From Orientallactaga sibirica (lineage: Eukaryota > Chordata > Mammalia > Rodentia > Dipodidae), in NCBI GenBank assembly GCA_036365145.1, contig JAEOAD010000603.1:992001-1056000 (forward strand): a stretch of DNA of 64,000 bases. The letters run 5' to 3'. The translations under genes were made by a program, and so were the position numbers. Positions 1-64,000 of the stretch are shown piece by piece. Position 1 is the stretch's first letter, and each line of letters opens with the position of its first letter. The notes under the pieces were generated by a model. The model was given only the letters and a program-made list of their open reading frames with translations, searched no databases and had not been told where the DNA came from.

Positions 1-1146
1 TACTTGTTGGATCACATAATCTAGTAAGGAGAGGTAAAGAGACATAATGATCAATATAGGTAGGAACATATCTGTTGCCTAGTACTTTAAGAACATTTAT
101 TAGAGAAGAAAATAATAGTGAAAAAATAAAATTAAATAAGAAGAAAAGACCAATGGGGAAATTTATGCAATTCAAACTATTTCTTTGATCAGAGAACCAT
201 ATTACAACTATATGTCATGAACTTAATGGTGTTTAAAAATTGCTTTAAAAATCTCCTACCAACTACAGGTATTAATATTGGTAAGGTGGTCAAGTATATG
301 TAATAGAGTATGGCTATTGCTATTATTTTTTTATCATAATTAATAAAAGAACTTTCTATATCCTAACAAACAAATCTTTTTAGTGGTTCAAAATAACAAT
401 GCTTAAATTGCTTTTTTTATTCAACTCACTTTAGAAGAGTAATCAATACTGAACTTATAAACATATGTATGAGAATTACTTAAAAAATTATAAATGGCAT
501 TGAGGGGAATCAATGAAACAACCCTGACCAAAATAGGACCTCAGGATTTAAAATAGAAAGCAGACACTGAACTTGGATCACCTTTCAATCCTATATCATC
601 TGTCATGATATTTGATTGTACAGGGTTCCATAGGGTGTGCTTCTTTCTTTTCATTAGTGGTGCCTTTTCAACTTTTAATGTCCTTTATAACTTTTATGTA
701 GTTGACTGATTCTATAAAATATACCTAATTATTTAATGAGCTCCTATTTACACTAAATATGATGTTTTTTCAAAATATGTAATGATGTGTAGTTATACCC
801 AGAACATATTTTTAAGGGAAGAATATTGCCTACTAAACATAAAATGTAGTCTGGAAATAGTAAACTGGAGTAATATTGCACACTTAATGCACTGTTTGCT
901 TTATTATTTTAATCTATTAAACATATACTTATCATTTATTCTGTCAATATTTTACTGTGATCATTTTTTGAAGTAGTATTGCATATGAGCTTTAATGTCT
1001 TATTTTTTTTTTTGATTTCAGAATCTCTGTACAAACATACAATCCTCTTTAAAATTTATAGTACAAAATTGAGTATAAGTAGATAAAGAGTTTCATTAAC
1101 ATATACTTCTGAGTATAAATTCTAATTTAAAATATATGGGAAGATG

Positions 1147-1396
1147 GGCTGGAGAGATAGCTTAGTAGTTAAGGTGCTTGATTGAGAAGCCTAAGGACTC
1201 ATGTTTGAGTCTCCAGATCCCATGCAAGTCAGATGCACAAAGATGAGGAAGTGTAATGTTGCACATGTCCACTAGGTGGCACAAGCATCTGGAGTTAGAT
1301 TTCAATGGCTGGGGCCCTGATGTGCCAATTTCCTCTCTCTCTCTCTCTGTGTCTTTCTCACTTGTGCATGTGTGCTGTCAAAAAAAAAAAAATAAA
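1147..1396 (+). mobile_element. tRNA-derived (B2-like) SINE
   Basis: Starts with the family head 'gggctggagagatagctta' and carries the usual body (agatgcaca..., ggtggcacaagc, ctggagtt). A CT-rich tract lies at about 1332-1350 and an A-rich tail follows. It belongs to the longer subtype with an extra segment in the middle, like the copies at 19.3 and 46.5 kb. It has drifted from the best-preserved copies, so it is a middle-aged insertion. Confidence 0.85.
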
Positions 1397-1603
1397 ATAT
1401 ATAGGAAGAGAATTCAAAAGAAAAATTAAAGTGAATTTACTTTTGTCTTTCCTTTTGAATCATACAAATATATCTTATTTATACAGATGACTAAATGTCA
1501 GGTAAAAAGATAGGCTGAGCTAATATGAATGAGAGATTAGAGAGCCTGTCATCTCTTACTCAAGATGAAAAGCTTGGTCACTGAAAGCAGTTTCTTTCTT
1601 TTT

Positions 1604-1848
1604 TTTTTTTTAACTGCTTTTTTAGATTTTATTTTTATTTATTTATTTGAGTCAGAGAGAGGGAGGGAGAGAGAAAGAGAGAGAGAGAGAGTGAGAATGG
1701 GCTCACCAGGGCCTCCAGCCACTGCAAACAAACTCCAGATGCATGTGCCACCATGTGCATCTGACTTATGTGGGACCTGGAGATTCAAACTGGTGTCCTT
1801 AGTCTTCGCAGGCATGTGCCTTAACCACTAAGCCATCTCTCAGTCCCA
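1604..1848 (-). mobile_element. tRNA-derived SINE, reverse orientation
   Basis: Reads as the reverse complement of the family: T-rich/TTTA tail first, then a GA tract (1653-1695), 'gggcctccagccactgcaaac', 'gatgcatgtgccacc', and the head 'aagccatctctcagtccc' at the right end. The GA/TTTA section is the complement of the CT/AAATA tail. Confidence 0.88.
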
Positions 1849-2001
1849 ATTTATTATTTTAATATCTGTTTTTCCTTTGATGAGAGAGATGGTTCTCTCC
1901 AACTCTAATATGGATTTCTCTTTTGTCATATACTCAAATTTATTTTATCCATTCAAAATATTTACATAAAAGAAATTGATATAAATGATAGAGGTATGAA
2001 G

Positions 2002-2002
<1 letters not shown>

Positions 2003-2041
<39 letters not shown>
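2003..2041. repeat. (TG)n microsatellite
   Basis: About 19 uninterrupted TG units. The purity suggests it is polymorphic. Confidence 0.97.
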
Positions 2042-2044
<3 letters not shown>

Positions 2045-2159
2045 CTGAAACATATTCATGTATTTAAGACATTTTCTATTATTTAAGTCTTTCATTGGGC
2101 CAGGAATTGTGTTCTGTGCTTGAAGCAGAATCAAGAGGTCTGTGCTCCTCTCTCACAAC

Positions 2160-2160
<1 letters not shown>

Positions 2161-2193
<33 letters not shown>
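2161..2193. repeat. poly-T tract, 33 bases
   Basis: Uninterrupted T run. It may be the poly(A) tail of a minus-strand retrocopy, but the sequence to its right (2194-2416) is not something I recognise. Confidence 0.9.
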
Positions 2194-2195
<2 letters not shown>

Positions 2196-2416
2196 CTAAT
2201 CCCAAGCATAGTACATTTAGGCATGAGGCTTCTTCTGTACTTGTTGAAACTGCTGACAGCAACTGTCTTTTCATTTGTTTTAGGTCTATGTGTATCTGCT
2301 GCCTCCCACATAGACATCTCAGTTTTCCCAAAAGATCTTCATCCCCACATATCATCATTTACTTTATATTCACTACACTTACTGACTCGAATACAGTGTT
2401 CTTGGCGATCACAGCA

Positions 2417-2765
2417 CCAGAAAAAGGCTGAAGGAGGTAAACACAGAGAACATCCAACTCCAACTAAGCCAGATATCCAGAGACACAGAGGGTCCCAAAA
2501 CCTTATCACTGAAGTAGAACTAAAATGCCCCCAGTGTGGCTCAGGGAAATTCGCGGAAGAGGGGGCAGAAAGAATGTTAGAGTCACAAGTTGGGGCATTA
2601 TGCACAGAGACTTGGCCTACTCCCAGAACTCTTCACTACCCCCACAATGCATGACCCACATTCCCCACTGATGAGGGTCCCTTTGGAAGGGGGAAGACAG
2701 GGAGGAGGATAAGGGAGCCAACACTATGAATGTAAAATCAGAATAATATAAATAAAAATAAATTA
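2417..2765 (+). mobile_element. L1 3' UTR fragment
   Basis: Parallels the L1 3' UTR ends at 12,930-13,290, 28,900-29,275 and 30,780-31,180. Shared landmarks are 'cagagatccag...acacag', 'cactgaagtagaa', 'atggctcagggaaattc', 'gaagagg...agaaagaatgttagag', and a terminal 'gacagggaggagg' before an A-rich tail. No coding part is present; the copy is strongly 5'-truncated. Confidence 0.75.
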
Positions 2766-5579
2766 TGGGAAAACAAAAATAATATGACTACTTTCATACT
2801 CAACACCAAATGGTCATAGCTATTGGCAGAAAATGAACTTTCAGAACTCTATTCTTTGAATAGTAGCAAAAGAAATTAGAGTGTTTTTCTCTGGTGAGCA
2901 GTCAATGAGTGAATGTTCTCTCAACATTAAATTACTGAAGTAAAGGGTTAAAATAAATCATCTCACTAAGACATAGTAGTTTGAAACTGTCAGATCCTGT
3001 AAGTCATTTGTGACAGGTGTCTATCTGGTCTGGAGAGATAGAGCCCACACAGGTATACTGATGTCAAGCACACATAATTACTTTACTTCATGTAAATAAA
3101 ATATAATGGAATTCTTGCCTAATCTTTTATTACTGTTGCTTTTGTATAGTTATTTCTTTGGGGTAGTCATTCTACCAACAGGTATATATTTTCCATTTGA
3201 ATACTTGGACACTAAATTTGAATTTTTTTTTTATTTCATGAAAGAGATTCCCTGACCTAATTTGTTCAGCAAGTGTATTTCCCTCTTGTTATACATTTCT
3301 GAATAAGAGGAGCCCATTGTTGGGGTAAATGGATGTTAATTAATCATATTCCAGCATGGGTTTTTATTGTGTGGCTTGATTTTATTTGAAAAGCACAAGT
3401 GGCCAAGAGAGAACAATGTTAACAAAGCTTATTTTTCATGACAGTATTGAACCCTTGTGTAAAACCATGTGAAAGTTTCAGTCTGTTTTCTGTTAGTAAC
3501 ATTTAATGGTTGATTAAACCTGTCAGAACAGCATTCAAATTAAATCCAGAGGGAGGTCAGTTAGCAATGGAAAAGTATATGCAGTCAACCAGCACTTAGC
3601 TCTGCTCCAGAAGCAAGAATATTTGAGTCCTGACTGACTCTCAGATATAATATTTTATTTTTAACATCAGTGTCAAATGAATATATGTATATTTTATTGT
3701 AGCAAAACAAATATATTAGTGCTATAAGTTAGCTGTTAACTTTTGGGCAAAAAAAAAATATATAGCAGAAAAAGGTATCTTATGTCTCTCCACTAATTCC
3801 TAAATGGTGAGAATCCAAACAATTTAACATAAATGGGGATTAATAAATTTTAAAAAATCAAATCACCTGAAGTTTTAATATGATTTTAAAGACATTAATC
3901 CAAAAATATTAATAAATTCATTTATTTTATATTGTCTTAGAAACTAAGTAAATTTCTATGGAATATGCTAGCAGTACACTAAAATTTTAACTCATCAAAT
4001 TAAGTATTTAAAAGGTCTTAAAATTGGAATGAATTCTTCCTACAATATACATAACCTAGCACTTGAACAAGTAGTGTACACTGACTTAATATTCCCTTCA
4101 GCAAAGAGAAGTTTGAGAATACTACAGAAAAATGGGTTTTATTTCTACATGGAAGGAAAGGGGGTTACTTAAAGAAGATAGTCTCCAGGGAGCAGAGAAT
4201 CCTTTGGATCTTTGGGCAAGTTTCTAGTCATAGTTCAATGTCTTCATCAAACATCAAATGTGTTGTTAATCTAGACGATTTTATAAATATATTCTATCCC
4301 TGAGAAGTTGTAAACATACACATACACTCATAGTAAGTATCAAATTGCCTAAATTCATCATAATAATTAATTTTATCTAGGCATTTTTGATGGTCAATTA
4401 GGATACATTTCTTATTTTATTCTTTTTTTCCTTTTCCCTTTACTGAAAGTGCCTTTAAGAGTCTATACTCCCTTGAGATAACCCATAGAATATTTACATA
4501 TCTGCTTACCATAATTTTCCAGGGTATTCTTTGTTAATGTAAATTCACAATTTTCAATTAGTTAAAATGACTTATTTTTATTTTTAAGCCTCAATATGAA
4601 GATGAAAATTAGTGTCTGAGATCAAAGTAGTTGGCACTGGTTTATTTCAAATTTCTAAGTAAGATTTGTGCCACTAGAACTTTTGATTTGGCACTGGTCA
4701 TATCAGATAAGATTCTTTTTTTCCACCTGACACTACCCTTGAAGATTGACACAGAAGTTGCCTCCTGTACCTGTTGACTAGAAAGCTCTCTGCTATAAAT
4801 CTTTCACCTGCAATTTATTTGTCATATTCTAAATAACTAAATATAATATATTTAAGGTCAACTATTAAGAAAGTTACTGAGTTGGGAAAAACCACAATTT
4901 TGAAATATATACTATAAAAACACTCAAGCAAAGTTTAAAGAAATCAGAGAAACAAAATTTTTAGTGCCAAAGTGTAGCACAGCAGATCCACTACTGTCTG
5001 CAAAGGGAAAAACTTGTTTTGCAATGGAAAGAGCTGGTAGTAACTCCTTTAGTCCTCATCACTTCACTTACACAGCAATAGCTTACACTACTTTGTGCAT
5101 AACAAAAGAAAAGTGTTTTATAGCATATGAATTTTATTCTTACAAAATGTTTTCTGTAAATCTATTGAAGTCTAAAAGAGATGCACATATAAGAAAGTAC
5201 AAAGGATAGAGAAATAAGGACCATGAAGACAAACTTAGTTAAATCAGCACATGCAATAGTGTCAAAGATAAACCTTAAACAGTTCATAAATTCAAAGTCT
5301 GAATAAGCATCTAATACAAGTATTTCTTATGAACAAAACTAATGAACAGTGAGCCAATGGTAGTTTATGGAGAGTAAGCAGAAGCATACAGGTTTTAGTG
5401 AGAGTTAGAATGTGAAAACCCAACCAGGTAGTGATGAGTATTGCTTTGTACTGAGTATACCTTGGTGCCTGATACTGTGAAGAAGCAGAAGCTGTAGGGA
5501 AGAGAGGATATAAGAGTATAACCTGATGGGAATATGACCAGTACCCACGCAATTAAATTCATAATTAATTAAAGGAAAG
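2766..5579. other. unassigned AT-rich DNA
   Basis: No element, RNA gene or exon that I can recognise. The only open frames are short and lack any family signature. Confidence 0.5.
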
Positions 5580-6202
5580 TGTAGGTCCTCACCATCCCCA
5601 GGCGTCAATGGCCACTGATGTCTCAGGCGCAGGAGGAGTTGGAGTAAAGCAGGGTCCTGGAGCAGGTGAGTGTGAGGACAGACAATGAACACCTGGGAGG
5701 CAGTTTGATGGATAGCATGCTCTCATTTATTCAACAGGAGAGTGGGCTTATAAACACTCCAGAAAGGTTGAGAAGGCACATACAGACTATATGGTGATTG
5801 GAAACATAGTTTATGGGTTGCTATTTAATTGGTTGAAAGGCAGAAGTGTAAGGGAGATAGTGGTGGGAAAAGCTACGTGACTTCAGCCACATAAGGGTCT
5901 CTTGGGCAGTTAGCCACAAGGTCAGGAACTGTGGGGGGGAGGTGGGCAAAGCCTGACTTATGGAATGGTCAGATGCTTTTGGGATCAAAAGGGGTGAGGG
6001 CCTCTCCAGTTCTGCCCACTCTGGGAGATGACAGGGCACACTGCAACCTTGCCTGAGGGCAGGGAGGGCCAGTCACCATTGCCAGGGTGGGTTCCCCACA
6101 ATAAGGTCAGCTGCAACCCCCACAACCCAAGGTTCCTGGCTATGTTCAATAGCCCAAGCCAGCTTCCTCTCAGTCCCAGCTCATTTTTAGCAATGCCCAA
6201 CA
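5580..6202 (-). mobile_element. solo LTR, class II-like
   Basis: On the minus strand it begins TGTTGGGCATTG (right end, 6202) and ends CCTACA (5580), as expected for an LTR bounded by TG...CA. Reading that strand, a TATA-like 'tttataag' (about 5750) is followed about 20 bases on by AATAAA (about 5731), the normal promoter-to-poly(A) spacing of a U3-R boundary. Flanks GGAAAG (5574-5579) and AGAAAG (6203-6208) look like a decayed 6-bp target duplication. There is no internal retroviral sequence beside it, so it is a solo LTR. Family name not determined. Confidence 0.6.
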
Positions 6203-6204
6203 AG

Positions 6205-6277
6205 AAAGGATGAAGGGGGCAGAAGAAGGAGTGGAAGGGTGTAGGGAAAAGACTGGGAGTTGAGGTGACTATGATCA

Positions 6278-6330
<53 letters not shown>

Positions 6331-6470
6331 TAAAAGTAAAAGAGATATCAGCTGGAAATGAGACTTAGTGGAAGGGGCATATGTAAGGGGGGAAAAGTGA
6401 GGTGGTGGGAGGTGACTATGATAATGGTATATTGTATATATGTATAGATACTATCAATAATTTTTTTTTA
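6205..6470 (+). mobile_element. L1 3' tail fragment with AT repeat
   Basis: G/A-rich text with 'gaggtgactatgat' appearing at both 6262 and about 6411, followed by 'gtatattgtatatatgtatag...tatcaata', resembles the extreme 3' end of Lx-type L1s. The duplicated block on both sides of the AT repeat may mean two overlapping tails. Confidence 0.45.
6281..6326. repeat. (AT)n microsatellite
   Basis: About 23 AT units without interruption. Confidence 0.97.
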
Positions 6471-7662
6471 AAGTTTGTTAGCATGAAGTATCCAGTAACT
6501 TATGGAGGAACAGAGTATCCAGCCCAGGAACAGAAAGCCTGAGAAGCAAGTACTGGCTTCTATTGCTAGTCACTGCCAAAACCTCTCTCTGCCTTTGAGC
6601 CATGGAAGTGTGGGATACACTCAAAGTAGTGCATTTCATTCTTCAATTAATAATTTGGGTGGATGTACAAATGAACATTTAAAGTTAGATTTAAATCAAC
6701 TGAGAATATGTGACTTCACAGTTTGCAGTGATGAGACTCAGGAATCTTTAAAAACTACTGATGGTGAAAAACATGGGAATTAGGTTTACATATGATTTTA
6801 CAAATTTAGAAAACACATTGAAATTTCCAGAGCAATAATGCAAAGAACCATGTTTTATGACTAAAAATCTTATAGTTAAATTAAAATGATATTGTGAAAT
6901 GTTTTAAATGGTCCAAACTAAAGAAGAAAAGCAAGACTAACAGAATAACACTAGGTGCAGTTGTATTTACAGGACATAAATAAAAAGATATAAATCCTAA
7001 GATGAAATGATAAATTACTAGCTGATGAAATGGGTTCCAAGACAAAGAATATTTCTAATAAGACAATGTGTGTATGCAAAGTTATATTGTATAATGACAA
7101 AAGTGTCATTTCATAAGGAAGACATAATAAATTGTAATGGATACAGTATAAGAGATTGACAGGAAACAATTTCTAGCAATACAGTAGGATAAATTCAACA
7201 CTTCAGAAAATAAATAAATTAGCAAATGTACATGGATCTAATTAAAATTTGTAGATAACTGTATCTCAGAAATGTACTGTTTCAAATGAATGCAAAGTAG
7301 TCATCAATTTAGACAACATACTGAACCAAAGCCTAATAATCAAGACATTTTATACGATTACAAATATATGGTGCATATTATATGCCCTAAGCATACTAGT
7401 TAGAGATTAAAACATAAGAGAATCATGCAAACAATTATTTTTAAAATTAAAGAATAAAAATATAATTTATTTGTCAGGAAATATAATTGAAAAAGGGAAA
7501 AGGAAAGTATTTCAAAAGTAATAATAAGAATACAGCATATTAAAATTTCTGAGGCAAAGCAATGCTTTTTGTTTCCAATTTTTCTCCTAAAAACAGATGG
7601 ACTTGTATGTATTTACTATGCACTAATTCATTAGACAATATGGTGACTGTAGTTATCACAGC
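6471..7662. other. unassigned DNA
   Basis: No recognisable element or gene; short open frames only. Confidence 0.5.
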
Positions 7663-7688
7663 ATTTAAAAATTTTTTATTTATTTACT

Positions 7689-7723
<35 letters not shown>

Positions 7724-7882
7724 ACCCACACATGCAGCCAGGACCTCTTGACACTGCAAACAAACATCAGGTGCTTGCGCCATTTTTTTTTGTGATATGC
7801 TTACATGGGTGGTTTGGGAATTAAACCCTGACTTGCAGGCTTTGAAAAAAAAAAATTACCACTGAATGATCTTGCCAGCCTG
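7663..7882 (-). mobile_element. tRNA-derived SINE, degenerate, with TG repeat
   Basis: The reversed tail (tttatttatttactt) has acquired a (TG)n expansion at 7690-7722. It is followed by family body sequence 'gacactgcaaacaaacatc', 'tgcttgcgcc', 'gcaggcttt' and a degraded reversed head 'aatgatcttgccagcc'. An A run at 7844-7854 interrupts the head. Confidence 0.75.
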
Positions 7883-8280
7883 TTATATAGCATTCTTGTT
7901 TTTAAAAATTCCTTTGTATTTATTTCAGAAAAAAAAAAGATGACACTAACTTCAGAACCTTAAACAGGCTCTTCACAAAGGATTACTGAAGAATTGTTAT
8001 AGGAAATGACATCTAAGTAAGTGTTAGAGCTCCTGAAGCTTTTTAATAGGAAAGATGTGGAGATGTATGGTGAAATGGGATAAAAACACCTATTAGCCCA
8101 GGAAAACCCAGGGTCAGAATCATCTAAGATTTACTCTTCTCTCAGGTTGTCCACAAACTTACTATCTTATTGGTTCAGTTTCATAGGTAAAAGCATATCA
8201 TTTTTCATAAAATAAGTTTTTAAAACTTTAAAGTAAACTATAAAAGACCATAGAATAAAGGTACAAAGAAATGCATTTAA

Positions 8281-8420
8281 AGGCAGGCATGGTGACACAT
8301 GCCTTTAGTCCCAGCACTTGAGAGGCTGAGATAGGAGAATCACTGTAAGTTTAAGGCCAGCCTGGGGCTACAGAGTGAGTTCCAGGTCTAGCCTGAAGTA
8401 TAGTGAGACTCTGTCCCATA
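8281..8420 (+). mobile_element. B1 SINE
   Basis: 7SL-derived body: 'ggcatggtgacacatgcctttagtcccagc...', 'gaggctgagataggag', 'ttaaggccagcctgg', 'gagactctgtccca'. Diverged and without a long A tail. Confidence 0.9.
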
Positions 8421-9011
8421 ATAATGCATTTACTCAGCTATTAAGGACTTCTTAAGATAAGTATGATTATAAAATGAAAAAGTAAAAACATGAAACTTTG
8501 TAAGGTGAAAGTTTTAACCTAATTCACTCTTGAAAATATCTTTATACATGTAATATGATATAAGTCTGCAAATCTTATAAAGCATACTGTAGGGCATGGC
8601 CATGTCCTAGAACCTCACATTCATCCCCCAACAACCAGAGTAACATCTAGTTCTAAAAACTTAAGTTAGTGCTCTTCATGGGTGTGGAATTCATGTGTAG
8701 ACTATATCCTTCCAAATATTTACACCAAATCCTTATTACATACTTACCTAAATTATGCAGTATAACAATAAATTATACACATTGGAGTCTCAAAACAATA
8801 GGTTAAACTATATAGGCAAAGTGTGCAGTGTGCTATAGTATGAGTGCACTATGCTCTATACAGAATTATGAAGTTGCCTAACAGTCCTTATAACACCAAG
8901 TATCTCCATTGTTAATGGACATGGCTATGCCTCCCATATTCATCTCCATATTTTCCTATAAAATATATTAAAATTCATAGTATCCACTCCAATGTCTTTT
9001 ACTTTTATTTT
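8421..9011. other. unassigned DNA
   Basis: No recognisable element or gene. Confidence 0.45.
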
Positions 9012-9126
9012 CAGAACTCTTAATTTATTGTGAGATAGGCTCTAAGTTGCCCAGTCAGGCCTTGATTTTACAATCCTTTGTTAGCCACCAGAGTAATGGG
9101 GATTTCAGGCCAATATCACCTAGTGC
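9012..9126 (-). mobile_element. ancient B1-like SINE, reverse orientation
   Basis: 'gtgagataggctctaagttgcccagtcaggcc' followed by 'atggggatttcaggcc...atcacc' keeps the spacing of a reversed 7SL-derived SINE but is heavily mutated. Confidence 0.55.
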
Positions 9127-9351
9127 AACAGGGAACTTCTTTAAATACAAACCACTGGTAAAGAAAATATGTTCATAACTTTTATGTCATTTCATTTGAA
9201 TTGTGATATTTTGAGCATTTTAAGTGATTTGAATATACTCAAATTTACAAGATTATATTCCATTAGTTCTCATGTGACTTTTTGTGTCATTGTCAGAAGA
9301 AAAGTCTTTGCTTTTCAAACTGATGGTACCCATTAGAAGGTATACTTCTAT

Positions 9352-9699
9352 TGTGGTTTGCATGTAAAATGTCTCTTTAGTCTCATGTTTGAACACTTGG
9401 TGCAGACAATGAGGATGTTTGGGAAGCTTGTGGAATCTGCAGGACATAGTGTCTTGCTGGGAAAAAAAATGTCAGTGGGGGAGGATCTTGAGATTTTATT
9501 GCATGTCCCCACATCCTGTTGATCTTGTACTTCCTGACTATGGATGAAATATGATCAGGGAGCCCATTCCTCCTGGTTCCATGCCTTCCCCAACATGATG
9601 GGATGTATTATCTTACAATTGTAAGCAAGAATAAGCCCTTTACTTCCTTAAACCATTTTGTCAAATATTTGGACAGAGCAATGAGAAATGTAACTAACA
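9352..9699 (+). mobile_element. solo MaLR LTR (ORR1-type)
   Basis: Starts TGTGGTTTGCATG and carries the ORR1 signature order: 'aacacttggtgcagacaatg', 'cttcctgactatggatg', 'ccatgccttccccaacatgatgg', 'taagcaagaataagcccttt' (poly(A) signal region), and the end 'atgagaaatgtaactaaca'. Full LTR length (about 348 bp). I could not see an intact 5-bp target duplication. Confidence 0.85.
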
Positions 9700-9739
9700 G
9701 AATCTCCATTGTGTATCATCCTGTCTCTGTGAGTAGATG

Positions 9740-10190
9740 TGTGAAAAATGCAAGTATTGTTACATTCCATTAATTCACAGGGTTTTGTCCACAATCAGAT
9801 TTTCATGTCATCAAGTGGGGTTTTAAATCTGTGAGATTTTTTTGTGTGTGTGCATCTGAAGGGAACTGTGATGTCAGAAAACTTTATCAGACTGTTTACA
9901 TTCATAGGGCTTTCCCCATTATGAGTTCTTTCATGTATCAGAAGCAAACTGGTTTAAATAAAGGCATTACTACATATATTACATTTTATAGTTTTGCTCC
10001 AGTATGAGATATTTCATGCATCTGAAGAAAATGTAGATAAATAAAGGATTTATCACACTGCTTAAATTTGTGCGGTTTTTCACATTGAATTCTGAAGGTC
10101 TTACCACATTGTTTACATTTATATTGTTTTTCCCCAGTGCTAAATCTTTCATGTAATTGGAGAGAACAGGAACAACTAAGAATCTGTTAT
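9740..10190 (-). pseudogene. decayed C2H2 zinc-finger array (KRAB-ZNF-type fossil)
   Basis: On the minus strand, a TGEK-type linker (about 10,129-10,140) precedes a finger beginning Y-K-C-K-Q-C-G-K-T-F (about 10,085-10,125). A second degenerate finger with C..S-F...L..H...HTG-like spacing lies at about 9,990-10,075, and further remnants (a HERTHNGE-like linker, then Y-E-C-K-Q) at about 9,880-9,930. In-frame stops, frameshifts and lost zinc ligands occur in every unit, so it cannot encode a functional protein. Repeated fingers in one exon are characteristic of the tandem C2H2 transcription-factor family. No splice sites or KRAB box are visible. It may be a processed or duplicated copy; the parent gene cannot be named from this. 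Confidence 0.72.
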
Positions 10191-10507
10191 ATAGCATTCC
10201 TGACCTATGAACAGTAATGCTTAAAGAGAAATTATAATTTTGGAAAACAATGGAGATTAAATCACTGCTAAACAGCAAACTGAATACACCTGAAGTAAAA
10301 GGAAATAAAGAATGGTGATAATAAGAGCAAGAATAGAAACAGGAGAATGATAAGCAAAAGGCAACTAATAAATCTACAAATTTTATTATTGAAAATCATT
10401 ACAGTCTATAAAATTCTAGCATCAATGAATGAAGCACAAATTAAGAACACTGGAATTAGAGGGCAACCACTGTAGATTCCATAACCATCAAAAGAATAAT
10501 ATAATAT

Positions 10508-10688
10508 TGGGCTGAAGAGATGGATCAGCAGATTAAGTAACTGCTTGCAAAGGCTAAAGGCAAGGTTTGATTCCCTAGTACCCTTGTAGAGCCAGATGCA
10601 CAAAGCATAACATACATATGGAGTTCATTTGTATTGGCAGGAGGTCCTCGAATCCACCCACTTGCAAATAAACAAATAAAAATATTAC
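10508..10688 (+). mobile_element. tRNA-derived SINE with perfect 17-bp duplication
   Basis: Head 'gggctgaagagatggatcag', body 'gccagatgcacaaagc', tail (AAATA). Flanked by identical 17-bp repeats (aaagaataatataatat) at 10,491-10,507 and 10,689-10,705, marking an L1-mediated insertion. Confidence 0.9.
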
Positions 10689-10744
10689 AAAGAATAATAT
10701 AATATCATGGAAAATATAGAAAAAATAAAATAACACAGATGAGG

Positions 10745-13290
10745 GGGAAATTTTCAAGAAAAGAAAACTATAGGCCTATTTCCCTGATGAACTTATATGC
10801 AAAGATTCTGAACAAAATCTTCACAAACCAAATTCAGCAACACATCAAAAGCATTATCCACCTTGATAAAGTATACTTTATCCCAGGAATGCAGGGTTGG
10901 TGCAGAAATCTGTCAATATAATAAACCACATAAATAAGCTTAAACACATAACCACATGATCAAAATATTGGAGAGAATAGGCATGGATGGTTTATACCTC
11001 AACATAATAAAGGCTATATATAAATCTCCTAAAGCCCAGATAATACTTAATGGGGAGAGACTGAAGGAATTCCCATTGAAATCAAGAACAAGACAGGAGT
11101 GTCCACTCTCACTTCTACTCTCCAACATAGTACTGGAAGTCATAGCTCAAGCAATAAGACAAGAGAAAGAAATAAAAGGGATACAAATTGTAAATGAAGA
11201 AGTTAACTTAGCCCTATTCCCAGAAAACATGATTTTATACATAAATGACCCAAGAAACTCCATCTCAAAACTCTTAAAGGTGATTAATTCCTTCAGCAAA
11301 GTATCAGGATACAAACTTCAATGCACAAAAATCAGTGGCCTTTCTGAATGCAAAGACACAGATACAGAGAAAGAAATTGGAGACATTGTCCCTTTTTCAA
11401 TAGCAACAACAAAAAATATATCTTGGAATAACATTAACCTTTACAATGAAAACATAAAAACACTTAAGAAATAAATTGAGGAGGACTTGAGAAGATGGAA
11501 AGACAGCCTATGCTCCTGGACAAACAGAATTAACATTGTGAAAATGACAATCTTACCAAAAGCAATATACAGATTTAATCCAATACCCATAAAAATCCCA
11601 GCATTATTCTTCAAAGAGATAGAAAATATGATCTCAACATTCATATGGAATAGCAGAAGGCCTCAGATATCCAAGGACATCCTCAGCAAAAGAAACACTG
11701 CTGGAGGCATCACCATACCTAATCTAAAGCTATATTACAAAGCCATAGTAACAAAAACAGCATGGTAGTGGCATAAAAACAGGATTATAGACCAATGGAA
11801 CAAAAGAGGACTTTGGGTCAAGTAACTACAGCTACTTGATAGCTGACAAAGGCCCTAAAAATGTAAACTGGAAAAAAGACAGCATCTTCAGCAAATGATG
11901 TTGGACAAACTGGATAACCATATGTAGGAAGGTGAAACTAGATCCACACATCTCGCCATGCATAAAAATCATGTTCAAAGGGATCAGAGACCTCAATATA
12001 AGCCCAGAAACTCTGCTACTACTGGAAGAAAAAAATAGGGGGAACTTTCCACAATATTCGAGTGTGGAAAGACTTACTAAACAAAACCCCAGTATCTCAG
12101 GAAATTAAACAATCACTCAACCATTGGGATCTCATGAAACTGTAAAGTTTTTTCACAGACAAACATACAGTAAGCAGATCCAATCTATTACCCACAGAAT
12201 GGGAGAAAAATTTTGCCAGTTATACAAAAGAGGTCTAATTTCTAGAATCTAAAAAGAGCTCAAAAACATAAATAAAAAATGAAACAAACCCACTCACAAA
12301 ATGGGACACAGAACTTAACAGGGAGTTCTCAGAGGAAGAAATACAAATGGCAAACAGACACTTAAGAAAATGTTCAACATCCTTAACCAGCAAGGAAATG
12401 CAAATTAAAACAACTATGAGATTCCACCTTACCATGGTAAGAATAACAAACATTAAAAAATCAAATGAAAACAAATGCTGATGAGGATGTGGAGAAATAA
12501 GAACCCTCATTCACTGTTGGTGAGAATGCAAGATGGTACAACCACTATGGAAAGCAATATGAAGACTCCTATAAAGGATGACTATAGAGTTATCAATGAC
12601 CCAGTTATTACCTTACTGAGCATTTACCCTAAAAGCCCCATGTCATAATAGCTAAGAACTGGAATTAACCCACTTGTCCAACAAATGGATAACCAAGATG
12701 TGGTATGTCTATCTGATGGAATTCTACACAGAAGTAAGGAAAAATGACACAATGAAATTTGAAGAAAAATGGTCAAACTTGGAACAGATAATTCTCTTTT
12801 TCAGATGGATGTAGGACCTGAGGAGAGAATCAGCCCATTGCATCTCACCAGGGCCCCAGCTGAAACCATAGAGTAATTGGGGAAATGAGCAAGAGTTCTG
12901 CCTTCTTAGTTAACCTAGTATCAGTGCAAGGGGGAAAAAGATAGACACAAACAACACTCAACTCCTACCAAACCAGAGATCCAGTGACACAGGATCCCCA
13001 GACCTCAACACTGAAGTAGAATTAAAACAAACCCAACATGGCTCATAGAAATTCACAGAAGAGGTTCCAGAAAGATTGTTAGAGCCACATGTTGGGACAC
13101 TATGCCTCTTCCCCATAACTTATTGATACCCCCACTATGAACCATCCACAATCTACATGGGGAAAATTGATATCCCCAATGAGGAGTGTTCCTTCAGTGG
13201 AGGGGAGGACAGGGAGGAGCCTAAGGATGGTACCAACATGTGCTGTTTACACACTGTGTATATATATAAAACTAATGAAAAAAACTTAAA
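10745..13290 (+). mobile_element. 5'-truncated, degenerate L1 (ORF2 C-terminal half plus 3' UTR)
   Basis: Begins abruptly inside the ORF2 reverse-transcriptase region ('aaaagaaaactataggcctatttccctgatgaac', broken here) and runs through the RT palm, thumb and C-terminal domain to about 12,790. A 3' UTR to about 13,290 follows. The frame is broken, with stops at 11,474 and 11,768. Relative to the L1 at 60.4-64 kb two internal deletions are visible: about 55 bp at 10,953, which removes RT motif A with its catalytic Asp, and about 920 bp at 12,797, which removes most of the ORF2-proximal 3' UTR. The motif C position reads F-P-E-N instead of the expected A-D-D. It is a dead copy. Confidence 0.9.
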
Positions 13291-13370
13291 AAAAGAAAAT
13301 TACTGTACTAATATTATTTTTTCTCTTGCCAATTTTAATGTTTAATCTATAGGAATTTGAAGAATTGAAG

Positions 13371-13592
13371 GGGGCTGGAGAGGTGGCATAGCAGATAAGG
13401 TGCTTGTCTGTGAAGCATAAGAGTCCAGGTTCTATTCTCCAGTACCCACTTAAGCCAGATGCACAAGGTGGCACATGTGTCTAGACTTTGTTTGCAGTGG
13501 CTAGAGGCCCTAGCAAATCAATTCTCTCTGTATCTGCCTCTCTCTTGCTCACTCTTGTTCTCTCTCTAATAAATAAATAAAATAAAATATTT
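13371..13592 (+). mobile_element. tRNA-derived SINE
   Basis: 'gggctggagaggtggcatag', 'agccagatgcacaaggtgg', 'gtttgcagtggctagaggcc', CT-rich tract and an AAATA tail to about 13,592. Confidence 0.92.
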
Positions 13593-14644
13593 ATTTAAAA
13601 AGTTGAAGTGAATTAGGTCTAGACTTGTTTATAGGCAGATGCAAAACATTTTGTTTTTTTCAACTTAAAGGAAATTATATTTTGGAACCTTTATATGCTA
13701 GCATGAAACAATCCTGAGATTAAAAAGCATGAGGGCCTAAGGATACTGTGGATACTGTGGTGCTAAATTTATTCCTGAATTCAAAACTCCTCACATTTCT
13801 CTTCTTGTGTATTAAAAAAGCCACAATTATGTCATAGTATTTATATATTGAGTAATACACTCTTTCAGGCCATTTCATTTCCCAAAAAATGTTGTAAAAG
13901 AACTAGGTTCTTAGTAAATAATTTGCTTCTAAATTACACACAGTTTCAGTATTTTCCAAATAAAAAATGAAAAAGTTGCATTAGAAAATAATAAATATCC
14001 CAAACATCTGAATATTATTGATCACAAGCATCTAACTATTATTAAAACACCTAATTCCTATTGTAGTTTAGGTGAATTTTTTCCTAACATATTTTTATTT
14101 GGTCTTATTTATTTTTTTGCACATACCATGAGTGTTGGATACAGATTAGATGGCTATTTTCATGGCAAACTGCACTCTTTTGCTGGAATGATGTTCAAAT
14201 AACAGCATTATCATAAGTATAAATGGTCCAGATGACAATGAATACTTTTTCCAATGAAATAAATATGCAACTCTGCAATTTATTTGATTTTTTAAAAGTG
14301 AACATCTGAAGGGCGTTTATTATTTTGAGTGACATGAAATTCTGAAGATACAAGTAAGCACATCCCTTATATTAAGTAGGAGCTAATACTCAATTATATT
14401 AATTCATGCATCATGTATTTTATTCATATTTTATATGTATCTATCACTGAGTGAGGTGCTGGGAACATAAAGATATCTGTGATTGGACCTTGCCTCAATA
14501 AACCTGTAATATTGAGGGAAAGACATATGTAAATATATAAAGGCTTATTATCCCTTGGTTCTTTTGCCAAAGCATTGCTGTAATCAAAGATCAGAAGGTC
14601 TCCTTCATGTATGAACTGGTATTTCTGTGCCTCAAATATGTTTT
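13593..14644. other. unassigned DNA
   Basis: AT-rich; no element or exon recognised. Confidence 0.5.
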
Positions 14645-14660
14645 AGAAAATGTCTTGTCT

Positions 14661-14883
14661 GGGCTGTAGAGATGGCTTAGTGGTTAAGGCTCTTGCCTGC
14701 AAAGCCAAAGGACCCAGGTTCAACTCCCAGGACCCACATAAGTCAGATGCACAAAGGGGTTCACACATTTGCAGTTTGTTAGCAGGGATGAAGGCTCTGG
14801 CATGCCCACACACGCTCACTCGCTACCTGCCTATTTCTGTATCTCTCTCTCTCTCAAATAAGTAAATAAATAAATATTTAAAA
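14661..14883 (+). mobile_element. tRNA-derived SINE
   Basis: Well-preserved A-box-like 'tggcttagtggttaagg' and B-box-like 'ggttcaactcc', the internal RNA polymerase III promoter of tRNA-type SINEs. Near-identical flanks (agaaaatgtcttgtct at 14,645 and agaaaatattttgtct at 14,884) are a decayed target duplication. Confidence 0.93.
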
Positions 14884-14917
14884 AGAAAATATTTTGTCTT
14901 AGAAAATCAATGCTGAA

Positions 14918-16160
14918 TAGCATATGGTGTCTTCAGTAGTAGGGTCTTACCAATAACCTTTGGTGAGTTATCCAGTACTCTGACAGAAATCTGTCTTCTT
15001 TTGGGAAACCTTGTAGGTCTCACTGGTCAACAGCTCCTTGTGGATGTTAACCACATGCTGGTATTGGGAGTTACAGGTCAGTGCCAAGAGAAAAGAAGGA
15101 AGAAAAAAATATAGGTAATATTAAAGAGAAAGAGAGAAAAGGGAATGATACAGAGAGAAACAGGATAAGATTTAAGTTACTCTTCATCCTACCCTTTCCC
15201 AGCCCCCGTGATTCAGGTTTTCTCTTCAACCACCTGATGTAGTTTTGACCTTTTAGTATGTCCTTCAGGATATAGGATTTTATGGTACCACTTCCATTTG
15301 GGTCCAGTTTTTTGTCCCCCCACCCACCCTTTCCTTGCCCTCCCACCCAACTATCCCTAATGTCCAGTCCTTGAGATGTTTAGTAGGTGTGTCAGCATCT
15401 CAAGAAAATAGAAATTAGGAGCCACAGATGAGTGAGACCATGTGACGCTTATCTTTCTGTGATTGGGTGAGTTTGCTAAGAATGATCTCTTCCAAGTTTG
15501 ACCATTTTTCTTCAAATTGCTTTATGTCACTTTTCCTTACTGCTGTGTAGAATTCCATTGTGTAGATATACCACATCTTAGTTATCCATTCATCTAATGA
15601 TGGACATCTGGGTTGATTCCAGCTCTTAGCTATTATGAATTGAGCAGCTATAAACATGCTTGAGCAAATATCTCTGATCTGAGGCTTGGAACTTTTAGGG
15701 TAAATGTTCAGTAAGGGGATAACTGGGTCTGTTGGTCCCTCTATTGTCATCCTTTTTAGGAGTCTCCATATTGCTTTCCATAGTGGTTGTACAAGCTTAC
15801 ATCCCTACCCACAGTGAATGAAGGTTCCTATTTCTCCACATCCTCACCAGCATTTATTGCCATTAGATTTTTAAATTTTTGCTGTTCTTACTGGGGTAAG
15901 GCGGAATCTTATAGATATTTTAATTTGCATTTCTCTGATGATTAGGGATGTTGAACATTTTCTTACATGTGTGTTTGCCATTTATATTTCTTCCTCTGAG
16001 AACTCCCTGTGCAGTTCTCTGCCCCATTTTGTAAGTGGGTTGCTTGATTTTTTTATTGTTTAGGTTTTTGAGTTCTTTGTAAATTTTAGAGATTATGCCT
16101 CTCTCCAATGTGTATCCAGCAAAAATTTTCTCCCATTCAGTGGGTAATCTATTGGTTCTG
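14918..16160 (-). mobile_element. L1 segment (ORF2 end and 3' UTR), inverted half
   Basis: Minus-strand L1. It holds the C-terminal ORF2 region (about 15,415-16,160, with frames broken at 15,750 and around 15,920-16,246). The 3' UTR, with its purine-rich tract on the plus strand (about 15,090-15,165), runs left to about 14,918 and stops exactly where the 3' UTR reads '...accatatgct'. It adjoins a plus-strand 3' UTR segment that begins where this one ends in L1 coordinates. Confidence 0.88.
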
Positions 16161-16165
16161 TGGAC

Positions 16166-16401
16166 AGAACATGGAGAGACCTGGATGGAATCTGGAAGAG
16201 AGTCAGTCCCCAGACAGTTAGCTTGTGTAGTGCCAGAAGGTGCCAAATAAGTGACTGGGAGAAAATGGCCAACATCTGTCTAAGCAACTCGTGGTCTAAG
16301 CTCCTCAGCAGCAAACAACCTGTCATGATGTTCACACAAGTCCAGTAGTAGCACACAGCCATGGTGGGTTACCAACTGCTCTAAATTTGGCTAACGGATC
16401 C
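16166..16401 (+). mobile_element. L1 3' UTR segment, opposite strand to its neighbour
   Basis: Aligns with 63,665-63,894 of the L1 at the end of the window: 'aacatggagagacctggatgg', 'ccaacatctgtctaagcaac', 'ggtctaagct', 'ggctaacggatcc'. It lacks the terminal part of the 3' UTR and a poly(A) tail. Confidence 0.85.
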
Positions 16402-16876
16402 GCTCAGTGTCTAAACATTTATTTAAATGATCAAAAGCTTTAATAAAATATAATTTTTTGCATCTAAGATGCAATTTATAATCTTTATTATTATTTATGT
16501 AATTATTGTAATATTTGCCTATATGTTCATGAGATTATTTGAAACATAAATTTCTTACTCTTTCCCATTCCTCCTGTGTATTTATGCATGTAGTTACCTT
16601 TTTATCTAAATATGCCTGAATCTATGATCTATGTGAAAAGTATATACATGATATACATTTGTGTTTTTATCATCTTTTAGTATCTCAAATCCCCAATGTA
16701 TTCAATAATTTTCAATCATGTACAGAGTGTGTTTTCATCATAATCGCCTTTTATTACCTTTAGTTGTCTTCTCACTCCCATCCCACCTCCACTGATATCT
16801 TCTTTCTGAAGTCAGCCTTCTATTTTGATGTGTTTTCTTTTCCCTCTTTTACCTTCTATATTAAAAGGTTAATGGT
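16402..16876. other. unassigned DNA
   Basis: No element or gene recognised. The last 12 bases (aaggttaatggt) are one arm of the target duplication of the following SINE. Confidence 0.45.
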
Positions 16877-17109
16877 TGGGATGGAGAGATGGCTAAGCAG
16901 TTATGGTGCTTGCCTGCAAAACTAAATGACCCCAAATCAATTCCCCAAGACCCCCATAAGCCAGATATACAAGGCGGCATATGTGTCTGGAGTTTGTTCA
17001 CAGCAGCTAGAGGCCCTGACATGCCCATTCTCTCTCTCTGCCGTTTTCTCTCTCTCAAGTAAGTGAATGAATGAATAAATAGATAAATAAATAAATAAAT
17101 ATATTTTTT
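16877..17109 (+). mobile_element. tRNA-derived SINE
   Basis: 'gggatggagagatggctaagcag', 'cataagccagatatac', CT tract, (AAATA)n tail. Imperfect target duplication aaggttaatggt / aagttgatggt. Confidence 0.9.
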
Positions 17110-19298
17110 AAGTTGATGGTCCCAACATTGTGCAGGTCTGATGAAGCCAGTAACAGCTACTGTGGAGACATGAATGCAATGGTCATGTCATATGCTGAAG
17201 ATATCATTTCAAAGATGGCATTCCAAAGTTCTGCTCCCTTCCTATGGGTTTTACATTCTGCTTGTCTTCTGTGATGTTCCCTCAGCCTTGGAGTGTGGAG
17301 GCATATTCCACCTAGTACTGAACACTTAAGCGTTGCTTTTATTCTCAGGATGTTGACTAGATTTTAGTAGTAGTCATTGCTAGCTACAAAAGTAACTTTT
17401 ATGTTCAAAGGTGAGAATAAGCATAAATATAAATATTTAAGAGGACAATTTTATGCACGCAATATATCCATTTAGCCAAATAACAAATTGCCATCTAGGA
17501 ACATTGACCTTCTGAGCCACAGACTTTTTGTCTGGTTTTCAACACAAGGTATGTGTTGTCTTGCATGAATTGTGCCTCAAATCTATCAGAGAGTAGTTGG
17601 TTACCTCCATAGCAATCATGTCACTATTGGACCAGTGGGCAAATCATGCCTTGCTGAACAGTTGTGTAGGATGTATCATAGTGCGTGGTAGTTTCTATCC
17701 CCACCTCTATTTCATATACATATGATCAAAGCATATAGATAGATGATATATGGATAGATGGCAGATAGATAGGCTTTGGTGTGCTTCGTTTTAGTATAGT
17801 TCTGTAACATATTATTTCAGTTTTGATTTCTTCAATGATCCCTTATTATTCAGTATTATGCTGCTTAATCTCTACAAGTTTGGATGTTTTCTCATTTTCC
17901 TTCCAGGAGAGCCCAACTGTGTTTATTAAATCATCTGTGTTTTAAATAATATTTCTCACTTATAAGGACACTGACTTATTGTACTGTCTATGTCATTCCC
18001 CATGCCTCTCCAAAGAACTGGTGATGAGATCCTGATTATCCTGCTCTGTGGAAAATAAGATTTCTATCTGGAAATTCTTACTACACTAAACCAAGCAGTG
18101 ATCTTTCCACAGAAACAAATCTTGCAAGAATTACTGCAACAGAATTTAACATATCTTGCCAAGAATTACAGCAAATGTATTGAAATTGACATGCACCATA
18201 TTTCACACTAAGATGATTAGATTATCCATGCATCCCAGCCTTCTTTAGGAGAAGGAAAGTTATGGGACATTTTCCACAATAATTTTTTTTCCTGGGCCTC
18301 TTTTGTTTTTCTAAAGCTCATTATTCCATCCTAATTCTCCCTAACTGAAATTTTCTTCCAAAGTCACACATTCAGACTGAATATTTCCCCTTCTATCATA
18401 TTTTGGGACAATAGTTTTAGGATAAAATCCCAGAAAACACCAAAGGGCTGAAGAAATAAGGCAAAGAATGGAAGAAGTCAATATAAGATGTGTTACTAAG
18501 TAAATTATCACTGTGGTTAAGGGGAGTGGTGCTGCTGGGGAATTCTGGGGGTAATATAGACCTGTCACAGAGTTATCCCACCCAAAGGGCCAGCCAGTGG
18601 GGCTACTTGCACACAAAGCCCTGCCACTCACAACTAAGTGGTTCATGGGATGCAATAGTAATTTTCTATAGAACTTTGGACTTAATGAGCACAGGAGCAG
18701 AGTGTGTTCAGTCATCAAGGAAACCCTCAGGCCTTAGATGTACCTTTTGGTGGTCAACTTATGAACACTCTTATGTCAAGGCCAGGAGAAGAGACTTTCC
18801 AAAAGTATCATTGGCTTCATTTGTGAGCTATTAAGGATAGAGTGCAAGAAACCCCACACCATTTTTTCTCACATGGAATTTGATAGAGAGGAATAATAAT
18901 TTGTTTTCAAGAACCTTGAAACAAAAGTAAAGAGGCAGAATATTCCTAGTTTTGTCTTAAAATATTCATAAAACATGAGCCAATGTTTTCATGGCTAAAC
19001 ATCAGTCTTGGGGAAAGCATCTAAAGGGAAAACAGGGATTTATGCACAAAAACCTTTAATGTAGAATTATGTACAACAAAAGAAAAACTAGAAGGAACCA
19101 AACTTGATACTGGCTAAGGCATAGTTAATAAAGCTGATTAATATCTAAAAATAAATTTTAATTCCTCAAAAGTGGAGCAGAATACAAGGATATGTATAAA
19201 AACAAGGTGTCAGGAGGAGGGAAAATGGCTGAGGGGAGGTTATAAAGCAGTAATGTTTTTGCCTCTGGATAGTGGGATTACAAGTGATTTCTTTGTTT

Positions 19299-19299
<1 letters not shown>
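17110..19299. other. mostly unassigned DNA; short GATA repeat and possible old L1
   Basis: A degenerate (GATA)n lies at about 17,734-17,772. The stretch 17,780-17,990 ('gatttcttcaatgatccct', 'ttattcagtatta') resembles an ancient minus-strand L1 ORF2 piece. Between 18,341 and 18,834 both strands stay open for over 110 codons, but neither frame shows a family motif, so I do not call a gene. Confidence 0.4.
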
Positions 19300-19329
<30 letters not shown>

Positions 19330-19553
19330 GGAGGTAGAGAGAGAGGGAGAGGGAGACAGATAGAGATGGGCACGCCAGCAGCCTCTCAGTTGCTGAAAAC
19401 AAAATCCAGATGAGTGCACCCCCTTGTGGTCAAGTGTGGCATTTCACCCTTGTGTTACTTTGCATCTGGCTAAATGTGGGACCTGGAGATTGGAACCGGC
19501 ATTCTTAGGTTTAGGAGGCAGGCGCCTTAACAGCTAAGCTATCTCTCCAGCCC
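19300..19553 (-). mobile_element. tRNA-derived SINE, longer subtype, reverse
   Basis: GA tract (19,311-19,366), then 'gggcacgccagcagcctctcag', the extra middle segment 'cccccttgtggtcaagtgtgg', and the reversed head 'ctaagctatctctccagccc'. Same subtype as the copy at 46,549-46,804. Confidence 0.9.
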
Positions 19554-20227
19554 TGTTTCTTATATTTTTTATTCTTCCATTTTTTTCCTATAATTAAGTC
19601 TCTTTCACAATCTAAAAGATATCAAAATAAAAATAGTATTGCTATAGCTATGAAATAATGAATGTAAGCCCTGATGATTATAGAAGACCCTGGGCATTTA
19701 GTTGGCTTCAGGGTGTGTTTCAGATAATACTTTCCATGTCTTTCTATACTACAAAGACAAGATTTTAGTTTCTTTTGCCTTCCTGCTTCCTGATAGGTGT
19801 GAGGACTCAGAAATAAGGTGCTATCCATGAAGCAGACCCCAGCCCTGGCCAGTCACCAAATCTTCCAGAGCTTTGAATTTGAATTTCCCAACCTCTAGAA
19901 CTTTAAGAAAACAAACTTCTATTATTTATAAATTCCCATCTCAGGTATTTAGTTATAGCTACATAAACAGGCTACAACACTATTTCTATGCCTTAAGGTT
20001 ATGTATATGTCTAAAGATAAATAGTCTCTTATAGATATCATGTAAGTGGATCATGTTTATGTCTGTGTTATCCATTGACAGTTTATTGGCAAACTTAATC
20101 CATTTTCAATTGAAATTATTATTGCTAGGAAGGACTTAATGTTAATAATTTTCTAATGTTTCCTCACTTTCTTAGGTCCTTCATTTCTTTTCTTTCCATA
20201 TTCCTGTATTTCTTTGTGTATTAGCAA
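19554..20227. other. unassigned DNA
   Basis: No recognisable element or exon. Confidence 0.45.
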
Positions 20228-22090
20228 TTTTTTTATATTTATTTGTATTAGTTATCCACATACATAACATGTTAGTACTATCCTTTCCTTCATCTCTGCC
20301 TCTTTTCCAAAGGGACCTTCATCTGGGGATTCAGATCATCCCCATGGGAATTGTGGGTCATGCATTGTGGAGGTAGCCATCAGTGATGGGGAAGAGGCCA
20401 TGTCTCTGTGCATAATGTACCAACTTGTGGCTCATATAATCTTGCAACCCCCCTTCTGCAAAATTCCCTGAGCCATGTTGGGTGTGTTTTAAGTTGACTT
20501 AAGTGATGGGCTCTTATGAGCCTCTGGATCTCTGGTTGGTAGGTGTTGAGTGTCCTCAGTGTCTATCTTCTTCATCCTTGTGCTGATATCAGATTCACCA
20601 AGAAAGCAGCACTCTTGCTCATTTCCTCAATTCCTCTGTGGTTCCAGCTGTTGTGGTGGTGAAGTGTGATAGGTCATTTCTCTCCTCAGGCATGAGCAGG
20701 ACTCCTGTCCTCTCCATGGCCCTTTGATTCAGGTGCTCCCCCTAAGGGCCTGTTGAGGGTTCAAGCTCTTAGTCTACTATCCATTATATGGGATTATATG
20801 GTACCAGTTCCCTTTGGGTTCAGTTTTGTGTTCCCCCCACCCTTCCCCTCCTCTCAAGGTCTACCCTCCCTATTGTCTAGGCCTCAGATGCCTATTAAGT
20901 ATATCAGCAACTCAGGCTGATCTAGGTTAGGAACTGCAAATGAGTGAGACCATGCAGCGATTGTCTTTCTGTGATTGTGTGAGTTTGCTGAATATAATCT
21001 GTTTCAAGTGCAAGCATTTTTCTACAAATTTCATTGTGCCATTTTTTCTTACTGCTGAGTAGAATTCCATTGTGTAGATATACCACATCTTGGTTATCCA
21101 TTTGTCCAATAACAGATACCTGGGTTGATTCCTGTTCTTAGCTATTATGAATTGAGCAGCTATAAACATGGTTAAGAAAGTATCCCCAACTGAGGTGTGG
21201 TGCTTTTAGGGTAAATGTCCAGTAAGGGAATAACTAAGTCTGTTGGTGACTCTATATCTAACCTTTTTAGGAGTCTTCAAGTTGATTTCCATAGTGGTTG
21301 TATGAGCTTACATTCCTACCAACAGTGAAGAAGGTTTCCTAATTCTCCACATCCTCTCCAACATGTGTTTGCTTTTGTGATTTTTTAATGTTTGCTATCC
21401 TTACTGGGGTAAGGTAGAATCTCATAGTTGTTTCAATTTGCATTTCCCTGATGGATAGGGATGTTGAACATTTTCTTAAATGTGTGTTTGCCATTGGTAT
21501 TTCTTCCCCTGCATACTTCCTATTCAGTTCTCTGACCCATTTTTGTGAATGGGTTGTTTGATTTTTTTTATTATTTAGGTTTTTGTATTCTTTGTAGGTT
21601 CTATATATTAAGTCTCTGTTAGTTGTATAGCTCTCAAAAATTTTCTCCCATACAGTGGGTAATTTATTGGCTCTGCTTATGACATGTTTGTCTGTGCAAA
21701 AACTTTTCAGCTTCTTGAGAACCCATTGCTTGAATGATTGTTTATGTTCCTGAGCTACCAGGGTTTTGTTCAGGAAGTCTTTCCCACTCCTAGATCATGG
21801 AGAGTTCCTTTTTTCTCTACCAGTAGCAGGAGAGTTTCAGGTCTTATATTTAGGTCTTTGGTCCATTTGGACTTGATTTTTGGGCATGGTGAGATGTATG
21901 AGTCTATTTTCATTTTTCTGCATATGGTTATCCAGTTTGTCCAGTACCATCTGTTGAAGATGCTGTCCTTTCTTCAGTCTATGTTACTGGGGCCTTTATC
22001 AAAGGTCAAGTAGCTGTAGTTACTTGACCTAAAGTCTGGATCCTCAATTCTATTCCATGGGTCTATATTCCTGTTTTTATTTGGTAACAT
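20228..22090 (-). mobile_element. 5'-truncated L1, reverse orientation
   Basis: The 3' end lies at about 20,228. The 3' UTR runs to about 20,930, with 'gggaccttcatctgggga', 'ctgtggttccagctgttg' and 'attatatggtaccag'. The ORF2 C-terminal region follows from about 20,930 to 22,090, with several stops. The 3' UTR is shorter than in the 63-kb L1. No target duplication located. Confidence 0.88.
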
Positions 22091-22787
22091 GTCAGGCAAG
22101 ACCTGGATAATGAAAAGTAACCAAACATTCAAATTCTTGGAATGAAATATCCAGGCATGTATTTCAAATAAATCTATCTCATGCCTAGGCCTTTCACCAT
22201 ATAAAGATAAAATGCAGTCTTCAATTTGAACCATAGTTTTGTGAAAATTTACTTAAAAAAATCTTCAAACTTCAACAGTCAAGAATCTTTTAAAATGATA
22301 TTACAAACAAAATTTCATAAGTAAACATAACTATGAGACATTTAATTCTGGTTATTGTCAAAAGTAGATAAAGTTCCTCAGCTATGCCTGTGAGATGCAT
22401 CTGTTATTTCATTGTCTGGTTAAGATGTATTATGAGTAAAAACATATATGTCTCAATCAGTGTATTTAAATCTGTAACAATTTGAGGGCATCATCTACAT
22501 AAGACATTGTGAAAAAAATGTTTGACTGATTTAAAAATTTGAGACATTGAAATATATATTTAGAATGGTTTAAGAGAGGTATTTTCCTTAAAACATATAC
22601 TCTCAGTTTTATGGACATCAATATAGCTGACCTAGTAAGTTGAAAACAAAACCAAAGAGTCCAAGTTCCACATATAAAGTCCATGAAATCTTATCAATCC
22701 ACTCAAAATAAGTTTTGCTACTATTTGTCTTTGTTGTATTAGACATGTTAAATCAAGGTATATGAATACTATTTCTTGGTATCCAAA
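22091..22787. other. unassigned DNA
   Basis: AT-rich, no element recognised. Confidence 0.45.
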
Positions 22788-22792
22788 GACCT

Positions 22793-23151
22793 TGTGGTGG
22801 TTTTATTCAGGTCCCCCCTCCTCCACCATAAACTTATGTGTTCTGAATGCTTAGGTTCCCAGCTAGTGTCAATTTTGGAAATTAATCCTCCTTAAGGCAG
22901 TGTATTGTTGGAGCTGGGCCTGTAAGTGTTATAGCCAACATTCTCTTGCCAGTGTTTGGCATGCTCTCCTGCTGCTCTTGTCTATCTAATGATGGCCAGG
23001 AGGTATGTCTACCCTCTGCTCATGCCATCATTTTCCCCTGCCATCATGGAGCTTCCCTTCAAATCTATAAGACAAAATAAACTTTTTTCCCCACCCACAA
23101 GCTGCTCTTGGTTTGCTGTTTCCTGCCAGCAATGTGAATCTGACTGCAACA
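22793..23151 (+). mobile_element. solo MaLR-like LTR with 5-bp duplication
   Basis: TGTGGTGGTTTTATTC... to ...GACTGCAACA. ORR1-like order of blocks ('ggttcccagct', 'cctgccatcatggagcttcc', poly(A) signal 'aaaataaac', 'tgctcttggtttgctgtttcctgccagcaatg' broken here). Flanked by GACCT at 22,788-22,792 and 23,152-23,156, the 5-bp duplication typical of class III elements. A sister copy lies at 29,693-30,041. Confidence 0.85.
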
Positions 23152-23156
23152 GACCT

Positions 23157-24793
23157 CCAACAATCCAAAATACAAAGCTGAAAAAAAAAGTCAAAAAAGT
23201 AGAATACTTTAAACAATCTTTGAAAATTAATTTCTTCTTTAAATGATATTTTCTAAATACTCTAGTTACATGAAATGTTCAGAGATCTGTATTAAGCAAA
23301 AAAGAGAAATCTAAACTAGTAAATATTGCTACTTTTGGAAGAATTACTTTTGATTGTTTCTATGACTTGTAGGAATTTTTCCTAGGTTTTCATTTTATTC
23401 ACCTCTCATATTTTCTTGGTTAGATTCATTTTATAAAAAGACTAAGGCTCAAAGTTGGTAAAAGGTAATTGTGGTGTGTTAAATAATATTTGAGTTGCCC
23501 TGATGATATCCAGGTCATATTCCATGTAAGGAAAGAAAAGTATGAACTCTGTCCTTTTGGCCCAGGGGAACTTATTTTCTCTGGTATCTCCACATCTTTG
23601 GTTGTTCTCAGTCATTAGTTTTTTTGCTAGTTTATTAAGGTAGCAATAATACCTTAAACATAATCATAAAGAGAAAAATGTCGACAAGAATGAAATTGAT
23701 CAGTACCCAAACTATTAATTTTTCTAACATAGGTGCTTTTTCTGTTAGCTTGTACAAGGGATTTCATCAGTGCAGATTTATATGAACATAACTGGGTAAA
23801 TTCATTTATATTTTAATAATATTTGAATATTTTTGGTTTCATAAACATATCAATAAATATCATTTAATTCACCTATTTTGATTCAATTATAAGGATATGG
23901 AAAATAGAATTCAAGTCTTGGTGAATTATTGGCAATAATTATATCCTTAGATTACCTTGAAAAAAATATGAAAAATAGACCCTTGAATCTGTCAGGAATA
24001 ATTTCTATCTACTGAATTGCTCTAGAGAATCGTAGCTTAAAATTTTACATATGAAATAAGTTTTGTGGAAATAACATATTAATAGTCCTTGCTATTTTGC
24101 ATGTTTGGAGTTTGATGTGAAGTTGTGAAGAACAAAAATTACATTTTATTATTGTAGAAATTATTAGAAAGATAGGAAGTAAAAATAGCTGCATTGCTAA
24201 TAAAATAAAAGGTGATTTATCAAATCACTAATTGCTATATTGGAGTTGAGTCAAAAACAGAAATATATTTTTCAGGGGTTATTACATTTTCTTCAGGGAG
24301 AAGTTATGATAGTATAAATCATAGTTTAACATCTAAGAAAAGTCATGGTTACCTTCAGATTCTAGGAAAAGAAGAATGAAACAAAGTTGATGATCAATCC
24401 CATGATTAGACCTTTGGACTGGATGGACAGATTTAGGAAGAATCTGAAATTTTAAAAGCCATGTAGTTAAGGATAGAAATGAGGAATTTTTTTTTTCCCT
24501 GATGAGAATTGCCAGTTACTCCTGAAGTTGCCAAAATCATCACCAAGGATTCAACATGGGATTCAAAGGATAATGAGGAGGCTCAAATACTGATTTGGGG
24601 TGTTAGGAGTTTGACCGTATGAATGGGTGGGGGAACCCCAGCTGTTCCTCCCTCTTCTAATGCCACAGAAAATGGTCCTTCTCAGGTTGACTTCCCTACC
24701 TATCCCCCATGTTCAGTCTCTCTGGGGACGAATGAGGAATTTGAGAGCTTATATGGCCAACTACTTAATCATGTCATTTAAAAATATTTCAGG
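23157..24793. other. unassigned DNA
   Basis: No element, RNA gene or convincing exon seen. Confidence 0.5.
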
Positions 24794-25010
24794 GTTGGAG
24801 AGATGGCTTAGCAGTTAAGGTGCTTTCCTGTGAAACCTAAGGACAAAGGTTTGACTCCCCAGTACCTACATAAGGCAGATGCACAGCATAACACATGTTT
24901 ATGGAGTTCATTTGAAGTAGCTAGAGGCACATTACACCCATTCTACCTCTCTTTATCTCCATCTATCTCATAAATATAAACAAACAAACAAACAAACAAA
25001 CATATAAAAT
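24794..25010 (+). mobile_element. tRNA-derived SINE with (CAAA)n tail
   Basis: 'gttggagagatggcttagcagttaagg' head, B-box-like 'ggtttgactcc', and a tail expanded into (CAAA)n at 24,977-25,000. Confidence 0.9.
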
Positions 25011-25160
25011 AAGTTGGGCATGGTGGTGCATGCCTTTCATCCCAGCGCTTGGGAGGCAGAGGTAGGAGGATTGCTGAGAGTTCAAGGCCACCCTGAGATT
25101 ACATAGTGAATTCCAGGTAATCCTGGACTAGAGTGAAACCCTACCTCGAAAAGCCAAAAA
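25011..25160 (+). mobile_element. B1 SINE
   Basis: 'gttgggcatggtggtgcatgcctttcatcccagc', 'gaggcagaggtaggagg', 'ttcaaggccaccctgag', 'gtgaaaccctacctcg', then an A-rich tail. It follows directly on the tail of the preceding SINE, a common target for L1-mediated insertion. Confidence 0.93.
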
Positions 25161-25409
25161 AATAAAAATAAAAGATAAAAATAGAAATAAAAAATAAAAA
25201 TTAAAAAAGATATTATCTTTATAAAATTCAGTGTCATCTGACACTCCAAGGATTTTTCAAAATAAATGTGCACATTTAATAGATCCACTAAATAAAGTAA
25301 ACATGTAAATTTAATGCACCCTAAACAACATCATGGTAAGAACAGTATTGATGATGGGATAGTTTAAGAAGGGAAGATGACAGCTTGAAGTGGTACTTAA
25401 GACCACTTT

Positions 25410-25904
25410 TAAAAAAAAAATTGTTTTATATTAAGAATGTACTTTTTATGGATATATCATGTGTTGGCACCATTTTTCCCTCCTCCCTACCCTCATTCTG
25501 CTGGGGGCCCTCCTCATTGGGGGTGCTGGTATTCCTCATTGGGTTGTGGGTTATGTATTGTGGAAGCAGTAGTCAGTTATTGGGAAAAGGCAATGTCCCT
25601 GGACATGATGTCCCAACCTGTGGATTTTATGTTTGTTCTTCCCTTTCTTACACAAAATTCCCTGAGCCTTGGCAGTTATATTTTAAGTCTACTTCAGTGA
25701 TGAGCTCTTAGCAGCCTCTGGATCTTTGCTTTGGTATGTGTTGTGTATCCTTGGTATCTGTTTCCTTCAACCTGGTGCTGATTGTCAGGCACACCATTTA
25801 AAAGCACTCTTACTTGTCTCCCCAATTCCTCTGTGGTTTCACCTTAGCCTTGGCTGAAATGCAAGGGGTGTTTTATCTCCTCTGATCTTGTTACCTTATG
25901 AAAA
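25410..25904 (-). mobile_element. L1 3' UTR (left part of a split minus-strand L1)
   Basis: Reversed, it matches the terminal L1 3' UTR ('ggtgccaacacatgatatatcc', short of the tail). It is separated from its continuation (26,353 onward) by a plus-strand L1 end. Confidence 0.72.
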
Positions 25905-26352
25905 AGAGGTGGGCACTCAGCATTGAGAAGCTTCTCTTTTCAGATGGTGAGGACCACTGGGATGACCCAAAAGGCAACATAGTGCTGAGAAGAAGGGATG
26001 GAGGAGTTCCCAGAACTGAAACACCTCTGTCACACCCTCCAAGGCTCCAGGAGCATTGTGGAAGAGGGGGCGGATAGAATGGAAGAGCCAAAGGAAGGGT
26101 ATGACTCCTTACATGCAATTTCCCAGACAGAAATTGGGCTCGATATCCATGACCTTGCAGTGCCTAGCAATACCTTTGCAAGACCCTCATAATAGAAGAA
26201 AAAGATGATGACATCAAATTAAAAGAGAGACTAATGGAGAGAGAGGGGATACAATGGAGATTGGAGTTCTAAAGGGGAATGGGGGAGGGGAGGGAAATAT
26301 CATGCATTTTTTGTATGTAAGTATAGAAGTTGTCAATAAAAAAAAAAAAAAC
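25905..26352 (+). mobile_element. L1 3' UTR end with poly(A), inserted in opposite-strand L1
   Basis: Contains 'tagtgctgagaagaag', 'aacacctctgtcacaccctcc', 'cattgtggaagagggggcgg', 'aatacctttgcaagaccc' and ends in 'gtcaataaaaaa', a poly(A) tail of about 15 A. This 3' UTR type differs from the others in the window, so it comes from another L1 subfamily. No open frame. Confidence 0.75.
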
Positions 26353-26805
26353 AGATTCCCTAATGGACAGTGAAGTCAGCATAGGTGTGATTGGATAAGT
26401 GTTATTAATTTAGGGAGATTTTGATGGATGTAGCTCCTCTTTTAGCCAAAGACTACTGGGGTTTTGACATTGGAGAGCATATTCTTTGTCTCCATAGGAC
26501 TCTGACCTGGTTTTCCCAGTTCCATATATAGTTTCCTTTCCATTGAGTGGATCTCTTAGACAGTTAGAAAGCCACTGGTTTCCTACCAAAGTTGTGTGTC
26601 ACCATTGCACTGGTGTGTACTTCCTATCAGACTGGTTGCTTCTGAATAGCTTAGACCCCTGCTCACTCACACTGTTGTTTGCCATTTTCTCCCAGTAGCT
26701 CATGTATCAATTTCCAGCACTATATGGGCTAGCAGAATCCCAGCCAGGTCTCTCAGTGTTCTGTGTCAGCAGTGTATGGTGTTTTCAGCAACAGGATCTT
26801 ATTTT
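26353..26805 (-). mobile_element. L1 3' UTR (middle part of split minus-strand L1)
   Basis: Reversed Lx-like 3' UTR landmarks: 'ttttcccagttccatatata', 'tttccattgagtgg', 'gccattttctcccagtagctc', 'ggtgttttcagcaacaggatctta'. These parallel the 16.2-16.4 and 63.6-63.9 kb copies. Confidence 0.7.
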
Positions 26806-27019
26806 TTTTTTTTTTAAGGGAGATAGTGAGAGAGAATTGGTGTGCCAGGGACCCAGCCACTGAAATTGAACTCCAGACTCTTTCACCACCTACTTGATAT
26901 GTGCGACCTTGTGCTTGCCTCACCTTTGTGCATCTGACTCATGTGGGATCTGGAGACTCGAACATGGGTCCTTAGATTTTGCAGGCAAGTGCCTTAACTG
27001 CTAAGCCATCTCTCCAGCC
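26806..27019 (-). mobile_element. tRNA-derived SINE inside the minus-strand L1
   Basis: Reversed body and head ('ttaactgctaagccatctctccagcc') interrupts the L1. The text 'aggatctta' on the left and 'gggtcttatc' on the right are the duplicated target. Confidence 0.9.
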
Positions 27020-27785
27020 TGGGTCTTATCTTTTCCCTCAGATTGGTGATCAAGGGCTTTGATAGAAGCCTGTCTTGTTTTGGGGACCTCATAGGTCTCT
27101 CCTATCAACAGCTCAATGTGGGTAGCACTGATTTCTGGTACTGGGAGTTACAGATAAGAACAAAATTTGTTAAGGTTAAGCTTCATTCCACCCTCCCCAT
27201 GACTCTTCTTTTCAGACACTCCCCATACTCCTGTTGAGGGTTAAATCTTTTACTCTACCTTCAAGGAGGAAGGTTTCTATGGTACCAGTTCATTTTGGGT
27301 TTAGTTTTGTGTTTATTTCCTCCCAAACTCCCCTTCCCTCAAATTCTTCCATTCCTATTTTCTGAGCCTCAATTTGCGTGTCAGGTTGGCCAGCATCTTA
27401 AGCTGATTCACGTTAGGAGCCACAGATGAGTAAGGGCATGAGGCATTTGTCTTTCTGTGATTGTGTGTGTTCACTGTGTATGATGAGTTCTAAGTCCATC
27501 CATTTTCTTACAAATTTCATTGTGTCATTTTTTTTCTTACTGCTGATTAGAATTCCATTGTATATAGTAAACCTTCATTATCCATTCATCCAATGATGGG
27601 CACCTGGGTTGATTCCAGTTCTTAGTTATTATGAATTAGTTATTATGATTCCAGTTATTAGTTATTATGAACTGCTATAAACATGGTTGAGCAAATACTT
27701 CTGTAGTGAAGCACAGAGCATTTAGGTTAAATGCCCAGTATGGGAATAACTGGGTCTGGTGGTAGTTCTATGTCAAGATCACTTT
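27020..27785 (-). mobile_element. L1 (right part): 3' UTR and ORF2 C-terminal remnant
   Basis: Continues the minus-strand L1 from the 3' UTR ('ggtactgggagttacag', 'atggtaccagttcattttggg') into the ORF2 end (about 27,420-27,785). A local triplication of 'ttagttattatga' occurs at 27,624-27,670. Ends abruptly. Confidence 0.82.
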
Positions 27786-27880
27786 CCTAACATGAAAAGC
27801 AATTTGTAATTCCAAAGGTTAGGAACCTGACTGGCTCTGAAATGCTACTCTGATTTATTCCAGAAATGAATGGTTAAGAA

Positions 27881-27888
27881 ATTTATTT

Positions 27889-27931
<43 letters not shown>

Positions 27932-27934
27932 TTT
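27881..27934. repeat. (TTTA)n microsatellite
   Basis: Thirteen or so TTTA units; probably an expanded retroposon tail. Confidence 0.95.
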
Positions 27935-27936
27935 GA

Positions 27937-28210
27937 AAGAAGGGACCTTTATTTCTTACAGCTTTGGATATTGGAACACCGAAGAAACAATGTGTGGCAG
28001 ACTCAATGTGTGATGAGGACTGTACTCTACTCTCAAGACAGTACCAAAAACACTCAGTCCTCCAAAGGCCAGATATATTGTGTTCTTACACAGCCAAAAG
28101 CAGGAGGGGTGAGGGGAATGAGTTTCTGGTGTCAAAAATTTCAACGTGGCTTCTAATCCCATGACTCAGTTACCTCCCACAGGACACACTTCACAATATT
28201 GTTTCACAAA
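27937..28210 (-). mobile_element. possible MaLR-like LTR remnant
   Basis: Reversed, 'aagctgtaagaaataaaggtccc' resembles the poly(A)-signal region of rodent MaLR LTRs, and 'cccatgactcagttacctcccacagg' resembles the reversed upstream part. The assignment is weak. Confidence 0.35.
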
Positions 28211-28459
28211 GGAGTAAAGTTCAATATGAACAGAGTAACAGTGGACAAAAACATTAAAAAATATAGCAATCATATAATTGAATATTTAAATAGTCTGCTA
28301 TTACTGAAATCAAACATAGATCAACATGAAATGACTATATATCACAGGATCCTTAATCCCAATCTATGCTAGATTTAGATCTGCAAACCAGTGGATTAAC
28401 TTCTTTATATCAACCAGCTTACTGTGGGTCTGAAAACATTTGATGTACTATTTTTTTTA

Positions 28460-29275
28460 ATTTAGAGATTTTTTAATAAAATGGTTGCACACATAGACCC
28501 CCCTCCCTCAGCCCAATGCTGCTGAGGGTCTTCAGTGGGGTTAATAGTATTAATTGTGGGACCAAAAGGCCTCAGCTTCTCCAAGGGATGGGGGAAACAT
28601 GGTATCTCAGACTATTCCCACTCACCCTAGCTTTTAATGGCAAATCTTCACATTTATTGCTTATCCCTTTTAACCTATGTTGACCTCACTCTCCATTGGA
28701 GAATCTGCTTTTCTTTTTCAGAAGGCAGCAAAAACGGAGGATACCCAAAATCTATCAAAACTAGAAAAGATAGCTGACTCACTGGCAAGAGATGAACCAC
28801 CCCTCACACATCAGCTAAGGTCCAGGTGAAACCACACAGGAACTAGAGAGATGAATAAGAGTGTTGCTTCCATGGCAAGCCTGACAACCTTCACCAGGGT
28901 GATGGAGACAGACACTGAGGACACTCAAAACACACCAAAGCAGAAATCCAGAAGCTGCTGAGGGCTGAACACTAAAGTAGACTTAAATCACACCCACCAT
29001 AGATCAGGAAATTTTGCAGAAGAGGCAAAAGAAAGATTGTAAGAGCTATGGGGTGGGAAGGATTATCCAGAGGTATTGTCCCCTGCCCCCCTCCATAAGA
29101 CTCAATGACTGACTATTGCTCTCACAACTCATAACCCACTATCTCATGGTGAATACAAGCAATCTCACTGGGGAGGACCTTCAGTGGAATGGAGACAGGG
29201 AAGAGGGAAATGATGGTACCAACACATGATGCGCCCATACAAAGTTTCTACTTAATTAAAATAAAATTGTACATT
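28460..29275 (+). mobile_element. L1 3' UTR fragment
   Basis: From about 28,680: 'gacctcactctccattggag', 'cttttctttttcag', 'tcaccagggtgatggagac', 'gatggtaccaacacatgat', AAAATAAAATTG tail. It matches the far 3' end at 63,940-64,000 and shows what lies beyond the window edge there. The first 200 bases (28,460-28,670) are a less certain part. Confidence 0.78.
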
Positions 29276-29445
29276 TATGCCATCCTACAGCAACTTGTCA
29301 TCTCCAGAGTATTGGCTTTGTTTGAGGCATGGGTCTACCTTGTAGCTATGAGTGAGAAGAAAGGAAGATCACCATGAGTCTACTTCAGAACCCTTAGCTC
29401 TGGATCCATCTCCCCTTTCTCCTGTGGCCTGGGAGGACTTCATGT

Positions 29446-29668
29446 TTTAGTTTATTTTTATTTGTTTATTAACAACAGACGCAGAGAGAAATAGGCAGAG
29501 ACAAAGAATGGGCACCCCAGGGCTTCCAGCTACTGTAAACGAACTCCAGATACATGTGCCAACTTGTGCATCTGGCTTACATGGGTACTGGGGAATTGAG
29601 CCTCGAACTGGGGTCCTTAGGCTTCACATACACAAGTGCCTAACCACTAAGCCATCTCTCCAGCCCCA
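29446..29668 (-). mobile_element. tRNA-derived SINE, reverse
   Basis: TTTA-rich tail, 'atgggcaccccagggcttcc', 'gtgcatctggcttacatggg', reversed head 'actaagccatctctccagcccc'. Confidence 0.92.
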
Positions 29669-29692
29669 AGGAAATTTTAAAGTATTGAATAT

Positions 29693-30041
29693 TGTGGTGG
29701 TTTGATTCAGGTGTCACACATAAACCTGGGTGTTCTGAATGCTAGGTTCCCAGCTGATGGAAATTTGGGAATTAACACCTCCTGGAGGCAGAGTATTGTT
29801 GGGGGTGGGCTTAAGGGTATTATAGCCAGCTTCCATTGCCAGTGTTGGGCACACTCTCCTGTTGCTGTTGTCCACCTTATGTTGACCAGAGAGTGATGTC
29901 CACCCTATGCTCATGCCACAGTTTTTCCTGCCATCATGGAGCTTCCCCCTCGAGCCTTTAAGCCAAAATAAACCTCTTTTTTTCCCATAAGCTGCTCTTA
30001 GTCGGGTGATTTCTGCCAGCAATATTAACCTGACTGCAACA
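29693..30041 (+). mobile_element. solo MaLR-like LTR
   Basis: TGTGGTGGTTTGATTC... to ...GACTGCAACA; same family as 22,793-23,151. Flanks AATAT (29,688-29,692) and ACTAT (30,042-30,046) match in 4 of 5 positions, consistent with an old 5-bp duplication. Poly(A) signal 'aaaataaac' near 29,970. Confidence 0.85.
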
Positions 30042-30634
30042 ACTATGTTGGAAGTTGGTATTCTAAATCAATTAAGAAATTCTCATATAATCCTAAAGTT
30101 GTACTATTTCTTTACAACATGGAAGGCAAGGATGATGTATTTTAGTCACTGTCTGAAAGCCAGTGTTAGAAAGACACCCAGCAAACTGAAGTTGCTGGAG
30201 ATCAGATTGAATATATGGGTTCTTGGCTTAGATTGACTTTATATTAGGCATTTTCAAATTCTGATTTCAAAACACGGAATATATTGTGACATTCTCTACT
30301 ATTCAAAACCTCCACTATCACCTCAATCTATTTTATGATGATTTATTTTTTCTTTAGAATACTATAATGAAGTTCTAACAAATTTCTTTTTTCGCTCTTG
30401 TCCTTCTATTTCTCTTTTTCTCTCACAGAATAATCAGGCTGATCTATTAGCAATGTTATGATGCAATGTATTTCTGCTTACTAAAGTGAATGAATAGCTC
30501 TTCTTTGTACTTAGAATAAAGTATTCAAAGTTGAGGGACATTATTATATTATATAGTTGTGTGCACATGGAGCAAATGGTAGTAAAAGAGAGAGTGAGTG
30601 TTTATGGAAAAATTGTAACCAAAAATTATAAGAG
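30042..30634. other. unassigned DNA
   Basis: Nothing recognisable. Confidence 0.45.
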
Positions 30635-31180
30635 CTAACTTCACTCTTTATTGGAGAATCTGTTCTTTTTCAGAAGTTAGCCAAACCTGAGGAGATAAAC
30701 TACCCCTCACACTTCAGCCAAGCCATAGCTGAATCCACAGAGGAATGGGGAGACTGGCAAGAGTGCTGCTTCCATGCTGTTCCTGATAACAAGCACCAGA
30801 GTGCAGGAGACTGACCCCGAAGATACTCAACACCTACCAAAGCAGAGATCCAGAGTCTCCTAAGCTCATCACTGAAGCAGACTTAAAACTCACCCACCAT
30901 GGCTCAGGGAATTTTATGGATGAGGGGGTGGAAAAATGTAAGAGCTACAGGTGAGATATCATGCCCAGAGTCATTCCTTACCCCCCTCAAAATAACTGAC
31001 TACTGCACCCACAATGCACAAACTACAATCCTATGGGGAATATCTGCAACCATACTGAGAAGAATCTCCAGCCGAATGGTGGCAAGGGCAAGGGAAAAGA
31101 GGGTACCAACACATGATTTATCCATAACAAAACATATTGTTAATAATAATAAAAATAATAAATATAAAATAATTGTAAGA
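30635..31180 (+). mobile_element. L1 3' UTR fragment
   Basis: 'cttcactctttattggagaatctg', 'ctttttcag', 'cacccaccatggctcaggga', 'gggtaccaacacatgattta', then an (AAT)-rich tail. Parallel to 28,680-29,275. Confidence 0.82.
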
Positions 31181-31435
31181 ACCTGATAAGGTGTGAGTGA
31201 TCACATTTTGTATCTGTATACATAGAGAGGTCGCCTTGCAGTGCTATTCCTCTTACTATCCTCCTCAAAGGCAGGTAGTTATTGCCAGGATTCTTTTGTG
31301 ATGGATAATTGAATCTTTATCATCTGATTACTTCTACTTTCTTTTTAGTTATTAAGTGGGACCATTAGCTGATTTAGTAGAGGGCTATCAAGACTTACAG
31401 AAAAGTATGTCAGCATGGAAGCACTAAGAATATTG

Positions 31436-31459
31436 CCACACACACACACACACACACAG
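31436..31459. repeat. (CA)n microsatellite
   Basis: About 12 CA units. Confidence 0.95.
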
Positions 31460-32641
31460 TTCACAACTATATGCAACTATATGTCTAGAGAGATGGAGAA
31501 AGGGATGCAGAGATATTGTTTAAGGATCCTGATACAACTTTAACTTATTTATTTCTTCACTACTGGCCTCAGGCCATGATTGTTCTAAGCTCAGAATGAT
31601 GCTATGACATATGTTATCAATTATTTATCTTGTAATAAGAATGCAAATGTAACAAGGTCCTGAGCAAATGATATGTGAGAAGTATTTTTCCAAGGCATTT
31701 TAAATTCTCTTGCTTTTTAAAAAAAGAGATGTACATGGGGGTTGGAAAAGATCTTTTCTGCTTATGAACAATGGCGATCTAATGGCTCATGCATACATGA
31801 AGACAAAGGGAACAGTATGACAGGCCAGAAAAATAGGAAAAGGGACCCAGGATACTATGCATTCATCCAGAACAGGAGCTTCCCAGACAGGGATGCAAGA
31901 ATTTAACAATGTTAAGTGCAAAAAATAGTTTTGTCAAAAAACTTATAAGTACATTTGTCATTAGAATGTGCTCAGCACTTGAAAATGTTTAACCCATAAC
32001 CATAAATATCACCTGGTACCATTAATGTAAGGCTGGGAAAAAACACAGAGGACCCAGTTGAATTTAAACTCATATACACAGGTTTTTTAATATAAGATTT
32101 GAGGCATTTATATATAAATGATATTTATTTTTGCCTGAAATCTAAATATAAGTTACTTTCCTGTATGTTATTAGCTAAGTCAGGTCACTTTAGAGTAATA
32201 ACTATGCCACCATTATTGTATATTTTCCTCAGTAGGAAATGTGATGATACCAAGTACCATGTGTTGAGCACAAGATGACAGCATTGTTTGGTACAAAGAA
32301 CAATATAATGGAAATTGCTTAGGTGAGACAAATTCTTCTTTTTTAACCTAAATATCCTTTTCATATTAAAGATGCCAAATATTATCATTGTCATATAGTG
32401 CCAGGAGTTTAATGTCTTTTCCTTTTCAAGTTTAAGTTATGATTCTGGAAATATTCACAATTTGTGTAGCATTCACATTTATATATGATGTTTGGAGAGA
32501 TGGGGGCTTTCATTATTTAAGCAATCTATTTTCTGTTTCTAAGTGTAGCATAGTTGGGGTAATACTGATACATTATATTGATCACTATATGTTCACTGAA
32601 AGCTGAAACTCCAAATATTTTCAATCATTAAAATTTATTTT
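31460..32641. other. unassigned DNA
   Basis: No recognisable element or exon. Confidence 0.5.
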
Positions 32642-33030
32642 AAAGGATGTAGATATGGCTAAGTGGGTTACAGTGTTAGATGCACAAGCATGAGGACTTG
32701 AGAGAACCTAATTAGCCTCAGTTCAATTTCCTAGCTTCCACAGAAACAGCTGAGCATGGCTATATACACCAGCAGTACAAGATCTGTGGGGAGCAGAAAC
32801 CAGAGAATAGCTGGGTAGCCAGTCTACCTAAACAAGGGAAACCCCAGGTTCAGTGAGATAATGACTCCGGAAACATGTAAATGAGTGATAGAGGAAGACA
32901 TTGGACATCCTCTTCTGGTCTCTGTCTCCATGAATATGGGGCATATGCATCTGTAAACATATGTGCATACTTCATACATAGGCAACACATTAGACACATA
33001 GACATACACCACAACTACCTACAACTAAAC
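32642..33030 (+). mobile_element. B4-like SINE (tRNA/B1 hybrid)
   Basis: ID-like left part ('gatatggctaagtgggttacag', 'gcacaagcatgaggacttgag') joined to a B1-derived right part ('gctgagcatggctatatacacc', 'gggaaaccccaggttcagtgag'), then 'cctcttctggtctctgtctcc'. This composite is diagnostic of the B4 family. Confidence 0.7.
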
Positions 33031-33293
33031 AATACACAACATTATTTGATAAAAATTGATTTTATAATTGATTTTATAAAAATGAATGAATATGTACTTT
33101 TGAGATAATTTATTAATATGTTGGCATTTTTGCAAAAATAATACATTCATGATACATTTACAGATACGTAGAAGGTATAATAGCTGTGTTAAAGCCTTAA
33201 AGATTCATTCTCTCTTGTGACCATAGCTCAGAAAGGCTGAAAGTATTCCATAGCTTTTAACTAATGTGTAAAGTATGCAATTCTACATAAAAG

Positions 33294-33453
33294 ATTTTTG
33301 TTTTGTTTTGTTTTTCTTGGTAGGGTTTCATTCTAGCTCAGGCTGACCTGGAATTCACTCTGTAGTATCAGGGTGGCCTCGAACTCACAATGATCTTCCT
33401 GCTTCTGTCTCCCAAGTCACGGGATTAAAGGCATGTGCCGCCATGCCCGGCTA
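33294..33453 (-). mobile_element. B1 SINE, reverse
   Basis: T/GTTTT tail, then 'ggtagggtttcattctagctcagg', 'gtggcctcgaactcacaatg', 'gggattaaaggcatgtgccgcc', 'atgcccggct'. Comparatively well kept, including CpG sites. Confidence 0.95.
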
Positions 33454-34240
33454 TTAATTTTTGTTTAGTTTTTCACATAAAAGCTTTTTGAAGAAACACC
33501 ATAAACAGGATAAACTCACTCATTACAACATACACATAAGATATCAAATATTGTAACAAATAACTTATGGAATATTCTACAATCCTTGTTTTGGCAGAAA
33601 ACAAATGATATTTAAATATGTAATATTCATATTTCTTTATATTAAATTACAAAAGAATGTAATTTCAAAGTGTTTAATGCCCACAAACACTAGAATTTCT
33701 TTACAAGGTGTCTTTCCTTCATGACATTGTGGATACTTCATTCCAAGCACAATAAGCTCAGAATTGTACTATCTTTAAAACCACTGTCTTTTAAAATAAT
33801 AATACCTTCTTTCCTGTCCAAATTTTTACTAGTGTTTCTAACAAGTGTTTAGTGATGAGTAGAACTCCCTTTACTGTAACCTGATAAGCTTGAGAAACTG
33901 AAATTCCTGATCTGTATTATATCTTCAGATATATTGGCTAAGGCCAGCCAGTGACACATTAAGTGCTTGATTTTATCTCAATAATGACATTAAAAAAATC
34001 TCTTAAGCATTTTCAGATGACAACTTATATTTTGAATTATAAAAGGTAACTTTGTTGTTTGTTATATGGAAAAGCTATTTTAATTGAAATAATTTTCTGG
34101 GAAGAGTGAAAAGTATATGAACACATGACCTATGAATTTTTTCATGATTAAAAACAAGTGTTAGTTTTTAAAATAATCTCACTTGTATAATCTAAATATC
34201 ACCTCCAAATATTTATTTATTTGTCTATTTATTTTTGTAA
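33454..34240. other. unassigned DNA
   Basis: Nothing recognisable. Confidence 0.45.
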
Positions 34241-34306
34241 TAGGGGCTGGGGCTATACCTCAACATGAGGGAGACCCTGGATCCATCTCTAATACCACAC
34301 AAAAAT
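34241..34306 (+). mobile_element. ID-like SINE, short
   Basis: 'ggggctggggctatacctca' and 'accctggatccatctctaataccacacaaaa' keep the ID-element order (tRNA-Ala/BC1-related) with an internal gap. Confidence 0.65.
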
Positions 34307-34429
34307 GATTTTAAAACCAATATTGTCACTAAAAATGAAAAGTGAGTAAAAATTAAATTACTTTATTGTCTTTTTTTTTGCTCTTACACTGAATTGTACT
34401 ATATTAAATTTAAAGCCATCAAAAGTTCT

Positions 34430-34795
34430 TGGGATCCCCCCTAAGGCCAGCCCAGGAGGGACGGCAGGGTCTCTGCCAAGTTGGGGGTGAGAAGCGTGGA
34501 ATCACGACACAGACTCTGGGAGTTTGGTGGAAGCAGGCAGAGGGTGAGCTGCAGCAAACTCAATTATTCAAAAAAGTGTAGGGGGTTTTAAAGGGGCTTG
34601 GATGGCCAAACATTGTATGGGGTGGTCCCCCTTTTGTGACAAATGACAGCCTGTCTCTGGACAGATCCTCTTGTAGCAGGTTTCTCACGAGCATGATAAT
34701 GTAGCTGTTGTCACGCCAGGCCTGTGCAGGACACCACTTCCTGGTTTCTTTTGCCATGCAGTCTGGCTAGGGGCAGACCTGCATTAAGCCATACA
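34430..34795 (-). mobile_element. 3' LTR of class II provirus (minus strand)
   Basis: On the minus strand the LTR would start TGTATGGCTTAATG (34,795) after a purine-rich stretch (34,796-34,815, a candidate polypurine tract). It has TATA-like 'tttaaaa' (about 34,586) and a degenerate poly(A) signal (about 34,565), and ends GGGATCCCA (34,430). The exact ends are judged from TG/CA only; the partner target duplication is not available because the 5' half of the provirus is missing. Confidence 0.6.
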
Positions 34796-35506
34796 TATCT
34801 TCCTTTTTGTTTTTATTATTGGCAACCCTAGGAGGCATGGTTCTTTGCCAAGCCATTGTTGAACCCAGTTGAACACATGTGACGGTGCCTATCTTAGGTT
34901 GCCCCATCTTATGGAGTCTTACCCGTCATTGGCTACCCACCACCCTAGTGAGAAAACCCGAGGGGTGTGGCCTGGTTTCTTCTGACATCAGTCTGGCTAG
35001 GGCCAGCCCTGCATTGTGCCAAAATCCAAGGGGTGTGGCTGACAGATAGGAGGCATGGTACGGACAAGTGGTGGTGGCTCTGTGACGTGCGACTGGTCCC
35101 AGGGAGTGAGAATTAACTATAGAACCTGAAAAAGACTGGGGTAGGACAGGTTGCTGGGTGACTGTTGTGAGCTCATCTTTAGTGTCATAATTAGTAGCAT
35201 CTAGTGTCCTTAATGTAATCAATGTTATCAAAGGAGTTGGAAAGGAATTTATGGCTGGTTGGAGGGTAGCATTACCATAAGAGGCATTAATAAGCAAAAA
35301 AGGCAAAGGTGTGGCTAAGGAGAAGTACATGCTTGAGGGGGGAGGAAAACAGTGAAATAGAGTGGCTAAAATAAAGCCTAGGAAAAACGTGGGAATATAG
35401 GCCCACCACACCAAACAAGTATGGCCTAAGAAGAGTTGTCCAAATGGTTTCTGGGAATTAGCAGCAGGGAAAAAAGGAGATAAAAGGAGAAAAGTGGGGA
35501 ATAAGT
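34796..35506 (-). pseudogene. 3' internal region of class II provirus, possible env remnant
   Basis: A minus-strand open frame of 162 codons (34,926-35,414) begins with a hydrophobic stretch that could be a signal peptide or membrane segment, which fits the position after pol where env would start. I see no cleavage site, cysteine pattern or transmembrane subunit. Its C-terminal part overlaps a copy of the U3 start (see findings), so most of env is gone. It may also be non-coding 3' sequence open by chance. Confidence 0.4.
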
Positions 35507-36580
35507 TTAAAGTCCCCTATCCAGCCTGAGGGGTTTGGCATCATCCTCTTCATCAAGGTCGATCCCTGAGTCAGTGGCTGGATGGATGTTTCTGGCAGGG
35601 ATCCAGATCGGGATCTGTGAAGTTTCTGGAAATACACAAACATACCCTTGGCCCTGTGTTAAAAGAGGTTGGGGTCCCTTCCAGATATTAGTAAGAGGAT
35701 CCTTCCAGTGGACTAAGGGTAAGTGTGTTGTGGTAGGTTGGGATCTCCAATGTTTGTAGGCTGGGGAGAGTCCTGTCTCATCAAAGGTGAGAAAATTGAG
35801 GGTGAAGAGAGCTTCCATTAGGGCCAAGTGGGGGTCCTTGGGCAACATAGTGGACTTTTGTTTTATAATTAGTTCCTTTAGGGTCCAGTTAGTTCTCTCC
35901 ATGATGGCTTGTCCTTGTGGGTTGTAGGGGATCCCAAGGGAGTGTTTTATTCCCCAAGATTCCATGAAGGATGTGAATTGGGCAGATGTGTATGCAGGGC
36001 CATTGTCAGTTTTAATTGACCAGGATATGCCCATGACCAACATGGCAGTTTTTGTAGCCTTAATGACATGGGAAGCCTTTTCCCCTGAGAGAGCAATAGA
36101 AAAAGTAAGCTTAGAGTAAGTGTCCACAATGACACGGACACATTTGAGGTTACCAAAGGAAGGTATGTGGGTAACATCCATCTGCCAGATAGAATTTGGG
36201 GCAAGGCTTCTAGGATTGACTCCTTGAGGCTGTAGGGGGCCCAAGAGGGCTGGGGGACATGCCTTACAGGTACAGGATAAATGTTTGCATTGGCTAAGCG
36301 AGAGCTCAGGGTATAGGGTTTTTAGATTAGTGGGGGATAGATGTAACCTTTGGTGTAAACATCTAGCTTGTTCTAAAGGTGGCAAGGAGTAGACAACAAT
36401 AAATTTGTCCACCTGCAAATTCCTATCAGCAATAAAGCCAAGCAGACCAGTGTGTGAGTGAACATGCTCAATAAACCAAGGGTACGATCTGTTTTCCATC
36501 TGTAATTGTAAAGTGGAGATGGCAATGTCTATGGGATGATGAGAGGACCCGGGATTGGCTAAGGGCAGTACCTTTGTCAT
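35507..36580 (-). pseudogene. retroviral RNase H C-terminus and integrase, 357 codons open
   Basis: A betaretrovirus-like pol 3' segment, open from an internal Met to a stop. Order by residue: RNase H end (about 1-60), zinc-binding HHCC domain (about 76-112: H...H, then C.C..C), catalytic core with Asp in Q-M-D-V-T (about 134), Asp in K-T-D-N-G (about 191) and Glu in A-I-M-E-R (about 228), then a C-terminal DNA-binding region with W..P..L. The DDE triad that performs 3' processing and strand transfer is therefore present. The frame continues upstream as RNase H sequence ('F-S-D-S-S-Y' just before the Met, about 36,600), so this Met is not a native start. Neighbouring RT and 3' regions are broken. 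It belongs to an old provirus, not to an infectious virus. Confidence 0.88.
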
Positions 36581-37985
36581 TTGAAGAGTGTAACTGCTGT
36601 CAGAGAAGATGTTGATGGGCTTTTGTTGACAGAGCTCTAAGACTCTGATGATGGCATATAATTCCCTTAGGTGGACTGAATGGGGGTTAGGGAACTTAAG
36701 GGATTCATCTGGTCAATTGGCTCTCTTAATAATCAGTCCATAAGTATGTTTATTGGCATCTGTAAAGGCCGAGGGTGCTAAGGGTATTGGCTGACCAGAA
36801 GGCCTGGAGAAATAGTTAGTCTATATGGGCAAAGCTGTTAGGGATTGAAGTAGTTTGTGAGTGGGGAGGTTATTGGCTATCTCATTGGGGAATCCCACCA
36901 ATTGTGGAATGGATGTGGAAAAGAGGGTCCTCCCTAAAAAGAGGTTGAAGTTCCAACATGGGGATGGGCAGAATTATTTTGGAGTGTTCTCTATTATAGA
37001 TTTTGTTAGTGTAGGTACATGCCTTAATTGCTATGAGGAGCATTGTTTGTAGGTTGGTGGTGAGTTTATGGGTCTGTGCCCATTAGGGGTGACCCAGTAA
37101 AGGGGCGATTGGTTTCACCAGATGACTCCCAAAGGCGCCCCTTCCATCCAAAGGATCACATTTAGGATTGGAGCAGACGGGTCATATCTTGTGAGTATCA
37201 TTGTAAAGAGGTAGTGGGATATTTTATGTAACAAGTTTTTGGAGTGAGCATTTAGAGGAACTTTCCTTGAAGGGTTATCAGTAACTCTAAGGAGGTCATA
37301 AAGTGATAGGAGTTCACTAGGTGGGATGAGCAAGAAAGGTTTTAGCCAATTAATTTGGCCACAGACTTTTTGGAGATCATTGAGGGAATAATGGTCCTTT
37401 TTTAGAAGGTGAGGGGTAAGTGGTTGTATAGTAGTAGAAATTTTGTACCCTAAAAATCCAAATGGGGGCACTGTTTGAATTTTTTCATTTGCTATGGCAA
37501 ACCCAAGCTTTTTGAGGTCCTCAATGAGTAGGTTAATAGGGTCCAAAAGGGAAGTCCTTGAGGTATGTGCAATCAAAAGATCATCCATGTATAAACAAGA
37601 AGGCTTTTAGATTGTATTCTTGCTGTGGCAGAGGATATAAACATTTGGCAAATAGGACTGTTTTTCATGCCCTGGGGGAGAATTCTCCATTGATATCTTT
37701 TAGATATCTTTTAGCTGGGATAGAATGTTTGGTCTCCCAGACAGTAAAGGCAAAGTAGGACCTGTCCTCTGCCACTAAAGGGATAGAGAAAAAGCAATCT
37801 TTAATATGTAAGATAACTATATGGTGGTTAATTGGAATGGCTCTAGGGGGAGGCCAGCCTGAAAGGAGCCCATTTTTAACAAATGTTTATTAACCTGGCG
37901 AAGGTCTTGGAGCAGTCTATGTTTACCAGTTTTCTTTTTAATGACAATTATGGGTGAATTATGGGGGCTAATAGAGGGCTCAATA
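36581..37985 (-). pseudogene. retroviral reverse transcriptase/RNase H remnant
   Basis: Minus strand, 5' to 3' from 37,985: finger region ('[10 protein letters not shown]' near 37,920), palm motif A ('I-K-D-C-F-F-S-I-P-L' near 37,800), YMDD active-site motif at about 37,578-37,589, thumb and connection to about 37,115, and RNase H to 36,581. Breaks: an in-frame stop shortly before YMDD, frame changes between 37,590 and 37,816, a stop near 37,115, and a 12-base tandem duplication around 37,692-37,714. gag, protease and the 5' LTR are absent: the provirus stops at about 37,985 against a reverse B4-like SINE. Confidence 0.85.
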
Positions 37986-38350
37986 TGGCATTTATGCTTG
38001 TAATTATGTGTGTTCATATGTATATGGGCACACATGTGAGTGCTGGTGTGGACATCTGTGTGCATGTTTCTGTGGATGCAAGAATCAATATCCAGTGTAT
38101 CTAGTGTCATATTTGATCATTTCCACCTTATTTTTTTGAGACAGGGTGTCTTGTTGAGCCCAGACCTCACCAATTTGCCTAAACTAGTTGGCCAGTGAAC
38201 CCCAGAGATTCTGTGTTTACACCTCTAATGAACTGAAATTACTGGTGTGTACCACTATACCTGATATTTTTAAATGGATACTGGAGATCTGAATATGGGT
38301 CCTTATACTTAGTGACAAGCACATTACCCAATGAGCCATCTCTCTAGCAC
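37986..38350 (-). mobile_element. B4-like SINE, reverse, with TG-rich leader
   Basis: A TG/CATG-rich stretch (37,995-38,090) is followed by 'tttttttgagacagggtgtcttg' (reversed B1 part), 'ggccagtgaaccccagag', and the reversed tRNA-like part 'gggtccttatacttagtgacaagcac...aatgagccatctctctagcac' in order. Confidence 0.65.
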
Positions 38351-38458
38351 TGATTTTCTGTTGTTATTCACAATGGGATAACTCTAACAAAAATGCATCC
38401 AAAATCATAAAAGCACAATATTATATACATACTTTTCTAAATGATTTTTAATATATTA

Positions 38459-38961
38459 TGTGCTATTTTAGTTAATTTTTCTTGTCAACTAGACTGGGTT
38501 GAGAAATAGCTGGAAAACAGGTAGAGAACACTTCTGATATGCCTGTGAGGATGTTTACAGAGAGAATATTATGCAGACCATAGAACTGAGGGAAAAGTTT
38601 GCCTTCAAGGGCATGTTCCTATGTATGGGAAGATTCTCATGTGCATATGAGCTTGATTATTCTTGAGTGCATATATTTTTTGCTAAATCTGATGTACATT
38701 AAAGTTCAGATTCTTCAGTCTTTGAGTGAGGACACTGCAGTTACTCTCCATGGAGCTTCCAGACTCTCAGGCACGAGCCAATGCTTCATTATTGGCCCTT
38801 GTTCTTTGGAAGCATCTAGCATCTTGGGGTGAGCTGGTTTCCCCAGCTCTCCCTGAAGATGGCAGTTGCTTGCATGTTTTAGTCTCTGATCAATCTAATA
38901 AATCCCCTCTAATAATTATACATGTGATGCATTTTTTTTTTATCTAGAGGATCCTAACACA
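38459..38961 (+). mobile_element. ERVL-type solo LTR (MLT2-like)
   Basis: TGTGCTATTTTAGTTAATTT... 'cttgtcaactagactgggttgag', 'atgcctgtgaggatgttt', 'tctgatcaatctaataaatcccc' (poly(A) signal) and the end '...agaggatcctaacaca' follow the plan of ERVL LTRs. No clear 5-bp duplication. Confidence 0.6.
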
Positions 38962-39139
38962 CTTACTGTAATGCATATTAGTGTGCAATTAATAAACAAA
39001 TATGTAGACAACATCTGAGAATATAAGCTACCTGTAGCTGTAATTAGAATTCCATAACTCAAGCAAAATGACTTCTAGAAATGATCAAACACATTTGCAT
39101 GTGACCTGAGTTATAATGGAGAGTATAGATGATGCTCTT

Positions 39140-39322
39140 TAAAAAAAACAAAAACAAAAACAAAAACAAAAAACATATGTGTACTTGTATGCATGTGCCA
39201 GAGTATCTTGCTGCCACAAATGAATGCCTGTCTGTCTTTATGTGGGTGTCTAGGGAATTGATTCCTGGCCAACAGGCTTTGCAAGAAAGTGTCTTTAGCT
39301 ACTGAGTCATCTTTCCAAATGA
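39140..39322 (-). mobile_element. tRNA-derived SINE, reverse, with (CAAAA)n run
   Basis: A plus-strand A-rich run (39,141-39,173, CAAAAA units) precedes a diverged reversed body: 'tgcatgtgccagagtatc', 'ggaattgattcctggcc', 'aggctttgcaagaaagtg', 'tgagtcatctttcca'. Confidence 0.6.
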
Positions 39323-39762
39323 TACTCTCTTTAATAATGTAAGTTCTTTGTTGTAGTGTGCTCATCAGCATCTTAACCCAGAGCATGCTTAAAATTTTCC
39401 CATTTTCAGGGCAAAAATTCAAACTCTTTACCAAGCTTGCAGCTTCTCATATTTTACCCATTGCCTTCTATTTGAAATGTAATGTACACACACTCTCTTC
39501 TTTATTTAGTTCTCAAACCTTAGGAACTTTGTTCCTAATATTTATAATGTTTCCTAACACAAATTAGACACATAAAAATATTTGTTTAATGAAAATTAAT
39601 GATTGACTAAATTCCTGATTTCAACTTAATTTGGTTTTAAATTAATTTGTGAGGCTTCTGAAGTAACTATTCTTTTTGTAAATATATATTTCCATAACTT
39701 TCATATGCCCTTAAGAAATTTATTATAAATTTTTTGTGAATTATTAATGTGCTTTAGTATTT
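39323..39762. other. unassigned DNA
   Basis: Nothing recognisable. Confidence 0.45.
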
Positions 39763-39777
39763 AAAAAGATGGAATGT

Positions 39778-40000
39778 TGGGCTGGAGGGATGGTTTAATG
39801 GTTAAGGTGCATGCCTGCTAAGCCTAAGGACCTTGGTTTGATTCTCCAGGTCCCACATAAGCCAGATGCTACATGGTGGCACATGTGTCTGGAGTTCATT
39901 TATAGTGGCTGGAGGCCCTGGCACACCGATTTTCACTTTCTCTCTGTGTCTCTCTCTCCCCCTCTCTCTGTCTCTAATAAATAAATAAAAATAAATCTTA
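39778..40000 (+). mobile_element. tRNA-derived SINE with 15-bp duplication
   Basis: Full-length copy with a CT-rich tract and AAATA tail. Identical flanks aaaaagatggaatgt at 39,763-39,777 and 40,001-40,015. Confidence 0.95.
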
Positions 40001-40108
40001 AAAAAGATGGAATGTGAACATTTACATGAGAAAGAAACTCAGGATAGTTTATAATTGTGTTCCCCAGACTTTAATTGTCAAAATTGATCATTAAAAATTA
40101 AAACAAAA

Positions 40109-40258
40109 CCAGGCGTGATGGCGCATGCCTTTAATCCCAGCATTTGGGAGGCAGAGGTAGGAGTATTGCCATCAGTTCAAGGCCACCCTGAGATTACATA
40201 GTGAATTCCAGGTCAGCCTGAGCTAGAGTGTGACCCTACCTGGAAAAACCAAAATAAA
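40109..40258 (+). mobile_element. B1 SINE with 16-bp duplication
   Basis: 'ccaggcgtgatggcgcatgcctttaatcccagc' (broken in reading), 'ttcaaggccaccctgag', 'gtgtgaccctacctgg'. Flanks aaaaattaaaacaaaa at 40,093-40,108 and 40,259-40,274 are identical, so this is a fairly recent insertion. Confidence 0.96.
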
Positions 40259-40274
40259 AAAAATTAAAACAAAA

Positions 40275-40916
40275 TATGTTTGCTATAAAAGAGATTTCTG
40301 GTCACTATCCCCTGATCCCTGTTTTGTAGACTTGGGAAGATTCCAAGAGTTTGCATTTCAAAAATAGTTGTTGATAATCTGAAAGCTGCTGGTCTACAGA
40401 TTGCTGTCTGAAGTTCCTGATTTACATTGTATCCTCCAATAAACAATGTTGTAGTTGCAAAGAAATAAGTAATGATGATATGTATTATACACTGAGAATG
40501 TAGTAATGATAGGTATGGTTCAGATAGCATTAATAGTTATGAATATTTACATTTACACTCACAAGCACAAAAAGTAGTGTTAAAATTAAGCACTATATTT
40601 AGCTGCACAAGGTAATTGAATTGCCTTAATTCCCTTTACTATAAATAGTAGACAGGAAATTTACCCCATGGTGTCCAAAACTAATCACAACTTGTTGCTG
40701 GTTTGCTCTCATCTTTGAACAGTTAGATAAAAGGCAATGGTTTTTAATATTCTGGCTCAATAGTAATCATTTTCTAGGGGAACCATGTCAGACATTTAAT
40801 ACTTGTTGTTTTGTTTCATTCCTCCAATGATCATATAGATTATACTGCTAGATATTTTACAGATGATTGTATTACATTTTATGAAAGGCTTCTCAGGTAG
40901 AAAGTAATTGAAGAAA
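40275..40916. other. unassigned DNA
   Basis: No element or gene recognised. Confidence 0.45.
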
Positions 40917-40921
40917 GCCTC

Positions 40922-41260
40922 TGTAGCAGACAGCTTTAGTTTCACTGAGATGAACTTCCAGACCCTGCACAGTTATGGAGGAAGGGATTTTCTGAAGCTT
41001 ACAAATCCATGGGAAGTTCCATAATGGCAGAAGAATCTGGTCTGCCTTCACAGTTCCAAGCACAGACTGAAAAGCCACAAGCCAAAGCCACATAGCACAG
41101 CACACTTCAGGAACTCCAGCTAGACACACTTTTCATATCTTTAGATTGAAATCTCAAACCCACCACCACAACTTCAGATCCACCCACTGACACTGCAGAT
41201 GCAAACTAAAAACTAATAAAACATTGAATATATTGGCAGACATCTATTCAAACTACCACA
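40922..41260 (-). mobile_element. MaLR 3' LTR
   Basis: 339 bp, TG...CA on both strands. About 85-90% like its partner by eye. It lacks an 18-bp block (around 41,208) that the partner keeps between two 'ctgc' repeats. Confidence 0.88.
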
Positions 41261-42249
41261 TTTCTTCCCTGGCCCCCAATATATTTATAACTATCACACA
41301 TTGTAAATTGTACTCAGTCCAATTTCAAAGGTCCCCACAGTCTTGACTAACTTAAGATAGTTTTAAGGTCCCAAGTCTCATCTGAGATTTAAGATCATCT
41401 CTTATCTGTGAGTCCTGCAAAATCAAACAAGTTATATACTTCCAACATTTAAAGGCACAGAGTAAACATTTTTAACTGGTATAAGGCATAGCAAGGAGGG
41501 ACTAGCACAATGCAAACTCAACCACCATAAGCAATCATCAAACTTCTGCAGTTCAAGTTCAATATAACCAGAGACTGACAGTCTCCAGGTTTTCCAATTC
41601 CACCCCTCCAGTTGGGCAGAGTATCCAGGGAAAACATCCATCCAAGGCCAACAGTGCACTCCATGGTAGTCCTTGCACAGTCTTGATATATCAAAATGTT
41701 TTCAGGTCTCCACACAAACCATGGTCCATCTTCCAAAGGCTCAGCCTATCAGGGCATCATGCCCTGCCTCATGCTGCATCTCAACAGTGGCTCCTGGAAC
41801 CATGTGCAATTCATGACCACTCCACACATTTTTCATGCCTTTGAAACCAATACCAGGTGTGCAGGACACAGCCATATTCTTAATTCAGGGACAAAATAAA
41901 TAATAACCTTGAGAAGTAGGTTCCTTCTCCAGTCAACTCTTTCCAAAAGAGTTTGCATTTCTAACAGTCTTTCCTCAGGCATCTTCTCCATTGTTTTAAT
42001 GTAAAGCAGTCAGGCTAATGTGTTGACAATAGCAGCTTCACTAACCTAAAACCAGTCTCACTGCTTCTAATTTTAACTTGCTTTAGGTTTTCCAACTTGA
42101 AATCTTAAATCGCTCAGTCCAATCTCTCAGTCCAATATCTTTAGCCTGAAGGGACCAAACTGATGCCATGACAGGCTCCACTAAGGCACCACCATAGCTA
42201 GGCCTAGGTTTCAATTTTCTGGAGGGACAGACAAGATTTCTCAGAAACC

Positions 42250-42702
42250 TAAAACAAAGGGACATTAATCAAAGGGACATTAATCAATGACTGCCCTGAC
42301 CAGAAAAAGGCTGAGTCAGTTCTTATAAAGTCACCAGACTTGTCCCTTTTGCTCCAACCAATCAAAGGTATACAAATGTAACTGCCACTTGCTTAGCCAA
42401 TCATATTAGGAGATTACCTCACCTGCTTAAGATTCCCCTAGACCTAGCTTCCAAAACCCTAAGACCAATCAAAAACTGCAAGTACAGTACTGTTCAAATT
42501 AGCCAATCATGTTAAAAGACTAAAAGCCCACCAAAATTCCTTTAGCTGTGCTTAAAAGGAGCCTGGAAGCTCCTCCTGGGGTCACCATTTTGTATGAATG
42601 GCTGACCCCTGCATGCTGGCTGATTCTGCAGAATAAACAGTCTTTGCTTTTACATATTATTTGACTCTGGGGTCTTTCTTCAGTGATTTTCAGACCCTTA
42701 CA
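42250..42702 (+). mobile_element. gammaretrovirus-like 5' LTR
   Basis: U3 contains a 15-bp tandem repeat (42,256-42,285) and four CCAAT motifs (42,358, 42,397, 42,465, 42,503). A TATA-like 'cttaaaagg' lies near 42,551 and AATAAA at 42,632-42,637; the end is 'cccttaca' at 42,702. The final 240 bp match the 3' LTR. The left edge is approximate. Confidence 0.75.
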
Positions 42703-42704
42703 TT

Positions 42705-42722
42705 TGGGGGGCTCTTCTGGGA
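42705..42722 (+). other. primer binding site, tRNA-Pro-like
   Basis: TGGGGGGCTCTTCTGGGA, two bases after the LTR. It resembles the proline-tRNA primer site common in gammaretroviruses, with one extra G and two substitutions. Confidence 0.75.
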
Positions 42723-43160
42723 TCACTGGGGACCCCCCAGACTCAATAGTGGAGCGATTCTAGGAGAACAATAGATTCCTAGCTGATTGGAGAGTTAGGG
42801 TGCCCCTCTGTACTGTGTGTCTTTGTTCTGCTCTATTCTTTGTTCTGTTTTAGGTAATTCTGGCATCCAGGCGCAATCTGGAGGCCCATAGAGGTGAGGC
42901 TGATGAGCCACATATTAACTTGGGGCCAAGGGGTTCCGAGGACACTCTGGACCCCCTTCTGGTGGAGCTGGAGGGCTCCCACCTGACTTTGGTTTTAATA
43001 GACACTGATGCGCCCATCTGGTGGAGCCCGTTCACAGGATAGACCATTGTCAGAAGCATTTGAGTGTCTTTTTCACTTCCCAGGAAATTTGTTTTTGAGT
43101 CTGTGTGTCTATGTCTTGTTTGTCATTTCTACTTTCTTGAAAGTTTCCTTGAAAGGTACT

Positions 43161-43223
43161 ATGGGACAAGCAACAAGTTCCACCCCACTGGACCTAGTCC
43201 AGTCACACTTCAAGGATTTCTGA
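43161..43223 (+). pseudogene. gag start (matrix N-terminus), stopped after 20 codons
   Basis: Met-Gly at the start gives the N-terminal glycine used for myristoylation of gammaretroviral matrix. The frame ends at TGA 43,221. Matrix-like sequence resumes at about 44,200 beyond the inserted element, so gag was split by insertion as well as by point mutation. Confidence 0.75.
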
Positions 43224-43793
43224 TGCTTGGAGGAGAATCTGGGTTTAACAGTATGGACGGGAAAACTAACTGTTGGGCCCTAAGAGGCCCCGGTGTGAGG
43301 CCTAGTGGTTCTGAGCCTGGCTAGAGTTTAGCAACCTGTCCTTGGCCTACTCCTGCTTGTGAGGCCTAGTGGAACTTTATAAGCCTGACTAGAGTTTAGC
43401 GACCTGTCCTTGGAGTGACTCAGCAAGGCCTAAGCTGAAACTGCCTCCACCCACCCACTGCTGACGTGGTGAAATACTATTGGCCCTTACACCTTTATTT
43501 CATCCTTTTTCCCACCCTCTTTCTCAAAATATATAAACACCTTCCCATGACAATAAACTGAGTTTTTCTGCCTTGACAGACTCCCGGCTCAATGTGGTTT
43601 TTCTCCCCGGTGTTTTAGGGGGGGAGGGGTTTGAGCTGCGACACCTGTTTTCCCGCTCAGCCTCAAGAGGATCCGGCTGGACTGGCTCTCTCTTCCGCTC
43701 TACCTGCCGGTGGAGAAGAACCAGCAGACTGGTGCCCTGTGTGAGGAACAGTAAAGCATGGATCTACCGGCTGGGGGAAAGGAACCGGCAGAC

Positions 43794-43809
43794 TGGTGAC
43801 CCCGACGTG
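43794..43809 (+). other. primer binding site, tRNA-Trp-like
   Basis: TGGTGACCCCGACGTG, three bases after the LTR end. It is complementary to the 3' terminal 16 bases of mammalian tRNA-Trp as I recall them. A second, degenerate LTR-end/primer-site unit lies just upstream (43,701-43,740). Confidence 0.7.
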
Positions 43810-44036
43810 ACGAAGGAAAAATACGAAACTACGCTAACGGGCTAATCGGACTGCGGTCGGGTGTACACTCATAAATTATGAGGTAGTCTTCATATCTAAT
43901 ATTCTAACCTTTGCTTCTGTAACCTGTGCTTGCTTCAACATCTTTTCATTCCTTTCTCTTTCCTTTCATTTCCAGGTTGCCGGCAAACCACATCTGCAGT
44001 GCCTGTATTTCTAAATGGGTCATATGTTCATGGCGG

Positions 44037-44160
44037 ACACACCACGTGGGTAGACCTAAAAAAAGAAACTCACCACGTGGATAGATCTAGAGGAGATTCA
44101 CCACATGGGCAGACCTAAAAAAAGAAACTCACCATGTGGATAGATTTAGAGGAGACTCAC
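44037..44160 (+). repeat. tandem repeat with four E-box positions
   Basis: Two 59-60-bp units, each made of two half-units of about 30 bp. The core hexamers are CACGTG (44,043-44,048), CACGTG (44,074-44,079), CACATG (44,102-44,107) and CATGTG (44,133-44,138), spaced 31, 28 and 31 bp. The first two are perfect E-boxes; the last two are what C-to-T decay of the central CpG on either strand would give. Confidence 0.85.
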
Positions 44161-44193
44161 CATGATCTACCGGCCGGGGGAAAGGAACCGGCA

Positions 44194-45585
44194 ACTAACC
44201 ATCTTTTGCAAGAATGAATGGCTGGCTTTCAAAGTGGGATGGCCAGATGGAAGCACATTTCACCTCCCCACCATTTGCAAGGTTAAAGATATTGTGTATG
44301 GGAATCCTGGGCATCCTGACCAGGTCCCATACATCTTGGTATGGCAATATCTGGTGGAGAGCATCCCCTTTTGCCACCAGCCCCAGTAATCTTGTCAGTT
44401 AAGGAGTCAGGGTTGCCAAAGGACTGCAAGCCAGTGGTCCTGCCCCCTTCTGCCCCCAAGAAGGATGGATACCCAGCTCCCTATGTACCTGCCTCTGTGC
44501 CAGAACCTGTACAGCAGGTAGTAGCTGCTGATCCAGGCCCAGGGGAAAAAGGAGGAAACATAATAAGTCCTCCCCATACACAGGCTTGGACTGCGAGACA
44601 GGCAGACTCCCCAATGATTGTACTGTTTCTATGGACAATTGCCCACCCCCCCCCCAATCAGGAGGGCCAACAGTTTGTGACTCATATCCCTTTTTCTACC
44701 AGTGACTTATATAATTGAAAGATGCAGAACCCAAAGTTTTCTTAGAAACCTTCATCCATCCTCAACTTGTTAGATTCCATAATGATAATCCATCAGCCCA
44801 CTTGGGATGATTGTCAACAGCTCTTACAGGTTCTTTTTACTACAGAGGAAAGGAAATGAATTCTAACTGCTGCCTGGACCTGGTTCCTGAAAACTGGTTC
44901 CTGGACCTAAGAGTTAGCCCACAGCTGTACAGGTTGACATGGATACAGCTTTCCCTTAATCTGCCCAAATTGGGATCCCAACAGCCCTGCAGGTAAGGAG
45001 GGAGTGAAAGCCTACCATTAGATTCTGATAGGAGGTCTCTGAGAGGCTGCAAGAAATCCCACAAATTTATCTAAGGTAGGACAGGTTATACAAGGTAAGG
45101 AGGAAAGCTCAGGGTCCTTTTTAGAGAGACTATTAGAAGCATACCAGACTTACACACGCCTGGAGCCAGAAGCAAGAGGAAACCAGTCTGCTGTAAACAA
45201 GGCCTTTGTCAACCAGGCAGTGCTAGACATCCACAGGAAGCTCCTGTGACTGAATGGTTTCCAGGGTAAGCAGATGTCAGAACTTGTAGCTATAGCAGAC
45301 AAAGACAAAGTTTATAATAATAGAGAAACTCCAGAAGACAAACAGACCAGAGGCTTAACAAAATTGCTACTGGCTGCCACAGGAAAATCTGACCCAAGGG
45401 AATTAAAATCCATGGCTTATGACAGAGACAGGAGCAAATCTGCTTCACAATTGAGAGGGGAAAGGCAACACCCACTCTGTCTCCAAAAAGACCAACGTGC
45501 TAATTGTAAAGAAATGGGACTTTGGAAAGATAAATGTCCAAAAAGACAAAAATCCAAAAGTTTTACAAGTAGGAGAACTCAGTAA
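44194..45585 (+). pseudogene. gag remnant: matrix end, proline-rich region, capsid, nucleocapsid
   Basis: Matrix-like text (W-L-A-F-K-V-G-W-P, then H-P-D-Q-V-P-Y near 44,310) runs to about 44,389. A proline-rich p12-like stretch in another frame (about 44,390-44,715) ends at a D-L-Y-N capsid-start-like motif. Capsid with the major homology region (Q-G-K-E-E-S...F-L-E-R-L, 45,091-45,170) contains many stops. The last 103 codons (45,274-45,585) are open and end in a nucleocapsid box (45,490-45,541). In that zinc knuckle the first Cys is Arg and the His is Leu, so it should not bind zinc normally. Confidence 0.82.
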
Positions 45586-45599
45586 CTGAGGGCATCAGG

Positions 45600-46100
45600 G
45601 CTCACATCCCCTCCATAAGCCCTGGGTAACCTTAAAGGTGGAGGGGAAACCAGTGGACTTCCTGGTCAATACTGGGGCTCAACATTCTATCCTAAAACAA
45701 CCTATGGGACTCCTGTCCACCAAAAGGATGTGGGTCCAGGGAGCCACTGGGACTAGTCAATACTCATGGACTACCCAAAGAGAAGTGGACTTAGGAATGG
45801 GATGGGTAACCCATTAATTCATGGTCATACCTGGGTGCCCATATTCACTTGTGGGGCAAGACCTCTTGACTAAAATGGGGGTACAAATCCACTTTAGCCC
45901 CAAGGGAGTGCAGGTTCTCAATCAGAAGGGTGTTAACCATGTCCCTGCAGGAAGGGTACAAACTCTATAACTCACCCTCCCAAGCTAGCCCTGAGAGCCC
46001 ATATCTGAGGGAACTATAGGAAAAGATTCCAGGTGTATGTTCAGAGAAACATCAGACCAGACTTGCCAAACATCGGGCCCCAATCATGGTCCAATTGTGG
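45600..46100 (+). pseudogene. retroviral protease and start of RT, inactive
   Basis: Follows gag in the gammaretroviral order. The active-site box reads L-V-N-T-G-A at 45,662-45,679: the catalytic Asp is replaced by Asn (codon AAT 45,668-45,670). Flap-like G-A-T-G follows near 45,745. A stop lies near 45,815 and another near 45,967. The last recognisable piece (A-K-H-R-A-P near 46,065) is the protease/RT boundary; from about 46,100 the sequence is LTR. Confidence 0.78.
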
Positions 46101-46326
46101 GCCAATCAAAAAAACACAAGTATAGTTAATGTTCAAATTAGCCAATCATGTTAAAAGACTAACCACCCAAATTCCTTTAACCATGCTTAAAAGGAACCTG
46201 CAAGCTCCTCCTGGGTTATGAATGGTTGACCCCTACATGCAGGCTGTTTCTGCAGAATAAACGCTCTTTGCTTTTACATACTATTTGACTTTGGGGTCTT
46301 TCTTCAGTGATTTTTGGACCTTTACA
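46100..46326 (+). mobile_element. gammaretrovirus-like 3' LTR, 5'-truncated
   Basis: Matches 42,460-42,702: 'ggccaatcaaaa', 'ttcaaattagccaatcatgtt', 'aaaggaacctgcaagctcctcctgg', AATAAA at 46,256-46,261, 'ggggtctttcttcagtgatttt'. It lacks the upstream U3. Confidence 0.85.
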
Positions 46327-46548
46327 AGTGAAGCACATCAGTCCATTACAAATTTAACCTCGATCAAATTCTCTGGGTCTAGGCAGTAGAGCACTTCCAG
46401 CCCTTATGCCAGTATCTCAGTTCCAACAAAGGCCTCTGCAGTCCTTCCTGCCCCTTAGAAAACTCATAAGCCAAGCCTCAAAGTTCAATACTGTCTGCAC
46501 TTAGCATTCTCAAACTCTAATCAGAATAGCCCATAAAACGTGGCTTAC

Positions 46549-46804
46549 CAGGCTGGAGAGATGGCTTAGCAGTTAAGGTGCCTGCCTCCTAAGCCTAAGA
46601 ATGCTGGTTCCAATCTCCAGCCATTCCAATCTCCAGGTCCCACATTTAGCCAGATGCAAAGTCACGCAAGGGCACAATGCCGCACTTGACCACAAGGGGG
46701 CGCACACATCTGGATTTCATTTGCAGCAGCTGAGAGGCTGCTGGAGCATCCATCTCTATCTGTCTTCCTCTCCCTCTCTCTCTGTCTCTCCCCCCAAAAA
46801 AAAA
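46549..46804 (+). mobile_element. tRNA-derived SINE, longer subtype, inside MaLR internal DNA
   Basis: Full head and body with the extra 'gccgcacttgaccacaagggggcgc' segment (broken in reading), ending in an A run. Target duplication aaaacgtggcttac (46,535-46,548) / aaaacttggcttac (46,805-46,818). Confidence 0.93.
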
Positions 46805-46921
46805 AAAACTTGGCTTACTGCTCCAGAAGGCATCTTCACTTGCAAGCACCAAGTCCATGCCAGTTCCTCCAAAACAAAGGTTCCAAAAGATGAACATCCA
46901 CATGGTTAGGTTCGTCTCACT

Positions 46922-46937
46922 CCACATTCTGGTACCA
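46922..46937 (-). other. primer binding site, tRNA-Leu-like
   Basis: Minus strand reads TGGTACCAGAATGTGG five bases after the 5' LTR. It begins with the TGG complement of a tRNA CCA end and resembles the 3' end of a tRNA-Leu isoacceptor, as used by MaLR/THE-like elements (family knowledge). Confidence 0.65.
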
Positions 46938-46942
46938 ACTTC

Positions 46943-47300
46943 TGTAGCAAACAGCTTTAGGTTGCCTGAGAGAAACTTCCAGACCAGGCAAAGTTATGGA
47001 GGAAGGGATTTACTGAAGCTTACAGATCCAGGGGAAGTTCCATAATGGCAGAAGAAGTTGGTCTGCCTTCACAGGTCCAAGCAAAGATAGAAAAGCCACA
47101 AGCCAAAAGCCACATAGCACAGCACACTTCAGGAACTCCAGCTAGGCATACTTTGCATATTCTTAGATTGAAATCTCAAACCCACCACCACACCTTCAGT
47201 TCTGCCCAGTGACACTGCCTCCATCCAGGTGGCTGCAGATGCAAACTACAAACTAATAAAACATTGAATATATTGGGGACCACCTATCCAAACTACCACA
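46943..47300 (-). mobile_element. MaLR 5' LTR
   Basis: 358 bp, bounded by TGTAGC and ACCACA on the plus strand (TGTGGT...GCTACA on the coding strand). Poly(A)-signal-like 'cagtaaatccc' near 47,005 on the minus strand. Confidence 0.88.
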
Positions 47301-47389
47301 GCCTCCAAAACCAGCATTTTAAGCAGTATATTTTACACTTATAAACATATATGTGATGCACTGTATTCATTTCTTTGTTGTTGTTGCCA

Positions 47390-47700
47390 CTGCTAGTGTT
47401 AGGAAATACTTGACCAAAGCAACTTAAGGAAGGGTTTATTTTGATGCAAATTTGAGGTAGAGTCCACCATAGCAAGGAAAATGTGGTAGTAAAAACAGTT
47501 CTACTGGTGGTGGCAGGAGTACCAGGCAACTCGTTACATTGTATCCACATTCTGAAAGCAAAGAGAGATGAATGATAAGTTGACCTTGTTTTCAACTTTT
47601 TGCAAAGTCTAGGAACCCAGTGAAATAGGATGCTAGGGGTTTAGGAAAGTCCTTGAACATCAAACCCTAATTTTTGTAGAATTTTAGCCAAAGAATGAAT
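47390..47700 (-). mobile_element. MaLR/MT-like LTR remnant
   Basis: Minus strand reads '...caaaataaacccttccttaagttgctttggtcaagtatttcc...' (broken in reading), the poly(A)-signal-to-end block of rodent MaLR LTRs. The rest is diverged. Confidence 0.6.
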
Positions 47701-47739
47701 AAGACTGAGAAGGATAATTATTAAATTATTCTATTTATT

Positions 47740-48240
47740 TAGGGATGTACAAAACTAAGGGAAGGAAAACAAACATACCCACATGGCCTGAGAGCCCATG
47801 TGGTAGGCCAGGAAAAAACTATGGAGGGGACAGAAAAGAAAGTACAAAGAGATCCTTCTATGTGGAAGGCTCAAGGGTATAAAGAGTGGGAAGTAAGGGT
47901 TAGGGGGTTCTCCCTTTGGCTGGACCTGGCTGGGCCTAGCCAAGGGAAAACTTACCAGAATCTGGAGGTCCATGAGTGGTCAGGTAGCTGAGAGAGAGAC
48001 ACAGAGAGATTGCCCTCCTCTAGTAAAACATATTTATAACCTTATGGTGGTAGGTTTCACACTGCCTTACAAAGCTACCTTATTCCCTCTTATAGTGATA
48101 CTGCCACCCACCTTTCTTAAAACTCCCTTGTAAATGTCCTCAGAGATACTCCCTCAGGTGTGTCTCCTAGATTACTCTGAATTAGTCAAGAGAACAATGA
48201 TGAACCATCACAACCACACCCACTATTTCCATGACTTTGC
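47740..48240. other. unresolved, possible LTR remnant
   Basis: The minus strand shows TATAAATA (about 48,030) and AATAAATAG (about 47,735), but no TG/CA ends or duplication could be fixed. Recorded as unknown. Confidence 0.25.
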
Positions 48241-50445
48241 TTGCTCTCTACAGTGTGTTATGAGAATATAGACCACACATGCAACATTTCATTTCTAGCT
48301 TTCAGTAAAGTTTCTGATCCTCAAGTACTTAATATATACTTACTATAAACTCATAATTTATTTAAAAATACTTTTATTATATCTGGTAAAAAGTAAGTCT
48401 AGTTTTAAGAAACAAGCCTATGCAAAGAGGATATGTCCATTGTCACAAGCATCAGCATAAATAATCTGACTCCAAGAACAAGGTAACTTGACATGGGGAG
48501 ATTATTACTTGGCTTGAAAATAAACACAAATAGAAAACATTGATTAATTACCTTGACAAAATAAATCCACATTTTGGCATTAAGTTTTCTCTCAGAATGA
48601 AATATTCCTTTAAATAAAATATTATTATATAAGTATAGTTAGCATTCAATTAATCTTGTGATTTTAGTAAAATATACATTTTAGAACAAAAATCCTAGGA
48701 TGTAAGTGTACTGTAACACCTCAAGAAGTTTATCCTCTGAGCTTGAGGAACAGAGACTGGCAGAACCTCCAGTGATGAGAAGTTATCAAACTATTAGTAA
48801 CAAGGACTGCTAGGCAGGCAGTGAGGCTCCTCTGCAGCTATTTCTTTCCCAAATACCACTAGAGACAAATGAATATGGACATGCCAGCTTCCTCTCAGAC
48901 AAATGGCATGTTTGGTGATCAGTAATTTCTTGGCAATAGTGAACAGAAGAAGTTTTAAAAGAAGTCAGATTTTAGTTGCTATGATGGAAAGTCTCCAACT
49001 TCTTGTAACTCACTCTCAAATTCTGGCCTTCCATTCTGAACCTTTGAGCAAGAGAAATAGACTCAGGTTTTACTGTTTGTTATATAAAAGTAAATTCACT
49101 TTGGAATTAAGCAGATACCATTATAATTAGTTAAATTATTGGGGAAAGATGGGTGAGTGGAGAAAGCAAAAGATAACATTTTTAGACATCTATAAGCAGG
49201 TAATATTCTTTGTTTCTTAATGTTTTAGCATATCTTAAAAGTCACTTTTAAGAATGTATTTTGTCATGTATGATGAAGAAAATGTTAAGAACAACATCTG
49301 CAAAGAGTGCAACCTAAAAGATGTCTTTGTTGCTTTCAGGAGAAACAGGAGCATTAGCAAATAGATTTCAACTTGCATGTGTTAATGACAAACTGAACGC
49401 CAAAGTAGAAATAATTTGTAAACTTTTCAGACGTTAGGTTGTAAGGTGACAGAATTATACTATGACCTACTGTCATTAACATTTGAATTATAGAAGTCCA
49501 TTTGTTCATAGTCAATGCCCTTTGTAGTAACCTTATGATTCCTCTATATTTATTCAGCTTGCCAACAGATTTTACCTTTGATTCCTTTAAAATATATCTG
49601 CAAGTAAAGTTTCCAATTTTAAGTGGATATTTTTGGCTTCCCAATAGATTGACATAGTAGGTTTATGGTATAAGTTTATATATAGATTATGATGCTGGTA
49701 GATAGATAGTTTGATTAATTGATTGACTGATATGTTGTAAGTTTATGTAATCCATTTGACCTTTATTTGTTCTGTTTTAATGATTTAGCATTCTTATATA
49801 TAACTTAGAACCAATTGCAATTTAGTTTTGTTAGTCATGGTCTCAGGCTTGGTCAGTATTGGGACTTAACAATATCATGTATTCAAAGAAAGGATTGGAC
49901 AATAGAATAGAAAAACTAATAAATAAACAATTAAAGACTTAAAAAAGGTATATCTAATATAATTATAGAAATGCTTTAAAAATAATAAATTCATATTTGC
50001 CTTAGATGAGAGACTGCTAAACTTTCCAAGAGTGAATATACATAGAGTAGGTGAAGGCATCACCTGAAACTGCCAGCTTCACATGAATCACTTATTTCTA
50101 AATACATTGCATTTGGAAATTATTTTTCATTATTAATTCTATTTAGTAATATGCTTATTTCATAATAGAAATGGCTGCCACTTACTGAATGTTCAACATA
50201 TGTCAGGTAAAAATGTAGGTGCTTTACATTCACACTTTTGTTTATTAGTGTCCACTTAGTTAATGCATGAATTGTTAAATAGATGCATACCTCCCTTAAG
50301 TTACAGGGTCAAATCTAGTTGAGCCTGTAAGCTTAGTCATTTAGAAAGATGTATCAAGTTTATAAATTGGCTCATGATATCCTATAGGTCAATGTCATAA
50401 AATATTTATTCATAGAGAATTTGGCTTATAAATTGACCCTAAAAT

Positions 50446-50448
<3 letters not shown>
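48241..50448. other. unassigned AT-rich DNA
   Basis: No element, RNA gene or exon recognised. Confidence 0.5.

Positions 50449-50497
<49 letters not shown>
50449..50497. repeat. (AT)n microsatellite
   Basis: About 24 AT units, uninterrupted. Confidence 0.97.
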
Positions 50498-50500
<3 letters not shown>

Positions 50501-51519
50501 CAGATACGTTAAACCATAATATACTAATGTTAGGATGGTTTACCTTCCTTTTGGTAGATATGTTGGACTCAGTCAAGAGGTTATGCACATTATAACTACA
50601 TTTAACAAGCCAAAAAGAAATGTAAAACTCTCTATGGAAATGTAAAAAAAATCTTCATAAATCTAGTTTAAATCCTCCAACTCTAATTCTTTTGCCTATT
50701 GAACCACAGTAGAAGCTTTTATAAAACTATGTTTCTTGGGAGTCCAGAACTGGAACAAAGTTGTTCAAATTAAAAGTAAAATAAACTCTACATTAAATAA
50801 AATGTACATAAAATTTTCTCATCTATAATACCTATAGTACATCTACAGTTTGAATAATAACCTAGGAACAGTCTGACTTATCTACTGGCATATTTGCTCA
50901 AAAGAAGTTGCCAGAAATGAGTTGTAATTTTCTTCTCTTTCTTCTCTTATAAATCCCAAAGCTTGTGTCTTAGATATACATGAAGTAGACATTTTCTCTC
51001 AGGAGCAATTTTCACCCTGCAGGTGAACTCCTTCAGGTTGTGGAAGAATATTTGGACTAAAGTTTTGAATACTGAGACCACACAGAGGAGAACACATGAC
51101 CAATTATAACTCGTCCTTTCTAGAAGCATGGTGTTCTGTATATGTATATAGAGACACAGTAGATGTCTATCTGACAGTGCAATACATCAATCAACCCCAT
51201 AATAAAGATTGCTCTTCCATAGTAACACAGGGTGACAGTAGAAAGCAATGCTATTAAAGCTTGGTTAAAAAAAATCCTAAAGGTAAATCTAGATTTACCA
51301 TATTTTATTATGCCACTAGTAATAAAGCAAAATAAATTTGCCTATCAGAAAGTCTTCTAGAAGTAAATATTTATCTCCTTAGATCAATGCTTTTCTTACT
51401 CTTAGCTAGACAACCTGCTTTTTTACAGATGACTGTGAATCCAAGGGTTAACTAGGAGAGAAAAGAGTGCCTAGCAACAGACAAATTATCTTGATCACAT
51501 TAACAAAGGGACAGGAAAC
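50498..51519. other. unassigned DNA
   Basis: Nothing recognisable. Confidence 0.45.
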
Positions 51520-51945
51520 ATTACAGGGGAAAAGATGGACTAAATGTGAGTGCTGCTCTCACTGCTAGCCAAAGAACCTTCTCCAGGGAGATGGCAGCAG
51601 ATACTGAAGAGACTCAAAACACGTCAAAGCAGAAAATCAAAGGTTGCTGAGAATTCAACACCAGTTGGACTTCTAATATGCTCTGCAGTGATAAGGGAAC
51701 ATTGCAGAACAGGGCTGGAAAATACATGAGAGCCACAGGGTGGGAAGGTATATTCTGAGACATTGCCTTCTTCCATAGACACTGACTGGTGTATTCATGA
51801 CCTCCCAGTGATTTCCAGTCATTCCAGTGAGGAGGGCCCTCACTGGGGATCAGGCAGAGGTAACATAGGAACATAACCCCCCATAGGAATATGACCATTT
51901 TACAATATGTTCATATATTAAAGTTCCCAATAAAATTTTAATATA
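51520..51945 (+). mobile_element. L1 3' UTR fragment
   Basis: 'aaaccttctccagggagatgg' order, 'gagactcaaaacacgtcaaagcag', 'agagccacagggtgggaagg', 'ttcccaataaaattttaa'. Parallel to 28,860-29,275, without coding sequence. Confidence 0.72.
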
Positions 51946-52111
51946 GTAAAACTAGATGTGAAAATGTGAGGAAAAAAATGAAAAATTAGTTCATTGGAGA
52001 TGCATTGTTAATTATGTCTGGAAATGACATTATTAAAAGAAATAACTGGAAGAGGACTCTGGAATCTTTGATTCAGTGAGAGCTTCATTCTTGTGGAATA
52101 TACTTTTAAAA

Positions 52112-52318
52112 AAGATATTTATTTATATTTATTTGAGAGAAAGAGGCAGTAGATAGAGAGAACGGATATGCCAGAACCTCTAGCCACTGCAAACATTCTT
52201 AACTCCAGTTATATCTGCCACCTTGTGCATCTGGCTTATGTGGGCACTGGGCAATAGAACCTGAGTCCTTAGGCTTCCTAGGAAAGTATCTTAACCACTA
52301 AGCCATCTTTTCAGCCTT
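52112..52318 (-). mobile_element. tRNA-derived SINE, reverse
   Basis: TTTA-type tail, 'cctctagccactgcaaac', 'gtgcatctggcttatgtggg', reversed head 'actaagccatcttttcagcc'. Confidence 0.9.
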
Positions 52319-52409
52319 GTGGGCTATGCTTTTAAGTTATTTAATATTTTTTGTGGCCTAATTTCAGTTTCTATAAAACATGGATTATAAAATTATTTTA
52401 TAATGCTTT

Positions 52410-52610
52410 TAAAAATATTTTACTTATTTGAAAGAGAGAGCGAGAAACAGAGAGTGAATGGGCATGCAGGGCCTTTAGCCCCTGCAAATGAATTCCAGAT
52501 GCATGCACTGCATCATGCATCTAGCTTTCCATGGGTACTGGGTAATCAAACCCAGTTCCCTAGGCTTTGCAGGCAAGTGCCTTAGCTGCTAAGCCATCTT
52601 TCCAGCTCTT
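52410..52610 (-). mobile_element. tRNA-derived SINE, reverse
   Basis: Second reversed copy about 100 bp from the previous one: 'gaatgggcatgcagggcc', 'aatcaaacccagttccctagg', 'gctgctaagccatctttccagc'. Confidence 0.9.
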
Positions 52611-52984
52611 GCAAGGCTTTTAATAAAATTAAATAATTTAGGATGAAAATGACTCATTTTTGTTATTTTATCAACAGACAAAATTGTATAAATTTCCATT
52701 GTATGTGATATTTTGAAATATATATTTATGTCTACTGACTAAATCTAGTGAATTAATGGAGATATTATCTTAGTTACACTTCAGTGAAAGTAACACTAAC
52801 ATTTATTCTATGTGCATTTTTCCAGAATAGAATATATTGTCATTAACTCCAGTCACCTTATTATACAATAGCTCACCTGAAATCCCTGATTTAACTGAAC
52901 TGAAATGTTGCATCTGTTGAACATTTTCCCAATGTCTACATTTACTTTATCCATTGATAACTACCATTTGATTCTAGTTCTATA

Positions 52985-53390
52985 AAATAAGTCCTCTTGT
53001 TTTGTGTGTACAAATGTTTGTATGTATGCATGTGGGCATCTATGTTAGTAAATGCACATGTGTGCATGCGTGCATGTGTGCGTGAGTGCACACACACACA
53101 CACACACACTTGAGCGTGTTTGCATATGGAAGCTAGAGGCTCGTGTTGATTGTTACACTTAATCATTCTCCCTCTTATTTTTTGGAGTCAAGGTCTCCCA
53201 ATGAACTTGGAGCTCATGGATTCAGCTAGACAAATTAGACAGGGAGGCCCTAGGACCTTCCCAATGCTGAGACTACTGAAATGTGCCACTGGTGCTGGGC
53301 TTTATGTGGGTGTTGTTGATCCAAAACTAGGTCCTTATGCTCCCATCACAAATACTTTGCCAACTCATCTATCTTCACATCTCAAGATAA
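52985..53390 (-). mobile_element. B4-like SINE, reverse, with TG/CA repeats
   Basis: A TG/CATG-rich leader with (CA)n at 53,087-53,109, then 'gtcaaggtctcccaatgaac', 'gctgagactactgaaatgtgcc', and a reversed tRNA-like part 'aggtccttatgctccc...actttgccaactcatct'. Same layout as 37,986-38,350. Confidence 0.55.
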
Positions 53391-53458
53391 GCTTTTTTGG
53401 GGTCTTTATATAAGTAGGTTTCACCCTTACATCATGCCATTTAAAAAAGCCAAAAGCC

Positions 53459-53607
53459 TAGCCAGGCGTAGTGGCACATGCCTTTAATCCCAGCACTCAG
53501 GAGGTAGAGGTAGGAGGATCACTGTAAGTTCAAGGCCACCCTGAGACTACATAGTGAATTCCAGGTCAGCCTGGGCTAGAGTGAGACCCTACCTTGAAAA
53601 AAAAACC
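53459..53607 (+). mobile_element. B1 SINE
   Basis: 'gccaggcgtagtggcacatgcc', 'cagcactcaggaggtagagg', 'gtcagcctgggctagagtgag', 'accctaccttg' and an A run. Well preserved, with near-identical flanks ccaaaagccta / ccaaaagacta. Confidence 0.95.
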
Positions 53608-54767
53608 AAAAGACTAAAGTAATTAAATGGATAATTAGCATATATAAAATACCATCCAGACTAGATATTTAGATTTCAATGTCAATTTTTAATCATTTTG
53701 CTGAAGAATATCTTGTCAAGGACATGTATATAACATATTTGGAAAGATTAAACATCATGTGGAAAGATAATGCCTTCATTAATGTGACCAGATTTAGCAA
53801 ATAATAACATTGCATATCCAATTTAACTTGAATGTCAGATCAATCATAAAAATGTTTTCAGTGTAAATAGGTCCAAATATTTAATGTATAACATTTTATT
53901 ATTCTAAAAGCTTAATCTTCCTCAATATGTATTGACCTTTTCTGGTAATTCCAGTAAAAGTCTCAACTTTTTTTAATGACCTTGCCTGAAAGATAATTAT
54001 ATTTTTAGGCCAGATACTACAGCTGAAGTATACTGTGGGTACTTTCATTGTGGAAGTCATAGTAATGATATAAAATGTTCTTTTGCAAACATTCTGAGAG
54101 AAACAACCAAGAATCTTGGCTAAAACTCCTGAAAAAGAGAAAACCTGTGGGAGTTGAAAAGCTAGCTGTTAGAATAAAACACAGAATCTATCAGACGAGA
54201 GACTGGCGAAGTAAGGGATAAGCCAAAAGAATATAGAAAAAAAGCCGCAAACAGATTAGAGATAAAAAGATTATGTTCTTAAAAATAGCTAGTGTTTCTT
54301 GATCCAGCTTTGACATATAGCTCCCCTAAAAGTCTCCAAAGCCAAAATCTCCATTTTGCTAACACCAAGCTTGCATTGGATCCCTGACACATGTAGCTGA
54401 CAGATTTCTAGCTATTAAGGCAAGCAATATGATCTACTATGGATAGCAGGTACAGAATAGCACAAGAATAGACCTTGATAAAGAAGAAGGAAAATACATA
54501 TGAAAACTGTAAACTCAACTCATGATTCTCTGTGTTAACAGAGCTTAAATGAATGTTTTCATCTAGTGATCTCTATAATTTCACTAAGATGACAAATGGA
54601 ACTGTTATTACCTGAAGGCTAAGAAAACTGGACTTCTCATATCGTTTACTCATGTGGCTAGAGGTCAATACTCACTGTTTGCTATGAGCCCAGATGGGAA
54701 TGACTTCCTACACACCTTGTGGCTTGAACTTCTTAAAGGCTCAAGTAACAATGTTCCAACAGTGAGT
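53608..54767. other. unassigned DNA
   Basis: Nothing recognisable. Confidence 0.45.
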
Positions 54768-54963
54768 GGGGATATGGAGGAGCTGTTAAATGTTATTGCT
54801 TGCAAAAAAAAAAAAAAATGATGGCCCATGTTCAATTCTCCAGTACTCACTTAAAGCCCGATGCACACTGTGGAGCATGCACCTGACATTCATTTCTAGT
54901 GGTAAGAGGACCCCTAGAGAATCCACATTCTCTCTGTGTGTCTTTCTCCTAAATAAAAATATT
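54768..54963 (+). mobile_element. tRNA-derived SINE, degenerate
   Basis: Head 'gatatggaggagctgttaaatg' is diverged and interrupted by an A run (54,804-54,818). The body 'ttcaattctccagtactcac', 'cgatgcacactgtggagc' and CT tract are clear. Confidence 0.75.
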
Positions 54964-55929
54964 CAAAGAGACTCAGAATAATTTTATCATCTAAATCATG
55001 TCTTATCACTTTTCCTGAATAAAATTATTTCCTAGAACCATTCCAGATAGAAAAGATAGAAATATAGAAGGGCATGGGTACCAGAGCACAGTGTTGATGG
55101 AGCAGGAGGAAAAGGAGGGATGAACATCTCTAGAGACTAGCTGATACACTGTACTAATTAAAGCAAAAATTCCTTTCTCTTTCAAATCTGAGCACCTATC
55201 ACAAACTGTAATTCTTTAATTTTGTGCTTACTTACATGTTATTTTACATTTCCAGTGGATGGTAACATTCATGAAGGCTTTTATGACATCTACTATTTTC
55301 TCAGTGTGCCTTTCACTGATAGCACGTAGTAGCAACTACGGAAAGGTTAAGAACATGAAACACTGCCCAGATGAATAAAATGATATCCTCAAGTCAGACC
55401 TAAGGGGTTTTGAAAATTATGTTTACATAACTTACATTACATAACTTACATTACCAAATCATATTGTTAATCACAGAAGAGTACCATTAGCAGGAGGTAA
55501 GGGTAACTAAATAAGAAAAGATTGATTGGTTTATATTCACTATTGGAGTCTAGCACTTAAAACACTTGAAGAACTGACTAATGCACTGCATTATTACTCT
55601 GTTTAAATATATCGTGCAATAGGTGTGTAAACCCTCCTGATAATTTTATGTTAATATATTAAATCTACTTCTGTAAGATTATCAGAAAAAGTTATAGAGG
55701 CTCCAATAATCCAAATTGAAGGGAATTTATAGCAACTGAAGTCTTAGAAATGTTAAAATTAATGACATTACAGGTTTTGGACATGATGAGTATTGAAGTA
55801 ATAATAGTGATCATTAAGACAATTAATTAGTGCTTAAATGAAAAGTAACATTTAACTAATTTGATACATGTGGTCATATTACAAACATTTAGACTTTGTG
55901 CAGGAGGACATTTAAATTAACCCTCCTAT
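54964..55929. other. unassigned DNA
   Basis: Contains a small direct duplication 'cataacttacatta' at about 55,425-55,453; otherwise nothing recognised. Confidence 0.45.
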
Positions 55930-55948
55930 TATTTCAGATTTCTTTTAA

Positions 55949-56165
55949 GATTTTTTAAATTTATTTATCAGAGACAGAGTTAGGGAGAGACAAAGAAAGA
56001 GAGAGAAAGAGAGAATGGGCATGCCAGAGCCTCTAGCTACTACAAACTAACTCCATATGTATGTGCCACCTTGTGCATCTGCCTTACGTGGGACCTGTAG
56101 AATCGAACCTGGGTCCTTAGGCTTCGCAGGCAAGTGCCTTAACCGCTATACCATCTCTCCAGCCC
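55949..56165 (-). mobile_element. tRNA-derived SINE with perfect 19-bp duplication
   Basis: Reversed full-length copy. The flanks tatttcagatttcttttaa at 55,930-55,948 and 56,166-56,184 are identical over 19 bases. Confidence 0.96.
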
Positions 56166-56184
56166 TATTTCAGATTTCTTTTAA

Positions 56185-58194
56185 AGACAATAATTTTATT
56201 ATTTTAAATAATTATAAGAAATAACAGCACAGAGCCCTTAGAAATATTTTGATTAGTTGGATTAGATAAGGGAAGATTTTATTTGCCTAGAAATGTACAC
56301 TCTGTAAATAATAAATATATAAAAATTGCTGGGGCCATTTGAGTTTTGTCAAATTTTCAATATGTATAACATTATTTCAGGCATAAGGTGACCTGGACAG
56401 TTTTTATCCTCTGTTTGCATTGCTACATGGAGTACTGAAGACTAATTGAAGTATCATACTCTAGAAAGAGATTGTCATTGTTGATATTTTTCTGTTTTCC
56501 TTCTCAATTGCTATGACTTTAAGTATTTAGGAAATAATAAGTGTTGCATGAATCTGTGAATTATAAATTAATTTATACAATTCTAAACTCAATTGATCTT
56601 ATGTTTGAACCTTAGTTCTGCTACTTAGTGTCTGATTTTTTTTCAACCATCTACCTTACCTTTCTAGAATTTATTTCTCTCATCTTAAAGTGAGACTTCC
56701 AAATACTACCTGATTCAAATGTTTGTTATAAGAATAAATTAACTAATGAGTACAGTTATTTATTTGTTTGTTTGTTTTCCCAGGGCCCATGGAGTTCTGT
56801 GTGAGTGTGATTAAGTTTATGGTTATTGTCCATTATTCCCAAATCATAATATTTTTAAGGAGTTTGCAAATTTTATTATTTATTATCTTCTACCACTTTC
56901 TATTACAGTCAACCAAATTAAGAAAAAAGTGAAGTGACCAGATGAATGCTCATAGCTATTGACCTGCAATTCTGAATCTCAGCCTTTAAATTTAGATTTG
57001 TAATCACTATGAGCAAGCAAGAATTGATTTCTGTTGCAATGCTAAATTCTTTCTCTGTGTTCTCAGAATTCATGGTTAGTGCTCTAAGAAGGCAGTATGA
57101 TCTGAGGTGTCTGGTCATCTACACATGCATTGTTTTCTTTTATTGAAAGCATTTTTGTTCCAACCACATATTTTAAAGCAGGCTTTATTTTGTGGTGTTC
57201 TTGAAATGAGATTTTCTTAAAACTTTATTACTCTAGCTACAAAAATGGTTCTGATTTTTGTTTATTCTTTTTACTTTATTTTTTCTTCCTGTCTTCTGTT
57301 TTCTTTTGTAATGGTATATGTTGTGCTGCAGTTTTTTTCTCCCTCTACTATGAATAATTCATACTGACCTAGATAATTTTTATCTGTAGGTAAGCAGACA
57401 GGCAGCCAATAATTAGAGATATGACTGCATTAAGAGCTACTTATATCAAAATGTGATTCACTGTACTTTTCAGATAAAGGTTCCTCTCTGGTCTCTCATG
57501 AGATACCAGTTACCACATCCTCTCCAAACTTCCACAGCTTATATATGGAATTTGCAAGCATGCATGCTGTGCAAGCACAAATTTGATGCTTATGTTTACA
57601 ATCTTTGTGACCATGCTGCAAATCCTAAGGCAGTATTTATGCTGTGGAAAGTGAAGATGTGAAGCAAAGACATGCAGAAACAAATTGCTGAAGTGATTTT
57701 TACACTGAAGGTCTACTTAATCTGAGAAACAGAAATGTTTGCAATCTTATGAAACAAATTCTGACAAAGAAGAACTTAATGTACACACAATAATAAGCAA
57801 CTATTACCTATTCCCTAATTTACTATTAGCAATTTCTCAGTAAATAGATGGAATGCTCAAAACCAAAATAGACTCAGTGAATTTCTACCGACTGGTTATG
57901 AATTCAAAGCCATTATTAGAAGTATTTAAAAAATAGTAAGTTAGATACAAATACAATAAAGAAATATTTGCAATGAGAAAAATGTTACTATTTGTTGTGA
58001 ATAAAAAGGTTTTATAATTTCTAATAAGTTTTTAATAGCTTGCTATTTTGCAAAAAAAAAGTCATTGTTTTATTCCTGTATTATTTTAGTGTGTCATTTA
58101 AGATGGAAGCAGTGAAAGGCACTATTTGTAAAACTGTAAGCATTCATATATTTAAAAATTGTATGTGGACATTTTTATTTCATTTTTTATGTTT
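56185..58194. other. unassigned DNA
   Basis: No element, RNA gene or exon recognised. Confidence 0.5.
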
Positions 58195-58275
58195 TGCTTT
58201 GAAGGAGCTAGGGATTGAACCCAGGGCCATATATAAGACAAGTACTCTACAAATAAGCTCCACTTCTAACTATTC
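58195..58275 (-). mobile_element. ID-like SINE, reverse
   Basis: 'gagctagggattgaacccagggcc' (broken in reading) followed by 'agacaagtactctacaaataagctcc' is the reversed ID/tRNA-Ala-like core. Confidence 0.6.
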
Positions 58276-58469
58276 AAATGGAGTGTAGAGTCAGGATATT
58301 CATAGCACACTAAAATGACATCACAGATACTATGCTATGTAATGTCAGAGATGATCTAAATGTAAAAATGTGTTGAAACTGGTTGATGAAGGGAGAAGTT
58401 TCCAAAAGTTATTTTCTTTTATCCAGCTAATGCCCATACTATTTGGAAAAATATGTATGTTTTCTTAAT

Positions 58470-58502
58470 TTATTTAAAATTTTTATTTTCATACAGAGAA
58501 GG

Positions 58503-58549
<47 letters not shown>

Positions 58550-58703
58550 AGAACAAGCAAGTCAGAGCCTCCAGCCACAGCAAAAGAACTCCAGAAGCAT
58601 GTGCCACTTTGTGAATCTGGCTTTACAGTGTACAAGGGAATCAAACCAGGGTTGTTAGACTTTGAAGGCAAGTGCATTAACCATTCAGCAATCTCTCAAG
58701 ACC
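58470..58703 (-). mobile_element. tRNA-derived SINE, reverse
   Basis: TTTA tail, (GA)n at 58,512-58,541, 'gcctccagccacagcaaaag', diverged reversed head 'cattcagcaatctctcaag'. Confidence 0.87.
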
Positions 58704-59100
58704 CTGGAAAAATATGTTTAATTACCTTTCCCACTTACTTTCCTTTTTATTGCTCTCCAAAAGTTGTCCATAATAAATCCTCACTCCAAAAAAAAGATTA
58801 TGTAAAAACACAACAAGAAATCTAATAATGAAATTCATGATCACTGGGTCAAAAGGTAACTCAATTCTTTCATTTGTGCTATATATCCTTAGTTTGTCAA
58901 TCTTACTCTTCTTATAAACCAAAGAAATATTTTTTATGTGTGTGTGTGTGTTTTATTATCTTAAGAACTACTACTGTTAGCCGATTACTGTTTATAATTC
59001 AATGAAATATTATAGCAACCAGAGAAAATGTGTATCTTCTGTTCAGTTTATCTATTCACTTACATCTGGACCTCTACACTGAGCCTTTCTTTCCATTGTG
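58704..59100. other. unassigned DNA
   Basis: Only a short (TG)n at 58,938-58,951 seen. Confidence 0.45.
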
Positions 59101-59142
59101 AATAAATAATAATATTAATAATAATAATAATAATAATAATAA
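59101..59142. repeat. (AAT)n microsatellite
   Basis: About 13 AAT-type units with one or two interruptions. Confidence 0.93.
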
Positions 59143-59224
59143 CCTACATGCAATGTGATTGAAAACCAAGTTTCATGCTTATACTTTAAAACCCATCACT
59201 TATCACCACCTTAAAGACAGAACT

Positions 59225-60015
59225 CAAATATTTATGCATACCAAAGTCATGGAAAATTTATTCAACAAAATTATCAAAGAAAACTTTCCCACTCTCTCAA
59301 AATAAAGTCCCATCAAGTTACAAGAAATTAGCAGAACTTGGGCTGGAGAGATGGCTTGGTGGTTAAGGCACTTGCCTGCAAAGCCAAAGGACCTCGGTTC
59401 AATTGCCCAGTACCCACATAAGCCAGATGCACAAGGTGGCCCATGGATCTGAAGTTCGTTTGCAGTGGCTTGGAAGCCCTGGCAGACCCATTGTCTCTCT
59501 CTTTCTCTCTCTCTCTCTCACACACACTCTGCCTCTTTCCCTCTCTCAAATAAATAAATAAAAATAAAAAAGAAATTCAATTAAAAAAAAAAAGAAATTA
59601 GCAGAACTCCAAATAGAATGGACCAAAGGAGAAATTCTCAAAGACATATTATCAGTCAGACTGTAAACATCAATCACAAAGAGAAAGTCCTAAACGTAGC
59701 TAGAGAGAAACCACACATTACATATAAAGGAAACCCCATCAGAATTACTTCAGACTCCTCAATGGAAACCCTAAAAGCCTGAAGGGCCTGGGACAGAATA
59801 CTGAAAAGTCTAAGAACTTATGGCTTCCAACCCAAACTACTCCACCCCTAAAAGTATCCCTCATAATAGATGTTGAAAGAAAAACTTTCCACACTAAAAC
59901 ACCACTTTACGAGTTTGTGTATGAACACAAAGCCAAACCTACAGAGAGTACTTCAGGGAATTCTCCACACAGAAGAATCAAATAACCAAACTCAAGTGCC
60001 CATGAGAAGCAGATC
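59225..60015 (+). pseudogene. L1 ORF1 C-terminal remnant
   Basis: After removal of the SINE in thought, the plus strand gives R-H-I-I-V-K and K-E-K-V-L-N-V-A-R-E-K (59,640-59,710), then S-M-E-T-L-K-A (59,760-59,780). This is the pattern of the ORF1p RNA-binding and C-terminal domain, which coats L1 RNA. Stops occur within it. The N-terminal coiled coil is missing. Confidence 0.7.
59339..59591 (+). mobile_element. tRNA-derived SINE with 17-bp duplication, inside L1
   Basis: Very well-preserved head 'ggctggagagatggcttgg', B-box-like 'ggttcaattgc', CT/CA tract and AAATA tail. Identical flanks aagaaattagcagaact at 59,322-59,338 and 59,592-59,608. Confidence 0.96.
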
Positions 60016-60019
60016 ACAA

Positions 60020-61790
60020 TAAACAAACTTTGAGAAGGCAAATTTGATCAAGTGGATAAAAGAGACAACTCAAATTAACAAAATTAGAAATGAAAACGGA
60101 AAGATCACACAGATATGAGTGAAATTGGGAAAATCATCAGAACTTACTTCAAAAACCTCTATAAAATGGAGGAAATGGATGAATTCTGGAAACATACCAC
60201 CTACCACAGCTAAACCCAGAGCAGATTAATCTCCTAAACAACCATCAAGACTGAAAGGGTAATCAAAAACCTCCCTGAAAAGAAGAGTCCAGGACCAAAG
60301 GGCTTCTCAGCTGAATTCAAATCTTCTTGGAAGAACTGAAACCAATTTTTCTCAAATTGTGCCACACAATCAGGGAACAGGTAAAGCTCCCCACCTCCTT
60401 CTCTGAAGCTAGTAGCACCCTAATACCAAAACCAGGCAGAGATGCCACAAGAAAAGAAAACTACAGGCCTATTTCCCTGATGAACTTAGATGCAAAGATC
60501 CTGAAAAAAATCCTCATACACCAAATTCAACATCACATCAAATCCATTATCCGGAGGAAAAAAAAAAGCATTATCCACCTGGATCAAGTAGGCTTCATCC
60601 CAGGAACACAGGGATGGTTCGATATACAGAAATCTCTCAATGTAATACACCACATAAATAAGCTTAAACACAAAAACAACATGATGATTTTAATAGATGC
60701 AGAAAAGACCTTTGAAAAAATACCACATCACTTCATGATCAAAACATTGGAGAAACTAGGCATGGACAGTCTATAACTCAACATAATAAAGGCTATATAT
60801 AAAGATCCTAAAGCTGAAATAATAATTAATGGGGAAAGGCTGAAGGAATTCCCACTGTGAACAGAAACAAGACAGGGGTATTCACTCTTACCTTTGCTAT
60901 TCAACATAATACTGGAAGTACTAGCTCCAGCCATAAGAGAGGAGAAAGAAATAAAAGGGATACAAATTGGAGAGGAAGAAGTTAAGTTAGCCCTAATTGC
61001 AGATGACATGATTCTATACATACGTGACCCAAGAACCTCCATCTCAAAACTCTTAAAAGTGATTAACTCCTTCAGTAAAGTAGCAGGATAGAAAATCAAT
61101 GCACAAAGGCTGATGGGATGGCTTAGCAGTTAAGGTGCTTGACTGTGAAGCCTAAGGATCCATGTTTGATTCTCCAGATCCCATATAAGCCAAATGCACA
61201 TGGTTGTGTATGCGTCTGGAGTTTGTTTGCAGTAGCTAGAGGCCCTGACATGCCCGTTCTCATTCTCTCTCTATCTTTCTCCCTCTCTCTGTCTCTAATA
61301 AAGAAATAAAAATAAATCTTTAAGAAAATCAATGCAAAAAATCAGTATCCTTTATATATGCAAAATACAAAGAAATAACAATGAAATAACAATGGAAGTG
61401 AAAGACCTTCACAAAACAAACATAAAAACACTCAAGAAAGAAATTGAGGAGGACCTGAGAAAATGGAAAGACCTCCCATGCTCCTGGATGGACAGAATTA
61501 ACATTATGAAAATGGCAATAGTAACAAAAGTAATATATAGATTTAATGCAATACCAATAAAAATTCCAACATCTTTCCTCACAGTGATAGAAAAAGTGAT
61601 CTCAGAATTCATATGGAATGGCATAAGGCCTCGAATATCCAAGCATATCCTCAGCAAAAGAAACACCTCTGGAGGTATCACCATACCTGATCTAAAGCTA
61701 TACTACAAAGCCATAGTAATAAAAACAACATGGTACTGGCATAAAAACAGGATTATAGACCAATAGAACAGAATCTAGGACCCAGATTTT
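60020..61790 (+). pseudogene. L1 ORF2 reverse-transcriptase remnant
   Basis: Begins at the endonuclease-RT linker (I-N-K-I-R-N-like text near 60,080). It passes K-K-S-P-G-P (60,280), Y-R-P-I-S-L-M-N (60,460), motif A with I-D-A-E-K-T (60,690) and motif C A-D-D (61,000). Stops and a SINE at 61,104 split it. RT would copy L1 RNA at a nicked target; this copy cannot. Confidence 0.85.
61104..61323 (+). mobile_element. tRNA-derived SINE inside L1 RT region
   Basis: Flanked by gaaaatcaatgca at 61,091-61,103 and 61,324-61,336; interrupts the ORF2 remnant. Confidence 0.94.
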
Positions 61791-62564
61791 GGGTCAAGTA
61801 ACTACAGCTACTTGATATTTGACAAAGGTTCTAACAATGTAGACTGGATAAAAGACAGCATCTTCAACAAATGGTGCCGAACAAACTGGATAGCCATATG
61901 CAAGAAAATGAAACTTGATCCACACATTTTGCCATGCACAAAAATCAAGTCCAAATGGATCAAAGACCTCATATAAGACAGAAACACTGCTAGTACTGGA
62001 AGAAAAAATAGGAGGAACTTTCCAAGATATAGGAGTGGGAAAAGACTTCCTGAACAAAACCCCATTAACTCGGAAAATTAAACAATAACTCAACAATTGG
62101 GATCTCAGGAAGCTGAAAAGCTTTTTCACAGACAAACATATAACAAGCAGAGCAATTGATTACCCACAGAACGGGAGAAAAATTTTGCCAGCTATACAAC
62201 AGACAGGGGCCTAATTTCTAGATTCTACAAAGAACTCAAAAACCTAAGCAATGAAAAGTCAAACAACCCCACTCACAAAATGGGTCAGAGAACAGGGAGT
62301 TCTCAGAGGAAGAAATACAAATGGCAAACAAACACTTAAGAAAATGTTCAATACCCTAATCATCAGGGAATATGCAAATTAAAGCATCTATGAGATTCCA
62401 CCTTACCCCAGTAAGGATAGCAAACATTAAAAAAATCTAATCACAACAAATGCTGGTGAGGTTGTGGGGAAACAGGAACTCTCATTCACTGTTGGTGGGA
62501 AAGTAAGATGGTACATCCACTATGGAAAGCAATATGGAGTCTCCTAAAAAGGATAACTAAAGAG

Positions 62565-62780
62565 GGCTAGAGAGATAGCTTAGCGGTTAAGGCGTTTGCC
62601 TGCAAAGCCAAAGGATCCCGGTTCAACTCTCCGGGACCCACATAAGCCAGATGCACAAGCGGCTCATACAACTGGAGTTCGTCTGCAGTGGCTGGAGGCC
62701 CTGGCACACCCATTCTCTCTCTCTCTCTCTGCCTCTTTCTCTCAAATAAATAAAATAAATAAATACATTAAAAAAAAAAA
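62565..62780 (+). mobile_element. tRNA-derived SINE inside L1 ORF2 end
   Basis: The best match to the family consensus in the window: A-box-like 'tagcttagcggttaagg', B-box-like GGTTCAACTCT (62,620-62,630), and CpG-containing sites kept ('ggcgtttgcc', 'agcggctc'). Flanks gataactaaagag / gatgactaaagag (62,552-62,564; 62,781-62,793). Confidence 0.96.
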
Positions 62781-63369
62781 GATGACTAAAGAGGTACCAA
62801 CAGACCCAGTTATTCCCTTACTGGGCATTTACCCTAAAAGCTGCAAGCCTCAGTTTGGAGATATTTGCTCAACCATGTTTATATTTGCTCAATACATTAC
62901 AGCTAAGAGCTGGAATCAACCTAGATTTCCAACATTAGATAGATGGATAACTAAGATGCGGTATATCTACACGATGGAATTCTACACAGCAATAAGGAAA
63001 AAATGGCACAATGAAATTTGAAGGAAAATGGTCAAAATTGGAACAGATCATTCTCAGTGAACTCACCTAATCATAGAAAGGTAAGTGTCATATGGTCTTT
63101 CTCATCTGTGGCTCTTAACCTGAATTTGCCTGATATGCTGACCCACCTAATAAACATCTCAAGAACTAGACAATAGGGTTGGTGGGGTGGGAAGGGAGAG
63201 TAAGAGAAGGTGGACAAAAAAGCTGGACCCAAATGGTAAATGGTACCATAAAATCCTATATTCTTAAAGACATACTAAAAGGTTGAACCCTCATCAGGTG
63301 CCTAGAGAGAACATCTGAATCACAGGGGCCTGGAGAGGGTAGGATGAAGACTAACCTCAATCTTCTCCT

Positions 63370-63394
63370 GTTTCTCTCTCCCTCCCTTTCTTCT

Positions 63395-63427
<33 letters not shown>

Positions 63428-63455
63428 ACTCCCTCTTCTTCTCTCTTTCTCTTTC
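63370..63455 (+). repeat. polypyrimidine tract in L1 3' UTR
   Basis: CT-only or nearly CT-only stretch in the sense strand of the L1 3' UTR. The corresponding purine-rich tract is seen in the inverted L1 at about 15,090-15,165, so it is an inherited L1 feature. Confidence 0.85.
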
Positions 63456-64000
63456 ATATTAACTATATTTTTCTTCCTTCTTTTCACTTGGCATTAACCG
63501 GTAACTACCAGTACCAACATGTGGTTAACATCCACAATGAGCTGTTGGTCAGTGAGACCTACAAGGTTTCCCAAAAGAAAACAGATTTATGTCAGAATAC
63601 TTGATGACCCACCAAAGGTTAATGGTAAGACCTACTGCCAAAGCTACCATATGCTGTTGTGATGGAACATGGAGATACATGGATGGAATCTGAAAGAAAG
63701 TCAGTCTCCAGACAACTTGTGTAGTGTCAGAAGGTGTTACATGAGCAACTGGGGAAAATGACCAACATCTGTCTAAGCAACTTGTGGTCTAAGCTATTAA
63801 GCAGCAATCAACCTGACATGATGCTCACACAAGTGCAATAGTGGCAAGCAGATATAGTGGGTAACCAACTGCTCTTGATTTGGCTAATGGATCCCATACC
63901 TGGAATGGGGAAACAGGTCAGAACCATATCTTGCACTGACCTCACTCTCCATTGGAGGATTTGCTTCTCTTTTTCAGAGCCTGAGTACAGAATCAGCCCA

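Follow-up and report, generated by a model that had tools for sequence, protein, structure and literature searches.

Nested proviruses in Orientallactaga sibirica and tandem primer sites in the family of the innermost element

Introduction

Positions 40,917 to 47,305 of the stretch of DNA analysed here (64,000 nucleotides of contig JAEOAD010000603.1 from Orientallactaga sibirica, hereafter the window) hold retroviral sequences lying one inside another. The locus raises the question of which elements these are, in what order they were inserted, and what the innermost of them is. A preliminary description of this DNA had proposed that a minus-strand MaLR provirus contains a plus-strand gammaretrovirus-like (ERV1) provirus, which in turn contains a third LTR element.

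Our reading, to which we give a probability of roughly 0.85, is that the locus records three successive germline insertions, and that the innermost element belongs to a class II family with tandem primer sites, either of which was usable. A three-element nest is routine, such nests being commonplace; the surprise lies in the innermost element with its tandem primer sites, not in the nest.

Results

Table 1. Features of the nest in window coordinates; other copies are designated by L numbers.
Feature	Position	Strand	Basis
MaLR-like target duplication GCCTC, left	40917..40921		sequence
MaLR-like 3' LTR	40922..41260	-	304/339 aligned bases (89.7%) identical to 5' LTR
MaLR internal, 3' part	41261..42146	-	related stretch in MaLR copy L087
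MaLR internal, 5' part (a)	46327..46546	-	related stretch in L087
MaLR internal, 5' part (b)	46813..46942	-	89% match adjoining MaLR LTRs in L078, L069
MaLR primer site, tRNA-Leu(UAA)-like, degraded	46909..46937	-	local score 28; 0/30,000 random 35-base window stretches as high
MaLR-like 5' LTR	46943..47300	-	same family as 3' LTR by alignment
MaLR-like target duplication GCCTC, right	47301..47305		sequence
SINE in MaLR part	46551..46804	+	head matches 18 other window places
SINE target duplication, left	46535..46548		14 bp, 1 mismatch to right copy
SINE target duplication, right	46805..46818		14 bp, 1 mismatch to left copy
ERV1 target duplication AGCC, left	42143..42146		empty site in L087 has single AGCC
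ERV1 5' LTR, 556 bp	42147..42702	+	2/3 other copies align 42,147-42,702; third from 42,146
ERV1 primer site, tRNA-Pro-like, 15/18	42706..42723	+	0/30,000 random stretches as high
ERV1 gag start, MA N-terminus, closing at stop codon	43162..43223	+	by eye; without Pfam match
ERV1 rest of MA	44204..44386	+	Gag_MA E=4.6e-14, profile 37-93; PDB 1uhu, 1mn8
ERV1 capsid p30, C-terminal part	45043..45246	+	Gag_p30 E=9.1e-19; PDB including Moloney MLV capsid 1bm4
ERV1 protease, N-terminal part	45590..45814	+	RVP E=2.6e-9; PDB 3nr6 E=2e-22
ERV1 protease, C-terminal part	45818..45967	+	RVP E=0.0017, under Pfam cut-off
ERV1 3' LTR remnant; provirus interior and 5' half of LTR deleted	46104..46326	+	aligns to 42,466-42,702
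ERV1 target duplication, right, diverged to AGTG	46327..46330		L087 empty site
Third element target duplication ACTAAC, left	43265..43270		sequence
Third element 5' LTR, long form, 520 bp, class II family	43271..43790	+	family comparison
Short-LTR-form end, within long LTR	43699..43726	+	approximate end point of 21/24 sampled solo LTRs
Primer site 1, tRNA-Met (elongator), 17/18	43730..43747	+	tRNA-Met(CAT) 3' end present in same genome
Primer site 2, tRNA-Trp, 17/18	43794..43811	+	versus tRNA-Trp sequence
Third element leader	43791..44163	+	59-bp tandem repeats at 44,036-44,162
Third element 3' LTR tail, last 30 bp, long form; rest deleted	44164..44193	+	29/30 to second LTR end, 24/30 to first
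Third element target duplication ACTAAC, right	44194..44199		sequence

The third element, a member of a class II family, retains its 5' LTR and leader but only the final 30 bases of its 3' LTR. The preliminary description had correctly given its limits (43,271-44,193), its ACTAAC duplication and its position in the matrix region of the ERV1 provirus, but the single-LTR structure that it assumed did not hold, and the tandem primer sites had escaped it. No gag is left in the window copy, the class II label being drawn from a relative, L048, with matches to Gag_p24 (E=4.6e-37) and Gag_p10. A 6-bp duplication flanks the window copy and the 24 of 40 sampled places that are solo LTRs (one with a mismatch); these solo LTRs measure 442-460 bases in 21 of the 24 and 498-522 in the other three. 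The junction between leader and tail is found at one of 40 scored places, which is the window itself, ruling out its deletion as an inherited subfamily feature.

Primer sites across this family were scored in 40 leaders, and the proviral 5' end could be read in 38 of these: 26 carry Met followed by Trp, seven tandem Met only, four a single Met and one a single Trp. A pattern search returned 16 matches for Met then Trp and nine matches, in seven loci, for Met then Met, while reversed-pattern controls returned 0; its loci were picked by near-perfect sites and therefore lean to young copies. Where site 2 was found (search threshold 13 or 14), it matches 15-18 of 18 positions of tRNA-Trp. One array, in L075, comprises four tandem units. 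Copies of the family often have two adjacent primer sites matching different tRNAs, and both appear to have been used; the tandem units could be spreading partly by recombination. Most human group II ERVs are primed by tRNA-Lys, which is not a strict class II requirement; in the present family a tRNA-Lys site is absent as a main type, Met and Trp being found instead, and one Lys-like site (15/18) occurs in L043. In L105, which the script scored as single Met, a Trp site is present but contains an inserted base.

The LTR end that abuts a target duplication, we infer, marks the primer site that was used. Genomes of the family carried tandem primer sites, mostly tRNA-Met then tRNA-Trp, with a copy of the LTR end ahead of each, and either site could prime the same RNA. 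A start at site 1 would give a short LTR, with site 2 remaining in the leader, whereas a start at site 2 would give a long LTR in which site 1 is embedded. We followed 15 Met-Trp pairs, five of which gave no call (four had no LTR in the stretch examined, and L043 had another array). In the remaining 10 the readable 3' LTR is short, with a duplication of 6/6 in seven, 5/6 in one and not clean in L050 and L042; no Met-Trp provirus that keeps both LTRs and has a long one at its 3' end was found. The six Met-only arrays that were followed include three short (all 6/6), two long (6/6 and 5/6) and one unread. For one spacer type, represented at 25 places, 15 places continue into site 2 (14 Trp, 1 Met), nine are long-type solo LTRs with duplications of 6/6 (eight) or 5/6 (one), and one is unassigned. 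As no two-LTR long Met-Trp provirus turned up, the case for priming by tRNA-Trp at site 2 is built on the truncated window copy, which was probably primed at site 2, together with the solo LTRs, which no longer hold that site; from these, tRNA-Trp itself would have been the primer there.

The same data could be explained if the first primer site alone were functional and unequal exchange had introduced the LTR-end unit into LTRs, making them long. Such an explanation accommodates the short 3' LTRs of all 10 readable Met-Trp proviruses, and LTR-end units do multiply in tandem, as the four in L075 attest. Exchange after integration, however, would leave the integration boundary unset, whereas in long-type LTRs the second LTR-end copy forms the boundary and lies directly against a target duplication, at the nine places of the single spacer type, in three of the 24 sampled solo LTRs (one common to the 25-place set), and in L008/L071 and L075/L086. 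Site 2 has, moreover, kept its match to tRNA-Trp wherever it was found. We consider exclusive use of the first site unlikely. On balance, we lean towards the reading that a retrovirus family maintained, naturally and in the germline, a tandem pair of primer sites matching two different tRNAs, either of which could start the copying of one RNA, with the choice setting the length of the LTR; arrays that grew to four sites and gained new tRNA types would then offer a route to primer change without first losing the old primer.

Far less probable is that the third element is a single 923-bp solo LTR with incidental internal primer-site matches. Like a solo LTR, it starts with TG, ends with CA and has a 6-bp duplication, yet its length departs from both length classes of the sampled solo LTRs, a tRNA-Trp site lies just past its 520 point, the LTR end recurs in its final 30 bp, and its leader-to-tail junction occurs at 0 of the 39 other scored places. 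The family LTR lengths, the unique junction and the repeated LTR end contradict that reading, and we retain the structure of LTR, leader and LTR tail.

Turning to the surrounding elements, the gammaretrovirus-like label was borne out by matches to Gag_MA, Gag_p30 and RVP. The end of this provirus stays at 46,326, and we set its start at 42,147 by comparison with three other copies of its LTR (loci L120-L122), two of which have a 4-bp duplication. The ERV1 site is empty in one other MaLR copy (L087), which implies a 4-bp duplication whose right copy has two mismatches. A possible start of RT at 46,020-46,103, read by eye, gave no match in Pfam or PDB. The deletion junction is spanned at one of 40 scored places, again the window itself, and inheritance of this deletion as a subfamily feature is thereby ruled out.

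MaLR elements are class III-related and non-autonomous; they have a 5-bp duplication, a tRNA-Leu-type primer site and some 1-2 kb of non-coding internal sequence. The outermost provirus, confirmed on the minus strand at 40,922-47,300 with its GCCTC duplication, has an internal region totalling 1,236 bp in which the ORF list has short ORFs only; its LTR pair, 5-bp duplication and tRNA-Leu-like primer site are consistent with the MaLR label previously given to it. Other MaLR copies have 5-bp duplications of GAAGT (L007) and GTGGG (L061, by eye), and L003 is without a clean 5 bp. Repeat clusters are common, but a chance clustering in which the two outer LTRs would be solo LTRs of unrelated origin is barely credible against their shared family, strand and outer GCCTC duplication, the presence of a primer site inward of the 5' LTR, and the continuity in L087 of the MaLR internal sequence that flanks ERV1 on both sides.

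Because the elements are nested, the order of insertion runs from MaLR to gammaretrovirus-like to third element, as had been proposed; the empty ERV1 site, the ranking by CpG and the low divergence of the third element's family all agree with it. The ratio of observed to expected CpG is 0-0.08 in the MaLR parts, 0-0.19 in the ERV1 parts and 0.49 in the third element, although the starting CpG content may differ between families. Kimura two-parameter (K2P) distances over 14 LTR pairs of the third element's family are 0.026-0.086, making it younger than the outer elements. The expectation that the MaLR LTR pair would be the most diverged failed, in that the two outer pairs are equal (K2P 0.111 and 0.113, with ERV1 bases beyond the deletion junction excluded; 0.170 with those bases) and do not rank the ages of MaLR and ERV1. 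Target duplications had been reported at two levels, GCCTC and ACTAAC, and both were found, with the 4-bp ERV1 and 14-bp SINE duplications adding to the count; in random controls, flanks matched over 5 bp in 618 of 400,000 pairs and over 6 bp in 200 of 400,000. Rfam gave no match on the nest at the gathering threshold, and ARAGORN found nothing in the 64,000-nt window.

A MaLR-like element would thus have integrated first in the germline, the gammaretrovirus-like provirus would then have entered its internal region, and the class II provirus would have entered the gag of the latter. Each of the inner proviruses has lost its interior along with the 5' portion of its 3' LTR, and since the LTRs of each are unequal, these deletions probably followed integration.

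Discussion

If this reading is true, primer use would be recorded in fossil form by the innermost family, the LTR end revealing the starting tRNA-binding site of each copy, and the retroviral change of tRNA primer would become testable by counting copies. Tandem sites would also be one way for LTRs of different length to arise within a family, which might otherwise be mistaken for separate subfamilies.

A laboratory HIV-1 with a dual PBS, for tRNA-Gly and tRNA-His, was reportedly made by Li et al. in 1997, to judge from the title as cited in PMC11181671. Like the third element's family it would retain two primer sites per genome, but it is a laboratory lentivirus, whereas the family is natural and germline, with LTR-end copies between the sites. 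The LTR1 lentiviral vector, as outlined in PMC5542766, has an extra primer site and hence also two in one RNA; it is engineered, however, and uses the same primer in another layout and for another purpose. Switching of primer between tRNAs is summarised for ETn, MLV and HIV in PMC7472051, and the family likewise shifts to another tRNA; in those cases, as summarised, a single site is replaced, whereas here two tandem sites coexist with duplicated LTR ends. A literature search judged mostly from the openings of abstracts found no natural case of tandem primer sites in the part of the listings covered, where most entries were unrelated, and two candidates, PMC11962862 and PMC11774494, proved to concern PCR primers.

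ERV-Hako, a primate group II ERV with a tRNA-Trp primer and a 5-6 bp duplication, is described in an excerpt of PMC11905727 as the only human ERV type using tRNA-Trp. It resembles the third element's family in group, primer and duplication, a likeness of description, but the excerpt mentions no tandem primer sites. In nested retroelement clusters of the kind processed by REANNOTATE, as summarised in PMC2672092, order is taken from nesting and LTR divergence serves as a clock; beside these the present nest is ordinary, and the clock ties for its two outer elements.

The SINE reported in the MaLR part is present, with its own 14-bp duplication carrying one mismatch, and its insertion would be an independent event. 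It may belong to the Dip family. Dip SINEs are found, according to the summary in PMC8466645, in jerboas and birch mice.

A nest of three LTR elements

The preliminary description of a three-level nest, in which a MaLR-like provirus contains a gammaretrovirus-like (ERV1) provirus that in turn carries a third LTR element in its matrix region, proved right: the outer LTR pair shares a duplication, another surrounds the third element, and another MaLR copy (L087) has an empty ERV1 site. The nest as such is ordinary, and nesting is routinely used for ordering insertions (PMC2672092); it is the innermost family that makes it worth attention.

Retroelement features of the window
Feature	Position	Strand	Flanks
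MaLR-like provirus	40,922-47,300	minus	GCCTC on outer sides of both LTRs
MaLR-like LTR	40,922-41,260	minus	
MaLR-like LTR	46,943-47,300	minus	
ERV1 provirus	42,147-46,326	plus	AGCC and AGTG
ERV1 5' LTR	42,147-42,702	plus	
Third element	43,271-44,193	plus	ACTAAC on both sides
Second retroviral remnant	34,929-37,606	minus	
RVT_1 fragment	10,947-11,474	plus	
RVT_1 fragment	60,318-60,776	plus	

Tandem primer sites in the third family

The third element has, in 5' to 3' order, an LTR end, GAC, site 1 (tRNA-Met, 17/18), spacer, second LTR end, GAC, site 2 (tRNA-Trp, 17/18) and leader. The next 30 bases match the second LTR end at 29 positions, versus 24 for the first, and the duplication follows. 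Of 1,561 candidate places 40 were scored, and this leader-to-tail junction is present in just one of them, the window. By eye, the spacer upstream of site 2 is of the Met-Met type and the leader after it of the Met-Trp type, as if the element had recombined at the primer site.

Tandem sites are not confined to the window. A Met-then-Trp pattern with three positions left open matched 16 places including the window, and a Met-then-Met pattern gave nine matches in seven loci, one with four Met sites at 64-bp spacing and another with three Met and one Trp-like; the reversed-pattern controls gave none. The L043 array has Lys-like, Met and Trp sites (after 1458), and the L059 LTR embeds a Lys-like site. 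Of 40 scored proviral leaders 38 were read, comprising 26 Met-Trp, seven tandem Met only, one single Trp and four called single Met by script, although in one of these a Trp site interrupted by an inserted base is present. A tRNA-Met(CAT) gene in the host genome ends as site 1 requires.

Gag_p24 and Gag_p10 are found in a relative, L048, and on this sequence evidence the family is class II. A segment 70-95% identical to the window's MaLR internal region, in the same sense, lies some 1.35-1.9 kb downstream of the LTR start in 13 of the 22 proviral 5' ends with tandem sites (L045, L046, L047, L049-L053, L055, L056, L075, L080, L081), where L048 has gag; these copies may form a non-autonomous class II subfamily that captured a piece of MaLR internal sequence. 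Third-family copies at L078 with L087, and at L031, have MaLR sequence, internal or LTR, on their flanks, so nesting of this kind recurs.

Both primer sites appear to be used

When a retrovirus is copied, the end of the LTR marks the position that the tRNA occupied. All 40 scored third-family LTR places, of 3,691 candidates, were read. Of these, 24 are solo LTRs between 6-bp duplications, one of which contains a mismatch; 21 of the 24 are 442-460 bases long and three are 498-522. The other 16 are the window, seven LTRs preceded by a polypurine tract, six proviral 5' LTRs (including L008), L030 (short end, without duplication) and L004, which has ∼34 extra bases between LTR and flank matching its 5' flank. 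L001, L004 and L008, scored 'solo' by a looser script scan, were taken out of the solo count by hand.

We followed 15 Met-Trp proviruses, reading the 5' stretch and a separate 3' stretch. Ten have a short 3' LTR, ending at the first LTR end, with duplications of 6/6 in seven, 5/6 in L053, imperfect in L050 and absent in L042; of the remaining five, L043 has another array and four had no usable LTR within the stretch examined. Six Met-only arrays were followed, L047 and L080 being left out. L073, L074 and L078 have short LTRs with 6/6 duplications, while long LTRs, ending at the second LTR end, occur in L008 (6/6) and in L075 (5/6), where the LTR embeds one unit of the four-site array; L079 gave no LTR reading.

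At 25 places with the spacer type usual in Met-Trp copies, the spacer continues into site 2 in 15 (14 Trp, one Met). Nine others are solo LTRs in which site 1 is embedded and the second LTR end forms the boundary, their duplications being 6/6 in eight and 5/6 in one; the last place (L114) is unassigned. Four of the nine, shortened by base losses elsewhere in the LTR, are no longer than short LTRs. Given short LTRs together with long-type LTRs that embed site 1, it appears that this family made use of both sites, and the window's copy and the spacer suggest that tRNA-Trp primed at site 2.

As described in PMC11905727, the primate ERV-Hako is likewise a group II element with a tRNA-Trp site. Primer switching is already known (PMC7472051), and dual primer sites occur in a laboratory HIV-1 (as cited in PMC11181671) and in an engineered vector (PMC5542766); the literature matches listed for tandem primer sites included no natural case.

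The outer proviruses

The MaLR-like LTRs differ at 35 of 339 aligned bases. A degraded tRNA-Leu(UAA)-like primer site, on the minus strand, adjoins the inner edge of the 5' LTR, with a score above all 30,000 random window stretches. Copies of this LTR elsewhere show a 5-bp duplication at L007 and, by eye, L061, with no clean one at L003; other rows, non-solo or cut, were left out of this check.

Three other copies of the ERV1 LTR align up to 42,702, two of them starting exactly at 42,147 and the third at 42,146; two of the three have 4-bp duplications. A tRNA-Pro-like site (15/18) follows the 5' LTR. Searched apart, pieces of the provirus match Gag_MA, Gag_p30 and RVP, with solved structural relatives that include the Moloney MLV capsid. 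Stops and frame changes interrupt the coding. The interior is missing together with the first half of the 3' LTR, and near 46,104 what looks by eye like the beginning of pol gives way to mid-LTR sequence. Of the 40 places scored from 1,940 candidates, 39 match the LTR alone and the window is the only one to span this junction. At L087, a MaLR copy adjoining another provirus is continuous at the ERV1 site, with AGCC once. Its sequence demonstrates that the MaLR region occurred without ERV1; from the single AGCC, a 4-bp duplication on insertion, with one copy diverging afterwards, is most likely.

Relative ages and other remnants

The MaLR pair had been expected to be the oldest. Its K2P divergence (0.111, bootstrap 0.074-0.150) ties with that of the ERV1 pair (0.113, 0.071-0.168), and therefore such a ranking is neither seen nor contradicted. 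Fourteen third-family LTR pairs give 0.026-0.086 (median 0.0545), a sample that leans young because most were picked for well-kept primer sites. CpG observed/expected is 0.49 in the third element; the MaLR parts give 0-0.08, the ERV1 parts 0-0.19 and the remaining window 0.08.

The second retroviral remnant retains parts of the RT thumb, RNase H and integrase; there are no repeats of at least 40 bases within 33,000-39,500, so no LTR pair is seen around it. The two RVT_1 fragments are probably LINE-1 remnants.
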